Source of the DNA: Hydrogenothermaceae bacterium
GTDB taxonomy: Bacteria; Aquificota; Aquificia; Aquificales; Hydrogenothermaceae
Direction: 5' to 3'
Assembly (NCBI GenBank): GCA_026418455.1
Contig: JAOABH010000003.1
Location: 62,001-126,000 of the forward strand
Length of the DNA stretch: 64,000 nucleotides
In this document: in pieces, positions 1 through 64,000 of the stretch
Position numbering within the stretch: position 1 is the stretch's first letter
How the letters are laid out: every line of letters starts with the position of its first letter
Notes under the pieces: model-generated
What the model saw: only the letters and a program-made list of their open reading frames with translations
Told to the model about the DNA's origin: nothing
The model's database searches: none
Made by a program: the position numbers and the translations under genes

Positions 1-805
1 CAAAAGAAAACTCTGTAGAAGAGTAGATAATCATATCTTCACAAAACCTTGACATATTAGCCATACATATAGCAGAAGCTGATAAAAACTCCAAAGCAAA
101 ATCTCTACTTGAGGTTGCATCTATAGAGTTTCTCATAATTTGAGAAAAACCAAGCTCCTTAGCTACAAAATCTCTATCTATTGGAAAGTCCACTCCGGCA
201 ACAGCACCACTTCCAAGAGGAAGCATATCAACTCTTTTTAAATTGTCTAAGAATCTATCTCTATCCCTTGAGAACATTTCAAGGTAAGCTAAAAAGTAAT
301 GTGAAGCTCTTATAGGTTGAGCTCTTTGAAGATGTGTGTATGCCGGCATTATAACATCAATATACTCCTTTGATTTCTCAAGTAATGCTGACATAAGATC
401 ACCAAGTAGATCTAATATATGGTTAATCTGATCCTTTAAGTATAGTCTAAAAGCTGTTACAACTTGATCATTTCTTGATCTTCCAGTATGTAACTTTCCT
501 CCGGTAGGACCTATCTTATCAGTTAAAGCTTTTTCTATATTCATATGAACATCTTCTAACGCTCTCTCCCACTTAAATCTACCTTCTAAAATCTCCTTTT
601 CTATCTCTTTTAAACCTTCTATAATTTTTTTAGCATCTTCATCTGGTATGATTCCCTGTTTCCCAAGCATTTTTGCATGAGCTATACTTCCTTGTATATC
701 GTATATAGCAAGCTCCTTATCAAAGGAAACACTTTCAGTAAATTCTTCTACAAACTCATCTGTGTTTTCAGAAAATCTACCACCCCAAAGCTTTTTCTCT
801 TGCAT
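1..805 (-). CDS. argH: Argininosuccinate lyase (partial, 3' part outside window)
   Basis: Minus-strand reading frame open from an ATG at 805 to the window edge, about 268 codons, with no stop; the C-terminal part lies to the left of the window. The enzyme splits argininosuccinate into arginine and fumarate, the last step of arginine synthesis, in the cytosol. The translated start (MQEKKLWGGRF) is the family's typical N-terminus, and HTGRSRNDQV, YTHLQRAQP and the LPLGSGAVAG segment are family signature stretches that carry substrate-binding and catalytic residues. The last signature, GSSxMPxKxNP, would fall beyond the edge and cannot be checked. It is divergent from the diguanylate cyclase gene, with 62 bp between the starts. 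Identity is secure; only completeness is unknown. Confidence 0.95.
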   Translation of the reverse strand, partial: MQEKKLWGGRFSENTDEFVEEFTESVSFDKELAIYDIQGSIAHAKMLGKQGIIPDEDAKKIIEGLKEIEKEILEGRFKWERALEDVHMNIEKALTDKIGPTGGKLHTGRSRNDQVVTAFRLYLKDQINHILDLLGDLMSALLEKSKEYIDVIMPAYTHLQRAQPIRASHYFLAYLEMFSRDRDRFLDNLKRVDMLPLGSGAVAGVDFPIDRDFVAKELGFSQIMRNSIDATSSRDFALEFLSASAICMANMSRFCEDMIIYSSTEFSF

Positions 806-852
806 AAACCAATCTCCTCATTTAAATTTTAATTTAAAAGATATGAGTACCT

Positions 853-858
853 TATAAT
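853..858 (+). promoter_or_regulatory. -10 hexamer close to the diguanylate cyclase start
   Basis: A perfect TATAAT lies only 9 bases ahead of the ATG at 868, and no purine-rich ribosome-binding site stands between them. If used, transcription would begin at or within a few bases of the start codon, giving a leaderless mRNA. No clear -35 is seen. In A+T-rich DNA this hexamer also arises by chance, so confidence is moderate. Confidence 0.4.
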
Positions 859-867
859 AATTATACG

Positions 868-2355
868 ATGAAAAAGATTAAAGAAGAAATAGCATTAATA
901 GTTGGAAGTTTTATAACTTACGCAATTTTAATCACTTTTCTCCATATTGATAGAAAAAATAAGGAATATATATACTCTCTTGGAAAAATAGATCAGATTG
1001 AGTCAGAATTTCTTGTTATATCTGAAAGATTTGAAAATCTATCAGAATTTTTCACAAACTCAAGATTAAGAAAACCTGATATAACTACCACATTAGCAAC
1101 AGAAGATGTTTCAAAGAGATACATCATTTTTAACGGAATATATGAAGATTTTAAATTATTAAAGAATTATGGTTATGATGATATCATCTTCATACTACCT
1201 GATGGAATACTTTTTTTAGATATGAAAAAGCCCCAAATTTCTGGTAAAAAATTTATAGATATAGACAATATAGTGGTTGTCTCAAATACATTAAAAAACT
1301 CTGTTGATAAAAGGTTTTACGACAGTATGATCTATTCTTACCCATTGTTTCACAATAATAATCTCGTATCCTATGTATATTTTACAGTTCCTTTTTATAC
1401 AGTAGGAAAAAATCTTTCAGATATCTTTAGAAATTTTTATGTTTTTTACATCCATAGAGACTTTATATCACTAAATGGTTCAAAAGGTTACATTCAATCA
1501 GAACTAAGTGATGAATACTTTGTTGATAGAAAATTTTACAACCTAAGCTTAAAGAAAAAGGAAGAGAATATAGATATTATAACAAAGATAAATATAGAGC
1601 TTAAAAGTAAAATATCAGAAAGGCTGCAAAAAATTGATTCATTCTGTGTTCCTGTTAAAATTGAAAACAAACCTTATATTGTAACTTTTTATAGCATTAA
1701 AGATATATCGGACAGACATATAGGTTATCTAGTATCTTATACATTAGACAACACGTTTTTTGAATTTGAAAGAACTTTCTATATTACTGCAGGTTTATTA
1801 GGGATAATTGTAATACTTATAACATACTCAGTTTATCAAATTTTAAAATTAAAGGCTGCTGCAGAAGAAAAAGCTATTACAGATAAATTAACAGGTACAT
1901 TTAATAGAATGGCTATAGAACCAATAATAAATGCAGAATTAGATAGATCAAAAAGAAATAACAAGCCAGTATCTTTAATATTATTTGATATAGATTTCTT
2001 CAAGAAAATAAATGATAGATATGGACACGATAAAGGAGACTATGTTCTAAAAAAGGTTACTGAGATAATAAAAAGGAGTATAAGGAAATCTGATTACCTC
2101 ATAAGATGGGGAGGAGAGGAATTTTTATTGATACTTCCGGAAACAGATATAGAGGGAGCTAAAAAACTTGCAGAAAAGTTGAGAACTGCTGTAGAAAGTT
2201 ATTCTTTTAAAGATATAGGAAAAGTTACAATAAGCCTTGGAGTTACACAGATAAAAACCGGTGAACCATTAGACAATGCAATAAAGAGAGCAGATGAAGC
2301 ACTTTATGCAGCTAAAAATAGAGGTAGAAACAGGGTGGAGTTTAACTATTATTGA
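868..2355 (+). CDS. Membrane-bound diguanylate cyclase with extracytoplasmic sensor domain
   Basis: A 495-residue protein that should make cyclic di-GMP from two GTP. A membrane segment at about residues 8-25 and a second at about 303-323 bracket a roughly 275-residue outer domain, probably a Cache-like sensor judged only by size and position. The cytoplasmic GGDEF domain starts near residue 337; its active-site loop reads RWGGEEF, an active-type signature, and the FDIDFFKKIND stretch carries the metal-binding Asp. No RxxD inhibitory site is evident just before the GGEEF loop. No ribosome-binding site is visible. The 3' end overlaps the end of convergent cinA by 14 bp. The ligand sensed is unknown. 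Confidence 0.9.
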   Translation: MKKIKEEIALIVGSFITYAILITFLHIDRKNKEYIYSLGKIDQIESEFLVISERFENLSEFFTNSRLRKPDITTTLATEDVSKRYIIFNGIYEDFKLLKNYGYDDIIFILPDGILFLDMKKPQISGKKFIDIDNIVVVSNTLKNSVDKRFYDSMIYSYPLFHNNNLVSYVYFTVPFYTVGKNLSDIFRNFYVFYIHRDFISLNGSKGYIQSELSDEYFVDRKFYNLSLKKKEENIDIITKINIELKSKISERLQKIDSFCVPVKIENKPYIVTFYSIKDISDRHIGYLVSYTLDNTFFEFERTFYITAGLLGIIVILITYSVYQILKLKAAAEEKAITDKLTGTFNRMAIEPIINAELDRSKRNNKPVSLILFDIDFFKKINDRYGHDKGDYVLKKVTEIIKRSIRKSDYLIRWGGEEFLLILPETDIEGAKKLAEKLRTAVESYSFKDIGKVTISLGVTQIKTGEPLDNAIKRADEALYAAKNRGRNRVEFNYY

Positions 2356-3544
2356 TTAAATTTAATCTGATTACATTAAGAGCAAACTGTGATATATACA
2401 GTCTAACATCATTTCTTTCACCTTTGTAAATCTCTTTATAAACTTTTATACTTTTGCCATCAAAATATCCAATATAATGGAGTCCCAATGGTTTATCAGG
2501 AGTTTCTCCAGTGGGTCCAGCAATTCCTGTATCACTTACAGCTATATCAGTTTTAAGTAAATTTCTAACACCAATAACCATCTGTTTTGCAACTTCCTCT
2601 GATACTGCACCTAAATTTTCAATAATATTTCTATCAACTCCAAGGACATTAATCTTTACCTCATTTGAATATGAGACTATTCCTCCCATAACATAAGAAG
2701 AAGAACCAGGTATATTAACAAGTCTTGAAACTATAAGCCCTCCGGTTGAAGACTCTGCTGTAGATATAGTTAAACCTCTCTCTTTAAGAATACCTCCAAC
2801 CACCTCTTCCATCTCAATATTTGATTCTGCATATATGAAGTTTCCTAATCTTTCTTTAACAGTTTTCACCTTTTTAGTGAAACTCAAATTATCTAAATCT
2901 GATAAAAATATATCAACCCCTTTTGGGGAGAAATTGTAAGATAAATCTTTCATATCTTCAAGCAGATAGTTAATATCAAGCTCTTTTAAACCGAAAGTTC
3001 TTAAAAGTTTTACATATCTTACAGGTTTTGTAAGCTCAAGTTTTCGAAGGACTTCTTCAAACATAGGTTTTAACTCTGATGGAACTCCTGGGAGAGCAAC
3101 TATAACCTTTCTAACATCATCAAGAACCTTTAAAAATCCAAATGCTCTTCCAATGGGATTTTTTATAGGAACACTTCCATATGGAATTTTACACATAGAT
3201 TTTCTTTCCTGTGTAAACTCTAAATTTTGATCTTGGTAATAACCCTTTAACAGATTTAAACATTCCTCATCATAAATAAGAGGAACACCTATAGCATCTG
3301 CTACAGCTTGTCTCGTATAGTCATCAGTGGTAGGACCAAGTCCTCCACTGATAAATACCAAATCTGATCTATCTAAACCATACTTTATATAATTTACAAG
3401 GTCATAGTGATTATCCGGGGCTTGTATGATTCCCTTAACATCAACTCCTCTCTCAAAAAGAACACCTGCCATATAATTTCCGTTTCTATCTATCTTTCTA
3501 CCTTCTATAAATTCACTACCAGTGACAATAATAACAGCTTTCAT
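2342..3544 (-). CDS. cinA: CinA-like protein, nicotinamide-nucleotide amidase
   Basis: A 400-residue two-domain CinA. The N-terminal half is the molybdopterin-binding-like domain (GSEFIEG, FISGGLGPTTDDYTRQAVA, ALPGVPSEL). The C-terminal half, from about residue 250, is the PncC-type domain that deamidates nicotinamide mononucleotide in NAD salvage, with TAESSTGG and the DTGIAGPTG stretch. In the family the N-terminal part has ADP-ribose pyrophosphatase activity; that is known of relatives, not shown here. The start has a good Shine-Dalgarno (AAGGAG) lying inside the last codons of the upstream lipoprotein gene, two bases away, so the two are probably translationally coupled. The 3' end overlaps the convergent diguanylate cyclase gene. 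Confidence 0.93.
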   Translation of the reverse strand: MKAVIIVTGSEFIEGRKIDRNGNYMAGVLFERGVDVKGIIQAPDNHYDLVNYIKYGLDRSDLVFISGGLGPTTDDYTRQAVADAIGVPLIYDEECLNLLKGYYQDQNLEFTQERKSMCKIPYGSVPIKNPIGRAFGFLKVLDDVRKVIVALPGVPSELKPMFEEVLRKLELTKPVRYVKLLRTFGLKELDINYLLEDMKDLSYNFSPKGVDIFLSDLDNLSFTKKVKTVKERLGNFIYAESNIEMEEVVGGILKERGLTISTAESSTGGLIVSRLVNIPGSSSYVMGGIVSYSNEVKINVLGVDRNIIENLGAVSEEVAKQMVIGVRNLLKTDIAVSDTGIAGPTGETPDKPLGLHYIGYFDGKSIKVYKEIYKGERNDVRLYISQFALNVIRLNLINNS

Positions 3545-3546
3545 AC

Positions 3547-3972
3547 TTACTCCTTGTAGTTATCTAAAATTATCTTTATATTTCTACTTCCGGCTTTTAC
3601 CGTTTTGACTTCAGATTCACAATAACCGCCTTCTTCAAAGGGATTTCCACTCTTAGAGGTTCTTGCGTACATTAAAAGGTCTCCTTGAAATAGTTTTAGA
3701 TTATCTTCTATAATCACATCGGCAGGAGATATAGTAAATTCATAAGGATAGTCCGGATTTTTAATCCTTTTGACTGCTAAGGGCTGGGGTGATTCTATAT
3801 TTCTCACTATAATAAATAAAAATCCTGAACACTTATCTTTTATCTTACTATCAACAGCTATTACTCCGGTAATTTTATTCTGCTCTATAAACTGAGCTTC
3901 CGGAGGAAGTTTCTGACAAGATGATAATAATATTAGAAAACTGACAATAACAATAAAGAATCCTTTCAACAT
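3547..3972 (-). CDS. Small lipoprotein with CcmI/CycH C-terminal-like domain
   Basis: About 141 residues from the ATG at 3972, chosen because GAGGTG precedes it and because it yields a compact lipoprotein signal ending in the lipobox LLSSC. An in-frame ATG 24 bases upstream (3996) has no clear ribosome-binding site. After the lipobox come about 115 residues whose pattern (FIIVRN then PLAVKR, YEFTISP, and ARTSKSGNP) resembles the C-terminal domain of the cytochrome c maturation protein CcmI, which binds apocytochrome c in the periplasm. Here it stands alone without the TPR part and without other ccm genes nearby, so a role in heme-protein maturation is a hypothesis. It is the first gene left of the candidate replication origin and is transcribed away from it. 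Confidence 0.7.
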   Translation of the reverse strand: MLKGFFIVIVSFLILLSSCQKLPPEAQFIEQNKITGVIAVDSKIKDKCSGFLFIIVRNIESPQPLAVKRIKNPDYPYEFTISPADVIIEDNLKLFQGDLLMYARTSKSGNPFEEGGYCESEVKTVKAGSRNIKIILDNYKE

Positions 3973-4024
3973 CTTCACCTCAAAACTAATATTCATTTCA
4001 ATTTTATCACATTACCGATTAACC

Positions 4025-4119
4025 TGTGGATAACCTGTGGATGAATTGTGGATAACTTGTGGAAAAGTTGTGGATAGATTGTGGATATGTTGTGGATAAC
4101 TTTAAGGTTTTGTGGATAA
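4025..4119 (-). repeat. Phased DnaA-box array, seven boxes at 11-bp period plus one
   Basis: Seven same-strand 9-mers start exactly every 11 bases from 4025 to 4091, separated by two-base spacers, and an eighth perfect box starts at 4111. Three of the seven phased boxes are perfect matches. The 11-bp step is close to one helical turn, so all boxes face the same side of the helix. The period holds even where boxes are degenerate, which argues that spacing itself is selected. Confidence 0.92.
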
Positions 4120-4139
4120 GTTAAAGTAGTAAAAAAAAA

Positions 4140-4170
4140 TTGTCCACATAGTATCCACAGAAGTTCCACA
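4140..4170 (+). repeat. Second phased DnaA-box group in opposite orientation
   Basis: TTGTCCACA (4140), GTATCCACA (4151) and AGTTCCACA (4162) again follow an exact 11-bp step but lie on the other strand from the first array. They are weaker matches (one, one and two mismatches). Together the two groups point their 3' ends at each other across an A-rich spacer (4120-4139). Confidence 0.8.
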
Positions 4171-4299
4171 AAATATGTGAAAACATAAATCTCTATAAAA
4201 ATCGGTATCACAAAAGGTTATATTAGCTAAGCAAGAAAAAAGTTATCCACATAGGTTCAAGCATACCAAATTATTAATAAATAAAAGTAATTTAGAAAC

Positions 4300-4339
4300 A
4301 TGTCCACAGTTTAGGACCCTATTATTATTTTTATTTTTA
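4300..4339 (+). other. Origin unwinding element: DnaA box, GC cluster, DnaA-trios
   Basis: A degenerate box (ATGTCCACA, 4300-4308) is followed by the GC cluster GGACCC (4314-4319) and then a run of triplets from 4319 to 4339. Read 3' to 5' on the bottom strand these are one GAT followed by six AAT or AAA triplets, all fitting the published DnaA-trio consensus 3'-[G/A]A[T/A]-5'. The order box, GC cluster, trio is that of the basal unwinding system described for Bacillus subtilis. The first triplet shares a base with the GC cluster. Confidence 0.75.
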
Positions 4340-4396
4340 GTTTACACTTTGCTAAAATAGATAGTACAAAAGAATAAATAGAGTAAGGAGTTAATT

Positions 4397-4921
4397 TTGG
4401 TAAAAGTTTTGGTTGATTTGGAATCTGATAAATCAGTGTTAGATTTAATGGATAAAGTAAAAAAAGAGGTTGATTTTGAAATTGAAGAAAAAGAGTTTTC
4501 TAAACTAAAACCGGCTATTGGTATATTAGATAAAAACGGAAAAATCCGGGTCACTTTTTTGGGAGTTCCTAAATTTGAGGGATTGGTTGAAAGTATAAAG
4601 ATATTCAGTTCTGGAAATTACCATCTTACAGAGAGAGTTCTAAATTTTTTGGACATGATAGATAAACCTGTTGACATAAAAGTTTTTACTACACAGGGGT
4701 GTGGATGGTGTTATCCTGCTATTATTAAAGCCGTAAGTTTTGCTTATCTCTCTGAATTTATAAATGTATCTATCTATGATTGTTACTCTTTTCCTGATCT
4801 GGCTACATCGTATAATGTTATAACCGTTCCGAAAACTGTGATAAATGACAAAATTGAATTTGTCGGTACAAAAGATGACAATGAGTTTCTGGGTTATATC
4901 TTAACAGCCATAAAGGAGTAG
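4397..4921 (+). CDS. Thioredoxin-fold protein of the glutaredoxin-like / PDO type
   Basis: 174 residues starting at a TTG with AGGAG seven bases upstream. The C-terminal half is a thioredoxin fold with the redox motif CGWC at about residues 101-104 and the cis-proline stretch TVPKT; the N-terminal half is a second, cysteine-less thioredoxin-like unit. This two-unit plan recalls the protein disulfide oxidoreductases of thermophiles, which keep intracellular proteins oxidised or reduced, but the protein is shorter than the usual 220-230 residues and only one CxxC is present. No signal peptide, so cytosolic. It is the first gene right of the candidate origin, runs away from it and is followed four bases later by dxr. 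Confidence 0.75.
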   Translation: MVKVLVDLESDKSVLDLMDKVKKEVDFEIEEKEFSKLKPAIGILDKNGKIRVTFLGVPKFEGLVESIKIFSSGNYHLTERVLNFLDMIDKPVDIKVFTTQGCGWCYPAIIKAVSFAYLSEFINVSIYDCYSFPDLATSYNVITVPKTVINDKIEFVGTKDDNEFLGYILTAIKE

Positions 4922-4925
4922 TTTT

Positions 4926-6029
4926 TTGAGTAAAATAGCATTACTGGGATCTACTGGTTCTGTTGGAAGTCAAACTCTCGATGTAGTCAGAAGTTATAGA
5001 GATTCTGTAAAACCAGTTATTCTTGGAGCTTCAAAACCTTCAGAAAAACTTAAAAATCAGGTTTTAGAATTCCAGCCGGAGTATGTTTATATTCATAGTT
5101 TCAATGAAGACAGATTTTACGGTTCAAAGGTTATAAATGAATCAAATATAGAAGATATTCTCAACGTAGATGTTGATCTTTACATAAATGCTATTTCTGG
5201 GATAGATGGTATAAAACCTACGTATCTTATATTGAATGCTGATAAAAAACTCGCTACCGCAAATAAAGAGTCTATAATATGTCTTGGAGAGATGTTAAAA
5301 GATAAAATAAAAACAGTTATACCTATAGACAGTGAGCATTCAGCTATATACCAGATATTGAAACAGGAAAATAAATGTGTAGATAAAATTATCTTAACTG
5401 CATCCGGAGGACCATTTTTACATAAACCTTTGGAAGAGTTTCAAAACATAACTGTTGATGATGCCCTAAATCATCCTAAATGGAGTATGGGTAAAAAGAT
5501 AACTGTTGACAGTGCTACTCTTATGAATAAGGGATTTGAAGTTTTAGAAGCCTATTATCTATTTGGTTATGATTACGATAAGATTGATGTAATTATACAT
5601 CCAGAGAGTATAATACACGGTATGGTAGAGTTCTGTGATGGAACAGTTATATCTAACATGTCCTGTCCAGATATGAGAATTCCTATATCCTATGCTATAT
5701 TTGGAGAGAGAAAGTTTTTAGATATAAAGCCGTTAAAACTTTATGAGATAGGTTCTTTAACTTTCTATAAACCAGATTATGAAAAGTTTCCACTTTTAAA
5801 ACTTGCTATAGAATGTGGGAAGTTAGCTGGAAGTTATCCAATAGTTTTAACCGTTGCAGATGAGATCGCAGTTAATCTATTTTTAGAAGGTAAGATACGA
5901 TTTACAGATATAAATAAATTTATAATTAAATCTATTGAAAATATCAAAATTCCTCTACCTTCTGATATAAATGAATTACTATCTGTTATTGAATCATTAA
6001 AAAGTAAAATTGGATATATGTCTGTTTAG
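4926..6029 (+). CDS. dxr: 1-deoxy-D-xylulose 5-phosphate reductoisomerase
   Basis: 367 residues, TTG start preceded by AAGGAG at the end of the upstream gene. The enzyme rearranges and reduces DXP to 2-C-methyl-D-erythritol 4-phosphate with NADPH, the committed step of the non-mevalonate isoprenoid pathway. GSTGSVGSQTLDVV is the NADPH-binding loop; IPIDSEHSAIYQ holds the metal-binding acidic residues, ASGGPFL and the HPKWSMGKKITVDSATLMNKG block are the family's substrate and metal site signatures. Length is slightly below the usual 380-400, with a short C-terminal domain. Cotranscription with the thioredoxin-fold gene is likely from the 4-bp gap. Convergent with metH. Confidence 0.96.
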   Translation: MSKIALLGSTGSVGSQTLDVVRSYRDSVKPVILGASKPSEKLKNQVLEFQPEYVYIHSFNEDRFYGSKVINESNIEDILNVDVDLYINAISGIDGIKPTYLILNADKKLATANKESIICLGEMLKDKIKTVIPIDSEHSAIYQILKQENKCVDKIILTASGGPFLHKPLEEFQNITVDDALNHPKWSMGKKITVDSATLMNKGFEVLEAYYLFGYDYDKIDVIIHPESIIHGMVEFCDGTVISNMSCPDMRIPISYAIFGERKFLDIKPLKLYEIGSLTFYKPDYEKFPLLKLAIECGKLAGSYPIVLTVADEIAVNLFLEGKIRFTDINKFIIKSIENIKIPLPSDINELLSVIESLKSKIGYMSV

Positions 6030-6063
6030 TAAAGCTTAGCAAAAATAAATAGTTTAAAAATAT

Positions 6064-9000
6064 TTAAATATTAAAGTATTTAGCCTCTGGGTGGTATACT
6101 ACTATTGCTGCTGTTGATTGTTCAGGGACTATTAGATGAGTTTCTGTAAGTTCTATACCAAATTCTTGAGGTTTGAGAAGTTGAAATATCTTATCATTTA
6201 ATGATAAATCTGGACAGGCAGGGTATCCGGGAGAGTATCTTACTCCTTGATATTTACCAATTTTCCAGTTTATATCCTCAATACTTTCACCTTCTTCTTT
6301 TGCTATTCCAAGCTCTATCCTTATTTTTTTATGGACTATCTCTGCTAAGGCTTCAGCAAGCTCAACACCAAGTCCGTGTAAGAGATGGTAATCTTTGTAT
6401 TTACCTTCTTTAAACAGTTTATTTTCTACTTCTGAAATTTTCTTTCCCGCAGATACAACTGTAAATGCAACGACATCATGTCTATCATCGTGGAAAAAGT
6501 CCGGAATTGACCTGTATGGTGGTTTACTACTTCTTGGAAAGTCCATTTTCATAATAGCTTTTTTTATAACTACTTCTAAAGGCTCCCTATTCACAGAGTT
6601 ATCATCTTTCCATCCTTCCTTTTCTGAAAAGATATAAAGTGAACTTTCTCTATTATTGTTTTCCTTTATTCTTAAAGATATATCTGATCTGCAAGGAAAG
6701 TAGCCATAGATGATGATTGGCTGGAATATATCTTCATCAATAAGCATCTTTTTAAATTTTTCATAGTTAGGTAAAATCTCCTGCTCTTTTAGTTTTTGGT
6801 ACTCTTCATAACTTCTGTCTCCCCTTGTATATCCCCATGCTCTTTTAAATAATGCACCTTTGTTTATCCATTCAAAAGCAAGATTCTTTATATACTCATA
6901 ATCTTCACTATCTTTATGTATCCATACTTTTCTACCCCAAAATGGAGGAGTTGGGACTGGATATTTACGGGAAGGCATCTGTATATCTGATATGGGTGGT
7001 ATATCTTCTTTTTCTTCTATTTTTATTTCTGTTTCTATATTTTCTTTAAACAGCTGTGTATCAAATATCCCTTTTTCTATTCTTGTCATAGCTTCTATAC
7101 CGTCAAAAGCATCTCTACAGTAAAAGATAGGTCCATCGTATATAGGTCTGCAGTATTCATCAACAAACTTTTTATTAAGGGCTGCTCCTCCAAGTAAAAC
7201 AGGAACTTTTATCCCTCTCTTATACATCTCTTCAAGGTTGTTTTTCATCTCAAGGGTTGATTTTACAAGTAATCCACTCATTCCTATTGCGTCTGCTTTG
7301 TGTTCTTCGTAAGCTTTTAAAAACTGCTCTAACTCTACCTTTATCCCAAGGTTTATTACTTTAAAGCCATTGTTTGTAAGGATTATATCAACCAAATTTT
7401 TACCAACATCATGGACATCTCCTTTGACAGTTCCAAGAATTAATGTTGCTCTATTTTTTTGAGAGGTTTTAGGGAGAAATTGATTTAGATAATCTACTGC
7501 CGCTTTCATACTCTCTGCTGATTGAAGGACGAAAGGAAGCTGCATCTTTCCTTCACCAAAAAGGTCTCCTATGTATTTCATTCCATCTATAAGTATCTCA
7601 TTTATTATTTTTTCCGGAGGTATTTTATGTCTTGCTTCCTCAACAGCTTTTATTAATTTATCTTTCTCTCCATCTATAAGATATTTTTTAATCTTTTCTT
7701 CTATCGGTAAATTTTCATCTTCTTTTTCTTCTTTAATTTCTGATTTTTTTGATGAGAAATGGTTTATAAATTTAAATAATGGATCTTCTCCGTTCTCCCA
7801 AACATTAAATAGCAGATTTTCACATATTTTTCTGTCCTCTTCAGATATCTTGTGGAATGGTATAAGATGTTTTGGATTTACTATAGCCATTGTTAATCCT
7901 GCTTGGATACAGTGATGTAGAAATACAGAGTTTAAGTATTTTCTGGCGTTCATATCTAAACCAAAAGATACATTTGATATTCCTAAAACAAATCCAACTT
8001 CTGGATGTAACTTACTAAATTCTCTTATTGCTTCTATTGTTTGGATTGCCGCATCTCTATACTCTTGGTCTCCACTACCTACTGTAAATGTAAGCATATC
8101 AAATACAAGGTCTTGTGGATTTATGTTGTGTAAATTTACGGCTCTTTGATACATTCTCTCAGCAACTTCTATCTTTCTTTCTTTTGATTTTGCCATACCT
8201 TTTTCATCTATCGTAAGAAGTACTAAAGCAGCTCCAAATCTCTTTGCAAGCTGACATACTGTATCAAATTTTTTCTCTCCATCTTCAAGGTTTGCAGAGT
8301 TTATTATTGGTTTTCCACCTATCAGTTTTAGTGCTGTCTCCAAGGCTTTTGGTTGTGTTGAGTCTGGCATTAAAGGAATAGGTATTTTTTGGACAAATCT
8401 CCCTATAACTTCCTTCATATCTTTTATTTCATCTCTTCCGGCAAAATTAACAGATACATCAAGTCCATGGGCTCCAGCTTTCACTTGTTCTTGTGCTACT
8501 GCAAGTATTGCATCGTAATCTTCTCTAAGAAGCATCTCTCTAAACTGTTTTGAACCTGTTGCGTTTGTTCTTTCTCCAACCAAGAAAGGTGGTGGGTTTT
8601 GCTTTAGAGGTTGTATGGAGAATAGAGATGCTAATGCTCTTGGTTGTTTTCCAACAGGTGGTTTTGGTTTTTTATCTCTTACCTTTTCATGAAGCGCTTT
8701 TATATGTGCCGGCGTTGTACCACAACATCCACCAACTATTGCTACCCCTGGAATATCAACAAAAGCAGATTCTCTCTCTGCAAACTCCTGTGCATCCATG
8801 GGATAGTATGTGTATCCACCTCTATTTTCAGGAAGTCCTGCATTTGCATGGACAGATACGTATCCACTCCAAACTTCCGACAGTTTTTTTAGATGTTTCT
8901 CTACTAAGTCAGGACCAACTCCACAGTTAAATCCAAGTGTGAGTATATTGAAAGGCTCCATTATTACAGCAAGAGTTTGTGCATCTGTTCCTATCAGCAT

Positions 9001-9588
9001 TGTTCCAGATGTCTCTATTGTAGCAGACACCATTATAGGAATATCTACATCTCTCTCTTTACATGCATCTTCCAATCCGTGAAGGGCAGCCTTTATCTGA
9101 AGTGGGTCCTGAAAAGTTTCCAAGAGAAAAACATCAACACCACCATCTATAAGTCCTAAAGCTGCTTCTTTATATCCTTCATACATAGTGTCATAATCTA
9201 TCTGTCCCAAAGATGGAAGTTTTGTTCCAGGACCTAATGAACCTGCTGTAAATCTTGGTTTATCGCCAGTAGAAAACTCTTTACACAGCTTAGAAACTAT
9301 CTCCGCTCCAGCCTTGGCTATTTCATAAGTTCTATCCCCTATGTCATACTCATCTAAAACCCATGGAAGGGCTCCAAATGTGTTTGTTTTTATCAAATCT
9401 GCTCCTGCTTCCAGGTATTTCTTATGTATCTGTCCAACAATGTCCGGAGCGTTTATATTTAAAATCTCATTACAACCAACCTTTCCTTCCCAGGCATTAA
9501 GCGGAATAATCATAGATTGAAGCATCGTTCCCATAGCTCCATCTATAATTAAAACCCTCTCTTTTATAATATCTCTTAAATCCATCAT
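6064..9588 (-). CDS. metH: Cobalamin-dependent methionine synthase
   Basis: 1174 residues carrying all four MetH modules. The homocysteine-binding domain (residues about 1-310) has the zinc cysteines in GFNCGVG and GGCCGTTPAH; the pterin (methyltetrahydrofolate) domain begins with VGERTNATGSKQF near 340; the cobalamin domain has the base-off motif DVHDVGKN near 720; the activation domain ends the protein with RYSPGYPACPD, which binds S-adenosylmethionine for reductive reactivation. The enzyme methylates homocysteine to methionine in the cytosol. Two adjacent ATGs could serve as start; AGAGG lies upstream. Only 95 bp separate it from the divergent gene pair, too little for a cobalamin riboswitch, and none is visible. 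Confidence 0.97.
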   Translation of the reverse strand: MMDLRDIIKERVLIIDGAMGTMLQSMIIPLNAWEGKVGCNEILNINAPDIVGQIHKKYLEAGADLIKTNTFGALPWVLDEYDIGDRTYEIAKAGAEIVSKLCKEFSTGDKPRFTAGSLGPGTKLPSLGQIDYDTMYEGYKEAALGLIDGGVDVFLLETFQDPLQIKAALHGLEDACKERDVDIPIMVSATIETSGTMLIGTDAQTLAVIMEPFNILTLGFNCGVGPDLVEKHLKKLSEVWSGYVSVHANAGLPENRGGYTYYPMDAQEFAERESAFVDIPGVAIVGGCCGTTPAHIKALHEKVRDKKPKPPVGKQPRALASLFSIQPLKQNPPPFLVGERTNATGSKQFREMLLREDYDAILAVAQEQVKAGAHGLDVSVNFAGRDEIKDMKEVIGRFVQKIPIPLMPDSTQPKALETALKLIGGKPIINSANLEDGEKKFDTVCQLAKRFGAALVLLTIDEKGMAKSKERKIEVAERMYQRAVNLHNINPQDLVFDMLTFTVGSGDQEYRDAAIQTIEAIREFSKLHPEVGFVLGISNVSFGLDMNARKYLNSVFLHHCIQAGLTMAIVNPKHLIPFHKISEEDRKICENLLFNVWENGEDPLFKFINHFSSKKSEIKEEKEDENLPIEEKIKKYLIDGEKDKLIKAVEEARHKIPPEKIINEILIDGMKYIGDLFGEGKMQLPFVLQSAESMKAAVDYLNQFLPKTSQKNRATLILGTVKGDVHDVGKNLVDIILTNNGFKVINLGIKVELEQFLKAYEEHKADAIGMSGLLVKSTLEMKNNLEEMYKRGIKVPVLLGGAALNKKFVDEYCRPIYDGPIFYCRDAFDGIEAMTRIEKGIFDTQLFKENIETEIKIEEKEDIPPISDIQMPSRKYPVPTPPFWGRKVWIHKDSEDYEYIKNLAFEWINKGALFKRAWGYTRGDRSYEEYQKLKEQEILPNYEKFKKMLIDEDIFQPIIIYGYFPCRSDISLRIKENNNRESSLYIFSEKEGWKDDNSVNREPLEVVIKKAIMKMDFPRSSKPPYRSIPDFFHDDRHDVVAFTVVSAGKKISEVENKLFKEGKYKDYHLLHGLGVELAEALAEIVHKKIRIELGIAKEEGESIEDINWKIGKYQGVRYSPGYPACPDLSLNDKIFQLLKPQEFGIELTETHLIVPEQSTAAIVVYHPEAKYFNI

Positions 9589-9616
9589 GAACCTCTGGCT
9601 AAATTTTAACCTTAAT

Positions 9617-9624
9617 ATTATAAT
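9617..9624. promoter_or_regulatory. Overlapping divergent -10 elements between metH and the envelope operon
   Basis: The octamer ATTATAAT contains TATAAT on the + strand (9619-9624) and on the - strand (9622-9617). It lies midway between the metH start and the start at 9684, so it could serve both directions. No convincing -35 hexamers were found. Confidence 0.35.
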
Positions 9625-9683
9625 TAATGTTAATGATATTTAAACTTTTGCCGAAAAAATGTATTAAAAGGAGGAAGATTTCA

Positions 9684-9977
9684 ATGAGGAAGATAATACT
9701 ATCTATTCTTATTTTTGCAGGTATTAGTTTTGCTCAAAGTTCTGGGATTACTACCTCTGAATACTTAGATCAGGCAAGAGATGCACTGAAAAAAGCTTAC
9801 GAATCCGGTGCCCATGTTAAAGCTCCCTATGAGTATTCAAAAGCATCTGCTTACTATAGCATAGCAAAAGAAAGTGCTTCAAATTTTAGCTTAGATAATG
9901 CAGTTGAAGCTTCAAAAAAATCTATAGAATGGTCTTTAAAGGCGATTGAGAAAACATTTAAAGGGGTAGAAAAATGA
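9684..9977 (+). CDS. Secreted DUF4398-like helical protein
   Basis: 97 residues from the ATG at 9684, chosen because GGAGG sits just upstream and the product then begins with a clean signal peptide (MRKIILSILIFAGISFAQ). A longer frame opens at 9627 but lacks a ribosome-binding site and would bury the signal peptide. The mature part is predicted all-helical, with the YEYSKASAYYSIAKE pattern seen in DUF4398 envelope proteins, which often precede OmpA-type genes. It overlaps the OmpA gene by four bases (ATGA), so they are translationally coupled and probably act together in the periplasm. Molecular function is not known. Confidence 0.75.
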   Translation: MRKIILSILIFAGISFAQSSGITTSEYLDQARDALKKAYESGAHVKAPYEYSKASAYYSIAKESASNFSLDNAVEASKKSIEWSLKAIEKTFKGVEK

Positions 9978-10894
9978 GAAAGTTATTTATCTGTGGATGT
10001 TTAATCTCTTTAAGTTTCGGTGTATCTTTTGCAGGAAATAGTGTTGTCGTTGATGTAACGGAGTTACAATCAAAGTTAGATAGATTATCTCAGATGTATG
10101 GTAAAGAGTGTTCACCTCAAGAATTTGCCTATGCAGAGACCTATTTAGAAACATTAAAAGGAGGTGGAAAAACAGGGTCAAAAGAAGAGTATATTATAGA
10201 GTCTAAACTTAAGGAGTGTGGACCTTTAGAGATAGGTTATGTAAAAACCTGTATTGATTCGTATAAGGTGACAAAGAAGGAAGAGAAAAAAAATATTGTC
10301 ATTAGAGAAAATTCTGTAGATACTATCAGTTATCCGGTAAAAATAAATTATTACCTATCGTTAGTAGAAAAAAATATATACAGTGATAAAGATGGAGATG
10401 GTATTCCATGTTATAAAGAGATAGAGATGGGAACTAATCCCGATATAGCTGATAAAAAAGAGGAAAAAAATCAGTTTGTTGCTGTAGGAGAGAAGAAAGA
10501 AGAAAAACAACCTGTCGTTGCTGAAACAAAAGAGGAAGATGTAAATCCTCTTAATCAACCTGTCAGGGTTCATTTCTATTTTAATAGAGCAGACATTAAA
10601 AAAGAGTATTTACCATATCTTAATGTAGTGGCAAAATTTTTAAAAATGCATAGAGATGTAAAGGTTAAGATAGTTGGATATACAGATAACATAGGTCCTA
10701 AGGGCTATAATGACAAACTTGCCATGAAAAGAGCATTATCTGTTAAAAAATATCTCACAAAGATGGGTGTTGAGCCAGATAGAGTAGTTATAGAAGGTAT
10801 AGGTAAAGATAGATACCTTGTATCTAATGACAACAGTGTTGATAGGTTTACAAATAGAAGAGCAGAGTTTTACGTAATAAGTATCGCAGATTAA
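9974..10894 (+). CDS. OmpA-family peptidoglycan-binding protein with calcium-binding repeat
   Basis: 306 residues with a signal peptide ending near residue 20. The middle holds a single thrombospondin type 3-like calcium site (DKDGDGIPC then MGTNPD) and a charged, lysine/glutamate-rich linker. The C-terminal 110 residues are an OmpA domain: VHFYFNRADI at its start and IVGYTDNIGPKGYN, then FTNRRAEFYV at the end, where the conserved Asp and Arg bind diaminopimelate of peptidoglycan. There is no eight-strand barrel region, so it is probably a periplasmic or outer-membrane-tethered linker rather than a porin. Coupled to the preceding DUF4398-like gene. Confidence 0.87.
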   Translation: MRKLFICGCLISLSFGVSFAGNSVVVDVTELQSKLDRLSQMYGKECSPQEFAYAETYLETLKGGGKTGSKEEYIIESKLKECGPLEIGYVKTCIDSYKVTKKEEKKNIVIRENSVDTISYPVKINYYLSLVEKNIYSDKDGDGIPCYKEIEMGTNPDIADKKEEKNQFVAVGEKKEEKQPVVAETKEEDVNPLNQPVRVHFYFNRADIKKEYLPYLNVVAKFLKMHRDVKVKIVGYTDNIGPKGYNDKLAMKRALSVKKYLTKMGVEPDRVVIEGIGKDRYLVSNDNSVDRFTNRRAEFYVISIAD

Positions 10895-10903
10895 GGAAGG
10901 TTT

Positions 10904-11401
10904 TTGGCTTTAGGAAGAACCCATGATTTAATAAATTTAGCAGCTTTTGGTCCTATAGTTTACTATCTACAACCTACAGATTTTGTTAGTTTTACTGTAG
11001 GTTATATGGTTGGGACTTTTTTACTGTCTCCGGATAATGATATCTATCATTCATCTGTAAATAAGAGATGGAAAATATTAAAATTTTTATGGTATCCATA
11101 CACAAAGCTATTTTCCCATCGTGGAATCTCTCACATCCCGTTTTACGGAACATTAACAAAACTTGTATATCTTGGGGTAATATTTCTTGTATTACTTTTT
11201 ATACTTAAATTCATACTTATGAAATTTGGAGATACTGCATTTAGCAGTTATCTCAGCCTAATAGATTTTGATTGGTATATAATAACTAATCCGATAGTTA
11301 TTTCATTCTTTGTTGGACTTTTAATTGCAGAGGTGATACATATATTTACAGATATCATTTACAGTGCTTTAAAACCGAAAAAGAGGAAGAAGAGAAAGTG
11401 A
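10904..11401 (+). CDS. Membrane protein of the DUF2227 (putative metal-binding) type
   Basis: 165 residues from a TTG start with AAGGAAGG upstream. The N-terminus GRTHDLINL, the DNDIYHSS stretch and FSHRGISHIP place conserved His and Asp residues on membrane-embedded or membrane-adjacent segments, as in DUF2227 and the YdjM-like hydrolase group. Three hydrophobic segments are seen, at about residues 20-43, 80-105 and 128-150, and the tail is a basic KPKKRKKRK. It overlaps the next gene (a site-2 protease) by four bases. A phosphatase or hydrolase activity is conceivable from the histidines but unproven. Confidence 0.7.
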   Translation: MALGRTHDLINLAAFGPIVYYLQPTDFVSFTVGYMVGTFLLSPDNDIYHSSVNKRWKILKFLWYPYTKLFSHRGISHIPFYGTLTKLVYLGVIFLVLLFILKFILMKFGDTAFSSYLSLIDFDWYIITNPIVISFFVGLLIAEVIHIFTDIIYSALKPKKRKKRK

Positions 11402-12528
11402 ACCTTAAATATTCTTATCCGTTGGTAAATATATTTGGTATTACAGTAAATATAGATATAAGTTGGTTATTTGCCTTTTTACTTGTATCTTTTTCTATCT
11501 CAGAAGGTTTTTATCCCCATCTATATCCAAATTATCCTGCTTATTACTACTGGTTAACAGGTGTAATTTCTGCAATATTTTTGTTTATAAGTGTTTTACT
11601 TCACGAGCTTTCCCATTCCTTGGTGGCAATTAGAGAAGGTATTCCTGTTAGAGATATCCACCTTTTTATATTTGGTGGAGTAGCAATGATAGAGCAGGAA
11701 CCTAAGAGTCCTTTTCAGGAGTTTAAGATAGCCATAGCTGGACCTATAATGAGTTTTATGTTGGCAGCTTTATTTTTTACCTTTGCTTACTTTTACCCTA
11801 AAGATGACCTCTTTAACGGATTTATAAACTATCTGTTTTTAGTAAATTTTTTCCTTGGAGTCTTCAATCTTATTCCGGCTTTTCCACTTGATGGTGGTAG
11901 GATTCTCAGGTCTATTCTCTGGAATAAAAAGGGTTTATTGAAAGCAACAGAGATAGCTTCTAAAATAGGTAATTACTTTGGTAATTTTCTTATACTGATG
12001 GGCATACTTTTTTTCATTACAGGTAATTTTATAAATGGTATATGGCTTGTTTTCTTAGGTATTTTTATAAAAAGAGCATCAAAACAGGCATATTTAAGTA
12101 CTAAGCTTTATTTATTTTTATCAAATTACAGAGTAGACAACTTTCTTACCACGATGACCCCTCTTTTTCATTCTGATCCAATAGAAAATTATATAACCAT
12201 GTATTATCCATTTTATAGAACTAAGATATATCCTGTTATATCAAAAAATGGTGATATTTTATACTTAAATTACGAAGATATAAAAAAATATCCCTCTTTT
12301 GAGTTAGAAAATAAAACAGCTGGAGATTTTGCAAAAGAAATTAAATTTAGTGTAGACCCTTCCGACAAACTAACAACAGCCTATAAAATTATGTTAAAAA
12401 ATGATTTAGATGAAATTCCAGTTATGTATAACAACACATTTGTAGGGTTATTAAAAAGGGATATAATAGAAAGTATAATAAAAAGTAAAATGGGAGATAT
12501 AGATGAAGGCTCTTCTGATAGAAGATGA
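11398..12528 (+). CDS. Site-2 protease family zinc metalloprotease with CBS-like C-terminus
   Basis: 376 residues, GTG start overlapping the previous stop. An M50 intramembrane protease: HELSH at residues 69-73 supplies two zinc ligands and NLIPAFPLDGG near 160 the third (Asp). Six or so membrane segments fill the first 230 residues. The remaining 145 residues are soluble and end in a CBS-like motif (AYKIMLKNDLDEIPV), as in the SpoIVFB-like subgroup where the CBS part senses nucleotides. The gene overlaps the response regulator by 26 bases, so protease and two-component system are made together, which suggests regulated proteolysis tied to envelope signalling. Confidence 0.88.
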   Translation: MNLKYSYPLVNIFGITVNIDISWLFAFLLVSFSISEGFYPHLYPNYPAYYYWLTGVISAIFLFISVLLHELSHSLVAIREGIPVRDIHLFIFGGVAMIEQEPKSPFQEFKIAIAGPIMSFMLAALFFTFAYFYPKDDLFNGFINYLFLVNFFLGVFNLIPAFPLDGGRILRSILWNKKGLLKATEIASKIGNYFGNFLILMGILFFITGNFINGIWLVFLGIFIKRASKQAYLSTKLYLFLSNYRVDNFLTTMTPLFHSDPIENYITMYYPFYRTKIYPVISKNGDILYLNYEDIKKYPSFELENKTAGDFAKEIKFSVDPSDKLTTAYKIMLKNDLDEIPVMYNNTFVGLLKRDIIESIIKSKMGDIDEGSSDRR

Positions 12529-13177
12529 CAAAATCCTATCAGACCAGATAAAGAGGAGATTAGAAGATTTAGAGTTTGATGTTTATCAGGCTTTTGATGG
12601 TGAAGAAGCTGTTGGTTATCTTGATTACGATACATACGATATCATAATACTTGATCTTATGCTTCCAAAAATACATGGTTATCAGATACTTGAGAAGATT
12701 AAAACAAAGAATATCAAAACTCCAGTTCTTATACTAAGTGCAAAATCTGATGTAGAAGATAAAGTTAAAGGACTATCCATAGGTGCAGACGATTATCTTA
12801 CAAAGCCGTTTAGTTTCCCCGAGCTTATCGCTAGAATAAATGCTCTTCTTAGAAGAAGTAAGAAATTTGAAGATGTTACAAATTTAAAATATGGAGATCT
12901 GACAATAGACCTTATTAAAAAGGAAGTTAGAAGAGGAGATAAAAAGATAGATTTAACTGCCAAAGAGTTTGACCTTCTTAAATATTTAGTCGAGAATGCT
13001 GAAAAAATAGTGACAAGAAATATGATACTTGAAAATGTATTTGATATAAATTTTGATATAGAAAGTAATATAGTAGATGTTCATATACACAGACTTAGAG
13101 AGAAAGTAGACAAAAAATTTGATAGAAAACTTATCCACACAGTCCGTGGCTTTGGTTATGTCCTTAAAGGTAGCTAA
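12503..13177 (+). CDS. OmpR-family response regulator
   Basis: 224 residues. Receiver domain with the acidic pocket ED at 8-9, phospho-acceptor Asp51 (IILDLMLP) and Lys101 (LTKPF). The C-terminal winged helix contains the usual DLTAKEFDLLKYL recognition-domain start and HIHRLREKVD followed by HTVRGFGYVL. It is a DNA-binding transcription factor activated by the kinase encoded next, with which it overlaps by 20 bases. Target genes are not evident from sequence. Confidence 0.95.
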   Translation: MKALLIEDDKILSDQIKRRLEDLEFDVYQAFDGEEAVGYLDYDTYDIIILDLMLPKIHGYQILEKIKTKNIKTPVLILSAKSDVEDKVKGLSIGADDYLTKPFSFPELIARINALLRRSKKFEDVTNLKYGDLTIDLIKKEVRRGDKKIDLTAKEFDLLKYLVENAEKIVTRNMILENVFDINFDIESNIVDVHIHRLREKVDKKFDRKLIHTVRGFGYVLKGS

Positions 13178-14525
13178 ATTTTACAAAAAGATAGCATTTA
13201 GAGTTATCTTACTTTATACAGGTATAATATTCCTATCATTTTTAATTTTATTCTTTATGGTTTACTCATTTTTTGAAGCTTATCTAGATAACAGAACCAA
13301 AGAACAACTTCTTGAAAAGGCAAAATCTTATAAAATACTATATAAACAAGAAAAATTAGATGGATTACTGAAACAGATAAAAAAAGAGACTGAAATACTT
13401 AATATGTCAGATCAATTTTTTAAAGTTTATAAAGATGAGAAAGAAATTTTTACAGTTGGGGAGTTTATATCTATACCTTTAAAAGAAGTTATTGATAAAA
13501 AACCAGATTATTATTTGTTTAAAACTATAAATAACTACTATGTTTTGATATATAAATTGTCAAATAGATATACATTAGTTATTGGAAAATCTACATTTTC
13601 AAATAATAAACTTTTAAATAGACTTCAAGATATTTTCTTTATATCTTCTACAATAACTTTCTTTATATCAGTTATAGGAGGTTTATTTCTTACTGCTACA
13701 ATTACAAGAAAACTTAAAAAGATATCTGAGACAGCAAAAGATATATCCAGTAGCATGGATTTAAACCGGAGAGTAAAAACAACAGGAAGCGGAGATGAAA
13801 TAGATGACCTTGCTACCGTAATAAATACCTTACTTGATAGGATTCAGATTCTTGTAAATACTATAAAAGAAACCTCTGAAAGTATAGCCCATGACCTTAA
13901 AACACCGATTGCAAGGATACGATCATCTATAGAGAATGCTATTATAAGAAATAATATGCCAAAAGAATGTAGTGATCTTTTAGGATATGTTCTTGAAGAG
14001 ACAGAGATAATAAACCAGATGATAGCAGACCTCCTAACAATATCTAAAATAGAGTCAGGAGCTTATAAATTAAAATCTGAGAAAATGAATTTATCTGAGT
14101 CAGTTTTAAAGTTATGTCAACTGTTTAAAGATTATGGAACCTCTAAAAAGGTAAAAGTTGAGTGTGATATTGAAGAAAATATAGAGATTGAGGCAGATCC
14201 TAAATTACTTTCAAGAGCTATAGCAAACCTTATAGACAATGCCATAAAGTTTAATATGGAAAATGGTAAAGTAATGATCTCTTTAAAAAGAGAGGAAGAT
14301 AAAATTGTGATTCAGATAGAAGATACAGGATTAGGAATCCCAGAAGATAAAATAGATAAAATATTCGAAAAGTTTTTCATGGTAGATGAAAGTAGATCTG
14401 TTTATGGTAGTGGATTAGGTTTAAGTCTCGTGAAAGCTGTAATAGAAGCCCATAAGGGACAGATAAAAGTTTTCAGTAAAGAAGGAGAGGGAACGACATT
14501 TAAGGTGATTTTACCTGTTGGTTAA
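13158..14525 (+). CDS. Sensor histidine kinase
   Basis: 455 residues from the ATG at 13158. An upstream in-frame ATG at 13119 would add 13 residues overlapping the regulator deeper and has no better ribosome-binding site. Two membrane segments (about residues 11-35 and 155-178) enclose a periplasmic sensor; a HAMP linker follows, then the dimerisation helix with the phospho-accepting His in IAHDLKTPIAR, and the ATPase domain with N box NLIDNAIKF, G1 DTGLGIP, F box FEKFF and G2 GSGLGLSL. It partners the OmpR regulator upstream. The stimulus is unknown, though neighbouring membrane proteases suggest envelope stress. Confidence 0.95.
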   Translation: MSLKVAKFYKKIAFRVILLYTGIIFLSFLILFFMVYSFFEAYLDNRTKEQLLEKAKSYKILYKQEKLDGLLKQIKKETEILNMSDQFFKVYKDEKEIFTVGEFISIPLKEVIDKKPDYYLFKTINNYYVLIYKLSNRYTLVIGKSTFSNNKLLNRLQDIFFISSTITFFISVIGGLFLTATITRKLKKISETAKDISSSMDLNRRVKTTGSGDEIDDLATVINTLLDRIQILVNTIKETSESIAHDLKTPIARIRSSIENAIIRNNMPKECSDLLGYVLEETEIINQMIADLLTISKIESGAYKLKSEKMNLSESVLKLCQLFKDYGTSKKVKVECDIEENIEIEADPKLLSRAIANLIDNAIKFNMENGKVMISLKREEDKIVIQIEDTGLGIPEDKIDKIFEKFFMVDESRSVYGSGLGLSLVKAVIEAHKGQIKVFSKEGEGTTFKVILPVG

Positions 14526-14553
14526 TTGTGTATTTAATATTTTGATATATAAT
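14526..14553 (+). promoter_or_regulatory. Sigma-70-type promoter for rseP
   Basis: TTGTGT (14526-14531), 16-bp spacer, and perfect TATAAT (14548-14553). Transcription would start near 14560, about 28 bases before the ATG at 14588 and 12 before the GGAGG. This lets rseP be expressed apart from the two-component genes. Confidence 0.55.
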
Positions 14554-14587
14554 TTTTCTTTCAATAATTTTGGAGGTTTTTAAAAGT

Positions 14588-15910
14588 ATGACCGTTTTGG
14601 CATTTTTGATACTACTTGGAGTTTTGATAACTATACATGAACTCGGACATTTTCTTTTTGCAAGACTTTTTGGTGTTAAAGTAGAGTCCTTTTCTATAGG
14701 TTTTGGTCCTCCTATCTTTAAGTGGAAAGGTAAAGATGATACCGTTTATCAGATTGCTGCCATACCTCTTGGTGGATATGTGAAGATGTATGGAGAGGAC
14801 TCTATGACAGAACCGGTTCAAGGTAGTGTGAATAAGGAAACTTTCTCTGATCCAAGGTCTTTCCATTCAAAACCTAACTGGCAGAAGATGTTGATAGCTT
14901 TTGCTGGGCCACTTTTCAATATAGTTTTGGCTGTTATACTTTTTGTAGTTGTTTACATGATCGGAATAAAAGAGCCTGCTTATCTTTCTCAGCCTGTAGA
15001 AGTTGGATATGTTGAGAAAAACTCTTTTGCAGATAAAGCTGGTTTAAAACCTTTTGATAAAATCATCAAGATAGATGACAAAGAAGTTAAAAACTGGAAA
15101 GAGTTTATGATGGATGTAAGTCTTAAATCTGGTCAAACTGCTGTTTTTACAATCCAGAGAGGAGGAGAAATTCAAAAGATAGCCGTTAATATTCCAGAGG
15201 ATTTAACAAAATATAGTATAGGCATATCTCCTTTAATACCTGCTAAAGTGGGAAATATAATTCAAAACTCTCCTGCAGAGAAATCAGGATTACAGAAAGG
15301 TGATATTATAATAGGCGTAAACGGTAAATCTATAAGTAGCTGGTATGAATTTGCTGATTATATGATGAGTATTAAAGATAATAATCCAATTAACCTTATA
15401 GTAAAGAGAGGTGAAAATATATTCAGTATTACAGTTAATCCAGAATACAATCAGGAGTTGAAAAAATATACAGTTGGAATATCTCCAGCATTTGACCAGA
15501 GGGTTGTGAAGTACTCTTTTGCAGAAGCTGTTAATAAAGGTTTAGAAAAGACAGTGGAGCTTACCGGGGCTATATACGGAGTTGTGAAAGGATTAATAAC
15601 TGGTGAAGTTTCTTTTAAAACTCTCGGGGGACCTCTCTCTATAGCAAAATTTTCTGGAGAAGCTTTAGAGACAGGTATAACAACTTTCCTCTTTGCGATG
15701 GCATTTATGTCTCTACAACTTGGATATCTAAATCTCCTACCTATTCCAGTTTTAGATGGTGGACTTATCTTTATCCTTCTTATAGAAACCATCATAAGAA
15801 GACCACTTCCGGAAAAAGCAAAAGAGTATTTGGCATACTTTGGTTTTGCTTTACTTGGAACACTGATGATATATGTCATTTTTAATGATATACTAAGAGT
15901 GTTAACATAA
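14588..15910 (+). CDS. rseP: RIP metalloprotease RseP
   Basis: 440 residues from the ATG at 14588; the TTG at 14570 is rejected because GGAGG at 14572-14576 would lie inside that longer frame and serves the ATG. Site-2 protease with HELGH at residues 17-21 in the first membrane helix and NLLPIPVLDGG near the C-terminal membrane helices. Two PDZ domains in tandem (about 120-200 and 205-290) occupy the periplasmic insert, the arrangement of E. coli RseP, which cuts anti-sigma factors and leftover signal peptides. No rseA- or rpoE-like gene is in the window. It has its own promoter and follows the two-component pair. Confidence 0.94.
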   Translation: MTVLAFLILLGVLITIHELGHFLFARLFGVKVESFSIGFGPPIFKWKGKDDTVYQIAAIPLGGYVKMYGEDSMTEPVQGSVNKETFSDPRSFHSKPNWQKMLIAFAGPLFNIVLAVILFVVVYMIGIKEPAYLSQPVEVGYVEKNSFADKAGLKPFDKIIKIDDKEVKNWKEFMMDVSLKSGQTAVFTIQRGGEIQKIAVNIPEDLTKYSIGISPLIPAKVGNIIQNSPAEKSGLQKGDIIIGVNGKSISSWYEFADYMMSIKDNNPINLIVKRGENIFSITVNPEYNQELKKYTVGISPAFDQRVVKYSFAEAVNKGLEKTVELTGAIYGVVKGLITGEVSFKTLGGPLSIAKFSGEALETGITTFLFAMAFMSLQLGYLNLLPIPVLDGGLIFILLIETIIRRPLPEKAKEYLAYFGFALLGTLMIYVIFNDILRVLT

Positions 15911-15947
15911 AATATATCAAATATATTTTTATATATGGAGTTGAGAT

Positions 15948-16427
15948 ATGGCTACAAGAGTAGGAATAATCGTTTTAAGTGGAACATTGGATAAAGTTAT
16001 GCCAGCCTTCATAATTGGGACAACTGCAGCCTCTATGGGTATGGAAGTAGGTATGTTTTTCAGTTTTTATGGACTTAACGCAATTCACAGGGAGAAACAT
16101 AAGAATCTAAAAGTATCTCCTATTGGCAACCCAGCAATGCCTATGCCTGTTCCTGTCCCTCAGATCCTTACAATTATGCCCGGTATGATGGATTTTGCAA
16201 CCTCTATGATGAAAGGAATGATGGAGAAACATAAAGTTCCATCTTTAGAAAAGCTTATTCAAGATGCTAAAGATTTAGATGTTAAACTGTTTCCATGTCA
16301 AACAGCTATGACACTTTTTGGTTATAAATACGAAGATTTAATAGATGGTGTAGAAAAGCCAGTAGGTGCTGCTACTTTCTTAAACTTCGTCAATGCCGAA
16401 GATAAATCAATAGTTTTAAACTTTTAG
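15948..16427 (+). CDS. DsrE/DsrF-like (DsrE2-type) sulfur-handling protein
   Basis: 159 residues with GGAG upstream. It has a DsrE fold outline: an N-terminal strand VGIIVLSGTLDKV, a hydrophobic helix pair around residues 25-45, a methionine-rich insert (residues about 70-90) and the single conserved cysteine in LFPCQTAMTLFGY near 113. DsrE-type proteins carry persulfide sulfur on that cysteine; DsrE2 members are membrane-associated and found with sulfur-oxidation genes. Here it stands alone with a hairpin terminator after it. Role in sulfur transfer follows from the family and fits a sulfur-metabolising thermophile. Confidence 0.8.
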   Translation: MATRVGIIVLSGTLDKVMPAFIIGTTAASMGMEVGMFFSFYGLNAIHREKHKNLKVSPIGNPAMPMPVPVPQILTIMPGMMDFATSMMKGMMEKHKVPSLEKLIQDAKDLDVKLFPCQTAMTLFGYKYEDLIDGVEKPVGAATFLNFVNAEDKSIVLNF

Positions 16428-16431
16428 CTAT

Positions 16432-16453
16432 AGGTGGTTATATGCCACCTTTT
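16432..16453 (+). terminator. Intrinsic terminator after the DsrE-like gene
   Basis: Six-base stem AGGTGG / CCACCT (16432-16437 and 16445-16450) with a seven-base loop and then TTTTA. The hairpin also overlaps the stop of the convergent glycosyltransferase gene, and the reverse strand has a short T-rich follow-up, so it may work in both directions. Confidence 0.5.
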
Positions 16454-17316
16454 ATATCTAAAAATCTATCTATTCTAAACCCTCTTTTTAACACAGATAA
16501 GATATTTCTTTTATCTAAGATTATTGATGGATTCTCTTTTATAGCTCTGAATAAAATTTTCCAACCAGTAGAAAGATTTCCAAATCTTAAATTTATATCT
16601 GCAATGTGAAAAAGAAAATCAGCCTTATACTTTTTAGGGATTTTGTCTTTGTAATCTTCATAAACTTTTAATGTTGAGTATAGCATCTTTATATTTCTAC
16701 TCGTCCTGTTTCTATGTTCCCTCATAAATACTTTATTGTTGTCTAAAATTTTTATCTTGATACCTTTTAAGTAGCTTCTTATAAATATCTCCCAGTCTTC
16801 TCTAAGTATTATATCTTCTCTGTATCCTAAAAATGACTCTTTTCTAAAACCGGAGGCTGAAGGATAACCAATCTGTCCGGAGAATATAATCTTACCAACA
16901 TCTTCAGGTATAGTCTTCTTTGAAACTCTTATAATCTTACTATCTTCATCTATAAAGGTCCTTGGGAATGAATATACAATATCATTATCTTTAAGATAAC
17001 TTATTGACTGCTCTATATACTCTCTTTCCCACTCATCATCGTAGTCTAAGAAAAATACAAATTTTCCTTTGGTATTTTCAACGCCGATATTTCTACTATA
17101 AGACCTCTCCATATTTTTAGGATTTTTAATAATCCGAAGTTTACCGTTTAAAATATCTTTAAAACTTTCTTCAACTATCTCTACTGTTCTATCTGTAGAA
17201 GCATCATCAATAACCAATATCTCTAAATCCTCAAATGTTTGATTTAAAACAGACTTTATGGCATTTTTGATAAACTTCTCTCCGTTATAAACAGGGATAA
17301 TTACAGTAGCTTCCAT
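16438..17316 (-). CDS. Family 2 glycosyltransferase
   Basis: 292 residues. The GT-A fold start TVIIPVYNGEKF, NQTFEDLEILVIDDASTD and the DxD-type metal/nucleotide-sugar site (FFLDYDDEW near 92) are those of inverting GT2 enzymes. No membrane segment is evident, so it acts at the cytosolic side, probably on surface polysaccharide or lipopolysaccharide. Donor and acceptor cannot be told from sequence. It follows moaA by 20 bases on the same strand and may be cotranscribed, though the two functions are unrelated. Confidence 0.88.
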   Translation of the reverse strand: MEATVIIPVYNGEKFIKNAIKSVLNQTFEDLEILVIDDASTDRTVEIVEESFKDILNGKLRIIKNPKNMERSYSRNIGVENTKGKFVFFLDYDDEWEREYIEQSISYLKDNDIVYSFPRTFIDEDSKIIRVSKKTIPEDVGKIIFSGQIGYPSASGFRKESFLGYREDIILREDWEIFIRSYLKGIKIKILDNNKVFMREHRNRTSRNIKMLYSTLKVYEDYKDKIPKKYKADFLFHIADINLRFGNLSTGWKILFRAIKENPSIILDKRNILSVLKRGFRIDRFLDIKGGI

Positions 17317-17336
17317 AAAGCTATTTTATCATAAAC

Positions 17337-18302
17337 TTATCCACCTATTGATGTCATAACTCTTACACAGTCAGAAAAAGAGTAGTTTGATTTTTGTATA
17401 TTTGAGTTAGATATTTCTTTGGCTATTAGAACTTTCTTTATAAAGTTATCAAGATCTTCTTCTGTCCCATTTCTAATGATATCCTTAACTGGAATTTCTT
17501 CATCTGTCCTCAGACATAGTTTTATACTTCCCTCTGCAGTTAATCTAAGTTTTGAACATCCATCACAGAAAGGATTTGATATAGGTGTTATGAAGCCTAT
17601 TTTTGTTTTGTAATCTGATATCTCATAGACTCTTGCAGCTCCACTTCCTATGGAAGTAGTAGGAATTAACTTTCCAAATTTCTGCTCTATCTTCTCTTTT
17701 ATCTGATCCAAAGGTTTTACCATATCTAAATCCCATCTTATAGAACCTTGTCCAAGTGGCATCATCTCGATAAATCTAACCTCAACACCATACTCTATCG
17801 CAAAATCTACAAAATCTAAAGCTTCGTCTTCGTTTAGTCCTTTTATTACAACTGCATTTACTTTTATAGGTTTAAATCCAAGCTTTTTTGATACTTTTAT
17901 TCCTTCTATTACATCTTCTAATTTTCCTTTTGTTATCTGATAAAATAGCTCTGGTTTTAAGCTATCTATACTTATATTTAATCTTTTAAGACCAGCTTTT
18001 TTTAGTTTTTCAGCATGTTGACTTAATGTTATTCCGTTTGTAGTCATTCCTATATCTTCTATCTGTGGTATATTGGAAATCATTTCTATAAGATTTTCTA
18101 TCTGAGGTCTTACTAAAGGTTCTCCTCCAGTTATTCTAACTTTCTTTAAACCATATCTTGTCATTGCTTTTACAAGTTTTGTTATCTCTTCGTATCTTAG
18201 AATTTCATCGTGAGGAATAAACTCCATACTATCTGGTCTACAGTAGAAGCATTTTAAATTACACTTATCTGTTACAGATATTCTAAGATATGATATTTCC
18301 AT
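17337..18302 (-). CDS. moaA: GTP 3',8-cyclase (molybdenum cofactor synthesis)
   Basis: 321 residues from the ATG at 18302, which aligns with the family start (MEISYLRISVTDKCNLKC). A longer frame opening at 18404 would add 34 residues unlike any MoaA and would overlap the cold-shock promoter. A radical SAM enzyme: CNLKCFYC binds the first iron-sulfur cluster, CDGC with LCL binds the second, and the essential C-terminal Gly-Gly is present. It converts GTP to 3',8-cyclo-GTP, the first step of Moco synthesis. moeA, a late step, lies elsewhere in the window (33.0 kb). Confidence 0.96.
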   Translation of the reverse strand: MEISYLRISVTDKCNLKCFYCRPDSMEFIPHDEILRYEEITKLVKAMTRYGLKKVRITGGEPLVRPQIENLIEMISNIPQIEDIGMTTNGITLSQHAEKLKKAGLKRLNISIDSLKPELFYQITKGKLEDVIEGIKVSKKLGFKPIKVNAVVIKGLNEDEALDFVDFAIEYGVEVRFIEMMPLGQGSIRWDLDMVKPLDQIKEKIEQKFGKLIPTTSIGSGAARVYEISDYKTKIGFITPISNPFCDGCSKLRLTAEGSIKLCLRTDEEIPVKDIIRNGTEEDLDNFIKKVLIAKEISNSNIQKSNYSFSDCVRVMTSIGG

Positions 18303-18404
18303 CTTCTTACCCCTATATTTTAGTTTAGATAATATTATTACTTTTTTGTCAATTTGACAAGATGGGAATAACGAAAGTATGCTACAAAAAAGTGCATCTT
18401 TCAC

Positions 18405-18433
18405 TTGACTTTATATCCAAAAAGTCTCATACT
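18405..18433 (+). promoter_or_regulatory. Promoter of the cold-shock gene pair
   Basis: TTGACT (18405-18410), 17-bp spacer and CATACT (18428-18433). Start of transcription would be near 18440, leaving a leader of about 130 bases before the first cold-shock gene. The -35 matches five of six consensus bases and the -10 four of six. Confidence 0.5.
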
Positions 18434-18439
18434 ATTTTC

Positions 18440-18572
18440 TATTAAAACAGAAGATGTTTAAAGAAGTGCAACTTCAAGAGGGGAAAATCTAACAAGTCCC
18501 ATAAAGTAGTGTTTCTTTAAACCTCTTCTAAGAAGAGGAATTTTTAATTAATTTTTTGGAGGTTTTAGTTAC
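18440..18572 (+). promoter_or_regulatory. Structured 5' leader of the cold-shock mRNA
   Basis: Roughly 130 untranslated bases containing two hairpins: GAAGT / ACTTC (18463-18467 with 18471-18475) and CCTCTT / AAGAGG (18522-18527 with 18533-18538). A 12-codon frame (18454-18492, ATG to TAA) lies between the promoter and the second hairpin, with a poor ribosome-binding site. Long folded leaders that change shape with temperature are known for cspA-type mRNAs; whether this one does is inference. Confidence 0.45.
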
Positions 18573-18779
18573 ATGCGTATCACAGGTACAGTTAAGTGGT
18601 TCAACTCAAAGAAAGGTTTTGGTTTCATCACGAGAGATGATGGCCAAGGAGACATTTTTGTTCATTTCTCAGCTATTCAGTCAAGAGGATTCAAAACTCT
18701 TGAAGAGGGACAAAAAGTTGAATTTGAAGTTGCTCAGGATGAAAAAGGTCCTAAAGCGGCTAATGTTGTAAGGTTGTAA
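18573..18779 (+). CDS. Cold-shock domain protein (first of a tandem pair)
   Basis: 68 residues, GGAGG upstream. A single cold-shock domain: [17 protein letters not shown] contains RNP1 (KGFGFI) and DIFVHFSAI contains RNP2 (VHF). These proteins bind single-stranded nucleic acid and melt RNA structure. In a thermophile the role is likely general RNA chaperoning. It is followed 12 bases later by a near-duplicate gene. Confidence 0.96.
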
Positions 18780-18791
18780 GGAGGTTATAGT

Positions 18792-18998
18792 ATGAGAGTT
18801 GTTGGAACAGTAAAGTGGTTTGACTCTAAAAAAGGGTTCGGCTTTATCACAAGGGATGATAATGGACAAGATATATTTGTTCATTTTTCAGCTATCAAAG
18901 GTTCCGGGTTTAAAAATTTAGAAGAAGGACAAAAGGTTGAGTTTGATATAGTCCAAGAGGACAAAGGTCCAAGAGCTGTTGATGTAGTCAAATTATAA
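18792..18998 (+). CDS. Cold-shock domain protein (second of a tandem pair)
   Basis: 68 residues with AAGGAGG upstream. Same length and motifs as its neighbour ([22 protein letters not shown]) but with many substitutions in the C-terminal half, so the duplication is not very recent. It is probably on the same mRNA, which ends at the hairpin directly after the stop. Confidence 0.96.
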
Positions 18999-19005
18999 AA
19001 ACTAT

Positions 19006-19026
19006 CCCTCCCTACGGGGAGGGTTT
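19006..19026 (+). terminator. GC-rich hairpin ending the cold-shock operon
   Basis: Seven-base stem CCCTCCC / GGGAGGG (19006-19012 with 19017-19023), loop TACG, then TTT. It stands out sharply in A+T-rich surroundings. The left arm overlaps the stop of the convergent TPR lipoprotein gene. Confidence 0.6.
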
Positions 19027-19497
19027 CAAATCTCTAAGTTTTTCCTTTATTTTATTGTAGGTGTCTAAATATTCCTGTTTTTTATCTATTCTTAATGCCA
19101 TCTCAATGTACTTTAAAGCCTCTGTGTATTCACCTTTTTCATACAAAACGTAAGCAAGATTGTTTAAAATCTCTGGTCTGTTTTCCTTCTCTAAAGCTTT
19201 TTTGTAATATTCTATAGATTGATCCAAATCACCTTTTTTGTAATACAGATTCCCGAGATTAAAGTAAGGTAAATACCAGTTTTTATTTTTGCTTATTGCT
19301 TTTCTATACTCTTTTTCTGCAAGGTCATACATATTTTTCTTTTCATAGATTACACCTAAATCGTTGTGTTCCTCAGCTGTTAGTGGATCATCATAGACAA
19401 TGATTTTTGGTATACTACAGGAAGATATAGATAAAAAAACAATAAAACTTAATATTATCTGTATATAACCAACATAACTTTTCCTAATTTTTCCCAT
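19012..19497 (-). CDS. TPR lipoprotein partnered with a C39 peptidase
   Basis: 161 residues with a lipoprotein signal (lipobox SISSC at about 24-28) and three TPR units (EEHNDLGVIYEKK, LPYFNLGNLYYKKGD, EILNNLAYVLYEKGE). Its start lies 43 bases inside the end of the C39 peptidase gene in another frame. In Pseudomonas PA2778-type proteins a C39 domain and TPRs are fused in one chain; here they are two chains. The TPRs probably present a partner protein to the peptidase at the outer membrane. No other in-frame start is available downstream. Confidence 0.8.
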   Translation of the reverse strand: MGKIRKSYVGYIQIILSFIVFLSISSCSIPKIIVYDDPLTAEEHNDLGVIYEKKNMYDLAEKEYRKAISKNKNWYLPYFNLGNLYYKKGDLDQSIEYYKKALEKENRPEILNNLAYVLYEKGEYTEALKYIEMALRIDKKQEYLDTYNKIKEKLRDLKPSP

Positions 19498-19949
19498 CTC
19501 TCTTCAAACTCTCTGTATTCTATAATTTTCTCCGGTTCGTAACCGGTATGGGCTATAAATCCTTTTTCACTGTAGCCAAATATAACTATGTAGTGGGGCT
19601 TTGATATAACCCAGAAACCAAGGTCTATAAGGGCAATGACAGGTTGATTTAAATCAATAAAATGTTTAATCTCTTCAATAGATGATCTTTTTAGTATCGT
19701 TTTAAATCCTCTTTCTTTGGCAAAGTTTTCTAAATCTGTTATAAGAGCACCTTTTAGTTTATCATTGTAGACATATTTGCCTATCTCTTCCTGTGAAATA
19801 TTTAAACCATAAAAACCAAAAACAGAAGACAAAGATGCAGGCCCACAAAAATCTGTTTTTTGCTTTACAAAGGGAACACCCTCTATGTGTGTTCCCCATG
19901 TGTAATAAAGTAAACCGGTTAAAAGTATGAAACTAAAGAATCTATTCAA
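19455..19949 (-). CDS. C39-family cysteine peptidase, PA2778-like
   Basis: 164 residues with an N-terminal signal sequence. Catalytic Cys lies in TDFCGPASLSS (near residue 35) and the catalytic His in KPHYIVIFGY (near 119), the pattern of peptidase C39 domains such as those in bacteriocin exporters, but without any transporter part, so it is exported itself. The gene starts directly after the stop of the PA2779-like gene and overlaps the TPR lipoprotein gene. In proteobacteria the PA2778/PA2779 pair is conserved together; the natural substrate is not known. Confidence 0.82.
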   Translation of the reverse strand: MNRFFSFILLTGLLYYTWGTHIEGVPFVKQKTDFCGPASLSSVFGFYGLNISQEEIGKYVYNDKLKGALITDLENFAKERGFKTILKRSSIEEIKHFIDLNQPVIALIDLGFWVISKPHYIVIFGYSEKGFIAHTGYEPEKIIEYREFEERWEKLGKVMLVIYR

Positions 19950-20348
19950 TTATCTTATAATTATCTCTTTGTTTAGCAGCTTTAGGATTATTATGATTAA
20001 AAGTATTATTAATAATACTCCGATTACTGCTCCAACTCCATCACCACCAGCTAAAACTTTGTCAGAAGCTTGAGCTAACATATGTATCTGTTCATCCGAC
20101 ATCTTTGATAATTTTTCTTTAACTTCTTCATCAGTTAAGCCATAGGCTTTTAGCTTTTCTTTTACAAGTTCATTTTCTAAAGCTCTCTGTATTTTGTTAA
20201 TCTCAATATCTCTCTGACTTAACACATTTTCCTGTTTAGAAGAAAACTGTGATTCCACTATTGAGGCGGTAGCTGGAGATGTTGACAGGAATGTAAAGTA
20301 TCCTGCCATTGATAGAGCTATCACCGGGTTTTTCAGTTTTTTTAACAT
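19950..20348 (-). CDS. PA2779-family small membrane protein
   Basis: 132 residues. A signal sequence or first membrane segment (about 9-28) is followed by a helical part with ALENELVKEKLKAYGLTDEEV, then SDEQIHMLAQ and a glycine-rich hinge (GGDGVGAV) leading to a C-terminal membrane helix of about 18 hydrophobic residues. This order is that of PA2779-family proteins, always found next to the C39 peptidase; it may be the peptidase's substrate or maturation partner, which is inference. It is first in the three-gene unit, with GGAGG upstream. Confidence 0.82.
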   Translation of the reverse strand: MLKKLKNPVIALSMAGYFTFLSTSPATASIVESQFSSKQENVLSQRDIEINKIQRALENELVKEKLKAYGLTDEEVKEKLSKMSDEQIHMLAQASDKVLAGGDGVGAVIGVLLIILLIIIILKLLNKEIIIR

Positions 20349-20363
20349 ATCACAAACCTCCTA

Positions 20364-20391
20364 AATTAGTTTAAAAACTAATTCTATTATA
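20364..20391 (-). promoter_or_regulatory. -10 element and inverted repeat ahead of the PA2779-like gene
   Basis: On the minus strand TATAAT lies at 20391-20386, and directly downstream is a perfect nine-base inverted repeat (AATTAGTTT and AAACTAATT, 20364-20372 and 20375-20383) covering the expected start of transcription. It could be an operator or a hairpin at the 5' end of the mRNA. No good -35 is seen. Confidence 0.4.
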
Positions 20392-20413
20392 TTTTTCGGT
20401 AATGTGTAAAGTT

Positions 20414-22006
20414 TTATAAATCTCTTACAAATCTGTAAATCAATACTGTTAAGAAAATAAAACCGATGGTTAAACTGATATCTGCTAAATCTTCCTTTTT
20501 TCCTGTATAAAACAGACCGCTACTTATTATAAAACCTGCGGAAAGTATTGCAAACACTATTCTGTCTGTCTGTTTTTTATAAAATTGTTTAATCTCTTCA
20601 AAGTCTTTGAATATAACTCTAAAAGTTAATCTTTCTATTTCCAAAGTTTTTATTAGTTTGTCTAATCTGAGAGGTAGATGGTAGTAGAAGTTGAAAATGT
20701 TTGAACTGTCTTCAATTAAATCTTTTAATTGGTCTTTAAATGTTTTTGTCAAAAACTTTGTCAATCTCTCAGTGGGATTAAATGTTTCATCAAGAACTCT
20801 TATAACTCCATCAAGGCCTATCGAAGCTTTTCCTAAATAAGCTAAGGAAGTAGGTAGTTTTAAACTACACTCTCTTACTAAATCTATTATTTCAAGGACC
20901 ATATCTTTTAGGTTTATGTTTGCCAAAGTTTTGTTATAGTATTTATCAACGAAGAATTCAACATAGATTTGCAATTTATCAATGTCTGTTTTTGGAGTTA
21001 TCATTCCCATTCCTTCGTAAAAGTTCATAGCCAGTTCTGTATTTTTATTTATAACTGCGAATATATGTTCGTAGAGAAGTTTTTTCTTCTCTTTTGATAA
21101 AGTTCCAACCATTCCAAAATCTACAAGACATACCTTTCCTTCTCTTGTGATTATAAAATTCCCCGGATGAGGGTCTGCATGGTAAAATCCGTCTTTAAAT
21201 ACCATCTTGTAATAGGCATCAGTTATAAGTTCTGCCAACTCTTTTCCGTTAAGGTTATATCTTTTTATATCTTCTGATGAATTTATCTTAAATCCTTCAA
21301 CATACTCAAGAATTAATATATTTTTCGTTGAAAACTCCGGATAGTGTTTAGGTATGTAAAACTTTTCACTAAAATCTTTGAAGTTTTCTCTGAAAGTTGT
21401 AATATTGTTTGCTTCTATCTCAAAGTCTGCTTCCCTTAAAGTTGTCTGTCTATACTGTTGTATCACTGATTTTAAATCAAGATCTTTTACAAATTTTGAA
21501 TGTTTCTCTATAAAGGATACTATTTTTGTGAAAAGTTCTGCATCTGTATTTATAAGTTCTTCCAGGTACGGTCTTTTTACTTTTATGGCTACCTGTTCCC
21601 CTGATTTTAGTCTTCCTCTGTAAACCTGTGATATCGAAGCTGATCCTATCGGCTGTGGGTCTATCTCTGCAAATACATCTTCTAAGGATTTTTGATACTC
21701 TCTTTCTATGAAATCTCTAATCTCCTCAAAAGGTATAGGTTTTACTCTATCTTGGAGTTTTATTAACTCTCTGATTACAGATTGGGGTATTATATCCGGT
21801 CTTATGCTTAGTATCTGTCCCAGTTTTATAAATGAAGGTCCTAACTTTTCAAGAGATTCTCTGATTTTTTGTGGCCTTATATCTTCTTCTGTTTCTACAC
21901 CAAATAGTGCTTTAAAGTATTCATACACATTGTAGATACCAAGTTTTGATAACTCTACACTTATCTCTTTAAATCTCTTGTAAAGTTTAACTTTTCTCTT
22001 TAACAT
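20414..22006 (-). CDS. UbiB/ABC1 (AarF) family atypical kinase
   Basis: 530 residues. The KxGQ signature (SFIKLGQILSIRPD), the A-rich loop replacement, the catalytic lysine in VAIKVKRP, the HADPHPGN catalytic loop and VDFGMVG metal site are those of UbiB-type kinases. Two membrane helices at the C-terminus (about 480-525) anchor it. In proteobacteria UbiB has ATPase activity and supports ubiquinone synthesis; here the quinone is likely of the menaquinone type (mqnC is nearby), so the role may be in quinone or lipid handling. It overlaps the end of thyX by 20 bases. Confidence 0.9.
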   Translation of the reverse strand: MLKRKVKLYKRFKEISVELSKLGIYNVYEYFKALFGVETEEDIRPQKIRESLEKLGPSFIKLGQILSIRPDIIPQSVIRELIKLQDRVKPIPFEEIRDFIEREYQKSLEDVFAEIDPQPIGSASISQVYRGRLKSGEQVAIKVKRPYLEELINTDAELFTKIVSFIEKHSKFVKDLDLKSVIQQYRQTTLREADFEIEANNITTFRENFKDFSEKFYIPKHYPEFSTKNILILEYVEGFKINSSEDIKRYNLNGKELAELITDAYYKMVFKDGFYHADPHPGNFIITREGKVCLVDFGMVGTLSKEKKKLLYEHIFAVINKNTELAMNFYEGMGMITPKTDIDKLQIYVEFFVDKYYNKTLANINLKDMVLEIIDLVRECSLKLPTSLAYLGKASIGLDGVIRVLDETFNPTERLTKFLTKTFKDQLKDLIEDSSNIFNFYYHLPLRLDKLIKTLEIERLTFRVIFKDFEEIKQFYKKQTDRIVFAILSAGFIISSGLFYTGKKEDLADISLTIGFIFLTVLIYRFVRDL

Positions 22007-22853
22007 TACTATCTAATAGCTCTCTCATCTGTTTCGCCACATTTCTTATTTCCCATTGGGCGTGGATATTGTCTCTCTTCTCTATAAAGTCATACATATC
22101 TGTTAAAGTTCCAGATACCACTATGCTTGTTCTTCTTCCTGAAGGTAAAATAAATCTTGCATCTTCTCTCTTTATTTTAAACTGATATACAAGGGTGTTG
22201 TATATTGACTGTGTGAGATTGTCAAGGGATTTTGCAAGTTCAAGGCTATGAGGATCTTCTTCTATGGAGGGTGGTATTATGAGATAGTTTTCATCTTCTT
22301 TTACATATCTCTGACTTCTCTGTGAAAAATTAAGTTTAGTGTGCCGGACTAACTGGTGGGTCATATTTCTGCTGACTTTGTCTATGTAAAACACAGCCCA
22401 GCCATCATACTCTGTTTGTAATCTCAAAAGAGTAACATTTTCAAGTTGTCCAAGAGGTTTAATCTCACTTTCAAACTCAGCTATCTTCTCAAAAGAACTG
22501 TAATATTCTTCTTCACTAACTTGGAGAAGCTCCTCAAGGTAATGTCTCAGAGAGATACCGATTACATCCGGATATTTCGGATTATAAACCGATTTAAACT
22601 TTGTTGCTCCTATTTTTAATGCATCTTCTTCACCTACTTTTTTATAGACAAAAGAGTGGGCGAATACAGAAAAATGTTTATAGTTTCCCAATTTTGATAA
22701 AAATTCTGCTCTCCTTTCTTTTTCTACTATTCTCGGGTCTTGAAGTAGGTAGTTTAGATCTCCGGAAGTATAACATACCCTTGCACCGAAAGATGAGAAT
22801 GGAATAACATCTTTAAAATCTTCTACGGAAAAATGTTTTAGGATTAGAGACAT
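21987..22853 (-). CDS. thyX: Flavin-dependent thymidylate synthase
   Basis: 288 residues from the ATG at 22853, which has AAGGAG upstream. A longer frame opening at 22916 runs backwards into the tRNA-Ala gene and is rejected. The enzyme makes dTMP from dUMP using methylenetetrahydrofolate, NADPH and FAD. The ThyX signature RHRx7S is present as RHTKLNFSQRS, with Thr in place of the second Arg, followed by QRYV; LPSGRRTSIVVSGTL near the C-terminus is the usual nucleotide-binding stretch and NIHAQWEIR the closing motif. The R-to-T change is unusual. The gene follows tRNA-Ala by 21 bases and overlaps the UbiB-like gene, forming one unit. Confidence 0.9.
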   Translation of the reverse strand: MSLILKHFSVEDFKDVIPFSSFGARVCYTSGDLNYLLQDPRIVEKERRAEFLSKLGNYKHFSVFAHSFVYKKVGEEDALKIGATKFKSVYNPKYPDVIGISLRHYLEELLQVSEEEYYSSFEKIAEFESEIKPLGQLENVTLLRLQTEYDGWAVFYIDKVSRNMTHQLVRHTKLNFSQRSQRYVKEDENYLIIPPSIEEDPHSLELAKSLDNLTQSIYNTLVYQFKIKREDARFILPSGRRTSIVVSGTLTDMYDFIEKRDNIHAQWEIRNVAKQMRELLDSNVKEKS

Positions 22854-22874
22854 TTTAAGCTCCTTTTTGTATAG

Positions 22875-22947
22875 TGGAGTGGAGGGGACTTGAACCCCCG
22901 ACCTCCTACACGCCAAGCAGGTGCTCTCCCAACTGAGCTACCACCCC
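22875..22947 (-). tRNA. tRNA-Ala (anticodon GGC)
   Basis: 73 bases without encoded CCA. Acceptor stem GGGGTGG pairs with CCACTCC (one G-T pair), D arm GCTCAGTTGGGAGAGC, anticodon arm CCTGC-TTGGCGT-GTAGG with GGC at the wobble-to-third positions, T arm with TTCAAGT loop, discriminator A. The wobble pair at position 3 of the acceptor is G-T in the 3:70 position, the alanine identity element. Confidence 0.93.
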
Positions 22948-22997
22948 ATATAAATATATTATACTTCATTTTAACTTTTTTTATGTTAAAATGTTTT

Positions 22998-23010
22998 GCA
23001 AATAATTTGC
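22998..23010. promoter_or_regulatory. Palindrome ahead of the TonB-dependent receptor gene
   Basis: Perfect inverted repeat GCAAAT-A-ATTTGC, 17 bases before the ATG at 23027, with a further ATTTGC half-site directly after. It lies between a possible -10 (TAAAAT, 22987-22992) and the ribosome-binding site, a position suited to a repressor. It does not match the Fur consensus, and the space is too small for a cobalamin riboswitch. Confidence 0.35.
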
Positions 23011-23026
23011 ATTTGCAGGAGGATTG

Positions 23027-24847
23027 ATGAAGAAGTTAGCACTTTTTACACTTTTGTCTCTAAATTTTGCTATTGCTGAGGAGAAAGTTATCCTTTCTGT
23101 GTATCAAACACCTACATCTTTAATGGAATCTACATCGGCTGTAGATGTTATATCAGAGGATCAGATCAAGGAGACAAAACCTCTCTCTATAGTAGAGCTA
23201 TTAAACACTATATCGAGTATAAGTTTTACTTCAAATGGTGGATTTGGACAGACTACAGGTGTGTATCTTAGAGGATTTAAACAGATTTACACTTTAGTAA
23301 TGATAGATGGAGTAAGGATAAACGATCCTGTTAATTTAAATGGAGTAAGTTTAGAGCATTTATTACCAACAGATATAGAGAGGATAGAGATAGTTAAAGG
23401 AAGTCAATCTGGTGTATGGGGAGCGGATGCTATAGCCGGAGTGATAAATATTATAACAAAAAAGCCAAAGAAAGGTTTTTCTGCAGATTCTTACTTTGAG
23501 TATGGAAGTTTTGTTACAAAAAGGTATGGTACTACATTGTCTTATGCAGATGATAAATTTTATATACAGCTTGGCTTACATAAATTTGATAGTCAATCAA
23601 TATCTGCGGCAGAACCGGCAAAAGGCAGTCCAGTCTATGGAAAAAGATGGAATCAACTTGGAATGGAACCTGACCCATATAGGAACGATACTGTAAATCT
23701 TAAGATAGGACTAAATATAACTCCGGAAGATAAAGTTGAAGCAAATATGAAATTTGTTGATGCAGTTACTCACTATGATGGATATGATAGTGTCACATTT
23801 AAACCGGCAGATGCTGAAAATGTTTCCCATGTAAATCAAAAGTTTTATAACTTTTCTTATGAAAAATCATTTTACAACAATAGGTTAAACTTATACTACA
23901 ATCAGTCTGATTTTGAAAGGGTATACATTGAACCTAAAGGATGGATTCCATATAACTTTTATAACGGACAGTTTAAGGAATTTGGAATGAAAGACAGATG
24001 GGATTACAAGAATGGTTCCTTTTTACAGGTAGGAGTTTTAAGACAGGATTTTATAAGTAAAGAAAATCCGCATAAAAGATATCATAATACTGGCTGGTTT
24101 ATCACAAATCTAAATACATTTGGAAGGTTTATACTCTCAGAGAGTTTTAGATTTGATAACTACTCAGCTTTCCAAGATAAGATCACTTATAAAGTTGGTG
24201 GAAAAGTTTTTATAACCGATAAGGTAAATCTTTTTGCTAACTATGGAACTGGATATAAAGTTCCTATACCTTATCAGCTCTTTGATCCTATGTATGGAAA
24301 TTCAAATTTAAAACCGGAAAAATCAAGGAATTTTGATATAGGTTTTTCTTATGATACGTTATCCTTAACATATTTCAACTACAGAATAGAAAATATCATA
24401 GATTTTGATATGAATACATGGAAATACAGTAATATAACCGGAACATCAAAAATAGATGGTTTTGAAGCTCAAGTGAGGAGAGATATTAAACCTCTAAACT
24501 TGGTTGTATCTGGTGGATATACTTATACATGGGCAAGAAAGCATGATGGAACTAAATTACCAAGAATTCCTCAAGATAAATTTAATCTAAACTTGGTTTA
24601 TTATCCTATTCAAAATTTAAATGTTGTTTTAAATGGTGAGTATATAGGGAAAAGAAAAGATAGTCTGTTTAATCCTGTTCAAACTGGATACTATTCGGTT
24701 ATTAATGGGACTGTAAACTTTCGGCCATACAAACATCTAACTGCGTATCTGAAGATATACAATCTCACAGATAAGTTTTATCAAACTGTAGATGGATATG
24801 CATCTCCCGGAAGGTCTGTTTATTTAGGGTTTAATCTAAGTTATTGA
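23027..24847 (+). CDS. TonB-dependent outer-membrane receptor
   Basis: 606 residues from the ATG at 23027 (AGGAGG four bases upstream; the TTG at 23024 is too close to it). Signal peptide of about 18 residues, a plug domain (SAVDVISEDQI, then VYLRGFKQIYTLVMIDGVRIND and VKGSQSGVWGADAIAGVINI) and a 22-strand-type barrel ending in the aromatic YLGFNLSY needed for outer-membrane assembly. The plug most resembles BtuB/colicin I-type receptors. The substrate may be cobalamin, which would serve MetH, or an iron chelate, which would fit the VIT-like gene next to it; sequence alone does not decide. Confidence 0.9.
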   Translation: MKKLALFTLLSLNFAIAEEKVILSVYQTPTSLMESTSAVDVISEDQIKETKPLSIVELLNTISSISFTSNGGFGQTTGVYLRGFKQIYTLVMIDGVRINDPVNLNGVSLEHLLPTDIERIEIVKGSQSGVWGADAIAGVINIITKKPKKGFSADSYFEYGSFVTKRYGTTLSYADDKFYIQLGLHKFDSQSISAAEPAKGSPVYGKRWNQLGMEPDPYRNDTVNLKIGLNITPEDKVEANMKFVDAVTHYDGYDSVTFKPADAENVSHVNQKFYNFSYEKSFYNNRLNLYYNQSDFERVYIEPKGWIPYNFYNGQFKEFGMKDRWDYKNGSFLQVGVLRQDFISKENPHKRYHNTGWFITNLNTFGRFILSESFRFDNYSAFQDKITYKVGGKVFITDKVNLFANYGTGYKVPIPYQLFDPMYGNSNLKPEKSRNFDIGFSYDTLSLTYFNYRIENIIDFDMNTWKYSNITGTSKIDGFEAQVRRDIKPLNLVVSGGYTYTWARKHDGTKLPRIPQDKFNLNLVYYPIQNLNVVLNGEYIGKRKDSLFNPVQTGYYSVINGTVNFRPYKHLTAYLKIYNLTDKFYQTVDGYASPGRSVYLGFNLSY

Positions 24848-25314
24848 AAAGAATGAATAAACTTCTCTGTTAAAAATATGATAAATAAAACAATGGTTGT
24901 TATTGTAAGATGTTCTATCACAGCGTAAAGGGTACTTTCCTTTCGCTCTCTTGCTATTTTTATACTTGCAAATATGATTAAGAAATATCCCCATAAGATA
25001 GATACTGTTATAGCAAAGTTCAGAGGGAAAATTAGAATAGGGATGAGAAAAGAAGATGTGATAAAAAATTTTGATAAAAATGTCCAGATAGTCGCTGCCC
25101 AAATTTGCTTAAATTTTTTCTCTTTTTCAGATTCTTCTGATACATGGATACCAAGGGCATCAGATACAGAATCTGCTATGGCAATAGAGATAATTCCTCC
25201 TACTATTATAGTCTTACTCTCCGATAGGAGATATAACGCTAAAGTCATACCTAAGGTGGTGATTACTCCAGATGTAAATCCAAATCCAATTCCTTTTGCT
25301 ATTCCAGAATTCAA
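24841..25314 (-). CDS. VIT1/CCC1-like metal transporter
   Basis: 157 residues from a TTG start with AGAGG upstream. Four to five membrane helices. The first part, GVITTLGMTLALYLLSES and GGIISIAIADSVSDALGIHVSEESE, matches the helix and acidic-loop layout of vacuolar-iron-transporter-like proteins, which move Fe(II) or Mn(II). It is shorter than full VIT1 (about 230-250 residues). The gene is convergent with the TonB receptor and overlaps its end by 7 bases. Its start region is duplicated in tandem directly upstream. A frame on the opposite strand covers most of it but lacks any family likeness. Confidence 0.72.
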   Translation of the reverse strand: MNSGIAKGIGFGFTSGVITTLGMTLALYLLSESKTIIVGGIISIAIADSVSDALGIHVSEESEKEKKFKQIWAATIWTFLSKFFITSSFLIPILIFPLNFAITVSILWGYFLIIFASIKIARERKESTLYAVIEHLTITTIVLFIIFLTEKFIHSFQ

Positions 25315-25380
25315 ATTTATCCTCTTATAAAAATTAGTTTGCTATTCCAGAATTCAAATTTATCCTCTTATAAAAATTAG
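25295..25380. repeat. Perfect 43-bp tandem duplication over the transporter start
   Basis: The 43 bases at 25295-25337 are repeated without change at 25338-25380. Each copy contains, on the minus strand, the ribosome-binding site AGAGG, the TTG start and the first six codons of the VIT-like gene. In the upstream copy the frame stops after seven codons (TTG at 25357, TAA ending at 25334), so the mRNA carries a mini-frame ahead of the true start. Perfect identity implies a very recent event. Confidence 0.95.
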
Positions 25381-25420
25381 GTTATATTATAATTTATAAA
25401 ACTCTTTAGGGAGAGGAAAT

Positions 25421-26440
25421 ATGAAGATACATTTTTTTGAAGTTGAGGATTGGGAGAAGTTATATCTTGAAAAGAAGATTAAAGATTTGGGAATAGAGGG
25501 GGAAGTAGCATTTACAAAAGAGCCACTTGATGATACAAGTGTAGAGTTATACAGAGATATAAATGTAGCGGTTGTCTTTATATACTCAAAGCTTTCAAAG
25601 GAAGTTATAGATAGGTTGCCAAACCTTAAACTTATAATAACCAGATCAACAGGATATGATCATATAGATGTTGCTTACGCAAAACAGAAAAGTATCACTG
25701 TTTGTAATGTTCCGGGATACGGTAATAATACAGTTGCAGAGTATACATTTGCACTTATACTTGCCCTTGCCAGAAAGTTTAAGCCGATGATAGAGAGAAC
25801 TTCAAAAGGTATATTTTCAAGGGATGGGCTAACTGGAATAGATATTATGGGGAAGACAATAGGTGTTATTGGAGCTGGAAGAATAGGAAGACATGTGATA
25901 AGGATAGCTTACGGTTTTGGTATGAAGATTCTCGTATATGATAGATCAAAGGATCAGGATCTTATTGATAAGTATGGTGTTGAGTATGTTAGCCTTGAAG
26001 ATCTACTCCGAATGTCAGATATAGTCACAATCCATGTTCCCTATAATAAGGCAACTCACCATCTTATAAACAGATTTAACATTAAACTTATGAAACTTGA
26101 TGCAATGCTTATAAACACATCCCGTGGAGCTGTTGTGGAGATAGAAGCTATAGTTCAGGCTCTCAAAGAAGGAAGACTTGCCGGTGGTGTTGGGCTTGAT
26201 ACATTTGAAGCTGAAGATGTGTGGATAGAAGAGGAGTTTTTAAAGAGAGATGATATCCCAGCTATAAAACTAAAAAAAGCTATGGAAGCATTCTATGTGC
26301 TGCATTCAGAAAATGTTATTGTTTCTCCACATAATGCATACAATACGAAAGACGCTCTTTACAGGATATTAGATATAACACTTGAAAATCTTCAAAGTTT
26401 TACACAAGGTGTATGTAAAAATGTCGTGACAGAGGTGTAA
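25421..26440 (+). CDS. NAD-dependent D-2-hydroxyacid dehydrogenase
   Basis: 339 residues with GGGAGAGG upstream. Catalytic domain, then the Rossmann motif GVIGAGRIGRHVIRIA near 145, the NTSRGAVVE stretch with the catalytic Arg, the Glu in GGVGLDTFEAED, and the catalytic His in VSPHNAYNT near 304. Family members reduce 2-ketoacids such as pyruvate or oxidise phosphoglycerate; the layout with a loop before the last helix is nearest D-lactate dehydrogenase. Substrate is uncertain. The mqnC gene follows after one base, so they are probably cotranscribed. Confidence 0.88.
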   Translation: MKIHFFEVEDWEKLYLEKKIKDLGIEGEVAFTKEPLDDTSVELYRDINVAVVFIYSKLSKEVIDRLPNLKLIITRSTGYDHIDVAYAKQKSITVCNVPGYGNNTVAEYTFALILALARKFKPMIERTSKGIFSRDGLTGIDIMGKTIGVIGAGRIGRHVIRIAYGFGMKILVYDRSKDQDLIDKYGVEYVSLEDLLRMSDIVTIHVPYNKATHHLINRFNIKLMKLDAMLINTSRGAVVEIEAIVQALKEGRLAGGVGLDTFEAEDVWIEEEFLKRDDIPAIKLKKAMEAFYVLHSENVIVSPHNAYNTKDALYRILDITLENLQSFTQGVCKNVVTEV

Positions 26441-26441
26441 G

Positions 26442-27530
26442 ATGGTAAAAGTAGAAAAAGATAGTTATTTAGTTGATAAAGTTTTAGATAGTCAGAGAAT
26501 AACAGAAGAAGAAGCTCTATATATGCTTGAAAATTTTGATTTATTACTCCTTGGAAGATTAGCTGATTTTGTTAGACAGCAAAAACATTCGGAAAATATA
26601 GCCACTTTTGTGGTAGATAGGAATATTAACTATACTAATATCTGTGTTGCAGGTTGTAAGTTCTGTGCTTTTCAGAGAAGAAAATCTGATAGCGATAGTT
26701 ATGTTCTTGATTTGGAAGAAATCTTTCACAAAGTACAGGAGCTTATTGATTGGGGTGGGACTACATTACTTATGCAGGGGGGATTAAATCCAGATTTAAG
26801 AATTGATTTTTATGTTGAGATGTTTAGTAGAATAAAAGAGAAATTTCCAAACATTCAAATACACTCTCTTTCTGCCACGGAGATAAATTACCTCTCTAAA
26901 TTGGAGAAAATTCCAGTTAAAGAAGTTTTAAGAATCTTAAAAGAAGCCGGACTTGACTCGCTACCCGGAGGAGGAGCCGAGATTCTATCTGATGAGGTTA
27001 GAGTTTTAATATCCTCAAACAAAACAACTACTCAGCAATGGCTTGAAGTTCACAGGGTAGCCCATGAGCTTGGTATGAGATCAACTGCTACAATGATGTT
27101 TGGACATGTTGAGAAACCTAAACATATCATTCAGCATCTTAAAAATGTCAGAGATCTTCAAGATGAAACCAAAGGTTTTACAGCTTTTATACCTTGGACA
27201 TTCCAAAAGGGAAATACTCAGCTTGACCATTTAGAACCTGCAACTTCAGTTTGGTATCTAAAAGTCTTGGCAGTTTCGAGAATATTCTTAGATAACTTTG
27301 ATAACATTCAATCTTCCCATGTTACTCAAACTATGAAGATAGGACAGTTAGGTTTAAAGTTTGGAGCTAATGACCTTGGTAGTACAATGATTGAAGAAAA
27401 TGTAGTAGCTTCTACTGGTTTTAAAGTCTCAGCACCCAAACCAGAAAAGATGGCCAAGTATATAAAAGAAGCAGGTTTTATCCCAGCTCAAAGAGATACA
27501 TATTATAACATTGTAAAGATTTATAACTGA
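26442..27530 (+). CDS. mqnC: Cyclic dehypoxanthinyl futalosine synthase
   Basis: 362 residues. Radical SAM enzyme with the cluster motif CVAGCKFCAF preceded by VVDRNINYTNI, then LMQGGLNPDL, LPGGGAEILSD and MRSTATMMFGH, all typical of MqnC rather than MqnE. It closes dehypoxanthine futalosine into the cyclic form in the futalosine route to menaquinone. The other mqn genes are not in the window. Aquificota respire through menaquinone-type quinones, so the gene fits the host. Directly follows the hydroxyacid dehydrogenase gene. Confidence 0.93.
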   Translation: MVKVEKDSYLVDKVLDSQRITEEEALYMLENFDLLLLGRLADFVRQQKHSENIATFVVDRNINYTNICVAGCKFCAFQRRKSDSDSYVLDLEEIFHKVQELIDWGGTTLLMQGGLNPDLRIDFYVEMFSRIKEKFPNIQIHSLSATEINYLSKLEKIPVKEVLRILKEAGLDSLPGGGAEILSDEVRVLISSNKTTTQQWLEVHRVAHELGMRSTATMMFGHVEKPKHIIQHLKNVRDLQDETKGFTAFIPWTFQKGNTQLDHLEPATSVWYLKVLAVSRIFLDNFDNIQSSHVTQTMKIGQLGLKFGANDLGSTMIEENVVASTGFKVSAPKPEKMAKYIKEAGFIPAQRDTYYNIVKIYN

Positions 27531-27584
27531 TTTTTACCTCTTTGAATTTTGTCTAAACTGATATATAATATTTAACTCGAATAC

Positions 27585-27658
27585 GGAGGATGTAGCTCAG
27601 TCGGCAGAGCACAAGGTTGTGGCCCTTGGGGTCGCGGGTTCAAGTCCCGTCATCCTCC
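27585..27658 (+). tRNA. tRNA-His (anticodon GTG)
   Basis: 74 bases including the extra 5' G (G-1, 27585) that pairs with discriminator C73 (27658), the histidine identity pair. Acceptor GAGGATG / CATCCTC, D arm GCTCAGTCGGCAGAGC, anticodon arm CAAGG-TTGTGGC-CCTTG, T arm with TTCAAGT loop. CCA is not encoded. It is convergent with purM, whose stop begins two bases later. Confidence 0.94.
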
Positions 27659-27660
27659 CT

Positions 27661-28683
27661 CTAAATTATATCTACAGATTTTTCTCCTTTCTCTAAATAA
27701 CCGATTATATAAGGTTTTTCACCGAGATCTTCAAGTATCTGTATTGTCTCTTTTTCATCTTCCTTATCTATAGCTATTATCAATCCTATACCCATATTAA
27801 ATGTCTTATACATTTCTCTCTTTTCTATATTGCCTTCTTTTTCTATCCATTTAAAAATAGGTAAAACTTCCCAAGATCCTTCTTCTATTACTGCTCTTAG
27901 GTTATTGTTAATAACCCTTATTAGATTACCTGGTATTCCTCCTCCGGTTATATGAGCTATAGCTTTTATATCAATCCTTTTTGAAAGTTCTAAAATGGAT
28001 TTTACATATATCTTCGTAGGTGTTAAAAGCTCTTCTCCTAAGGTTTTTCCAAACTCTTCAAAGTAGTCTGTGTATCTGTATCCTTTTAACTCTATCAATT
28101 TTCTAACTAAGGAGTAGCCGTTACTATGAACTCCGGAAGATGCAACTCCTATAAGTATATTACCCTCTTGAGTTTTACTACCATCAACTATTTTCTCTCT
28201 CTCAACAACACCAACTGCAAAACCTGCCAGGTCGTACTCTCCATCTCTATACATTCCTGGCATTTCAGCAGTTTCTCCACCTACCAAAGCACATTCTGCC
28301 ATTTCACAACCTTTTACAATACCTTTTATAACATCTATGGCAACATGAGGTTCTAATTTACCTGTTGCAAAGTAATCCAGGAAAAATAGAGGTTTTGAAG
28401 TAGTGGTAATAAGATCATTTACACACATAGCTACAAGGTCTATACCTATGGTGTCGTGTTTATCAAGAGTTTGGGCTATTTTTAGTTTTGTTCCAACTCC
28501 ATCTGTGGAAGATGTTATTACAGGTTCCTTGTAGTTTGCTATCTCAAGTAAATAGGCTGATGCAAATCCTCCTATTGGAGTTATAACATTTTTGTTAAAA
28601 GTTCCCTTTACTAATGTCTTTACCTGATCTACAAATTTATCAGCTTTCTCTATATCAACTCCAGCATCTTTGTATGTCAGCAT
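27661..28683 (-). CDS. purM: Phosphoribosylformylglycinamidine cyclo-ligase
   Basis: 340 residues. Makes aminoimidazole ribonucleotide from FGAM with ATP, a central step of purine synthesis. Family signatures visible: YKDAGVDIEKAD at the start, SSTDGVGTKLKIA, MCVNDLITT, ALVGGETAEMPGMY and AHITGGGIPGNL. Cytosolic dimer. pgpA lies 11 bases upstream on the same strand, so both are likely on one mRNA. Confidence 0.97.
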   Translation of the reverse strand: MLTYKDAGVDIEKADKFVDQVKTLVKGTFNKNVITPIGGFASAYLLEIANYKEPVITSSTDGVGTKLKIAQTLDKHDTIGIDLVAMCVNDLITTTSKPLFFLDYFATGKLEPHVAIDVIKGIVKGCEMAECALVGGETAEMPGMYRDGEYDLAGFAVGVVEREKIVDGSKTQEGNILIGVASSGVHSNGYSLVRKLIELKGYRYTDYFEEFGKTLGEELLTPTKIYVKSILELSKRIDIKAIAHITGGGIPGNLIRVINNNLRAVIEEGSWEVLPIFKWIEKEGNIEKREMYKTFNMGIGLIIAIDKEDEKETIQILEDLGEKPYIIGYLEKGEKSVDII

Positions 28684-28694
28684 CTTCTACCTCT

Positions 28695-29177
28695 CTAAAA
28701 TTTAAAAATATATATAAGTCCGTGAAGTATCAAAAAGCTATAAACTCCAGCCAACACATCATCTAACATTATTCCTATTCCCATAGGGTATTTTTCAAGA
28801 GATTTTATTGGTGGAGGTTTCAGTATATCAACTATTCTAAATATAACAAATCCGAGTATAAAATAGATTAAAAGCTGATTTAACTGATACTTTGAAGGGT
28901 CTATACCAATCATAGTTATCATATATCCTGCAATCTCATCTATGGTGACAAAGGAAGGGTCTTTATCCTGAAATTTTTGGCTGATGATATGGGAAGCCCA
29001 TATACCTATGAGTATAACCGATATTGTTATTGAAAATTGAGCCAGTAGTCCTTTGTTCCAGTAAAGATAGAAGAAAGGTAAAGCTCCTAATGTTCCTACT
29101 GTTCCAGGAGCGATAGGAAACCTCCCAAGGTAAAAAGAAGTTCCCAAAAACATTGCTATCTTTTCACTAAAATTCAT
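28695..29177 (-). CDS. pgpA: Phosphatidylglycerophosphatase A
   Basis: 160 residues with four membrane helices. The family signature GRFPIAPGTVGTL at the start, TIDEIAGYMI and the final MLDDVLAGVYS carry the acidic residues that bind metal. The enzyme removes phosphate from phosphatidylglycerophosphate to give phosphatidylglycerol in the inner membrane. It is the first gene of a unit with purM. Confidence 0.93.
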   Translation of the reverse strand: MNFSEKIAMFLGTSFYLGRFPIAPGTVGTLGALPFFYLYWNKGLLAQFSITISVILIGIWASHIISQKFQDKDPSFVTIDEIAGYMITMIGIDPSKYQLNQLLIYFILGFVIFRIVDILKPPPIKSLEKYPMGIGIMLDDVLAGVYSFLILHGLIYIFKF

Positions 29178-29206
29178 AAAATCTCCACTTTTTGATTGAT
29201 TTAGAA

Positions 29207-29212
29207 TATAAT
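29207..29212 (+). promoter_or_regulatory. -10 hexamer ahead of the small membrane protein and thiE
   Basis: Perfect TATAAT in the divergent gap with pgpA, about 37 bases before the ATG at 29244 and 19 before its GGAGGA. No convincing -35 was found. Confidence 0.4.
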
Positions 29213-29243
29213 TATATCATACAGATTTCCGGAGGATACTACT

Positions 29244-29339
29244 ATGGATGTAGGTACTTGGTTCCCTATTGTTATACTAGGTATGGTTATATTTACTTTT
29301 ATTATATTTGGTCTGTTTGTCTATCTTGATAGAGGTTAA
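29244..29339 (+). CDS. 31-residue single-span membrane protein, unrecognised
   Basis: ATG start with an excellent ribosome-binding site (GGAGGA, seven bases upstream). The product begins MDVGTWFPIVILGM, has one hydrophobic helix at about residues 7-28 and ends FVYLDRG. Its stop is followed one base later by the GTG start of thiE, so the two are translationally coupled. Size and shape recall the tiny accessory subunits of respiratory enzymes (CydX, CcoQ/CcoS type) or small regulators, but no family could be assigned. The strong ribosome-binding site and the fit between promoter and thiE argue that it is real. Confidence 0.7.
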   Translation: MDVGTWFPIVILGMVIFTFIIFGLFVYLDRG

Positions 29340-29340
29340 T

Positions 29341-29892
29341 GTGGATAGGTTATACTTTATAACTGATAGAAAAAAGTTTAAGAAACCTTTTTTAGACCAG
29401 ATAAAGTCTGTTTTAGACAAAGGTGTAAGAGTTATACAGATTAGAGAGAAAGACCTGCCTGATGATGAGTTATATAAGCTTGTAGAGGATACATTAGAGG
29501 TTGCTAAAGGTTATGATGTTAAGATTTTTGTAAATTCAAGAGTTGATATTGCTGTCCTTTTGGGTTTATACGGTGTCCATCTTCCGGAAAAAAGTATTCC
29601 TATAAAAGTAGTAAAACAAAAATTTTCTAACTTAGTCATAGGTAAATCTTGTCATACTGTTGAAGAAGCCATTAAAGCCCAAGAAGAAGGTGCAGATTAT
29701 ATATTTTTCTCTCCAATTTTTGAAGTAGAGGGTAAAAGTAAGCCAGTAGGTTTAGATGGATTGAGGGAGCTGTTAAAAAAAGTAAGTATTCCTGTATATG
29801 CTTTAGGTGGTATAAATATGGCAAATGTTAGAGATGTTTTAAACACCGGTGTATACGGTGTAGCTGGTATTAGAATGTTCTTAGAGGATTGA
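29341..29892 (+). CDS. thiE: Thiamine-phosphate synthase
   Basis: 183 residues from the GTG at 29341, one base after the preceding stop and preceded by AGAGG. An alternative in-frame ATG at 29308 lies inside the small protein gene and would add residues before the natural start VDRLYFITDR. TIM-barrel enzyme that joins the pyrimidine and thiazole halves of thiamine: VIQIREKDL, VNSRVDIA, GVHLPEKS, GKSCHTVEEA, DYIFFSPIFEVEGKSKP and ALGGI are the family's phosphate- and pyrophosphate-binding stretches. TenI-type paralogues share this fold; the retained substrate motifs favour ThiE. Confidence 0.88.
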   Translation: MDRLYFITDRKKFKKPFLDQIKSVLDKGVRVIQIREKDLPDDELYKLVEDTLEVAKGYDVKIFVNSRVDIAVLLGLYGVHLPEKSIPIKVVKQKFSNLVIGKSCHTVEEAIKAQEEGADYIFFSPIFEVEGKSKPVGLDGLRELLKKVSIPVYALGGINMANVRDVLNTGVYGVAGIRMFLED

Positions 29893-29895
29893 AAA

Positions 29896-30852
29896 TTGAG
29901 AAAAGAGGTTGATATCTTACTTAAAGATATAATAAAAAATCCACCTAAAAAATTTATTTATATGCTTACAGGCAAGTTGCCTAATAAACTCTTAGATACA
30001 GAGCTTCCGTATACAACTAATAAAAAAGCTGATTTTGTTATAGAGCTTGAAGATAGTTCTATACTTCACATTGAATTCCAAAGTTATAACGATAAAAATA
30101 TGTTAGATAGGATGCTTGAATACTTTTTTTTAATATATAGAAAAACAGGAAATAGAAACATATACCAATTCTGTATATATGTCGGTAACGATTCGCTTAA
30201 GATGCAAAATGAGTTTCAATTTCCATTTTTTAAGTACAGTTATAAACTTATAGATATGAGACAGATAAACTGTCAAGATTTAATATCAAGTGATAATATA
30301 GAGGATAAACTATTAGCAGCACTTTGTAATATAGAAAATCCAAAACTCTATGTAAATCACATGAGAGAAGTATTAGAGAGTTTACCAAAAAAAGAAAGAC
30401 AGGATAAAATTTATCTATTGATTGAAATAATGAAATTGAGAGATATTTTAAAGGAAGGTTTAATAAAAATTAAGAAGGAGGATTCTGCTATGCCTATAAG
30501 AGTTACAATAGACCTTGATGAGATTATAAACGATCCATTGTTAGGTGAAATTGCAAGGATGGCAATAGAAAAAGGTGAAAAAGTCGGCTACGAACAAGGT
30601 TTACAACAAGGATTACAACAAGGATTACAGCAAGGGTTACAGCAAGGGTTACGGCAAGGTAGGATAATAGAAACTCAAGAAGATATTATAGACATTTTAG
30701 AGTATAAGTATGGGGAAGTTCCAGAAATATTGATAAACTATATAAAGAAGGTAGATGATATTGATAAGCTTAAAGGTATACTCAGATACAGTGTGAAAAG
30801 CTCTTGTATCGAAGATGTTATGAGTTATGTAGAGTCTGTAGTAGGAGATTAA
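29896..30852 (+). CDS. Rpn-family PD-(D/E)XK nuclease (transposase-like)
   Basis: 318 residues from a TTG start with AGAGGA seven bases upstream. The N-terminal 110 residues hold a PD-(D/E)XK core in the Rpn form: Asp in KADFVIEL, the E-x-Q site in HIEFQSY and an Arg/Tyr-bearing helix (MLDRMLEYFFLIYR). Rpn proteins are DNA endonucleases first described as promoting recombination and later as anti-phage toxins. The C-terminal third starts at an internal Met (residue 199), carries a GLQQ tandem repeat and ends with the EYKYGEVPE helical domain common in this family. It sits between thiE and an esterase gene with 3- and 1-base gaps. Confidence 0.85.
   Translation: MRKEVDILLKDIIKNPPKKFIYMLTGKLPNKLLDTELPYTTNKKADFVIELEDSSILHIEFQSYNDKNMLDRMLEYFFLIYRKTGNRNIYQFCIYVGNDSLKMQNEFQFPFFKYSYKLIDMRQINCQDLISSDNIEDKLLAALCNIENPKLYVNHMREVLESLPKKERQDKIYLLIEIMKLRDILKEGLIKIKKEDSAMPIRVTIDLDEIINDPLLGEIARMAIEKGEKVGYEQGLQQGLQQGLQQGLQQGLRQGRIIETQEDIIDILEYKYGEVPEILINYIKKVDDIDKLKGILRYSVKSSCIEDVMSYVESVVGD
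30490..30852 (+). CDS. Possible internal in-frame gene: C-terminal product of the Rpn gene
   Basis: Inside the Rpn gene, the ATG at 30490 (Met199 of the long product) has its own strong ribosome-binding site, AAGGAGG eight bases upstream, better than that of the full gene. Initiation here would give a 120-residue protein (MPIRVTIDLDEI...) with the repeat and the C-terminal helical domain but no nuclease core. In E. coli, rpn genes are reported to encode such C-terminal small proteins (RpnS) that neutralise the long toxin. The parallel is inference; the ribosome-binding site is seen directly. Confidence 0.55.
   Translation: MPIRVTIDLDEIINDPLLGEIARMAIEKGEKVGYEQGLQQGLQQGLQQGLQQGLRQGRIIETQEDIIDILEYKYGEVPEILINYIKKVDDIDKLKGILRYSVKSSCIEDVMSYVESVVGD
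30595..30660 (+). repeat. 12-bp coding tandem repeat, five and a half units
   Basis: Units of 12 bases beginning CAAGG encode QGLQ-type repeats (GLQQ five times, the last as GLRQ). Units differ by one or two bases, drifting from A-rich at the 5' side to G-rich at the 3' side. Being a multiple of three, slippage would lengthen or shorten the helix without frameshift. Confidence 0.95.
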
Positions 30853-30853
30853 G

Positions 30854-31429
30854 ATGAAAATTCTGTATATTCATGGGTTTAATTCTGCTGGATATGGAGA
30901 AAAGGTAAACTACCTTAAAAAAGCTTTTGGACCTAGAAATGTTATAGCACCTACTTTGGATTATAATCCTGTTGAAGCTGTTTCTCAGCTTGAGTTTTTA
31001 ACAGAAGCTATAAAAGATAGAGATAAACTTTACTTGGTAGGTACATCTTTAGGTGGATTTTATGCTTTGTATCTCTCTTCTAAATTTAAAGTTCCGGCTG
31101 TATTGATAAATCCGTCCATAGATCCTTATAACTCATTGAAAAAACAGGTTGGTTCTCAAAAGAATTTCAAAACTGATGAAGAGTATATCTTTACAGAAGA
31201 ACATCTTGAAAGTTTAAAAAATTTCTATGTTAAAGATTTGGAACCCTTGAAAAGTTTGGTTTATGTTTATCTTGACGAAGAAGATGAGTTACTTAATAGT
31301 AGAGAGACAGCTAAATACTTTGAAGGTTTTCATGTAGTTATGTATCCGGGAGGAAACCATAGATTTACTCATATGCCGGAGCTTATAGAAGATTTTAAGA
31401 AGATATTACAAAGGAGGTTTTATGAATAA
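30854..31429 (+). CDS. YqiA-like alpha/beta-hydrolase esterase
   Basis: 191 residues. Start ILYIHGFNSAGYGEK, nucleophile Ser in VGTSLGGFYA near 69, acidic residue in YLDEEDEL and His in GGNHRFTHM near 171 make the complete triad of the YqiA/YcfP (UPF0227) group, which hydrolyses short acyl esters in the cytosol. The physiological substrate is unknown. Lies one base after the Rpn gene and overlaps the carB part by 8 bases. Confidence 0.87.
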   Translation: MKILYIHGFNSAGYGEKVNYLKKAFGPRNVIAPTLDYNPVEAVSQLEFLTEAIKDRDKLYLVGTSLGGFYALYLSSKFKVPAVLINPSIDPYNSLKKQVGSQKNFKTDEEYIFTEEHLESLKNFYVKDLEPLKSLVYVYLDEEDELLNSRETAKYFEGFHVVMYPGGNHRFTHMPELIEDFKKILQRRFYE

Positions 31430-33008
31430 AAAAGTTATAATCCTTGGAAGTGGTCCCAATAGGATAGGACAGGGAGTTGAGTTTGATTATGCTTGTGTTC
31501 ACTGTGTTTGGGCTATGAGAGAAGAAGGATACGAAGCTATAATGGTTAACTGTAATCCTGAGACAGTATCAACAGATTATGATACTTCTGATAGACTTTA
31601 CTTTGAACCTATAGTTTTGGAAGATGTTTTAAATATAATAGAAAAAGAGAGTCCTTGTGGAGTTGTAGTCCAGTTTGGTGGGCAGACACCTTTAAAACTT
31701 GCAAAACCCCTTGAGAATCTAAACATTCCAATACTAGGGACACAGCCAGAGAGTATAGACATAGCTGAAGATAGAGAGAGATTTAGAGATTTAATTATAC
31801 AGTTAGGCTTAAAACAACCAGAAAGTGGAATAGCAAAATCGAAGCAGGAAGCTTTTGAGATTGCAAAACAAGTTGGATATCCGGTTTTAGTAAGACCTTC
31901 TTACGTTCTCGGTGGAAGAGCCATGAGACTTGTCTATGATGAGAATGAGCTAGCTTCCTATGTGGAAGAAGCTGTAAGTGTATCGGAAGATAAGCCACTT
32001 TTAATAGATAGATTTCTCGATGGTAGTGTTGAGCTTGATGTGGACTGTGTATCAGATGGTGAAGATGTTTTAATTGGTGCGGTTATGGAGCATATAGAGG
32101 AAGCTGGAATTCACTCTGGAGACAGTGCTACATGTATACCCCACTATAGTCTTCCAGATGATATTGTTATAGAAGTTAAAAATCAGACAAAGAAACTTGC
32201 AAGAGCTTTAAATACAGTAGGGCTTATGAATGTCCAGTATGCTATTAAGGATGGAGAGATTTATGTTATAGAGGCAAATCCGAGGGCTTCAAGGACAGTC
32301 CCATTTGTAAGTAAGGCTATTGGTTATCCTCTTGCAAAGATTGCTTCAAAAGTAATGTTAGGTAAAAAGTTAAGAGAGTTGGTTCCGGAAGTTTTTCAGA
32401 TTAAAAATCCACATCCTGCATCTGACTTTTTAGAGAGAGGTTTTGACAGATTTGCCATAAAAGAGGTTGTATTCCCATGGAACAGATTTCCGGAAGTTGA
32501 CCCACTTCTTGGACCTGAGATGAAGAGTACCGGTGAAGTTATGGGAATAGACAAGGACTTTGGACTTGCATTCTACAAAGCTCAAGCAGCAACTGGTTCC
32601 AAATTACCTCTTGAAGGAAATGTATTTATATCTGTTGCAGATAAAGATAAACCTTATATTGTTGATATAGCAAAGGACCTTGTAAATATGGGATTTAAGA
32701 TATTTGCCACTTCAGGAACTTATAAATTCCTTAAAGAGAATGGTATAGAAGTGACAATTGTAAACAAACTCTCAGAAGAGAGACCAAATATAGTTGATAG
32801 AATAAGAAACGGCGAAATAGTTATGGTGATAAACACTCCTTCTGGCAAGAGAGAAAGGTCTGATGCTTACTACATCCGTAGAGCAGCAGTCACAAATAAA
32901 ATCCCGTATTATACGACAGTTAGAGGAGCTTGGGCAGCAGTTCAGGGTATAAAATCATTTAAAGAAAAAGGTTTAGATGTTTATGCATTACAAGATTTAA
33001 GGAGATAA
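31422..33008 (+). CDS. carB: Carbamoyl-phosphate synthase large subunit, C-terminal half
   Basis: 528 residues with AAGGAGG upstream, about half of a normal CarB (about 1070). It holds the second carboxyphosphate/carbamate domain (GSGPNRIGQGVEFDYACVH, VRPSYVLGGRAM, IEANPRASRTVPF) and the MGS-like allosteric domain at the C-terminus (ATSGTYKFL, NTPSGK). The first, bicarbonate-phosphorylating half must be encoded elsewhere. CarB split into two genes is known in Aquifex aeolicus and some methanogens, so this is a lineage trait rather than a break. The intact start and ribosome-binding site support a working gene. Confidence 0.93.
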   Translation: MNKKVIILGSGPNRIGQGVEFDYACVHCVWAMREEGYEAIMVNCNPETVSTDYDTSDRLYFEPIVLEDVLNIIEKESPCGVVVQFGGQTPLKLAKPLENLNIPILGTQPESIDIAEDRERFRDLIIQLGLKQPESGIAKSKQEAFEIAKQVGYPVLVRPSYVLGGRAMRLVYDENELASYVEEAVSVSEDKPLLIDRFLDGSVELDVDCVSDGEDVLIGAVMEHIEEAGIHSGDSATCIPHYSLPDDIVIEVKNQTKKLARALNTVGLMNVQYAIKDGEIYVIEANPRASRTVPFVSKAIGYPLAKIASKVMLGKKLRELVPEVFQIKNPHPASDFLERGFDRFAIKEVVFPWNRFPEVDPLLGPEMKSTGEVMGIDKDFGLAFYKAQAATGSKLPLEGNVFISVADKDKPYIVDIAKDLVNMGFKIFATSGTYKFLKENGIEVTIVNKLSEERPNIVDRIRNGEIVMVINTPSGKRERSDAYYIRRAAVTNKIPYYTTVRGAWAAVQGIKSFKEKGLDVYALQDLRR

Positions 33009-33011
33009 GTG

Positions 33012-34268
33012 ATGATAACTTATTTTGAAGCTTTAAAGATAGTTCTCGATAGTGTAAAAGAAGTTGGAGAAGAGAAAGTTTTTTTTGTAGATGCTCTTAA
33101 TAGAGTCCTTGCAGAGGATATATATGCAGATGAAGACAATCCTCCTGCTGATAACAGTGGAATGGATGGATATGCTGTTAGATTTGAAGATATAAAAGAT
33201 GCATCAGAAGAAAAACCTGTAGCTTTAAAAGTGATAGGAGAAAGTAAAGCAGGTGGAGATGATATAGAACTTAAGCCAGGGACAGCTATATCTATATATA
33301 CAGGAGCTTTGATTCCAAAAGGAGCTGATACTGTAATTCAAAAGGAATTTACAAAGAGAGAAGGAGATACTGTATACATATACAAAGCTCTTAAAATAGG
33401 TGCTAATATAAGACCGAAGGGAGGAGATTATAAAAAAGGTGATCTTCTGCTAACAAAAGGAAAGGTTTTAAGACCTCCTGAGATAGGGATACTCTCTTCT
33501 GTAAATAAGGCTACTGTATATGTAAAACAGAAGGTAAAAGTAGGGATAATAACAACCGGAGATGAGATACTTGACGTAGGGGAACCACGGACAAAAGATT
33601 CTCAAATAAGAACATCAAACACGTACACACTCTATACACAGATTTTAGAGTCAGGAGCTATACCTATAATAATAGGTTTTGCTAAAGATAATCCAGAAGA
33701 TATAACTCAGAAATTAAATTCAGCGAAAAACTGTGATGTTTTGCTTACAACAGGAGGAGTATCTGTAGGAGAGTATGATTTGGTGAGAGATTTTGTTCAG
33801 AAAGAGTTGAATGTAGATATTCTCTTCTGGAAAGTATCTCAAAAACCAGGAAAGCCTGTAGCTTTTGGAGTATGGGGGAACGATAAGGAGAAGTTATTCT
33901 TTGGCATTCCAGGAAACCCTGTTGCCTGTATGGTTGTATTTGAAACTTTGGTAAAGCCAGCTATAAGAAAGATGATGGGTTATAAAAATTATTTTAATCC
34001 TCTCATAGATGCTTATTTAGAGGAAAAATTTGAGAGAAAATCGGCAGATAGATTAGAGTTTGTTAGAGTTGATATTGAGTATAAGGATGGTAAATTCTTA
34101 GTAAAACCTTTTGAAAAACAAGGTTCAAATATATTAACAAGTATGGTAAATTCAAAAGGATTGATGATTGTAAAAGAAGGTGTAAATTTGATAGAAAAAG
34201 GTGAAGTCGTTAACGTTATACTGTTTGATAAAGAATTTTTAGTAGGAGAGAGTGAGAATCTAAAATGA
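33012..34268 (+). CDS. moeA: Molybdopterin molybdenumtransferase
   Basis: 418 residues from the ATG at 33012 (AAGGAG seven bases upstream; the GTG at 33009 is closer than usual). Inserts molybdate into adenylylated molybdopterin. NPPADNSGMDGYAV, YTGALIPKGADTVIQKE, the MPT-binding-domain start VGIITTGDEI, TTGGVSVGEYD and KPGKPVAFG are MoeA hallmarks. Domain IV is at the C-terminus. It overlaps the downstream M48 protease gene by four bases. moaA is in the window but 15 kb away. Confidence 0.95.
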   Translation: MITYFEALKIVLDSVKEVGEEKVFFVDALNRVLAEDIYADEDNPPADNSGMDGYAVRFEDIKDASEEKPVALKVIGESKAGGDDIELKPGTAISIYTGALIPKGADTVIQKEFTKREGDTVYIYKALKIGANIRPKGGDYKKGDLLLTKGKVLRPPEIGILSSVNKATVYVKQKVKVGIITTGDEILDVGEPRTKDSQIRTSNTYTLYTQILESGAIPIIIGFAKDNPEDITQKLNSAKNCDVLLTTGGVSVGEYDLVRDFVQKELNVDILFWKVSQKPGKPVAFGVWGNDKEKLFFGIPGNPVACMVVFETLVKPAIRKMMGYKNYFNPLIDAYLEEKFERKSADRLEFVRVDIEYKDGKFLVKPFEKQGSNILTSMVNSKGLMIVKEGVNLIEKGEVVNVILFDKEFLVGESENLK

Positions 34269-35557
34269 AGAAGAGTAAATATATTTTAAAATTGGCTTGT
34301 TTATTACTTTTTGGATTTACTTTTACTTCCTGTACTCAAGTAGAAGATCCTTTAACAGGCCAGAAAACATTTAGTCTCATCTCAACTCAACAAGAGATAG
34401 AGATAGGGAAAAAATATATTCCACAAGCTATCAATGAAAATGAAGGACTATATCCAGATAAAGAAGTTCAAAACTATATCAGAAAAATTGGATATAGAAT
34501 AGCAGAACATACTCCCAGGAAAGTTGATTATCAGTTTTATTTAGTAAACTCAAAAGATGTAAATGCCTTTGCTTTACCAGGAGGTCCTGTTTTTGTAAAT
34601 AGAGGTATTATACTTATTCTTGATAACGAGTCAGAGTTGGCTGGAGTCTTAGCCCATGAACTTGGACACATAAATGCAAGACATCATGCTAAATTTTTAG
34701 AAAAAACTTACGGTTTAAATGTAATTTTAAATATACTTGCTATAGCTACTTCTAACTCACAGTATCAAAATCTGATATTGCAGACAGCTCAGATAGGAGC
34801 AGGTTTGATTCAGCTTAAATATAGCAGAGACCAAGAAAGCGAAGCAGACACCCTTGGTGTAAGATTCGCCTATGAAAGTGGCTATGATCCAAGAGGATTG
34901 ATATCCACTTTTGAAAAATTCAAAAAGTTGGAAAGAGAGAGTAAACCTACTGAATGGCTTCTTACTCACCCTCTTCCAGATAGCCGTATAAAGAATGTAT
35001 CTCAGCTAATAGAAATGAAATATCAAGATAAATTGCTTCTAAAAAAGGACAGCCCTGAATTTCAACAGATAAAACAGAAGATAGTAAAAACAGCTTTATC
35101 CTATGATTATGTTGAAAAAGCTAAAGAAAGTATCAAAAATAAAGATTTTAACGCAGCCATAAAACATCTAAACAGTGCAATAAACCTCTATGAAGAAAAT
35201 AACTCTGCTTATACCTATAAAGCTTTTGTCTGTTATCAGATAAAAGATTTTGACTGTGCCTATAAATCTTCTGTTTACGCTACGAAGATAGACAATCTGT
35301 ACTTCTTACCTAAACTTTTGGCTGGAGCTTCTGCAGTAAAGTTAGGAAAAGATTTTGAGGCTATAAAAATATTAGAAGAAGCTAAGAACCTTATCAATAC
35401 AAGCCCTGACCTCTACTACTTCTTAGGGGTTGCTTATCAAAATATAGGCAATAAACAAAAGGCTTATGAGAATCTAAAAGCAGCTCTCGAAATTACTGAT
35501 GGTAAGAGAGGTTGGGAAGCAGATGCAAAACAGAGGATATTGATTCTTACAAGATAG
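34265..35557 (+). CDS. M48 zinc metalloprotease lipoprotein with TPRs (BepA-like)
   Basis: 430 residues. Lipoprotein signal with lipobox FTSC near 20-23. The protease domain has zinc motif HELGH (LAHELGHINARHH) and the third ligand in ESEADTLGVRFA. From about residue 275 the protein is made of TPR units (FNAAIKHLNSAINLYEENN, YYFLGVAYQNIGNKQKA). This plan is that of BepA/YfgC, a periplasmic quality-control protease for outer-membrane proteins. Its stop abuts the stop of the convergent diguanylate cyclase with no gap and no terminator hairpin. Confidence 0.9.
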   Translation: MKKSKYILKLACLLLFGFTFTSCTQVEDPLTGQKTFSLISTQQEIEIGKKYIPQAINENEGLYPDKEVQNYIRKIGYRIAEHTPRKVDYQFYLVNSKDVNAFALPGGPVFVNRGIILILDNESELAGVLAHELGHINARHHAKFLEKTYGLNVILNILAIATSNSQYQNLILQTAQIGAGLIQLKYSRDQESEADTLGVRFAYESGYDPRGLISTFEKFKKLERESKPTEWLLTHPLPDSRIKNVSQLIEMKYQDKLLLKKDSPEFQQIKQKIVKTALSYDYVEKAKESIKNKDFNAAIKHLNSAINLYEENNSAYTYKAFVCYQIKDFDCAYKSSVYATKIDNLYFLPKLLAGASAVKLGKDFEAIKILEEAKNLINTSPDLYYFLGVAYQNIGNKQKAYENLKAALEITDGKRGWEADAKQRILILTR

Positions 35558-36796
35558 TTAGGCAACGACCCTGTTTCTTCCCTCTCTCTTTGCTTGATAT
35601 AGTTTTTCATCAGCTTCTTTTATTAAGCTGTTTAGATTATTATGGTCTTTAAATTCAGCTACTCCGAAACTTGCTGTAAGTTTAATCTCTTTACCTTCAT
35701 AAATTAAAGGTGTTTCTTCTAATTTTCTTCTTAAATTCTCTGCTATCTTTACAGCCTCTTCAATAGATGTATTTGGTAGTAATATCAAGAACTCCTCTCC
35801 ACCTATTCTGAAAACATAGTCTGACTTCCTTAAATTTTCTCTGATAATATTAGCAAAGTGTTTTAGTGCTGCATCTCCTGCCAAATGTCCATATGTATCA
35901 TTTATCTTTTTGAAAAAGTCTATATCTGCAATTATTATAGATATTGGTTGCCCTGTAAATTCCATAATTTCAAGATATTTGTTGAATATCTGCTGGAGTG
36001 CTCTTCTTGTTAAAAGCCCTGTTAAGAAGTCTTTAGAAAACTCTAATGTTAATATCTTTGTATTTATATAACTTATCTCGTTTGATAGCCAGAGGCTGTT
36101 TGCTTCAACTTCTCTTATAATAAAAAACAACTCTTTGTATAACCTATTTTTAAGATAGTCTGTTGCTATGCTTACAAGATTGTGAAAATTTTTATGGAAT
36201 AATTTTATAGAGTTGTAGATAAGCTCATCTTCTATTATATTTTTCCCACTCTCATTCAACCATTTTCCAAAATCACATTCTGTATGTTTCACATTTTTAA
36301 AATCTTTTCCTTCAGTTATAGCAGTCAAAAAATCTCTAAAATACTCAAAATGATATAGAAGATTGTGAAGTAACGTTTCATTGTAATCCCTACTTTTAAT
36401 ATTATTTATGAAGAGCTCTAATTTCCTGATAAGTTCCTTAGTGTAAGAATTTAAATAACCTTTTGAAAAGAGTTGGACTACATCTTCAAATAACCTCTCT
36501 ATTCTTTTTGCTTCTCTTAAATCTATATTGTTTGGAAGATGGGCTATAAAGTTTTTTCTAAGAAAATCAAAAAAAGAAATAGATTCTATAAATAGAGCTC
36601 CTCTCTGATGAAAAGAGATACCTTCATCATAGAAAGTTTTTATATTTGATCTGTCTTTAAATGTGTCTATTAAAAGGTATTTAATATGGACAATGCTATC
36701 TTTACATATAGAAGATTTAAAATTCCTCTCTATGTGTGTAGAAAGTCTATCAAAGATGATATCTATTTTTTCATTTGTGAAGTAATTTATTAACAT
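35558..36796 (-). CDS. Zinc-sensing (CZB-domain) diguanylate cyclase
   Basis: 412 residues, no membrane segment. The middle carries a CZB domain: a His in LLYHFEYF, Cys in HTECDFGKWL and two His in KLFHKNFH, the 3-His/1-Cys zinc site of DgcZ, whose activity is inhibited by zinc. The GGDEF domain (FLTGLLTRRAL, IIADIDFFKKIND, FRIGGEEFLI) is of active type. The first 150 residues are helical and of unknown kind. The gene lies 22 bases after the EAL-HDOD gene on the same strand, so cyclase and effector-like protein are probably cotranscribed. Confidence 0.88.
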   Translation of the reverse strand: MLINYFTNEKIDIIFDRLSTHIERNFKSSICKDSIVHIKYLLIDTFKDRSNIKTFYDEGISFHQRGALFIESISFFDFLRKNFIAHLPNNIDLREAKRIERLFEDVVQLFSKGYLNSYTKELIRKLELFINNIKSRDYNETLLHNLLYHFEYFRDFLTAITEGKDFKNVKHTECDFGKWLNESGKNIIEDELIYNSIKLFHKNFHNLVSIATDYLKNRLYKELFFIIREVEANSLWLSNEISYINTKILTLEFSKDFLTGLLTRRALQQIFNKYLEIMEFTGQPISIIIADIDFFKKINDTYGHLAGDAALKHFANIIRENLRKSDYVFRIGGEEFLILLPNTSIEEAVKIAENLRRKLEETPLIYEGKEIKLTASFGVAEFKDHNNLNSLIKEADEKLYQAKREGRNRVVA

Positions 36797-36818
36797 TATT
36801 TAACCCCTCCTTCTATCT

Positions 36819-38030
36819 TTAATGAAGGATAGATATCATACCTTCACTCCACTTTAAAGCCTCTATAGTTATATCTGCCACTTCTGAAGGGTCTAATAAC
36901 ATTTCTTCTGATAGTTTTTTTATATTTTTATTCTTTTGAGTTTCTACTTCCTCTGCTAATCTTAAAATTTTACCAAAAAATCCGGACTTTTCTCTTATTT
37001 CTTTTGCAAGATTTTCAGATAAATTTAATTCTCGTAATATAGTTTCTAAGGGTACATTAAATATACTCTCTCCAAGAGACAAGATACCAACCAGAAAAGC
37101 TGTATCAGCTATCACCTCATCATTATTTATCTTTTTGGATATAAGCTCCATAAATTTTCCTCTAAAAAGAGCCCTTTTAATTAACTCTTTTTTTGTATCA
37201 ACTGTAGCAGCAGATATCATTGATAAGAGAATAAGCCAATTTAGTAGATTTTTCTTTCCCAAATAAATAACAGCTCTATTTACAGATGTTATAGGATTTG
37301 CAAGATAGAAAAATGAGGAGTTAATATACTTTAGGAGATTTAATGACAGGTTTGGAGATCCTTTTATATAATCAGCAATTACATTTAAATCGTCTTTCTC
37401 ATGTACTAATCTTATAAGTTTAAGTGTCTCTAACTTTGAGAAGTTATCAAGGTTGGCTTCTATTTTTTGAGGTTTTGTAAAAAAGTCTCCTTTAAACAGA
37501 TCTCCCTCTGCTTTTTTAAATCTGTCAAAATCTTCATAACTATCTATATTATCCAATATTACAGTTAAATTATTCTGTTTTAAAACTTTTATAGAATCTA
37601 TATTTGATAACTTTTGAGAATCTATCTCCACGTAAGAGAGAATCTCTTTTAGAGATAAAACTTGATTTAAACTTTTATCATCTGAAAGATATAGACAGAA
37701 TTTATAACCGTTTTTACTTAACTCCTTTATCTTATCCATGAGAACCTTGGAAGCTGTCTGTTGGTCAGTTATCTTTATGACAAAGTTATCTTTTGGAATT
37801 AAAGAAGTAAAATCTGTAAACACTATGATATCTGTAGGTAGATTTATAAATCCTAATTTACCCTGTAAACTTTTTATAATCTCAGAATCCGATAAAACTG
37901 TATATATTTTCCTTAGTAAGCTGTTGAAATCAACTTTCCCAGAAGCTTCATAGTCTAATTTAATATCGAATCCAAATATTTTTTCCTCCCTGTCAAAAAT
38001 GGGGATCTTTGCTAAAAATACTGTCTCCAT
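36819..38030 (-). CDS. EAL-HDOD (YuxH-like) signalling protein, EAL degenerate
   Basis: 403 residues, cytosolic. The N-terminal 190 residues align with an EAL fold but the catalytic motifs are gone: GFDIKLDYE stands where EALVR should be and KITD where EITE should be, so it should neither cut nor normally bind cyclic di-GMP through the metal site. From about 200 an HDOD domain follows (LVHEKDDLNVIADYIKGSPNL, SVNRAVIYLGKKNLLNWL). Such proteins act as adaptors in signalling. Starts 22 bases before the CZB cyclase gene; a -10 (TATAAT on the minus strand, 38063-38058) sits upstream. Confidence 0.87.
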   Translation of the reverse strand: METVFLAKIPIFDREEKIFGFDIKLDYEASGKVDFNSLLRKIYTVLSDSEIIKSLQGKLGFINLPTDIIVFTDFTSLIPKDNFVIKITDQQTASKVLMDKIKELSKNGYKFCLYLSDDKSLNQVLSLKEILSYVEIDSQKLSNIDSIKVLKQNNLTVILDNIDSYEDFDRFKKAEGDLFKGDFFTKPQKIEANLDNFSKLETLKLIRLVHEKDDLNVIADYIKGSPNLSLNLLKYINSSFFYLANPITSVNRAVIYLGKKNLLNWLILLSMISAATVDTKKELIKRALFRGKFMELISKKINNDEVIADTAFLVGILSLGESIFNVPLETILRELNLSENLAKEIREKSGFFGKILRLAEEVETQKNKNIKKLSEEMLLDPSEVADITIEALKWSEGMISILH

Positions 38031-38057
38031 TTACCCACCTTTTTAAAATTTTAAAGT

Positions 38058-38063
38058 ATTATA
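38058..38063 (-). promoter_or_regulatory. -10 hexamer ahead of the EAL-HDOD / cyclase pair
   Basis: TATAAT on the minus strand in the 33-bp gap after the LptF/G-like gene, 28 bases before the ATG at 38030. It would let the signalling pair be expressed apart from the long upstream operon. No clear -35. Confidence 0.35.
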
Positions 38064-39071
38064 TCACTTTTTATTTTTGGAAATTTTATACAAGGCTAGG
38101 AAAAATAAAATTAGAATTATTAGATATAAAATACTAAATGCAATGTTCTTTTCTGTTAGTTTTACCAACAGATAATTTAGAGTCATATAAACTATACCAA
38201 TCAGTGCGGCAATAGATAGCAAAGTTTCACGGGATTTTTGAAATTTTATTCCCATAAAAAAACCTATTATCCCTATGAAAACAAATGGAATTGAAAAATA
38301 TAGTCTATCTACCAGTATGGCTATCATTTTGTTCTTATTATTCGGAATATTTTTAATGATATCAGATATTTTCAGATCTTCTACGGCTATCTCTTTTACA
38401 TAGGATACATCAATGTTGAAATTGTACTTTTGAAATTTTAGAATACTGTAAGAGTTTTTTGATGGAAGTTGAATATATCCATTTTCAAATATAACATAAC
38501 TACCGTAAAAGTATCCATCTTTTGCAGTTATCAAAAAACCGTTTGATCTGTTATGAAGTATTATGTTTTTAAAGTTATTATTCCTTTTCTCATCTACATA
38601 TACATAGATATTTTCAGTTATCTTCGAAAAATTTTTAGGTTGGATACTATCCATAATGTATGACTTTACTTTAACTGTAAGAAACTTTGCTCTCTCTCTG
38701 TTTGCATATGGCACTACAATAGAAGAGAAAATTAATGCAACTAATGTAAAAACAACTGTCCATATTAATATTGGTTTTGAAAGCTGTTTATCATCTATGC
38801 CTAAACTGTAGATTGCATATATCTCGTTATTTTCTCTGATTCTTATACCTACCAGTAGCCAGCCTATAAAGAATCCAAATAGAAGTTGGAACTTTATAAA
38901 AGAAATATCAAGGAGTGTCAAAATGTTTAAAAAATCTATAATATTCATTGAGTAGACAAAGGAAGGAAGATGTAAAAGCTGAGAGGATACGATAATAAGG
39001 GAAAATAGTAATATTAGGGTTATAAATGTTTTTATAAACTGTACTGATATGTACTTATAGAGTATCTTCAT
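38064..39071 (-). CDS. LptF/LptG-family permease
   Basis: 335 residues with three membrane helices at the N-terminal side, a periplasmic beta-jellyroll-type middle (about 130-250) and three helices at the C-terminus, the layout of YjgP/YjgQ proteins. These form the inner-membrane part of the LptBFGC exporter that moves lipopolysaccharide to the outer membrane. GIRIRENNEIYAIYSLGI is the coupling-helix region facing the ATPase LptB. Only one of the F/G pair is in the window, so assignment to F or G is open. Overlaps ybeY by four bases and ends the ten-gene run. Confidence 0.87.
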   Translation of the reverse strand: MKILYKYISVQFIKTFITLILLFSLIIVSSQLLHLPSFVYSMNIIDFLNILTLLDISFIKFQLLFGFFIGWLLVGIRIRENNEIYAIYSLGIDDKQLSKPILIWTVVFTLVALIFSSIVVPYANRERAKFLTVKVKSYIMDSIQPKNFSKITENIYVYVDEKRNNNFKNIILHNRSNGFLITAKDGYFYGSYVIFENGYIQLPSKNSYSILKFQKYNFNIDVSYVKEIAVEDLKISDIIKNIPNNKNKMIAILVDRLYFSIPFVFIGIIGFFMGIKFQKSRETLLSIAALIGIVYMTLNYLLVKLTEKNIAFSILYLIILILFFLALYKISKNKK

Positions 39072-39511
39072 AGCATATTTTTAAGTTGATAAAATATCTT
39101 GTCCTGTATGTCAAACATTATTTTTTCATCTTCTTGTGATCTCTCATGATCATAACCTAAAAGATGAAGTATGCCGTGAATTAAAAGCCGGAGTATTTCC
39201 TCTTTTTCTGTAAATCCTATCTGGTGTGCTTGTCTCTTTGCATAAGGTATAGAGATTATAACATCTCCTAAAATTCTATACCTGTAACCTATAGTCTCTT
39301 CCATGGGAAAGGAGAGGACATCTGTCGGTTTATCTTTTCCTCTCCACTCCCTGTTTATCTGTCTTATTGTTTCATCGTCTGTTAATGTTATACTGACCTC
39401 AACATTATCTAAGTTTAAAGCTTTTAATATCTCTGTGGTTATATCTTTAATAAACTTTTTCGTAATCTTACTATCTTTTATCTGTTTGTCAATCAGTATT
39501 CTGCTCTTCAT
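39068..39511 (-). CDS. ybeY: Endoribonuclease YbeY, 16S rRNA maturation
   Basis: 147 residues. The zinc site HGILHLLGYDHE near 117-128 is the full H-x3-H-x5-H signature. Before it, NREWRGKDKPTDVLSFPM is the second family signature. Needed for 16S rRNA 3'-end processing and ribosome quality control. It overlaps phoH by 23 bases, a pairing conserved in most bacteria. Confidence 0.95.
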   Translation of the reverse strand: MKSRILIDKQIKDSKITKKFIKDITTEILKALNLDNVEVSITLTDDETIRQINREWRGKDKPTDVLSFPMEETIGYRYRILGDVIISIPYAKRQAHQIGFTEKEEILRLLIHGILHLLGYDHERSQEDEKIMFDIQDKIFYQLKNML

Positions 39512-40463
39512 ATCTGTTATACGCCTCTATTATTCTCTGGACTATCGGATGTCTTACTACGTCTTTCTCTGTGAATCTTGTAAATCCTATACCTTTTACA
39601 CCTTCTAAAACTTTTATAGCCTCTACAAGGCCAGACTGTGATGTTTTTGGAAGATCTATCTGTGTTATATCTCCGGTTATTACAGCTTTTGATCCAAAAC
39701 CTATACGAGTTAGTAACATCTTCATCTGTTCTTTTGTTGTGTTCTGTGCTTCATCAAGTATTATGAAGGCATCATTTAATGTCCTTCCTCTCATAAATGC
39801 AAGTGGAGCAACTTCTATTATCTTTTTTTCTATCATATCAACTACTTTTTCCGGGTCTACCATATCGTATAGAGCATCGTAAAGGGGTCTTAGATAAGGG
39901 TCAACCTTCTCTTCCAACGATCCTGGTAAAAATCCCAGTTTTTCTCCAGCTTCAACAGCGGGTCTTGTTAGTATTATCCTATTTACTTTATTCTGTTTTA
40001 AGTATGAAACTGCAACAGCCATAGCCAAGTATGTTTTTCCTGTTCCAGCAGGTCCTATTCCGAATGTTATATCGTTATTCTTTATGGTCTCTACGTATAT
40101 TTTTTGGGTAGGAGTTTTTGCCATTATTGGTTTTTTACGGTAAGAGAAAAGTATTGTTTCTGCCGGAGTTTCCTTTATGAGTTCTTCACTTTCTTTTTCT
40201 AATTTATAACCTATGGCTAAATTCCTAACATCCTGGGGTGATAGTATATGTCCAACCTCAAAGTAGGAAGATATCTTCTCCATAAACTCCTCAAATCTAT
40301 CCAGATTTTCCTCTTTCCCTGAAGCTATTATAGACGTACCCCTTGCAAATATCTGTAAATCAAAAATGTCCTCAAAGTACCTGAGATTTTCATCTCTTGA
40401 ACCTACTACATTAAAAAATGCCTGTGGTGGAATTTGAACTTCAAGTTTTAAAATCTTAAACAC
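39489..40463 (-). CDS. phoH: PhoH-family ATPase
   Basis: 324 residues. An N-terminal KH-like RNA-binding part (about 1-90) and a P-loop ATPase with Walker A GPAGTGKTYLA and Walker B AFIILDEAQN, then MLLTRIG and ITGDITQIDLP. PhoH proteins act as RNA helicases or ATPases linked to YbeY in RNA processing. The gene lies between rimM (34 bases) and ybeY (overlap), consistent with a ribosome and RNA maturation block. Confidence 0.93.
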   Translation of the reverse strand: MFKILKLEVQIPPQAFFNVVGSRDENLRYFEDIFDLQIFARGTSIIASGKEENLDRFEEFMEKISSYFEVGHILSPQDVRNLAIGYKLEKESEELIKETPAETILFSYRKKPIMAKTPTQKIYVETIKNNDITFGIGPAGTGKTYLAMAVAVSYLKQNKVNRIILTRPAVEAGEKLGFLPGSLEEKVDPYLRPLYDALYDMVDPEKVVDMIEKKIIEVAPLAFMRGRTLNDAFIILDEAQNTTKEQMKMLLTRIGFGSKAVITGDITQIDLPKTSQSGLVEAIKVLEGVKGIGFTRFTEKDVVRHPIVQRIIEAYNRYEEQNTD

Positions 40464-40497
40464 CTCCTAAAAATTTTGTGTAAAAATTTATTCCAAA

Positions 40498-40992
40498 TTA
40501 TAACTCAAACCAGCCTTCCGGTAATTTAACATATATCCTGTGATTTTGGGTATCAACTTTTTCTACAAACTGATTTACGAATGGTAAATGTCTTATCTTT
40601 CCATCTTCACACTTTATTATAAGTAATGCTTGGGACAACCTGTCATCTACTTTTTCCACTTTTCCTATCTTTTTGTCATCTTCAAAAACTTCGCTACCTA
40701 TAAGCTCAAAGATATAATATTCATCCTGTCCCAAAGCAGGAAGATACTCTTTTGATATGTATATTAAACTTTGGGATAACTCTTTTGATTTTTCCGGAGT
40801 ATCATAATCAAAAAATTTGATTAACCATTTCTTCCTGTCTATTGTTTGAATTTTCAGTTTCAACATCTCACCTGTAGGTGTTTTAACGTAAATCTCCGGT
40901 GGAAGTTTTACATCTGTAAAAAGTTCAAACTTTATATTTCCTTTAACGCCGTGAATCCCGTGTAATTTTCCTACCGCCACTAAATCTTCCAT
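40498..40992 (-). CDS. rimM: Ribosome maturation factor RimM
   Basis: 164 residues. N-terminal beta-barrel start VAVGKLHGIHGVKGNIKF and the PRC-barrel C-terminal half (YYIFELIGSEVFEDDKKIG, RHLPFVNQFVEKVD). Helps assemble the 30S head with ribosomal protein S19. The usual neighbours rpsP, trmD and rplS are not here; instead it follows a large TPR gene by 7 bases. Confidence 0.92.
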   Translation of the reverse strand: MEDLVAVGKLHGIHGVKGNIKFELFTDVKLPPEIYVKTPTGEMLKLKIQTIDRKKWLIKFFDYDTPEKSKELSQSLIYISKEYLPALGQDEYYIFELIGSEVFEDDKKIGKVEKVDDRLSQALLIIKCEDGKIRHLPFVNQFVEKVDTQNHRIYVKLPEGWFEL

Positions 40993-40999
40993 CTAACTC

Positions 41000-43756
41000 C
41001 TAATAAACACATTTTGGTAAATTTTTCAACATACTTTCCGCTTTTTGACGAACTGTATCATCATTATATTTTAATACTTCTTTCAGTAAACAGGATGCCT
41101 CTTTTCTTTTCTCTGCCTTTATTAGTATGTTTGCAGCTTCAAATCTTGAGCTTACATTTACTAAGTCTGTATCAGGATTTATATAGATAGCATTTAGGAA
41201 GTTATTTAATGCCTTGTTAAAATCTTTTCTATCTTTAAATATTAAACCTAAATAGTAATAGCTTTCTGCTGAAATTTTAGGATTATCGGACTTTGTTCCT
41301 TCCTGTAAAAACTTTATAGCCTCTTCTGTTAGCCCTTTTTTATAGTAAGCCTTACCTATAAGTAGTAATACTACTTTGTTATCCGGATACTTTTCTTTAA
41401 GTTGTTCTAAGTATTGAAGAGAGTTATCATAATCACCTTTACGATACAGTAGATTTGCTATTCTAAACTTTACATCATCATTATCACTTATCTGGTAATA
41501 TACAGAAAGAGCTTCATCTATTTTGTCTTGCTTCTCTAAGATTTCTCCTAATAACAGTTTTACATTAAATAGATTCTCTGAATTTTTGTATCTATTTAAA
41601 AATTCAGTTAAAACCTTTACTGCAGATTCTAAATCTCCCTTTATGTAATAAAGCTGCCCTAACTTGTAAAGCGCAGTTTCCGATTCTTTTGTGTTAGTAT
41701 CTATTATTTCTTTGTATATATCTTCCGCCTTTTGATAATCCTTTTCATCTGTGTATATCTGTGCAAGTTGTAGTTTTAATATAGGAATAAGTGGATAGTT
41801 AGGAAACCTTCTTATAAAATCTTCTATCATCTTTTTGTTGTCTGTAGATCCCTCTTTTGTTTCAAGAACTAAAAGGTTGTAGGCAGCATCTATTGCTTCC
41901 TGTTTTCCGGAATTTTTTGATATAAAGTCATTGTAAATCTGTCTTGCAAGGTCTGTTTCTCCCATGTTGAAATAACTGTCGGCAATTCTCAGGGTGGCTT
42001 TTTTTGTTAGGTCATCATCTTTGTATCCGTATCTGTTTAAGAAATTTTTAAACTCCAAAGTAGCTAAATCAAAATTTCCTTCAGAAAAGTAAGTATAAGC
42101 ATATAGATATGAAGCTTCTTCCGATATACGACTATCTCTATCTTTTATAGATTTTAAAATCTGCCTTGCTTTTTCTATATCTTGAGATTTTAGGGCTATG
42201 TAAGCTTTTAATAGTGTAGATTTTTCATCATCACTGTTCTCTATAAGTTTTGAAGATGTTTTTAAATCTGAGATATTATATGCAGATACTGCTTTCATGT
42301 ACGGATTTCTAAAAGATTTAAATGCATTTTTATAATCTCCTCTTTCAAAGAAAAACCAGCCTAAGAAATCGTAAGCTTTTTCTGGATTTAGTGTTTTAAG
42401 CTGTTTTATAGTTTCTATGAAATTTTCATCATCTTTTATATTTAAGTATATATCTGCTAAATACTCCAATGCTAATTCTTTATATTCTGTATCAACAAGT
42501 TTAAGGAACTGTTTTTGCGCTTCTTCGTAATCTTTAAGTCTGTATGCTGTATATCCGGTGTAAAGTATAGTTTTTAAATCCGGACTTCTATTTACTACAT
42601 CTTTAAAGATATTAAATCCATACTTATAGTTTCCTAAATTATACATATTTACAGCTATATTTTTAAGGATAACATCCTTGTATCTATCAGATAGGTAAAG
42701 TGCTTTCTGGAAGTATAGAAAACTGTTTAAATAATTCCTATCTTTTCCATACTTCTGACCCACAACTAAATAAAGGTCTTGACTTAAATTTTCGTCCCTT
42801 GTTTCTAAAATCTGTGCCATTTCTAAGGTTTTAGATTCATCAGAAAGTCCTATTCCGTAAAGGGCAAAATTTGATAGTTTGTCAGATACGGATATTTCTG
42901 CCACATACTTTTTGAATGTATCCAAACTTTTAGACCTCTCTCCTATTAAATAGTAGGAAAATCCATCTAAAACAGTAGTCCTTTTTTTTATGTTTAAGTT
43001 ATTTATTTGAAACTTTAAGGATAGAGAGTTTTTATAGTTTCCTTTAAAAAATTCCGTATATTTCTTCAGATATTTACAGTATTCCACAAGGGATAAATCA
43101 ACATTACCACAGGTAGACCTCATATTTAGGTCTCTGTCTTTTAAAAGTTTTAACGTATCCATAATAAATATGGTATCTGGATCATCTTTTGGTAGATCGT
43201 TTATTACAGATTGAACATTTTGAAAATCTCCCTTTAATAGGGATACGATAGCATATGATAGACAGTTTTCTTTAAGCTTCTTTAAGGAACAACTCTTTTC
43301 AAGAAACTCCCCAGCTTTTTCTAAATTACCTTTTTTAAATTCCGTATATCCAAGTATGTAGTAGCCATAGTATAGATATGGAGAATCTTTATACTTTCTG
43401 ACAAATTCTTCAGCTTTCTGGTATGCAAAGATAAAATCACCTTTTGTAAAGTTTTCTATGGCATCTGCCATAATTGCATTTGATGGGGGTATCCCAAGGT
43501 AAGCTTTTGGTTTTTCTATGGAAAGAATAGGTAGATTTTCTACTCCTTCTTTTGTTAAAAATATATCTTTATGAATATCTGGAGTTATGTTTATGTTGAA
43601 TAATTCAAATCTTTGGGGTGGGTTTAACGACTCTCTCTTTTCCTGTCTTATATCTACAATCTCAACTGGAATATTAACCGGTGCAATCTGTATGCTATTA
43701 TCGGCATAAGATAGATTTAAAATTAAAATGAGAAATATGACTATTTTAATAAACAT
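41000..43756 (-). CDS. Large periplasmic TPR-repeat protein
   Basis: 918 residues with a signal peptide (cleavage after LNLSYA, about residue 18). Almost the whole mature chain is made of TPR or TPR-like helical hairpins, more than fifteen by eye, for example SPYLYYGYYILGYTEFKKGN, FDLATLEFKNFLNRYGY, ALYKLGQLYYIKGD and AESYYYLGLIFKDRKDF. Such solenoids scaffold protein complexes; it could serve type IV pili (pilT is in the same operon) or the outer membrane. No enzyme motif is seen. Its start overlaps the end of ribF by 11 bases. Confidence 0.85.
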   Translation of the reverse strand: MFIKIVIFLILILNLSYADNSIQIAPVNIPVEIVDIRQEKRESLNPPQRFELFNINITPDIHKDIFLTKEGVENLPILSIEKPKAYLGIPPSNAIMADAIENFTKGDFIFAYQKAEEFVRKYKDSPYLYYGYYILGYTEFKKGNLEKAGEFLEKSCSLKKLKENCLSYAIVSLLKGDFQNVQSVINDLPKDDPDTIFIMDTLKLLKDRDLNMRSTCGNVDLSLVEYCKYLKKYTEFFKGNYKNSLSLKFQINNLNIKKRTTVLDGFSYYLIGERSKSLDTFKKYVAEISVSDKLSNFALYGIGLSDESKTLEMAQILETRDENLSQDLYLVVGQKYGKDRNYLNSFLYFQKALYLSDRYKDVILKNIAVNMYNLGNYKYGFNIFKDVVNRSPDLKTILYTGYTAYRLKDYEEAQKQFLKLVDTEYKELALEYLADIYLNIKDDENFIETIKQLKTLNPEKAYDFLGWFFFERGDYKNAFKSFRNPYMKAVSAYNISDLKTSSKLIENSDDEKSTLLKAYIALKSQDIEKARQILKSIKDRDSRISEEASYLYAYTYFSEGNFDLATLEFKNFLNRYGYKDDDLTKKATLRIADSYFNMGETDLARQIYNDFISKNSGKQEAIDAAYNLLVLETKEGSTDNKKMIEDFIRRFPNYPLIPILKLQLAQIYTDEKDYQKAEDIYKEIIDTNTKESETALYKLGQLYYIKGDLESAVKVLTEFLNRYKNSENLFNVKLLLGEILEKQDKIDEALSVYYQISDNDDVKFRIANLLYRKGDYDNSLQYLEQLKEKYPDNKVVLLLIGKAYYKKGLTEEAIKFLQEGTKSDNPKISAESYYYLGLIFKDRKDFNKALNNFLNAIYINPDTDLVNVSSRFEAANILIKAEKRKEASCLLKEVLKYNDDTVRQKAESMLKNLPKCVY

Positions 43757-44675
43757 AACCTAAAACCTCTCTTGCTTTCTCAATATCAGCCATTATTTGT
43801 TTTTTAAGTTCTTCTACAGATTCAAACCTCTTCTCATCTCTTAATCTGTCTATGAAGTAGATATTAACTATACTGTTTTCTCTCATCTCTATCTCAAAAT
43901 TTTCTATTACATGGGCTTCCATAAAAATCTTTTTACCATCTACCGTAGGTCTATTACCGTAGTTTATCACTACCGGATATTTTTTATCTTCAAACTCTAA
44001 AAATCCAGTATAGACACCCATTTTTAGACAAAGGTCATCATCTGGTTTTAAATTTATGGTTGGAAATCCTAATTTTTTCCCAACACCATCACCTTTTACT
44101 ACCTTCTCTCTTAAAAAATAATCTCTACCTAAGTACTTTTTTGCTTCCTTTACATTTCCGGCCAAAAGAAGCTCTCTAATTTTACTACTACTTATCTTTT
44201 CTTGATTTAAAGAGATAATACCAAAATCTTCAACCTCTATTCCTATCTGTTTCCCATACTCTTTTGCAAACTCTATATCTCCTTCCTTTTTATACCCAAA
44301 TCTCCAGTCTTTCCCAACTACTATTTTTCGGCAGTTTAGCTTCTCTTTGAGAAAGTTCATAAACTCTGCCGGACTTTTTTTGTAAAATCTCTCATTAAAA
44401 TCAACTATCAGTATATAATCTACATCCTCCTTTTTTAAGAGATATATCTTCGTCTCAAAGTTAACTATGCTACATTTATAATTCTGTGGTGAAAGCACTT
44501 TTCGTGGATGTGGAAAGAATGTTATAATCAGAGATTTAGTATTAAATTTAAGAGAGTCTTCTTTAACTTTATTAATGAGAGCTTTATGTCCTATATGGAC
44601 ACCATCAAAATTACCTATAGTGCAAACTGTTGGTTCTTTTATATCTATATGGTAAAGGGACAAAATTTTGGTCAT
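43746..44675 (-). CDS. ribF: Bifunctional riboflavin kinase / FAD synthetase
   Basis: 309 residues. The N-terminal nucleotidyltransferase has CTIGNFDGVHIGHKALI and SSKIRELL; the C-terminal flavokinase has GKKLGFPTINL and GVYTGFLE. It phosphorylates riboflavin to FMN and adenylylates that to FAD, feeding flavoenzymes such as ThyX and the SQR-like protein. Overlaps recX by four bases and the TPR gene by 11. Confidence 0.95.
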   Translation of the reverse strand: MTKILSLYHIDIKEPTVCTIGNFDGVHIGHKALINKVKEDSLKFNTKSLIITFFPHPRKVLSPQNYKCSIVNFETKIYLLKKEDVDYILIVDFNERFYKKSPAEFMNFLKEKLNCRKIVVGKDWRFGYKKEGDIEFAKEYGKQIGIEVEDFGIISLNQEKISSSKIRELLLAGNVKEAKKYLGRDYFLREKVVKGDGVGKKLGFPTINLKPDDDLCLKMGVYTGFLEFEDKKYPVVINYGNRPTVDGKKIFMEAHVIENFEIEMRENSIVNIYFIDRLRDEKRFESVEELKKQIMADIEKAREVLGYVY

Positions 44676-45088
44676 TCTTCCTCTTTCAAAAATTTTTCAG
44701 CAGCTTCCATTATAACACTATACCTAAAACCACGATTTTTAAGAAATTTTACCACATTATCAAAATTTTTTTCTTTTTTAAATGATCTTTTAAGCAAGTT
44801 TAATGCAGATTGAAGTTCTTCTTCAAAAGATATGTTTAAATTTTCAACACCTTTACTGTAAAGCTTCTTTTTGAGCTTTAAGTAGCTCTCCCCCTTTTGT
44901 ATAGATTTTTCTTTGTATCTCTCTAATAACTTTTCATCATTTAGTATTCCATCTTCTTTTAGTTTGTTTATAATTTCCTGTATATCATTTAAGTTGAAAC
45001 CTTTTTTAAGTAGTTTTTCCTTAAGCTCTTCCTCAAAATAGTCCTTTTTACTTAGTAGGTAGTAAGTGTAACTTTTTATATCCATCAA
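44672..45088 (-). CDS. recX: RecX-family regulator of RecA
   Basis: 138 residues, all-helical, with the three-helix repeats of RecX (YLLSKKDYFEEELKEKLLKKGF, EIINKLKEDGILNDEKL, KFLKNRGFRYSVI). RecX caps and shortens RecA filaments. It is in the recA operon but separated from recA by pilT, with four-base overlaps to pilT and ribF. Short, so family assignment rests on repeat pattern plus context. Confidence 0.88.
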   Translation of the reverse strand: MMDIKSYTYYLLSKKDYFEEELKEKLLKKGFNLNDIQEIINKLKEDGILNDEKLLERYKEKSIQKGESYLKLKKKLYSKGVENLNISFEEELQSALNLLKRSFKKEKNFDNVVKFLKNRGFRYSVIMEAAEKFLKEEE

Positions 45089-46200
45089 AAGGTTTCAAAA
45101 CCCATTCCTTCTTCTGCTCCTGCAGATATACCTTTGATTTTTAGTTCAACATCAGACGGATTTGTAGCATATAAAAGAGCATCTTCGTAAGATATCAAGC
45201 CTTCATTGTATAAATCAACAACAGCTTGATCAAAGGTTTGCATTCTATATTGTTTTTTCCCTTTTTCCATAAGATCTTGAATCATAAAAAACTTCTCAGG
45301 GTCCTTTATACACTCTGTTATTGCTCCAGTATTTATAAGTATTTCTACAGCAGGGACAACTCCTTTTCCATCTTTCCTTGGTATTAAGCGTTGAGAGATT
45401 ATTGCCCTTAAAACTGCCGCAAGCAGAATCCTTAGATGGTTTTGTTCTTCTGCTGGAAACATATTTATAATTCTACTTATAGTATCTTTTGCATCTTGAG
45501 TGTGAAGTGTAGATAAAACAAAGTGTCCTGTTTCAGCAGCTCTTAAAGCTGTCTGTATCGTCTCTAAATCCCTCATCTCTCCAACCATTATAACGTCAGG
45601 GTCTTCCCTGAGAGCTGCCCTAAGTCCGGAGTTAAAATCTTTTGTATCTAAATCTACTTCCCTTTGAACTATATAACTCTTTTTATCCCTAAATACATAC
45701 TCTATAGGATCCTCAATTGTTATTATTGTTTCCTCAAAAAGTTCATTTCTATAATCTAACATGGATGCTAATGTTGTAGATTTACCGGAACCTGTTGGTC
45801 CTGTCACCAACACTAAACCTCTTGGTTCTTTAGCAATATCTTTTATAACTTCTGGAAGAAGTAAAGAATCAAGTGGTGGAATCTTTGTTTTTAAAACTCT
45901 AAGTGCGATCGCGTAAGTGCCTCGTTGCTTGTATATATTGACCCTAAATCTACTAACACCTGCTATGGAGTAGGATACGTCAACTTCTCCATTCTTTATA
46001 AGCTCTGCCTTCTTTGCTTCGCTTTTTGCTAAAATTTTGGCAACATAACTTCCGATATGATCCGGAGTCAATGGTGTTTTGAAGTTATTTATATCCATTA
46101 AGATAGTATTAACTCTCATCTTTGGTACTGAGCCAACTTTTAAATGGATATCTGAAGCTCCGGATTTAACAGCCTCTGTTAATATTGCATCAAGATCCAT
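45085..46200 (-). CDS. pilT: Type IV pilus retraction ATPase PilT
   Basis: 371 residues. N-terminal PAS-like part with [12 protein letters not shown], Walker [13 protein letters not shown], Asp box (TIEDPIEY), Walker [13 protein letters not shown] and His box (LSTLHT). The hexameric motor pulls pilus subunits back into the inner membrane, powering twitching and DNA uptake. The C-terminal motif often read AIRNLIRE is here [10 protein letters not shown], a moderate variation. Placed between recA (11-base overlap) and recX, an unusual site that links DNA uptake and recombination. Confidence 0.93.
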
Positions 46201-47215
46201 TTAAACCTCTCTCTTTTATAAGATTTTCAAGTTTTTCTGTTAACTCAGGATTTTGTTTTAAAAACTCTCTTGCTTTCTCTCTACCCTGTCCCAGCTTTAT
46301 CTCCTCTCCTTCTTCAGTTTTATAAGAATACCAAGCTCCACTTTTCTTTATCAATCCAAGCTCTTCTCCCAAATCTAAAATCTCTCCCTCTTTTGATATA
46401 CCTTCACCATATATAACATCAAACTCTGCCTCTTTAAATGGTGGAGCTAACTTATTTTTTACAACCTTCACTTTAACTCTGCTTCCCACTCTTTCACCGG
46501 CATCCTTTATATCCTGCTTTCTAACTTCCATTCTCATATCTGCAAAGAACTTTATAGCCCTTCCTCCGGTGGTTGTCTCCGGATTTCCAAACATAACTCC
46601 GACTTTTTCTCTTATCTGGTTTATCAGTATAAGAGCTGTATTACTTTTATTTACAGCACCCTTTAAAACTCTCATTGCCTTTGACATAAGTCTTGCATGT
46701 AGCCCTACATTAGAGTCTTCTATATCTCCCTCTATTTCTGCCTTTGGAACAAGTGCAGCAACTGAGTCTATAACAATAACATCTACCGCATTACTTCTCA
46801 CAAGAGTTTCTGCTATCTCTATTGCCTGTTCTCCATAATCTGGTTGAGATATTATAAGGTCATCAAGGTTTACTCCGATGGCTTTTGCATATTTCGGATC
46901 AAAAGCATGCTCTGCATCTATAAATACAGCTTTTCCACCTTTTTTTTGGACTTCTGCTATTATATGAAGTGTCAAGGTAGTTTTTCCGGAAGATTCAGGT
47001 CCATATATCTCTATCACTCTTCCTTTTGGTATTCCACCTATTCCAGTTGCCAAATCAAGAGTTATTGACCCTGTAGGGATAACATCTACAGACTTTATAC
47101 CTTCTGAAGACAAAGTCATCAATGAACCTTTACCATACTTCTTCTCTATCTGTAAGATCGCACTTTCAAGAGCTTTCTTTTTTGCATCTAAATTTTGAGT
47201 TTCTTTAACTTCCAT
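46190..47215 (-). CDS. recA: Recombinase RecA
   Basis: 341 residues. Walker [22 protein letters not shown], Walker [16 protein letters not shown] with L1 region, and the L2 stretch [19 protein letters not shown]. Forms ATP-dependent filaments for strand exchange and the SOS response. Length and motifs are normal, no intein. No LexA-box candidate was recognised upstream; it follows gatC by 18 bases. Confidence 0.98.
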
Positions 47216-47233
47216 ATATAAACCTCCAGTTAT

Positions 47234-47521
47234 TTAACCTACTACTCTTGGAACTACGAAAAAGCCACCATCTGATTGAGGTGCATTTTTTAAAGCTTCC
47301 TCATTTGAAAGAGACTGTATAACTACATCTTCCCTGTAAGGAGTTTCTTCCACTATCAACTCATAAAATGGTGGGATACTTTCTGTATTTACCTCTCTAA
47401 GATTCTCAATAAATCCAACTATATCCATAAACTGTTTTGGTAAAACTTTGGCTTCTTCTTTGGAAAGTTTTAATTTTGCAAGGTTTGCAACTGTAAACAC
47501 TATCCTTTCATCCATCTTCAA
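47234..47521 (-). CDS. gatC: Aspartyl/glutamyl-tRNA amidotransferase subunit C
   Basis: 95 residues. GatC pattern: VANLAKLKLSKEEAK at the N-terminus and NAPQSDGGFFVVPRVVG at the C-terminus. With GatA and GatB it amidates misacylated Glu-tRNA-Gln or Asp-tRNA-Asn. First gene of the long minus-strand run that includes recA. gatA and gatB are not in the window. Confidence 0.93.
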   Translation of the reverse strand: MKMDERIVFTVANLAKLKLSKEEAKVLPKQFMDIVGFIENLREVNTESIPPFYELIVEETPYREDVVIQSLSNEEALKNAPQSDGGFFVVPRVVG

Positions 47522-47589
47522 CTCCTTATGATAAAAATCATTTTAAGTATATTCAGATATTAATATAATATATTCAACTTAATTCGCAT

Positions 47590-47639
47590 CCCCCTCCCTC
47601 CCCCTCCATATATGGCTGGCAGCAATGCCAGCCCTTTTT
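47590..47639. other. Hairpin and polypurine tract between topA and gatC
   Basis: A perfect eight-base stem GGCTGGCA / TGCCAGCC (47614-47621 with 47626-47633, loop GCAA) is followed by TTTTT on the + strand, although no + gene leads into it. On the minus strand, after topA, the hairpin is followed by a G-rich purine run (positions 47607 down to 47590, G runs of 2, 5, 3 and 5). It probably ends the topA transcript in part or shapes the 5' end of the gatC-recA mRNA. Confidence 0.5.
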
Positions 47640-47643
47640 AATT

Positions 47644-49668
47644 TTATCTCCTTCTTGAAAGCTTCGTCTTTATAAACTTTAAAGCTTCGGCAGGTTTGTC
47701 TATCAAATCTTCTCTACCATACTTTATTAAAACATTTTTCTGTTTTTCTGACAACTGGTAGTTTTTCAAGTTTTCTTTTTTGGCTTTATCTATAAACTTT
47801 TTAAGTAAATTTTTATCTGATAACTCTCTCTCTGTAAGCTTTAAACCTGTTTTTTCTGCCAAAGCTTTTGCATACTCTATCTGTTTTTCGGAAGGAGTCT
47901 TTGAAGAGTGATTGTCTATAAACTCTCTTATCTTTTTCGGATCATCTAATATATCATCTATAGACTTTCCATATTTCTTTGCAAGATCCAACGCATAATC
48001 TAACATCTTCTTCGATATAAGAGCCTGTGTCCTTAGTTTTGTCTTTTCGTGTAGCTGTCTTACAAACTCTTTCCAGTCTTTTTTATTTTCTTCAACCTTG
48101 TCTAAAAACTGTTCCATCTTCTTTGTAAAGTCATAATCTATAACCCAGTTATACTTGTTGTTTAGATACTCTATAAGATGAAAGGCATCTTCTGTAGGTT
48201 TCAAGGCATTTCCCTCTTTTACCACATACCCTCTCTCTTTTATTGTCTTTATAATTGTTGCATAGGTTGAAGGTCTTCCTATACCAAGCTCTTCCAATTT
48301 CTTTACAAGGCTTCCTTCTGTATATCTTGCTGGAGGTTTTGTAAATTTTTCATCTATATTTATCTTCTCTACCTCTACTTTCTCATTTTTTTTGAAAGGA
48401 GGTAATAATGACAGATTTTCCTCCTCTTCCTCTATATCATAAACTGCTTTATAACCTTTAAATATTATCACCGTTCCTGAGAGTATAAATTTATAACCTT
48501 TAATATCAAGGATTACATTTGTTCTCTCAAATACAGCATCTTCCATTTGAGATGCAACAGATCTTTCATAGATAAGTTTTAAAAGTTTAAAGTGGTCCTC
48601 AGAAAGTCCTTTTTCCTTCACTAACTCTCTCTGTTTATCTAAATTTACGAAATTTGTGATTCTTATTGCTTCATGGGCATCTGCCTGTGTATTTTTGGAC
48701 TTGTATATCCTTGGTTTTGAAGGTAGATACTCTTGTGAAAACTCTGTTTTTATAAGCTCTCTTATACCTTTTATAGCTTGTTCTGATATCCTTGTGCTAT
48801 CTGTTCTGTGGTATGTTATCAAACCGCTTTCAAACAAATCTTGGGCAAGTATCATTGTTTTTTCTGGTGGAAATTTTAAAACTGAGTTTGCTGTCTGTTG
48901 AAGTGTTGAAGTAGTAAAAGGTGGTTTTGGTGATCTTTTTAGCTTTTTCTTCTCTATGGATTCAACTATGGCTTCTTTAACATTTTCTAAATCTTTAAAT
49001 ATTCTCTGTGCTTCTTCTTTGTTTTCAATCTTCTGTTTTTCATAGATTGCTGTATAGATATTATTTTCTTTTGAAATATCCGCAGTAATTATATAGTAAG
49101 TAGCTGGTTTAAAGTTTTGTATCTCTATCTCTCTTTCAACTATAAGTCTGACTGCTGGAGATTGGACTCTACCGACACTAAATCTTCCACCTATCTCTTT
49201 TGATGCTATTGGGGATAGGATATAACCTACAATTCTGTCTCCGACCCTTCTTCCTAAAAAGGCATTAAATAGTCCAAAGTTTGTTTTATCAAACTCCGGA
49301 GCATTCTTTATTTTTTGGATTATATGGTCTTTTGTTATCTCGTGAAACTCCGGCCTCTTTACATTTTTTGCTTTACCTTTGAGTTCCTCATACATAAAGT
49401 ATCCTATTGCATATCCTTCTCTATCTGGGTCTGTTGCTATATAGACTTCTGCATTTTCGGCTAACTTTTTAATTTCGGACAGCATCTGTCTATGTTTTTG
49501 TGATTTGATTACAAACTTTGGCTCATAACTTTCAAGGTCAACTCCAATATCTTTTTCTGGTAGGTCTTTAAAATGTCCTACCGTTGCCTTAACTACAAAA
49601 TCTTTACCTAAAAAGTGAGATATCTCTTTTGCCTTCTTTGGTGATTCTACTATAACTATCTTCTTCAT
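47644..49668 (-). CDS. topA: DNA topoisomerase I (type IA), without zinc fingers
   Basis: 674 residues. TOPRIM start [20 protein letters not shown], acidic triad in ATDPDREG, and catalytic Tyr in GLITYHRTDSTRIS near 290. ARYTEGSLVKKLEELGIGRPSTYA is the domain I/III signature. It relaxes negative supercoils by single-strand passage. Two oddities: the residue after DREG is Tyr where almost all relatives have Glu, and no four-cysteine zinc motif is present; instead the last 110 residues are lysine-rich with PSEKQIEYAKALAEKTG and LSEKQKNVLIKYG repeats. Overlaps queC by four bases. Confidence 0.94.
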   Translation of the reverse strand: MKKIVIVESPKKAKEISHFLGKDFVVKATVGHFKDLPEKDIGVDLESYEPKFVIKSQKHRQMLSEIKKLAENAEVYIATDPDREGYAIGYFMYEELKGKAKNVKRPEFHEITKDHIIQKIKNAPEFDKTNFGLFNAFLGRRVGDRIVGYILSPIASKEIGGRFSVGRVQSPAVRLIVEREIEIQNFKPATYYIITADISKENNIYTAIYEKQKIENKEEAQRIFKDLENVKEAIVESIEKKKLKRSPKPPFTTSTLQQTANSVLKFPPEKTMILAQDLFESGLITYHRTDSTRISEQAIKGIRELIKTEFSQEYLPSKPRIYKSKNTQADAHEAIRITNFVNLDKQRELVKEKGLSEDHFKLLKLIYERSVASQMEDAVFERTNVILDIKGYKFILSGTVIIFKGYKAVYDIEEEEENLSLLPPFKKNEKVEVEKINIDEKFTKPPARYTEGSLVKKLEELGIGRPSTYATIIKTIKERGYVVKEGNALKPTEDAFHLIEYLNNKYNWVIDYDFTKKMEQFLDKVEENKKDWKEFVRQLHEKTKLRTQALISKKMLDYALDLAKKYGKSIDDILDDPKKIREFIDNHSSKTPSEKQIEYAKALAEKTGLKLTERELSDKNLLKKFIDKAKKENLKNYQLSEKQKNVLIKYGREDLIDKPAEALKFIKTKLSRRR

Positions 49669-50324
49669 CTACTCTCCAAAATTTTAAGTGCTTCTTCTCT
49701 CTGTCTACATGTAGCACACTCTCCACAAGGAGGTTCTGTACCTTTATAACAGGAGTAAGTTTTTTCAAAAGGAACTCCCAAACTGTATCCTAATTTTACT
49801 ATATCGGCTTTACTCATTCCAAGAAATGGAGTAAAAATTTTAATCCGGTTTTTCTTCTTTGCAACCATAATAGAAGATGCATTTATGGCTGCTTCTGCAG
49901 AAGATACAAACTCTGCTCTACAATCTGGATAAGGAGAATCAAGGGAGTGGACACCTATACCTATATTTTCTATACCGTAAACATCTGCATAGGAAGCAGC
50001 TAAGGATAAAAATATAAGATTTCTCATAGGGACTGTTGTTATAGGTGGTTCATCTGTATAATTTTCTGAAGGTACTTCTATATTTTTATCGGTCAATGCA
50101 CTGTTTCCTAAATCTTTAAGGTGAGGTATAGTAGCTATAAAATGTTTTTCTACGTTTGCAATCTTTGCTATCTCTTTTGCATAAGAAAGTTCTACTTTGT
50201 GTTTTTGTCCATAGTCAAAAGATATAGCATAGACTTTCTTAAATATCTCTTTTGAAAGCCAAAGTAAGGTCGTACTGTCTATTCCTCCTGATAGTAGGAC
50301 TATTATATCTTCCCTTTTAAGCAA
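49665..50324 (-). CDS. queC: 7-cyano-7-deazaguanine synthase
   Basis: 219 residues. PP-loop [40 protein letters not shown] and the zinc site [17 protein letters not shown]. It turns 7-carboxy-7-deazaguanine into preQ0 in queuosine synthesis. Sits between prfB (8-base overlap) and topA. Confidence 0.95.
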
Positions 50325-51432
50325 TATTTTCCCCCGTAGCTTTGTATTTTAGAAAACTCTCTATAAATTCATCAATATCTCCATCCATCACAGCCTGTAT
50401 ATTTCCAGTTTCATATCCAGTTCTTAAGTCTTTGACAAGTTGATAAGGTTGGAATACATAAGACCTTATCTGACTACCCCAGCTTATATCTTTCTTTTCT
50501 CCTTCAAGTTCCTTTTGTTTTTCTTTTTTCTTTTCAAGTTCTAATTGGTATAGCTTTGCTTTTAGCATATTCATAGCTTTTATCTTGTTTTGAAGTTGTG
50601 ATCTCTCACTTTGACATGCTACAACTATACCTGTAGGGATATGTGTAATTCTAACGGCTGAATCTGTTTTATTAACGTGCTGTCCTCCTGCTCCACCTGC
50701 TCGGTATGTGTCTATTCTTAGATCCTCTTCTTTTATCTCTATATTTATATCTTCATCAATCTCAGGAATAACAGAAACAGCAGCAAAAGATGTGTGTCTT
50801 CTTTTGTTAGCATCAAAAGGAGATATTCTTACCAATCTATGGACTCCCTGCTCACCTTTCAGATAGCCATAAGCATAGAGACCTCTGATTATGACGGTAG
50901 CACTTTTAATACCTGCAACATCATCAGGTTGATAATCTACTATCTCTGTCTGATAACCTTTTTCCTCTGCCCATCTTAGATACATTCTAAGTAGCATCTG
51001 AGCCCAATCACAAGCTTCAACACCACCAGATCCAGCTTGAACTGTAAGAATAGCATTCTTAGGGTCCATCTCGTCTGATAGTAAGCTGTCAATCTGAAGT
51101 TTCGTTATATACTTATCTAACTTTTCTAAATCTTTCTCTACTTCTGAGTAAAGCTCTTGATCTTCTTCCATTTTGAGAAGTTCAATATAGTCCTTTATAT
51201 CTTTTATCTTCTGCTCAGCAGATAAGAACTCCTGAAGTTTCTGATTTAACATATTTCTTCTTGAAGATATCTCACCAGCTTTCTTCGGATCACTCCAGAA
51301 GTCAGACTTTCCCATCTCCCTATCTAACTCTTCTATCTGTTTCTGTAAGTTTTCAGGTTTAACAGCTTCCTTTATCAGTTCAAACTTCTCCAAAATCTGT
51401 TCTAACTTCTCATTTAATGTATCAACTATCAT
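50317..51432 (-). CDS. prfB: Peptide chain release factor 2
   Basis: 371 residues. The stop-codon recognition tripeptide SPF is in [15 protein letters not shown] and the GGQ hydrolysis loop in [17 protein letters not shown], so it is RF2 (UGA/UAA). Unlike E. coli and most bacteria there is no in-frame UGA near codon 25: the frame is continuous from the start through the helical domain ([19 protein letters not shown]), so no programmed frameshift regulates it. Heads the prfB-queC-topA unit; the start has only a weak ribosome-binding site. Confidence 0.95.
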
Positions 51433-51510
51433 ACCCTTTAAAACACCTCTTTTTATTATTAATCCAATAATATATCAAAAATTTTCAATTTTAAAAGAGA
51501 AACTTTAAGT

Positions 51511-51516
51511 TATAAT
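51511..51516 (+). promoter_or_regulatory. -10 hexamer for the SQR-like gene
   Basis: Perfect TATAAT in the divergent gap with prfB, 28 bases before the ATG at 51544. No consensus -35 seen. Confidence 0.4.
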
Positions 51517-51543
51517 TTTACTAAAAGTTTTTAGGTGAAAGTT

Positions 51544-52710
51544 ATGAAAAAAGTGGTAGTTCTTGGTGGTGGAATTGCAGGTATAGAAGCAGCTATCTTT
51601 TTGAGAAAGTATAAATTTGATGTAGAGGTTTTATCTGATAGAGATTATCTCTTTGTTTATCCAATATCAATATGGATTTCCACAAAGGAGAAAAAATTTG
51701 AAGATGTAATTATTCCTCTCGAAGATCTGTCAAAAGCTCACGGTTTTAAATTCACAAAAGGCAAGGTTTCTCAAATAAATAGTGATGATTTTACTCTTGA
51801 AGATGGTCAGATAAGGAGAGATTTTGATTATCTTGTGGTAGCCATAGGACAGGAAAAGCTGAAACATAAGGGAATAGAGTATACATACTCTATATGTGGG
51901 AAACCTGAAGAGAGTTTAAAGTACGCAGAAAGTTTAGATAACTTGATTAAGAAGGGAAAAGGTAAGTTGGCTTTTGGATTTGGTGGTAATCCAAAGGCAA
52001 AGGAGGCTGTTAGAGGTGGTCCGGTTTTTGAAGTTATGTTTAATGTTGATTACTATCTGAGGAAAAAAGGTGTAAGGGACAACTTTGATATAACATTTTT
52101 TGCTCCAATGCCAAAACCTGGAGAGAGGTTGGGAGAATCTGCCCTTAAAATGATGGACATGATGTTTAAAAAGTTAAATATAAACTCTATTACAGGTAAG
52201 AAGATAAATGAGTTTTTACCAGATGGAGTATTGTTAGAAGATGGAATAAAAATAGAATCAGACCTTACATGTTTCGTTCCTGCAGGAGATGGGCATCCTG
52301 CTGTAAAATCAGGTAATCTTCCTCAAACAGAAGCCGGATTTATAGTTATAGATAGATATAACAAAGTAAAAGATATTGAAAATATATATGCCATAGGTGA
52401 CTGTGTAGCTTTGGAAGGTCCAGACTGGAAGGCAAAGCAGGGGCATCTTGCTGAGGTTATGGCAAGAAATGTAGCCTACAATATAGCCCTAAAAGAAGGT
52501 TTAGAAAAAGGAGAGCCTAAATCTTATATAGAACATATAAATATACTCTGTCTTATGGATATGGGAAACGGAGGAGGACTTGCTTACAGGGATGATAAAA
52601 GAGCAATCCTTTTACCTCTTCCGATAGTGGGACATTGGATGAAAAAATTTTGGGGATTATACTATAAACTCTCAAAACTTGGTAAAATTCCAAGACTGCC
52701 AGGAATGTAG
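51544..52710 (+). CDS. Sulfide:quinone oxidoreductase-like flavoprotein
   Basis: 388 residues from the ATG at 51544, chosen because AGGTGA lies five bases upstream (a GTG at 51535 is also in frame). FAD-binding VVLGGGIAGIEAA at the start, second Gly-rich segment AFGFGGNPKAKE, FAD-site GDCVAL near 286. The chain has Cys118 (YSICGK) and Cys336 (NILCLMDMG), which align with two of the three redox cysteines of sulfide:quinone reductases, but the middle one, expected near 150-160, is missing (RGGPVFE). The C-terminal amphipathic tail (HWMKKFWGLYYKL) suits monotopic membrane attachment. It may be an SQR subtype or another sulfur or quinone dehydrogenase. Confidence 0.78.
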   Translation: MKKVVVLGGGIAGIEAAIFLRKYKFDVEVLSDRDYLFVYPISIWISTKEKKFEDVIIPLEDLSKAHGFKFTKGKVSQINSDDFTLEDGQIRRDFDYLVVAIGQEKLKHKGIEYTYSICGKPEESLKYAESLDNLIKKGKGKLAFGFGGNPKAKEAVRGGPVFEVMFNVDYYLRKKGVRDNFDITFFAPMPKPGERLGESALKMMDMMFKKLNINSITGKKINEFLPDGVLLEDGIKIESDLTCFVPAGDGHPAVKSGNLPQTEAGFIVIDRYNKVKDIENIYAIGDCVALEGPDWKAKQGHLAEVMARNVAYNIALKEGLEKGEPKSYIEHINILCLMDMGNGGGLAYRDDKRAILLPLPIVGHWMKKFWGLYYKLSKLGKIPRLPGM

Positions 52711-52745
52711 TAAAAATTCACCGGCAAAAAGGATATATTAAAGAG

Positions 52746-52751
52746 TATAAT
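52746..52751 (+). promoter_or_regulatory. -10 hexamer for trpA-hisH-bioF
   Basis: Perfect TATAAT 28 bases before the trpA ATG, in the 69-bp gap after the SQR-like gene. -35 not recognisable. Confidence 0.38.
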
Positions 52752-52779
52752 TTTTTAAAATTTTTTACGGAGCCGTTGA

Positions 52780-53544
52780 ATGATTAAGGATATTTTTGAA
52801 GTTAAAAAACCACTTATCTGTTACTTTATGGCAGGTTATCCATCAACTGAAGACAGTATAAAAACAGCTTTTACACTTATAGAGAATGGTGCAGATATAC
52901 TCGAGGTTGGCTTTCCATTCTCGGACCCAGTTGCAGATGGTCCAACAATTCAAGTTGCCCATGAAAAAGCAGTAAAAGACGGTATTACTCCCTTAAAAGT
53001 TTTCCAGATAACAAAAAAGATAAAAGAGAGATATCCAGAAATTCCCTTAATAGGTATGACTTACTACAATCCTATTTTTAAAACTGGGGAAGAGAAATTC
53101 TGTCAGATGGCAAAAGAAAATGGAGTAGATGGATTTATTGTTCCGGATTTACCTCCGGAAGAGGCAGAAGGTTTTAAGAGGATTGCAAACAGCTTAGGTC
53201 TGTCGGTTATATTTTTACTTGCTCCTACATCTGATGAGAACAGGATTAAACTTATATCTTCAATGTCTGATGACTTTATATACTATGTATCCTTAACTGG
53301 AATTACCGGAGAGAGAGATACACTACCTTGGGAAGAGTTAAAACAGAAGATCTCTCAGATAAAAAGTATCACAGATAAGAAAGTTGCAGTAGGATTTGGA
53401 GTATCAAAGAAGGAACATACTCAGATACTATCAAAAATAGCAGATGGGATAATAGTAGGTAGTGCGGTTGTGAAACTTCAAGGTAAATCTGATTTTGAAG
53501 GTATTAAGAATCTTGTCAAGGATCTGAAAGAGGGAATAGAATGA
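52780..53544 (+). CDS. trpA: Tryptophan synthase alpha chain
   Basis: 254 residues. YFMAGYPS, catalytic Glu in ILEVGFPFSDPVADGPTIQ with the catalytic Asp following, GFIVPDLPPEEA and VAVGFGVSK are the TIM-barrel signatures. It cleaves indole-3-glycerol phosphate and passes indole to the beta chain, whose gene is not here. Overlaps hisH by four bases, an unusual cross-pathway operon (Trp, His, biotin). Confidence 0.96.
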   Translation: MIKDIFEVKKPLICYFMAGYPSTEDSIKTAFTLIENGADILEVGFPFSDPVADGPTIQVAHEKAVKDGITPLKVFQITKKIKERYPEIPLIGMTYYNPIFKTGEEKFCQMAKENGVDGFIVPDLPPEEAEGFKRIANSLGLSVIFLLAPTSDENRIKLISSMSDDFIYYVSLTGITGERDTLPWEELKQKISQIKSITDKKVAVGFGVSKKEHTQILSKIADGIIVGSAVVKLQGKSDFEGIKNLVKDLKEGIE

Positions 53545-54155
53545 TAGCAGTTGTAGATTACGGAATGGGAAATTTAAGAAGTGTTCAAAAAGCCCTTGAG
53601 AAAGTTGGGATTAATGCTGTTATAACCTCTAATCCTGAAGATTTAGATAAAGCAGAAGGTGTAGTTGTTCCCGGAGTTGGAGCTTTTGCAGATGCTATTC
53701 ATAATTTAGATAGACTTGGTTTAAAAGAGAAGATACTGAAAAATGTAGAATCTGGAAAACCGTATCTTGGAATATGTTTAGGGCTTCAGCTTCTCTTTGA
53801 GTACGGATATGAGTTTGGAGAACATGAAGGTTTAGGTGTGTTAAAGGGCTCTGTGGTCAGATTTGATGAGAAACTTGATATAAAAATTCCCCATATGGGA
53901 TGGAATCAAATCTGGATAAAGAAAGACAGTAAAATGTTTGAAGGTATAAACAATGGAGAGTTTTTCTACTTTGTCCATTCATATTACGGTAAGCCAGAAA
54001 ACTCTAATGTTGTAGCATCAACTACGGATTACGGTATAGAGTTTTGCTCTGCTGTTGAAATTGATAACATCTGGGCTGTTCAGTTTCATCCTGAAAAAAG
54101 CCAGCAAGCCGGACTTAAACTTCTATCAAACTTCAAAAATTTTGTTTATAGATGA
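53541..54155 (+). CDS. hisH: Imidazole glycerol phosphate synthase, glutaminase subunit
   Basis: 204 residues. VVDYGMGNLRSV at the start, nucleophile Cys in GICLGLQLLF near 82, and the His/Glu pair in VQFHPEKS near 184-186 complete the class I glutamine amidotransferase triad. It supplies ammonia to HisF in histidine synthesis. Four-base overlaps on both sides. Confidence 0.96.
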   Translation: MIAVVDYGMGNLRSVQKALEKVGINAVITSNPEDLDKAEGVVVPGVGAFADAIHNLDRLGLKEKILKNVESGKPYLGICLGLQLLFEYGYEFGEHEGLGVLKGSVVRFDEKLDIKIPHMGWNQIWIKKDSKMFEGINNGEFFYFVHSYYGKPENSNVVASTTDYGIEFCSAVEIDNIWAVQFHPEKSQQAGLKLLSNFKNFVYR

Positions 54156-55270
54156 GTAATTTTTCAGATTTTCTGAAAAAAAGTATAGATGAAATAAAAG
54201 ATAAAGGTCTTTATAGACAGAGAATAATCCTATCAGAAAATATACTTGACTTTGCCTCAAATGATTATCTTGGTTTAAAAGATAATAACTACACCAAGGA
54301 AAAGTTATGTAAAAACATTGATAGGTTATCTCTTGGAAGTGGGGCATCTGCTCTTATATCTGGATACCATCATATTCAGAAAGAACTGGAGGAGTTTTTA
54401 GCAGATTTTAAGCAGACCGAAGACTGTTTAGTTGTTGGAAGTGGTTATATGGCTAATGTTGGATTGATTCAAGCTATTGCTCAAGATGGAGATGTTATAT
54501 TCAGTGATGAACTTAACCATGCATCTATAATAGATGGAATAAAGCTATCAAAAGCAAAGAAAGTTATCTATAAACACTGTGATGTTGAAGATTTAGAGAG
54601 AAAAATCAAAAGTTATAATGTAAGAGGAAGGAGAATAGTTATAACAGATGGTGTTTTCAGTATGGATGGAGATATAGCACCTCTTGATAAAATCATTGAG
54701 ATCTGCAATAGATATGATGCTGTTTTAGTAGTAGATGAAGCACACTCAACAGGAGTTTTAGGTAAAGAAGGAAGAGGGACTTTAAACTTCTTTGGAATAA
54801 AACCAGCTGAAAATATAATACAAATGGGAACGTTGTCAAAAGCAGTTGGAAGTTATGGAGCATTTATATGTGGCTCAAAACTACTTATAGAGTATTTAGT
54901 AAATAAGATGAGGTCTGTTATATTTACAACTGCTCTATCACCTATACAGAACTTTATATCCCTTGAAAATTTGAAACTTTTAAAAGATGAAGAATTTAGG
55001 AGAAAAAAACTTTTTGAGAATGTAGAGTTTTTTGTAAAAAAATCAAAGCAGTTAGGTTTAAATATAAACTACCACGGCACTCCTATCCTTACTTACATAG
55101 TTGGAGATGAGAGGAAAGTTATAAATTTAAGGAACAAGCTTTTAGAAAAAGGTATATTTGTAGGGGCTGTCAGACCGCCAACTGTCCCACCAGGAACATC
55201 AAGACTCCGAATAACAATATCATCTAAATACTCTTTTAAGGATATAGAAACATTGCTTTTTATGTTATAA
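54152..55270 (+). CDS. bioF: 8-amino-7-oxononanoate synthase
   Basis: 372 residues. Alpha-oxoamine synthase fold with DFASNDYLGL, GSGASALISGYH, DELNHASIIDG, VVDEAHSTGVLG and the PLP lysine in GTLSKAVGSYG near 225. It condenses pimeloyl-ACP or -CoA with alanine in biotin synthesis. Paralogues (Kbl, SPT) share the motifs; length and absence of extra N-terminal domain favour BioF. Biotin is needed by the carboxylase at the right end of the window. Confidence 0.9.
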   Translation: MSNFSDFLKKSIDEIKDKGLYRQRIILSENILDFASNDYLGLKDNNYTKEKLCKNIDRLSLGSGASALISGYHHIQKELEEFLADFKQTEDCLVVGSGYMANVGLIQAIAQDGDVIFSDELNHASIIDGIKLSKAKKVIYKHCDVEDLERKIKSYNVRGRRIVITDGVFSMDGDIAPLDKIIEICNRYDAVLVVDEAHSTGVLGKEGRGTLNFFGIKPAENIIQMGTLSKAVGSYGAFICGSKLLIEYLVNKMRSVIFTTALSPIQNFISLENLKLLKDEEFRRKKLFENVEFFVKKSKQLGLNINYHGTPILTYIVGDERKVINLRNKLLEKGIFVGAVRPPTVPPGTSRLRITISSKYSFKDIETLLFML

Positions 55271-55305
55271 TGGCTTTTAGATGATATGAAACTTTGGGGT
55301 TAGTT

Positions 55306-58300
55306 ATGATCAAATTTTTAACCTGTGCCCATGTTTCTGAAAGTCAAATGGATAAAGATATTATCACGGCATTAAAGTTAAAATTAGAATCTGTATTAGA
55401 TCAGAAAATTGAACTTATAATTCCAAACAGCTATAAAGAGGAGCAGATATACTTAGAAGACCCTAATATTGCTTTAATTTTTGTAGATCCATTAACAGCA
55501 TACAGGAAGATAGAAGAAGATTATAAGCTATTTAAAATAAAAGATATTGAAAAAGAAAAGTTTTTTTTAGTAGGCAGACAGAAAGAAAGAGATAATGTTT
55601 TAATAACCACCTCTCTTTTTGAAGCTTATTTTGTATCTCTACTCCTTCTTAAAGAGTTTGATCTACTTAAGGAAATTATATCTTATACAGATTCTCAAAG
55701 AGAGAGCTACTTTAAGGTTGTTAAAGGTGAAGCCGATATTACAGTTTTGTATAGAGAGAGTTTTAACACTCTTTCGCAAGAGTTTGGAGAACTTCCAATT
55801 TTGAAAGAGATAGAGTCTCCTTTTTACCATTATTTAGTTATTAGTAAAAATCTATATGAAAAGTTTAAAGATAGACTAGATAAAGTAGATAATATTAAGC
55901 CTATTTCTGATGAAGAGATAGATCGTCTATATGAATTTACAGTCCATCTATCCGAAACTTTTAAAGTGAAACAGTTTTTTGATATCGCCAAATTTACGAT
56001 AGAAAATCCCCATACAGGACTTATTCTATACAGAGATAAGATAGTTTATGCAACCAAATCAGCGACGGATATTTTGGGATTTTCTTTCGAAGAGTTTCTT
56101 AATATGTCTCTACTTGATATTATTGCAGATGAAGACCTTAAAGATGAAATTGAGGATATTGTAGAAAGAAGATTGAAGGGGGAGTTGTTTGACAAGATAT
56201 ATCCGGCTGTAAAAGTTAAAACAAAGGATGGAAATATAAAATATGTTAGAGTTTTTTCAAGGACAGTCCTATTTGAAAGTAAGTATCATGGTATTATACT
56301 TTTCCAAGATATAACAAAGGAAGTTCTGTATCAGAAGTTATATAAAGCTCTGAGAGATATAAACAGATCTATCACAACTGTTCTAATAGAAGAAGATCTA
56401 TTCCAAAATGTCTGTCAATCTTTAATACAAAATCTCGATGTTAAATATGCTTGGATAGGTGTTATAAATGATAAAACCAGAACATATAGCAAGATATACA
56501 GTTGTGGGGAAGGAGAAGGTTATCTTGATAAAATTGAAGTTTTTGAAGGGGGAAAGTTGCCGCTATTAAACTCTTCAACAAAGTCTTATGTTGAAGGAAA
56601 GATCATAACAAACTTATCTACGGAAGGTATGCCTTTAAGCGATAGTAGAACATATATGCTTGAGAGAGGATTTCTATCTTCTACGGCAATTCCAATTATG
56701 AAAAAAGATAAAGTCTATGCAGTTTTAAATATATATTCAACTATACCTTACTTTTTTGAGGAGAAAACTATACTTGAAGAGATAAAACATGATATGAGTT
56801 TTGCCCTTAATAAGATAGATACAATAAGAAAAAGCATATTACTGGAAAAAGCATTTTCAAAATCTTCGGAATGGTTGTTAATAACTGATGAATATGGAAA
56901 CATTGAATATGTAAATGATTATATTGTATCTCTAACTGGATACACATGGGAAGAGTTAGTAGGGAAAAATCCAAGAATATTTAAATCAGGGTATCATCAG
57001 CCGGAATTTTACAAAAAACTATGGGATACCATAAAAAGTGGAAAAGAGTTTGAAGCCATTTTTGTAAACAGAAAGAAAAATGGAGAGATGTTTTATATTG
57101 AGGAAAAGATTATTCCGGTGAAATTTGAAGGGAATGTTGTTAAATATGTCTCTATTGGAAGAGATTTAACATTGGAAAAAAGGCTTTTAGAGGAAAATGA
57201 AAAGTTAAGATACTTTGATATTTTAACCGGATTATATAATCTGAGCGGTTTTGCTGCTCAGGTAGAAAACTATCTGTCTGTTAATTATGATGAGATATCT
57301 TCTCTGATACTTCTGGATATAGCAAATTTCTCTTATATAAACAAAACATATGGTGTTGAGGTTGGAGATGAAGTTTTAAGATTTGTTGGAGAGTCTTTAA
57401 GAAATCACTTTAAGAGAGATGATATAATCGGTAGAATTGGTGGAGATGAGTTTGCCATCTTTTCAAAGAATCTGAAAAGTAGAGAAAGTTTATTTTTATT
57501 AATAGAGAGAGTTAAAGATATCCTTGATAGAGATAATGTGTTTACCATTTCCGGAAAGAGTGTAAATCTTTCTATAAATGGCTCTGTTGTAGTGTTTCCA
57601 GATGATGGAAGAACATTTAAAGAATTAATCCAGAATGCAAGTATAACATTAAAGATAGCAAAGGAAGAAGGTGAAAATGTAGTAAAGTTATTTAACAAAG
57701 ATATAGAAGAGAAGATAAAATCTCTTTTCCAAACGGAGAATTTGTTAATTAAAGCGATTAAAGAAAGGTTATTCATCTTTCATTATCAGCCCTACTTTTA
57801 TCTAAATTCTGGAAAAATTGCTGGGTTTGAAGCTCTTGTAAGAATAAAAGACACAGATGGAAATATTTACTATCCAAAGGACTTTATAGATCAACTTGAA
57901 AGATCCCATTATCTATCGGACTTCACAGATTGGGCGATAAAAGAAGTTATTTCAAAAATAAATGATTGGAAAAAATCTATAGGAATCAATGTCTCAGCCA
58001 GAACATTTAAAGACCATTAATTTGTAGAAAAGATAAAAGAAAATGCAAAAAATTTAGATATACCACTTATCATAGAGATAACAGAGAGGCTATATATGGA
58101 AGATCCACAACACTCTCACGAGGTGATAAAGGAACTAAAAGAGTGTAAAAATATAAAAGTTGCTATAGATGATTTTGGCACAGGATACTCTTCTCTCTCA
58201 TACCTTAAAGATATACAGGCAGATATACTAAAGATAGATATCTCTTTTGTGAGAGCTATGGTAGATGATGATAAATCAAGGATAATCGTAAAGACAATTA

Positions 58301-58461
58301 TCAATTTAGCAAAAGAGCTGGGTATGAAAACTCTTGCGGAAGGGGTAGAAACTCAGATCCAATATAACATGCTTAAAGAGATGAATGTAGATTATGTTCA
58401 AGGCTTCTTACTCTCAAAGCCTCTTCCGGAGGAGATCGTAGAGGAGATGGTTAAGTTATAA
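55306..58461 (+). pseudogene. PAS-GAF-PAS-GGDEF-EAL protein interrupted by an in-frame stop
   Basis: Read through one TAA at 58018-58020, the frame spans about 1050 codons; the two parts are in the same frame with no base missing. As written, translation from the ATG at 55306 gives a 904-residue product. Domains: a cytosolic PhnD-like binding-protein fold (about 1-215), PAS (220-340), GAF (345-500), PAS (510-625), GGDEF with intact GRIGGDEFAIF (640-800) and EAL beginning with FEALVRIKD. The stop falls between the metal ligand in INVSAR and the next in IEITER, so the product loses the DDFGTGYSS, LKID and EGVET parts of the phosphodiesterase site. Cyclase activity could survive. Either a recent nonsense mutation or a sequence error. 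Confidence 0.85.
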
Positions 58462-58502
58462 TAGAAGGGTAAAATATTTCTATTAAAAGGAGGAGATTTC
58501 CT

Positions 58503-59231
58503 ATGGTAAAGAAACTTTTTTTAAGTAGCTTACTTGTTATATCAACTGCTGTATTTGCACAGGATAAGCATTGGAGTTATGAAGGAGAAACAGGACCGGA
58601 ACATTGGGCAGATCTTGCTCCAGAAAATTTTTGGTGTAAATTAAAAAACCAATCTCCTGTAGATATATCAAACACAGTAGAGGGACAAAATCCAAAGTTA
58701 GAAATTTCTTATAAGAAAGAAGAAGATTATAAAATTATCAACAATGGACATACTCTACAGGTAAATGTCCCTCCTGCTAATTTCGTAAGTTTAAATGGTA
58801 AGGCATATCAACTTATCCAATTCCATTTCCACTCTCCAAGTGAACACACAATAAAAGGTAAGAACTACCCTATGGAACTACATTTAGTCCATAAAAGTGA
58901 TAAAGGAGAACTTTTAGTTATAGGTGTTATGATTAAAGAGGGACCGTCAAATGGAATACTAAGAGAGATTTTTAATCAAGCTCCTGTAGAAGAAGGAGAA
59001 AAAGAACTGAAACTTCCATTTAATATTTATTCTCTTTTACCTAAAAACAGAGATTACTATCTCTACTCAGGATCCTTAACTACACCTCCTTGTACGGAAG
59101 GTGTAACATGGATAGTTTTGAAAACACCGATAACAGCATCAAAAGATGAAATAGAAAAATTTAGAACTATAATGAAACATCCTAACAACAGACCAATCCA
59201 ACCTTTAAATAGTAGGTTTATTTTGAAGTAG
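58503..59231 (+). CDS. Periplasmic alpha-carbonic anhydrase
   Basis: 242 residues with AAGGAGGAG upstream and a signal peptide (cleavage after AVFA, about 19). The zinc ligands are His, His in FHFHSPSEH and His in LHLVHKS; the proton-shuttle His region is INNGHTLQV, and SGSLTTPPCTEGV is the alpha-class signature with the gatekeeping Thr. Two cysteines (WCK and PCTEG) could form the family's disulfide. It hydrates CO2 to bicarbonate in the periplasm. The sequence is close in motif order to the heat-stable enzymes known from Sulfurihydrogenibium. Encapsulin follows after 73 bases. Confidence 0.96.
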   Translation: MVKKLFLSSLLVISTAVFAQDKHWSYEGETGPEHWADLAPENFWCKLKNQSPVDISNTVEGQNPKLEISYKKEEDYKIINNGHTLQVNVPPANFVSLNGKAYQLIQFHFHSPSEHTIKGKNYPMELHLVHKSDKGELLVIGVMIKEGPSNGILREIFNQAPVEEGEKELKLPFNIYSLLPKNRDYYLYSGSLTTPPCTEGVTWIVLKTPITASKDEIEKFRTIMKHPNNRPIQPLNSRFILK

Positions 59232-59304
59232 TTTTAAAGTTGTCATTGCAATTTTTTATTAAAGTTGTTATTTTTATATAGAAATTGAAGAAGGGGGTAA
59301 TAGT

Positions 59305-60141
59305 ATGAACTATCTAAAAAGAGAAGATGCACCTTTAACCGAAGCACAATGGCAGCAAATAGATAAAATTGTGGTTGATACTGCAAAAAAAACATTGGTT
59401 GGGAGAAGGTTTATAGAGATTACTGGACCTTTTGACCCATCTGTTCAGTTTACCACAATAGACAGTATAGATGTGGGAGATACCGGAGCATGTGGACTTT
59501 TTGGAGAAACAGAGTGTGGTGTTGTTAGAGTCAAAGAGAGAAAGTATGCACCTTTACCTATTATATACAAAGATTTTAAGTACCACTGGAGAGATATTGA
59601 GACAGCCAATAAGTTAGGTTTAGGGTTGGATATGAGTATTCCGGCTGCTGCAGCTTATCAGGTTGCCGTAGCTGAAGATAAACTTATCTTCCATGGAGAT
59701 ACAGAGTCTGGATTCTATGGACTTTTAAATGTTCCAGGTAGAAATACGGTAACACTCTCTGATTGGGATACCACAGGTGAAGCTTTTTCTAATATTCTGT
59801 CTGCTGTAGTTAAACTTAATGAAAACGGTTTCTATTCAAACCTTGCTCTTATCTTGAATCCGAAAGATTATGCCAACTTACATAGACTCTATGGAAACTC
59901 CGGGACTTTAGAGATTGACCAGATAAGAAAGCTGTTTGATGTCGGTGTTTTCATAACTCCTGTTATTCCTCAGTTATCGGCAGTGGTTGTTGCTACTGGT
60001 ATAGAGAATATGGATCTATTTGTTGCACAAGATATGATAACTGCGTACTACAACTACGATAACATGGATCACTACTTTAGGATTTTTGAGATAGTTGCTC
60101 TAAGGATAAAAAGACCTGAGAGTATCTGCACTATAGAGTAA
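59305..60141 (+). CDS. Encapsulin shell protein (family 1)
   Basis: 278 residues with a G-rich ribosome-binding site (AAGGGGG). The N-terminal helix that cradles cargo peptides (EDAPLTEAQWQQIDKIVVDTAKKTLVGRRFI), the GPFDPSVQFTTID start of the HK97-type fold, YKDFKYHWRDIE with the Trp near the flavin site known in the Thermotoga shell, the GFYGLLN loop and the C-terminal FRIFEIVALRIKRPE are family 1 features. Such shells self-assemble and store iron or house peroxidases and ferritin-like cargo. No ferritin-like, rubrerythrin, peroxidase or hemerythrin gene is adjacent. The neighbouring carbonic anhydrase is exported, so it is an unlikely cargo. Confidence 0.93.
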   Translation: MNYLKREDAPLTEAQWQQIDKIVVDTAKKTLVGRRFIEITGPFDPSVQFTTIDSIDVGDTGACGLFGETECGVVRVKERKYAPLPIIYKDFKYHWRDIETANKLGLGLDMSIPAAAAYQVAVAEDKLIFHGDTESGFYGLLNVPGRNTVTLSDWDTTGEAFSNILSAVVKLNENGFYSNLALILNPKDYANLHRLYGNSGTLEIDQIRKLFDVGVFITPVIPQLSAVVVATGIENMDLFVAQDMITAYYNYDNMDHYFRIFEIVALRIKRPESICTIE

Positions 60142-60182
60142 AATTTATGTTAGAATTGTTTAAAACTTTTTTAGGAGGATTT

Positions 60183-60632
60183 ATGAAAAAGGCTGTTTTT
60201 TCACTTTTTTTAATGTTTGTTATGTTTGGTATCTCGAAAGCTGCAGAAATAGTTTTTATTGATGTTCAAACCGTAGTTAATCAATCAAAAGCAGGAAAAG
60301 ATGCACAGGGTTTACTTGAGGAAGCAGGTAAAAAAGCTCAGGCAGAAGTAGAGGCAAAACAGAAAACTGTAAAGAATGACCAGAAAGGACAGGAAGAGTT
60401 TCAGGCTTTTGCTATACAGAAACAACAGGAAGTTTTAAAAAGGAGAGATGAGCTTCTTCAAAAATTTATGAAACTTGTCCAGGATAATCTTGAGTCCTAC
60501 GGAAAATCAAAAGGATACTCAATTATCATAGACAAACAAGCTGTTTTATATGGAAAACCTGAACTTGATAAAACAGATGAGTTTTTAAAATATTTTGACT
60601 CAAATTACGAAAAAGGTGAAAAAATAAAGTAG
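60183..60632 (+). CDS. Skp/OmpH-like periplasmic chaperone
   Basis: 149 residues from the ATG at 60183 (AGGAGG upstream); a TTA-proximal ATG at 60147 would add 12 residues ahead of the signal peptide and lacks a ribosome-binding site. Signal peptide to about residue 20 (GISKA), then IVFIDVQTVVNQSKAGKDAQ, long charged helices forming the tentacle region, and the closing strand GYSIIIDKQAVLYG. Skp trimers hold unfolded outer-membrane proteins. Downstream gene follows after 2 bases. Confidence 0.9.
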   Translation: MKKAVFSLFLMFVMFGISKAAEIVFIDVQTVVNQSKAGKDAQGLLEEAGKKAQAEVEAKQKTVKNDQKGQEEFQAFAIQKQQEVLKRRDELLQKFMKLVQDNLESYGKSKGYSIIIDKQAVLYGKPELDKTDEFLKYFDSNYEKGEKIK

Positions 60633-60634
60633 TA

Positions 60635-61402
60635 ATGAAAAAAACAGTAGCCCTCCTGACCGACTTTGGAAATAAAGACGGTTTTGTGGGGGCTGTTAAA
60701 GCCGTCATCACATCTATAAATCCAGATGTAAATATCATAGATATATCCAACGAAGTAGAACCTTTCAACATATTAGAAGCCTCCTTGATTCTCAATGCTG
60801 TTTATAGCTATTTTCCTAAGGGAACAATCTTTTTGTCTGTCGTTGATCCAGGTGTGGGAACAGAGAGAAGGGCTGTAATAGTTGAAACTAAAGATTATAT
60901 ATTTGTTTCTCCAGATAATGGTTTACTGACTTTACCTTTAAAGTACCAAACAGTTAAAAAAATTGTCCATATCAAAAATAGTAAATATTTCTTACCTACT
61001 GGGACAAACACATTTCATGGAAGGGATATATTTGCTCCTGTCTGTGGATATATCTCTCTATCGGAACATTTGGAAAATTTTGGAGAATTTGTCCAAGATT
61101 ATGTACAACTACCAGATTTTGATCCTATCTACACAGAAGATAAGATTATCGGTAAGATTGTTAAATTTGACAGATTTGGGAATGCCATAACAAACATAGA
61201 TAAGCTTCCAGATAGATTTAAGGTTGTATTTAGGGGATATGAGATAGAGAGAGTATGTACCAACTTTTTAGAAGGAGAGAAAGATAGACCAAATCTTATA
61301 ATGGGAAGTTTTGGTTTCTATGAGCTTTTTATCCCACAGGGAAGTTTAAAAGATAGATTATCTCTTCAGGTATCAGAACCGGTAGAAGTTTATCGTATAT
61401 GA
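60635..61402 (+). CDS. SAM hydroxide adenosyltransferase family (DUF62)
   Basis: 255 residues. ALLTDFGNKDGFVGAVKAVI, FLSVVDPGVGTERR, VSPDNGLL and FHGRDIFAP are the family signatures that bind S-adenosylmethionine and the hydroxide-activating Asp, Arg and His. Relatives split SAM into adenosine and methionine; others are halogenases, but the chloride- or fluoride-site residues cannot be judged by eye. The last 74 bases overlap the antisense end of the CPBP protease gene. Possibly cotranscribed with skp. Confidence 0.92.
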   Translation: MKKTVALLTDFGNKDGFVGAVKAVITSINPDVNIIDISNEVEPFNILEASLILNAVYSYFPKGTIFLSVVDPGVGTERRAVIVETKDYIFVSPDNGLLTLPLKYQTVKKIVHIKNSKYFLPTGTNTFHGRDIFAPVCGYISLSEHLENFGEFVQDYVQLPDFDPIYTEDKIIGKIVKFDRFGNAITNIDKLPDRFKVVFRGYEIERVCTNFLEGEKDRPNLIMGSFGFYELFIPQGSLKDRLSLQVSEPVEVYRI

Positions 61403-61820
61403 TATTTGAAAATCCATGGATAACTGATGAAAACACCAAACTACCTGTCTTTAAATACAGGTGTCCAAATAGTAGAGATGGGAAAAAGGTTAGAAAACTG
61501 TGTAAATCTGTGTAGAGTATTAGGTGAGGAATGACAAAAAGTATAGAGACCACAAGGTTAGAGTAGAACTTCATCAGATACCCTCTAAAAAATAGCTCCT
61601 CGGCGAATGCAGTTAAAAATATGGAAGAGATATAATTTATATCAAAGAAAGGTATTAAAATTAAAACAGATACAGCTGATAGATTCCATATACTGTTTAA
61701 TCCTAACCTATCTTTTTCTAAAAATGTGAGAGGAATAAGCAAGATAAAGAAAGGTAGGAGGTATAGATTAAAAAATTTAGCAGTAAAAACAGAGAGTATT
61801 AACAGTAAATAGAGTTTCAC
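61329..61820 (-). CDS. CPBP-family intramembrane protease
   Basis: 163 residues with five or more membrane helices. The conserved acidic-Arg motif FAEELFFRGYL, the first His in VIPHLILY and the second in VIHGFSN are those of CAAX-protease and bacteriocin-processing (Abi) enzymes. Short for the family but with all three motifs. Its 3' end overlaps the end of the opposite-strand SAM hydroxide adenosyltransferase gene by 74 bases. Substrate unknown. Overlaps the DUF4911-like gene by four bases. Confidence 0.8.
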   Translation of the reverse strand: MKLYLLLILSVFTAKFFNLYLLPFFILLIPLTFLEKDRLGLNSIWNLSAVSVLILIPFFDINYISSIFLTAFAEELFFRGYLMKFYSNLVVSILFVIPHLILYTDLHSFLTFFPSLLFGHLYLKTGSLVFSSVIHGFSNIIYDKLLPVLIPEEIIYLLNFPVG

Positions 61821-62122
61821 GTTACGGCAACCAGCCAGTCATCTCCTAACTCGCCTATTATCTCTAAAGAAGGGTCGTAATTTTTCTTTATATCTTCAAG
61901 TATCAGATATAGGTCTTCAATAAAATCCGGAGAGGTGAGTAAATCAAGGATACCCTCCTTTCCATGTCTAGTCCGAGGTAGAGTTATCCTGTCATAACCA
62001 TTCATAACCATAGAGATGAAGTTCATCTTCTGAGGATCGCACTTTATAACTACATTTACACTTTTCCTGGGAAACTCAGATAACCTACTGACTAAATAAT
62101 TAGATAAAGGTAAATTATCCAA
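61817..62122 (-). CDS. DUF4911-like small protein
   Basis: 101 residues, no signal or membrane segment. Alternating strands and helices (VNVVIKCDPQKMNFISMVMNG, DRITLPRT, LLTSPDFIEDLYLILEDI) recall DUF4911, a family of short proteins of unknown function often encoded in Aquificota and deltaproteobacteria. Overlaps the CPBP gene by four bases, so the two are likely coupled. Function unknown. Confidence 0.6.
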   Translation of the reverse strand: MDNLPLSNYLVSRLSEFPRKSVNVVIKCDPQKMNFISMVMNGYDRITLPRTRHGKEGILDLLTSPDFIEDLYLILEDIKKNYDPSLEIIGELGDDWLVAVT

Positions 62123-62184
62123 ACTTTCTGCCTCTTATTGATTATTTAGATTTCAGAATTATAACATAAGATCGTTTTAAAGAT

Positions 62185-62206
62185 AAGCCCCCATAGGCGG
62201 GGGCTT
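62185..62206 (-). terminator. Intrinsic terminator after the carboxylase gene
   Basis: Eight-base perfect stem AAGCCCCC / GGGGGCTT (62185-62192 with 62199-62206), six-base loop. On the minus strand it begins 11 bases after the carboxylase stop and is followed by ATCTTTAAAAC, T-rich though not a pure T run. Confidence 0.65.
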
Positions 62207-62216
62207 GATGATATGT

Positions 62217-64000
62217 TTATTCTATTCTTAAAATTGTTTCATCAGGAGTTACGTTATCCCCTACTTTGGCAAATATCTCTTTAACTGTTCCATCTATCGG
62301 AGAGTGTATCTCATTTTCCATCTTCATGGCTTCAACCATCGCTACAACTTGACCTTTCTTAACCTGATCTCCTACGTTTACAAGTATCTTTGATACTTTA
62401 CCTGGCATAGGAGCTGTAACGTCTCCAGGTTTTTCAGGTCTTGGTCTTCCTGTTGTAGATTGGGCAGCTGCTCCTGCAGATGCCACAAAGTTACCAGATC
62501 TTCCTACCAATGTAACAGCTAAAGGTTGAAGCTGAACTTCTTCTAACTTTCCGTTGACATTTACGTAGAACTTTCTTGGTTTTGATGGGTCTTGCTCTGG
62601 AGACACACCTTCTATCTTAACTTTAAACTTATCTCCATGGTAAGTTATCTCAAACTCAACAGGGGCAACATTCTCAAGACCGTCTGGCTTCATCTCCTTA
62701 GGTTCAACTGCATCAGGAGGAAGTACAGTTAACTCTCCTTTCTCTCTTGCTATTATAAAGTCTTTGGCTTGGAGAGGGAATAGAACAAAGAGTAAAACTT
62801 CCTCATCTGTAGGTTCTCTGTTTAGTAGAGATTTAGCTTCTTCATAAGCTTTATCCCACTCACCTTGATCTGCAAGATCTCCTGCTCTTATGGAGAAGTC
62901 AGGCTCTTTTCCTGGACCAAGTATCTTTTCTACAAGCTCTTTTGCTAATGGTCCCGGTGGTCTTCCGTACTTTCCTTCTACGTAATCCCTCGTTTCTTTT
63001 GTGATTATCTTGTATCTCTCTCCAGATATAACGTTGAGAACAGCCTGAACTCCAACTATCTGAGAAGAAGGAGTTAAAAGAGGCGGATATCCAAGATCTC
63101 TTTCAACGTTAGGAACTTCCTCTAAAGCCTCTTCCATTTTATCTAATGCATTTGCTTCCATTAACTGAGCAACCATATTTGATATCATTCCACCAGGTAT
63201 CTTGTGAATGAGAACTTTTGCATTAACTCCGGCGTACTCTGTTTCATACTTTCTGTATTTTCTCTTAATTTCTCTTGTTATTTCAGCAAGTTCGTCTAAA
63301 ACTTTTAGATCTAATCCTGTATCATAAGGTGTATCCTGTAATGCAGCTACAACACTCTCCGTAGCTGGGTGAGATGATCCAAATGCTAAAGGAGAAAGGA
63401 CTGTATCCACCATATCAACTCCAGCAAGTATAGCCATCATATGGTTCATTATAGCCGTTCCGCTCATGTCGTGGTTGTGAAGGACAACCTTAATTCTGTC
63501 TCCTACCTTAGCCTTTATTCCTCTAACGATGTTGTATGTATCTTCAGGCATTAATATACCAGTTGCATCTTTAAAACATATCCAGTCAGGCTCTAAATCT
63601 ATAAGCTCGTCAGCGTAAGACATCCACTTTTCTAATGTATGGACAGGACTTTTTGTATAGCTTATCTCTGCGTGAACCTCACCACCAAACTCTTTTATGG
63701 CTTTAACTGCAACTTCTATATTTCTGTTGTCGTTTAGAGAGTCAAATACTCTAAAAACTGTAATTCCATGTTCTATTGCTTTTTCTACAAATTTTTTAAC
63801 AACTTTGTCTGATTTGGGTTTATATCCAACTATATTTTGACCTCTGAATAGCATCTGTAATTTTGTGTTTGGCATCACAGATTTAATAGTTTTAAGTCTT
63901 TCCCACGGGTCCTCTTTTAGGTATCTTAGACATACGTCAAACGTTGCACCACCCCAAACCTCAACAGCATAAAATCCGGCTTTATCCATCTTTTCACATA
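62217..64000 (-). CDS. Biotin-dependent carboxylase large subunit (pyruvate/2-oxoglutarate type), partial
   Basis: Open from the window edge to the stop at 62217, about 594 codons seen; the frame continues past the internal ATG at 63989 without a stop, so the N-terminal 40 or so residues lie outside. Carboxyltransferase TIM barrel (EVWGGATFDVCLRYLKEDPWERL, MLFRGQNIVGY, CFKDATGI with the catalytic Lys, VLHNHDMSG), PYC/OADA domain, and the C-terminal biotinyl domain with the lysine in VEAMKMENE. Candidates are pyruvate carboxylase subunit B, oxaloacetate decarboxylase alpha and 2-oxoglutarate carboxylase CfiA of the reductive TCA cycle; these cannot be told apart without the partner gene and a tree. 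Confidence 0.92.
   Translation of the reverse strand, partial: CEKMDKAGFYAVEVWGGATFDVCLRYLKEDPWERLKTIKSVMPNTKLQMLFRGQNIVGYKPKSDKVVKKFVEKAIEHGITVFRVFDSLNDNRNIEVAVKAIKEFGGEVHAEISYTKSPVHTLEKWMSYADELIDLEPDWICFKDATGILMPEDTYNIVRGIKAKVGDRIKVVLHNHDMSGTAIMNHMMAILAGVDMVDTVLSPLAFGSSHPATESVVAALQDTPYDTGLDLKVLDELAEITREIKRKYRKYETEYAGVNAKVLIHKIPGGMISNMVAQLMEANALDKMEEALEEVPNVERDLGYPPLLTPSSQIVGVQAVLNVISGERYKIITKETRDYVEGKYGRPPGPLAKELVEKILGPGKEPDFSIRAGDLADQGEWDKAYEEAKSLLNREPTDEEVLLFVLFPLQAKDFIIAREKGELTVLPPDAVEPKEMKPDGLENVAPVEFEITYHGDKFKVKIEGVSPEQDPSKPRKFYVNVNGKLEEVQLQPLAVTLVGRSGNFVASAGAAAQSTTGRPRPEKPGDVTAPMPGKVSKILVNVGDQVKKGQVVAMVEAMKMENEIHSPIDGTVKEIFAKVGDNVTPDETILRIE

Follow-up and report, generated by a model that had tools for sequence, protein, structure and literature searches.

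A phased array of DnaA boxes at the probable chromosomal origin of a Hydrogenothermaceae bacterium, and a candidate specificity switch at DnaA residue 433 in its relatives

The window analysed in this work (the whole stretch of DNA, 64,000 nucleotides long) corresponds to positions 62001-126000 of contig C8 of genome G000, a draft of 1.535 Mb in 8 contigs from a thermophilic bacterium. Between the genes for a putative lipoprotein and for a thioredoxin-fold protein, it carries a dense group of DnaA boxes facing in both directions and, at one end of this group, a putative DNA unwinding element (DUE). The features of the locus, together with the loci of relatives discussed below, are collected in Table 1.

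Table 1. Features of the origin locus (window coordinates) and corresponding loci of relatives (locus coordinates)
Feature	Position	Strand	Remarks
Gene, putative lipoprotein with Ig_CycH domain	3547..3996	-	adjoins cinA (2342-3544)
Inverted phased array, seven DnaA boxes	4025..4099	-	TTATCCACA orientation on the - strand; boxes start at 4025, 4036, 4047, 4058, 4069, 4080 and 4091
Eighth DnaA box	4111..4119	-	perfect; orientation as the seven-box array
Opposite-facing 11-bp triple	4140..4170	+	boxes 4140 (TTGTCCACA), 4151 (GTATCCACA) and 4162
AT-rich box-free gap	4171..4242		separates the inner triple from the DUE-side boxes
DnaA box TTATCCACA	4243..4251	+	perfect; faces the unwinding site
DUE-proximal DnaA box ATGTCCACA	4300..4308	+	2 mismatches; 10 nt before the trios
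DnaA-trio tract	4319..4342	+	eight triplets, CTA TTA TTA TTT TTA TTT TTA GTT
Putative DNA unwinding element	4319..4396		19% GC; first 27 bp 11% GC
Gene, Thioredoxin_3 domain protein	4397..4921	+	followed by dxr (4926-6029)
Changed-box origin loci	L131 4446-4620 (G097), L234 (G100), L134 (G102), L236/L237 (G098), L233 5165-5528 (G006)		
DnaA loci of the five Asn433 genomes	L204, L196, L197, L200, L225		
His433 origin loci	L241 1501-1610 (G096), L252 1209-1520 (G095)		

A preliminary description of this DNA had reported seven boxes whose starts follow each other at 11 bp without deviation, and both a box scan and inspection of the sequence reproduce it: each box is 9 bp long and is separated from the next by a 2-bp linker, giving an exact 11-bp step across all seven (read on the plus strand, the boxes appear as TGTGGATAA). 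Three of them (4025, 4047 and 4091) are perfect and the other four carry one mismatch each, always outside the TCCACA core, which is intact in all seven. The self-identity of the sequence at a lag of 11 peaks at the array, where it reaches 0.82, and the GC content of the array is 36%. The eighth box was also correctly described as perfect and as lying on the same strand, but it falls outside the exact 11-bp frame, since it starts 20 bp (and not 22 bp) after the seventh, close to two helical turns; its counterpart in many relatives is found 28-29 bp from the first opposite box.

Such an arrangement is far from what the background would produce. Boxes with at most one mismatch occur elsewhere in the window at about 1.25e-4 per position per strand, and at this rate the chance expectation for seven boxes at exact 11-bp steps is about 1e-21 per genome. 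A genome-wide search for perfect triples of TGTGGA cores at 11-bp steps returned five on the plus strand and one on the minus strand, all at this locus, with no match elsewhere in the genome. Additionally, 11 boxes lie within 350 bp here, as compared with at most three in any other 350-bp stretch of the 800 kb sampled, so that the cluster is both unique and far above background.

The single reverse match of this search (C8:66143-66170) is the opposite-facing triple, of which box 4162 retains the TCCACA core only (3 mismatches). This triple, the boxes at 4243 and 4300 and the DnaA-trio tract had all been overlooked in the preliminary description. The gap that follows the triple recurs at the equivalent position in relatives with a length of about 90 bp, and box 4243 is equivalent to boxes that the relatives carry at about -65 to -99 from the trios. 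On the side of the unwinding element, the spacer between the proximal box and the trios (GTTTAGGACC) is followed by eight triplets which, on the minus strand, read 3'-GAT/AAT-5'. The basal unwinding system (BUS) has been defined as a DnaA box at most 16 bp from at least three 3'-NAN-5' trios, with 3'-GAT-5' the commonest beside the box (PMC8287927), and box 4300, its 10-nt spacer and the eight trios correspond to this definition. Its score of 16 was matched by one of 500 shuffled versions of the region and by no other site in the window, and the majority of the family loci examined have an element of the CTATTATTATT type close to a box. We describe box 4300-4308 and the trios as a putative BUS, with the AT-rich unwinding element directly beside the boxes, as expected for an oriC.

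The composition of the two strands points to the same place. Because gene direction dominates the raw GC skew of the window, we cumulated third-codon skew instead, after correcting it for the strand of transcription, over 400 kb of contig C8. The preliminary description had expected a cumulative skew minimum at this locus and, with this strand-corrected measure on one contig, the combined GC/AT minimum falls on a gene whose centre is at 65,771, next to the array (66,025), and none of 2000 permutations reaches its depth (taken separately, AT skew has its minimum at 65.8 kb and GC skew at 74.8 kb). A left-to-right change of skew sign at the array was also found in four relatives with few contigs. 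It is significant in three of them (G009, G082 and G097), with the combined minimum within about 3 kb of the array, and weak in G099, where the minimum lies 47 kb away. The dnaA gene is on another contig (C5, 89.5 kb), which means that this is not an origin of the dnaA-dnaN type. This separation, like the two mismatches of the DUE-proximal box, weighs against the locus being the origin.

The same layout, measured from the trios, is found throughout much of the family: boxes at about -11 and -19, then at -65/-77/-88 or -73/-84/-95, then at -180 to -190, and an inverted array which starts at about -208 and runs outward (in the window, from -208 to -294). The flanking genes are kept within groups, namely cinA and the lipoprotein gene in genus g1, a thioredoxin-fold gene and dxr in g9 (a thioredoxin-fold flank is also present in one g2 genome), and rimP-nusA in the Aquifex-like g11, where rimP, nusA and obg were named by reading translations. 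In another context, a contig labelled Thaumarchaeota archaeon UBA160 (L074) encodes a relative of the window's thioredoxin-fold protein with 30% identity; the contig is possibly a misbinned bacterial one.

Taken together, the skew minimum, the unique box cluster, the adjacent unwinding element and the same layout in relatives (with a skew change at or near their arrays) are the reasons why we consider this locus to be very probably the chromosomal oriC, in agreement with the preliminary description. The literature searched contained no origin for Persephonella or Sulfurihydrogenibium, and we claim no priority for the location of the origin.

Across the order, triples of TGTGGA at 11-bp steps (with at most one mismatch) were found in 36 of 112 genomes, and a control pattern in none. 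Among 26 loci, 111 same-strand neighbours stand 11 bp apart, against 25 for spacings of 8, 9, 10, 12, 13 and 14 bp together. Runs of inverted boxes at 11 bp occur in genera g1 and g9; in g2 and in genus g12 of family f2, 11-bp runs lie on either strand. The inverted boxes of genus g7 are mainly 21 bp apart, i.e. two turns, and several members of the family have an inverted array built mainly on 21-bp steps, the one-turn spacing not always being filled with recognisable boxes. The 11-bp pattern is not universal in Aquificales, since the 112-genome survey turned up no clear triple in f3 or in many genera of Aquificaceae (g13-g20). Within the window's own genus, the number of array boxes varies from 4 to 7. 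As a separate observation, the g9 genome G099 contains, beyond the canonical boxes, a further stretch (L132 5290-5430) whose units resemble TTAATCACA/TTATTCACA and recur with a periodicity of about 11 and 22 bp.

Unexpectedly, there are five relatives in which the box itself has changed, base 6 being replaced so that TTATCCACA becomes TTATCAACA or TTATCGACA, while the 11-bp step is kept. Four of them belong to genus g9 (G097, G098, G100 and G102) and have phased arrays of TGTTGATAA-type boxes, equivalent to TTATCAACA, with about ten TTATCAACA boxes at exact 11-bp steps in G097. The fifth (G006, genus g11) has TTATCGACA boxes, also at the 11-bp step, and these are flanked, as are the TTATCCACA boxes of G005, by rimP-nusA on one side and obg on the other. 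The counts at base 6 are 13 A and 4 G in G097, 9 A and 1 G in G098, 8 A, 2 G, 3 T and 1 C in G100, 7 A, 3 G and 1 T in G102, and 8 G and 1 A in G006; in Asp-type genomes nearly all boxes have C (11 of 12 in the window's genome).

These genomes are called Asp-type after DnaA residue 433 (E. coli numbering, by alignment to chain A of 1J1V and to the Aquifex structures 1L8Q and 2HCB). This position is among the published base-contacting residues, and box position 6 is the conserved C of TTWTNCACA (PMC7561715, PMC5043019). Asp433 is also reported as part of a highly conserved dyad. Among the genomes read, Asn occupies position 433 in exactly the five with changed boxes, and Asp in every sister genome, including G099, G101 and G103 of g9 and G001-G005 and G007 of g11 (for G103, the origin was not found in its assembly). 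The two Asn433 groups are separate on the DnaA tree, each beside Asp-type relatives of its own genus, and therefore count as two independent coincidences. Additionally, genus g8 (G094, G095 and G096) has His at this position, and the origins of G095 and G096 contain an 11-bp run of TGTCATTTT, equivalent to AAAATGACA and with G at base 6, beside TTATGCACA and ordinary boxes. The association between DnaA and its boxes comprises three events in a single order, two with Asn and one with His. On another branch, two genomes of genus g14 (G030 and G033; L230 and L232) have the recognition helix KSHSSV, with Ser at 433; in g14 and in G104, the surroundings of the conserved thioredoxin-fold gene showed no 11-bp array.

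We infer that Asn433 itself would cause the new base-6 preference, and it is rather more probable than not that residue 433 acts in nature as the switch that sets specificity for base 6 of the box, the phase then being more deeply conserved than the box sequence. Because the whole array changed base 6 together with residue 433, the comparison indicates that the array boxes would be read by DnaA in their 11-bp frame, and that spacing may be more constrained than sequence. Selection on the 11-bp step is likewise supported by the genome comparison, since the step is retained between species whose boxes differ in sequence and in number. The suggestion in the preliminary description that helical phase is selected is thereby strengthened, and its expectation of a conserved period is borne out in many members of the family, which share both the layout and the step.

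Tandem duplication of an 11-bp unit might also yield the exact step as a side effect, helical phase then being under no selection. Two units of the window's array (3 and 7) are indeed identical, box number varies within the genus and, in G065 and G068, the arrays consist of near-identical units repeating the same linkers, because of which recent tandem duplication does contribute to the arrays of these two genomes. Nevertheless, most pairs of units in the window differ at 2-3 of their 11 positions without any indel, the step has outlasted the turnover of box sequence in two lineages, and it is shared by the opposite triple and the DUE-side boxes, the 21-bp spacings being also whole helical turns. 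Duplication as the sole explanation is thus unlikely; it may create units, but selection must keep their spacing.

With regard to function, boxes as dense as these, without dnaA beside them, could titrate DnaA, and the locus might accordingly be a titration or regulatory site (similar to datA or DARS) or an autoregulated promoter rather than an origin. A weak promoter-like match does overlap the first box on the minus strand, yet promoter-like sites are fewer than in shuffled sequence. This reading leaves the skew minimum and the adjacent DnaA-trio unwinding element unexplained and, as no comparable cluster exists in the genome, would require an origin elsewhere to be free of boxes, which makes it very improbable. 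Even less credible is an integrated plasmid origin of the iteron type, served by a plasmid initiator instead of DnaA: plasmid origins do carry short tandem iterons of similar period, but the repeats found here are consensus DnaA boxes, the layout occupies conserved chromosomal sites in many species, the box changes follow residue 433 of the chromosomal DnaA, and the flanking genes included no recognisable plasmid rep gene. Both the titration and the iteron readings were rejected on this evidence.

The best explanation as a whole, to which we assign a probability of roughly 0.9, is that the region 4025-4396 is the chromosomal origin of a member of Aquificales. As to its mechanism, DnaA would first occupy the perfect boxes (4025, 4047, 4091, 4111 and 4243), and the one-mismatch boxes would then be filled through contacts between neighbours set by the 2-bp linker, as happens on the arrays of E. 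coli. Some 210-295 bp separate the seven-box array from the trios, and its boxes face the other way, for which reason we do not take it as the unwinding-proximal element; rather, the DnaA-ATP oligomer formed on this distal array would be brought by looping to the DUE-side boxes, from where DnaA would pass onto the trio strand and open the duplex at 4319-4396, allowing the helicase to be loaded. As to the straight filament envisaged in the preliminary description, an 11-bp step set against about 10.5 bp per turn drifts by about 17 degrees per box, so that such a filament would wind slowly rather than run straight.

The preliminary description had also set this phasing apart from known origins, a contrast that proves too strong, given that the E. 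coli arrays have an 11-bp step as well. The E. coli oriC contains two opposite arrays, R5M-tau2-I1-I2 and C3-C2-I3-C1, each with four low-affinity sites at an exact 2-bp spacing on one face of the helix, which are filled progressively (Rozgaja et al. 2011, reviewed in PMC4451416). The locus described here shares with it the two opposite runs (seven sites in one direction, three in the reverse), the exact 2-bp gaps, strong sites that would anchor weaker ones and the unwinding element at one end. It differs in that the inverted run has seven sites in frame and not four, in that the sites are near-consensus with an intact TCCACA core (the E. coli sites being strongly degenerate), in the explicit trios and in the absence of linkage between dnaA and the origin. 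With the BUS of Bacillus subtilis incC it has in common a box at most 16 nt from at least three NTN triplets beginning with CTA (PMC6669920, PMC8287927) and a spacer with a GC-rich piece (GGACC), whereas the location away from dnaA-dnaN, a tract made mostly of TTA/TTT, the weak proximal box and the large inverted array upstream set it apart. The oriC regions of Thermus thermophilus and Streptomyces likewise have many close, consensus-like boxes thought to act cooperatively (cited in PMC4451416); the likeness is one of box density and sequence, the constant 11-bp step in both orientations and the fixed distances to the trios being found here in Aquificales. Finally, lineage-specific boxes are known from Thermotoga maritima (AAACCTACCACC; PMC6669920) and from Epsilonproteobacteria (T at position 5; PMC5043019). 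As in these cases, a non-consensus box accompanies differences in the recognition residues of DnaA domain IV, but here the change is at position 6 and coincides with a substitution of Asp433.

Phased arrays being already known from E. coli, it is the DnaA/box switch that is new. In helix 5 of DnaA, the Asp-His dyad is generally regarded as almost invariant among bacteria, and so are the DnaA boxes. If our interpretation is correct, an entire multi-site origin would have been rewired without losing its 11-bp frame. The relatives form a natural series (Asp, Asn in two lineages, His) along which a recognition residue and about ten origin sites changed together, with no loss of the 11-bp step or of the distances to the unwinding element. 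Two questions become testable with this series, namely whether origin firing depends on the helical spacing of DnaA sites, and in what way the specificity of an essential protein can shift jointly with that of its many sites. The DnaA structures of Aquifex aeolicus (1L8Q, 2HCB and 3R8F) are standard models, and the present work provides a concrete origin map for the order that supplies them, none having turned up for this order in the literature searched.

Elsewhere in the window, a 12-bp in-frame tandem repeat (30581-30660, encoding GLQQ units) lies inside an open reading frame at 29896-30852, whose product, by reading of its sequence, resembles a protein of the PD-(D/E)XK transposase type and is a candidate member of that group.
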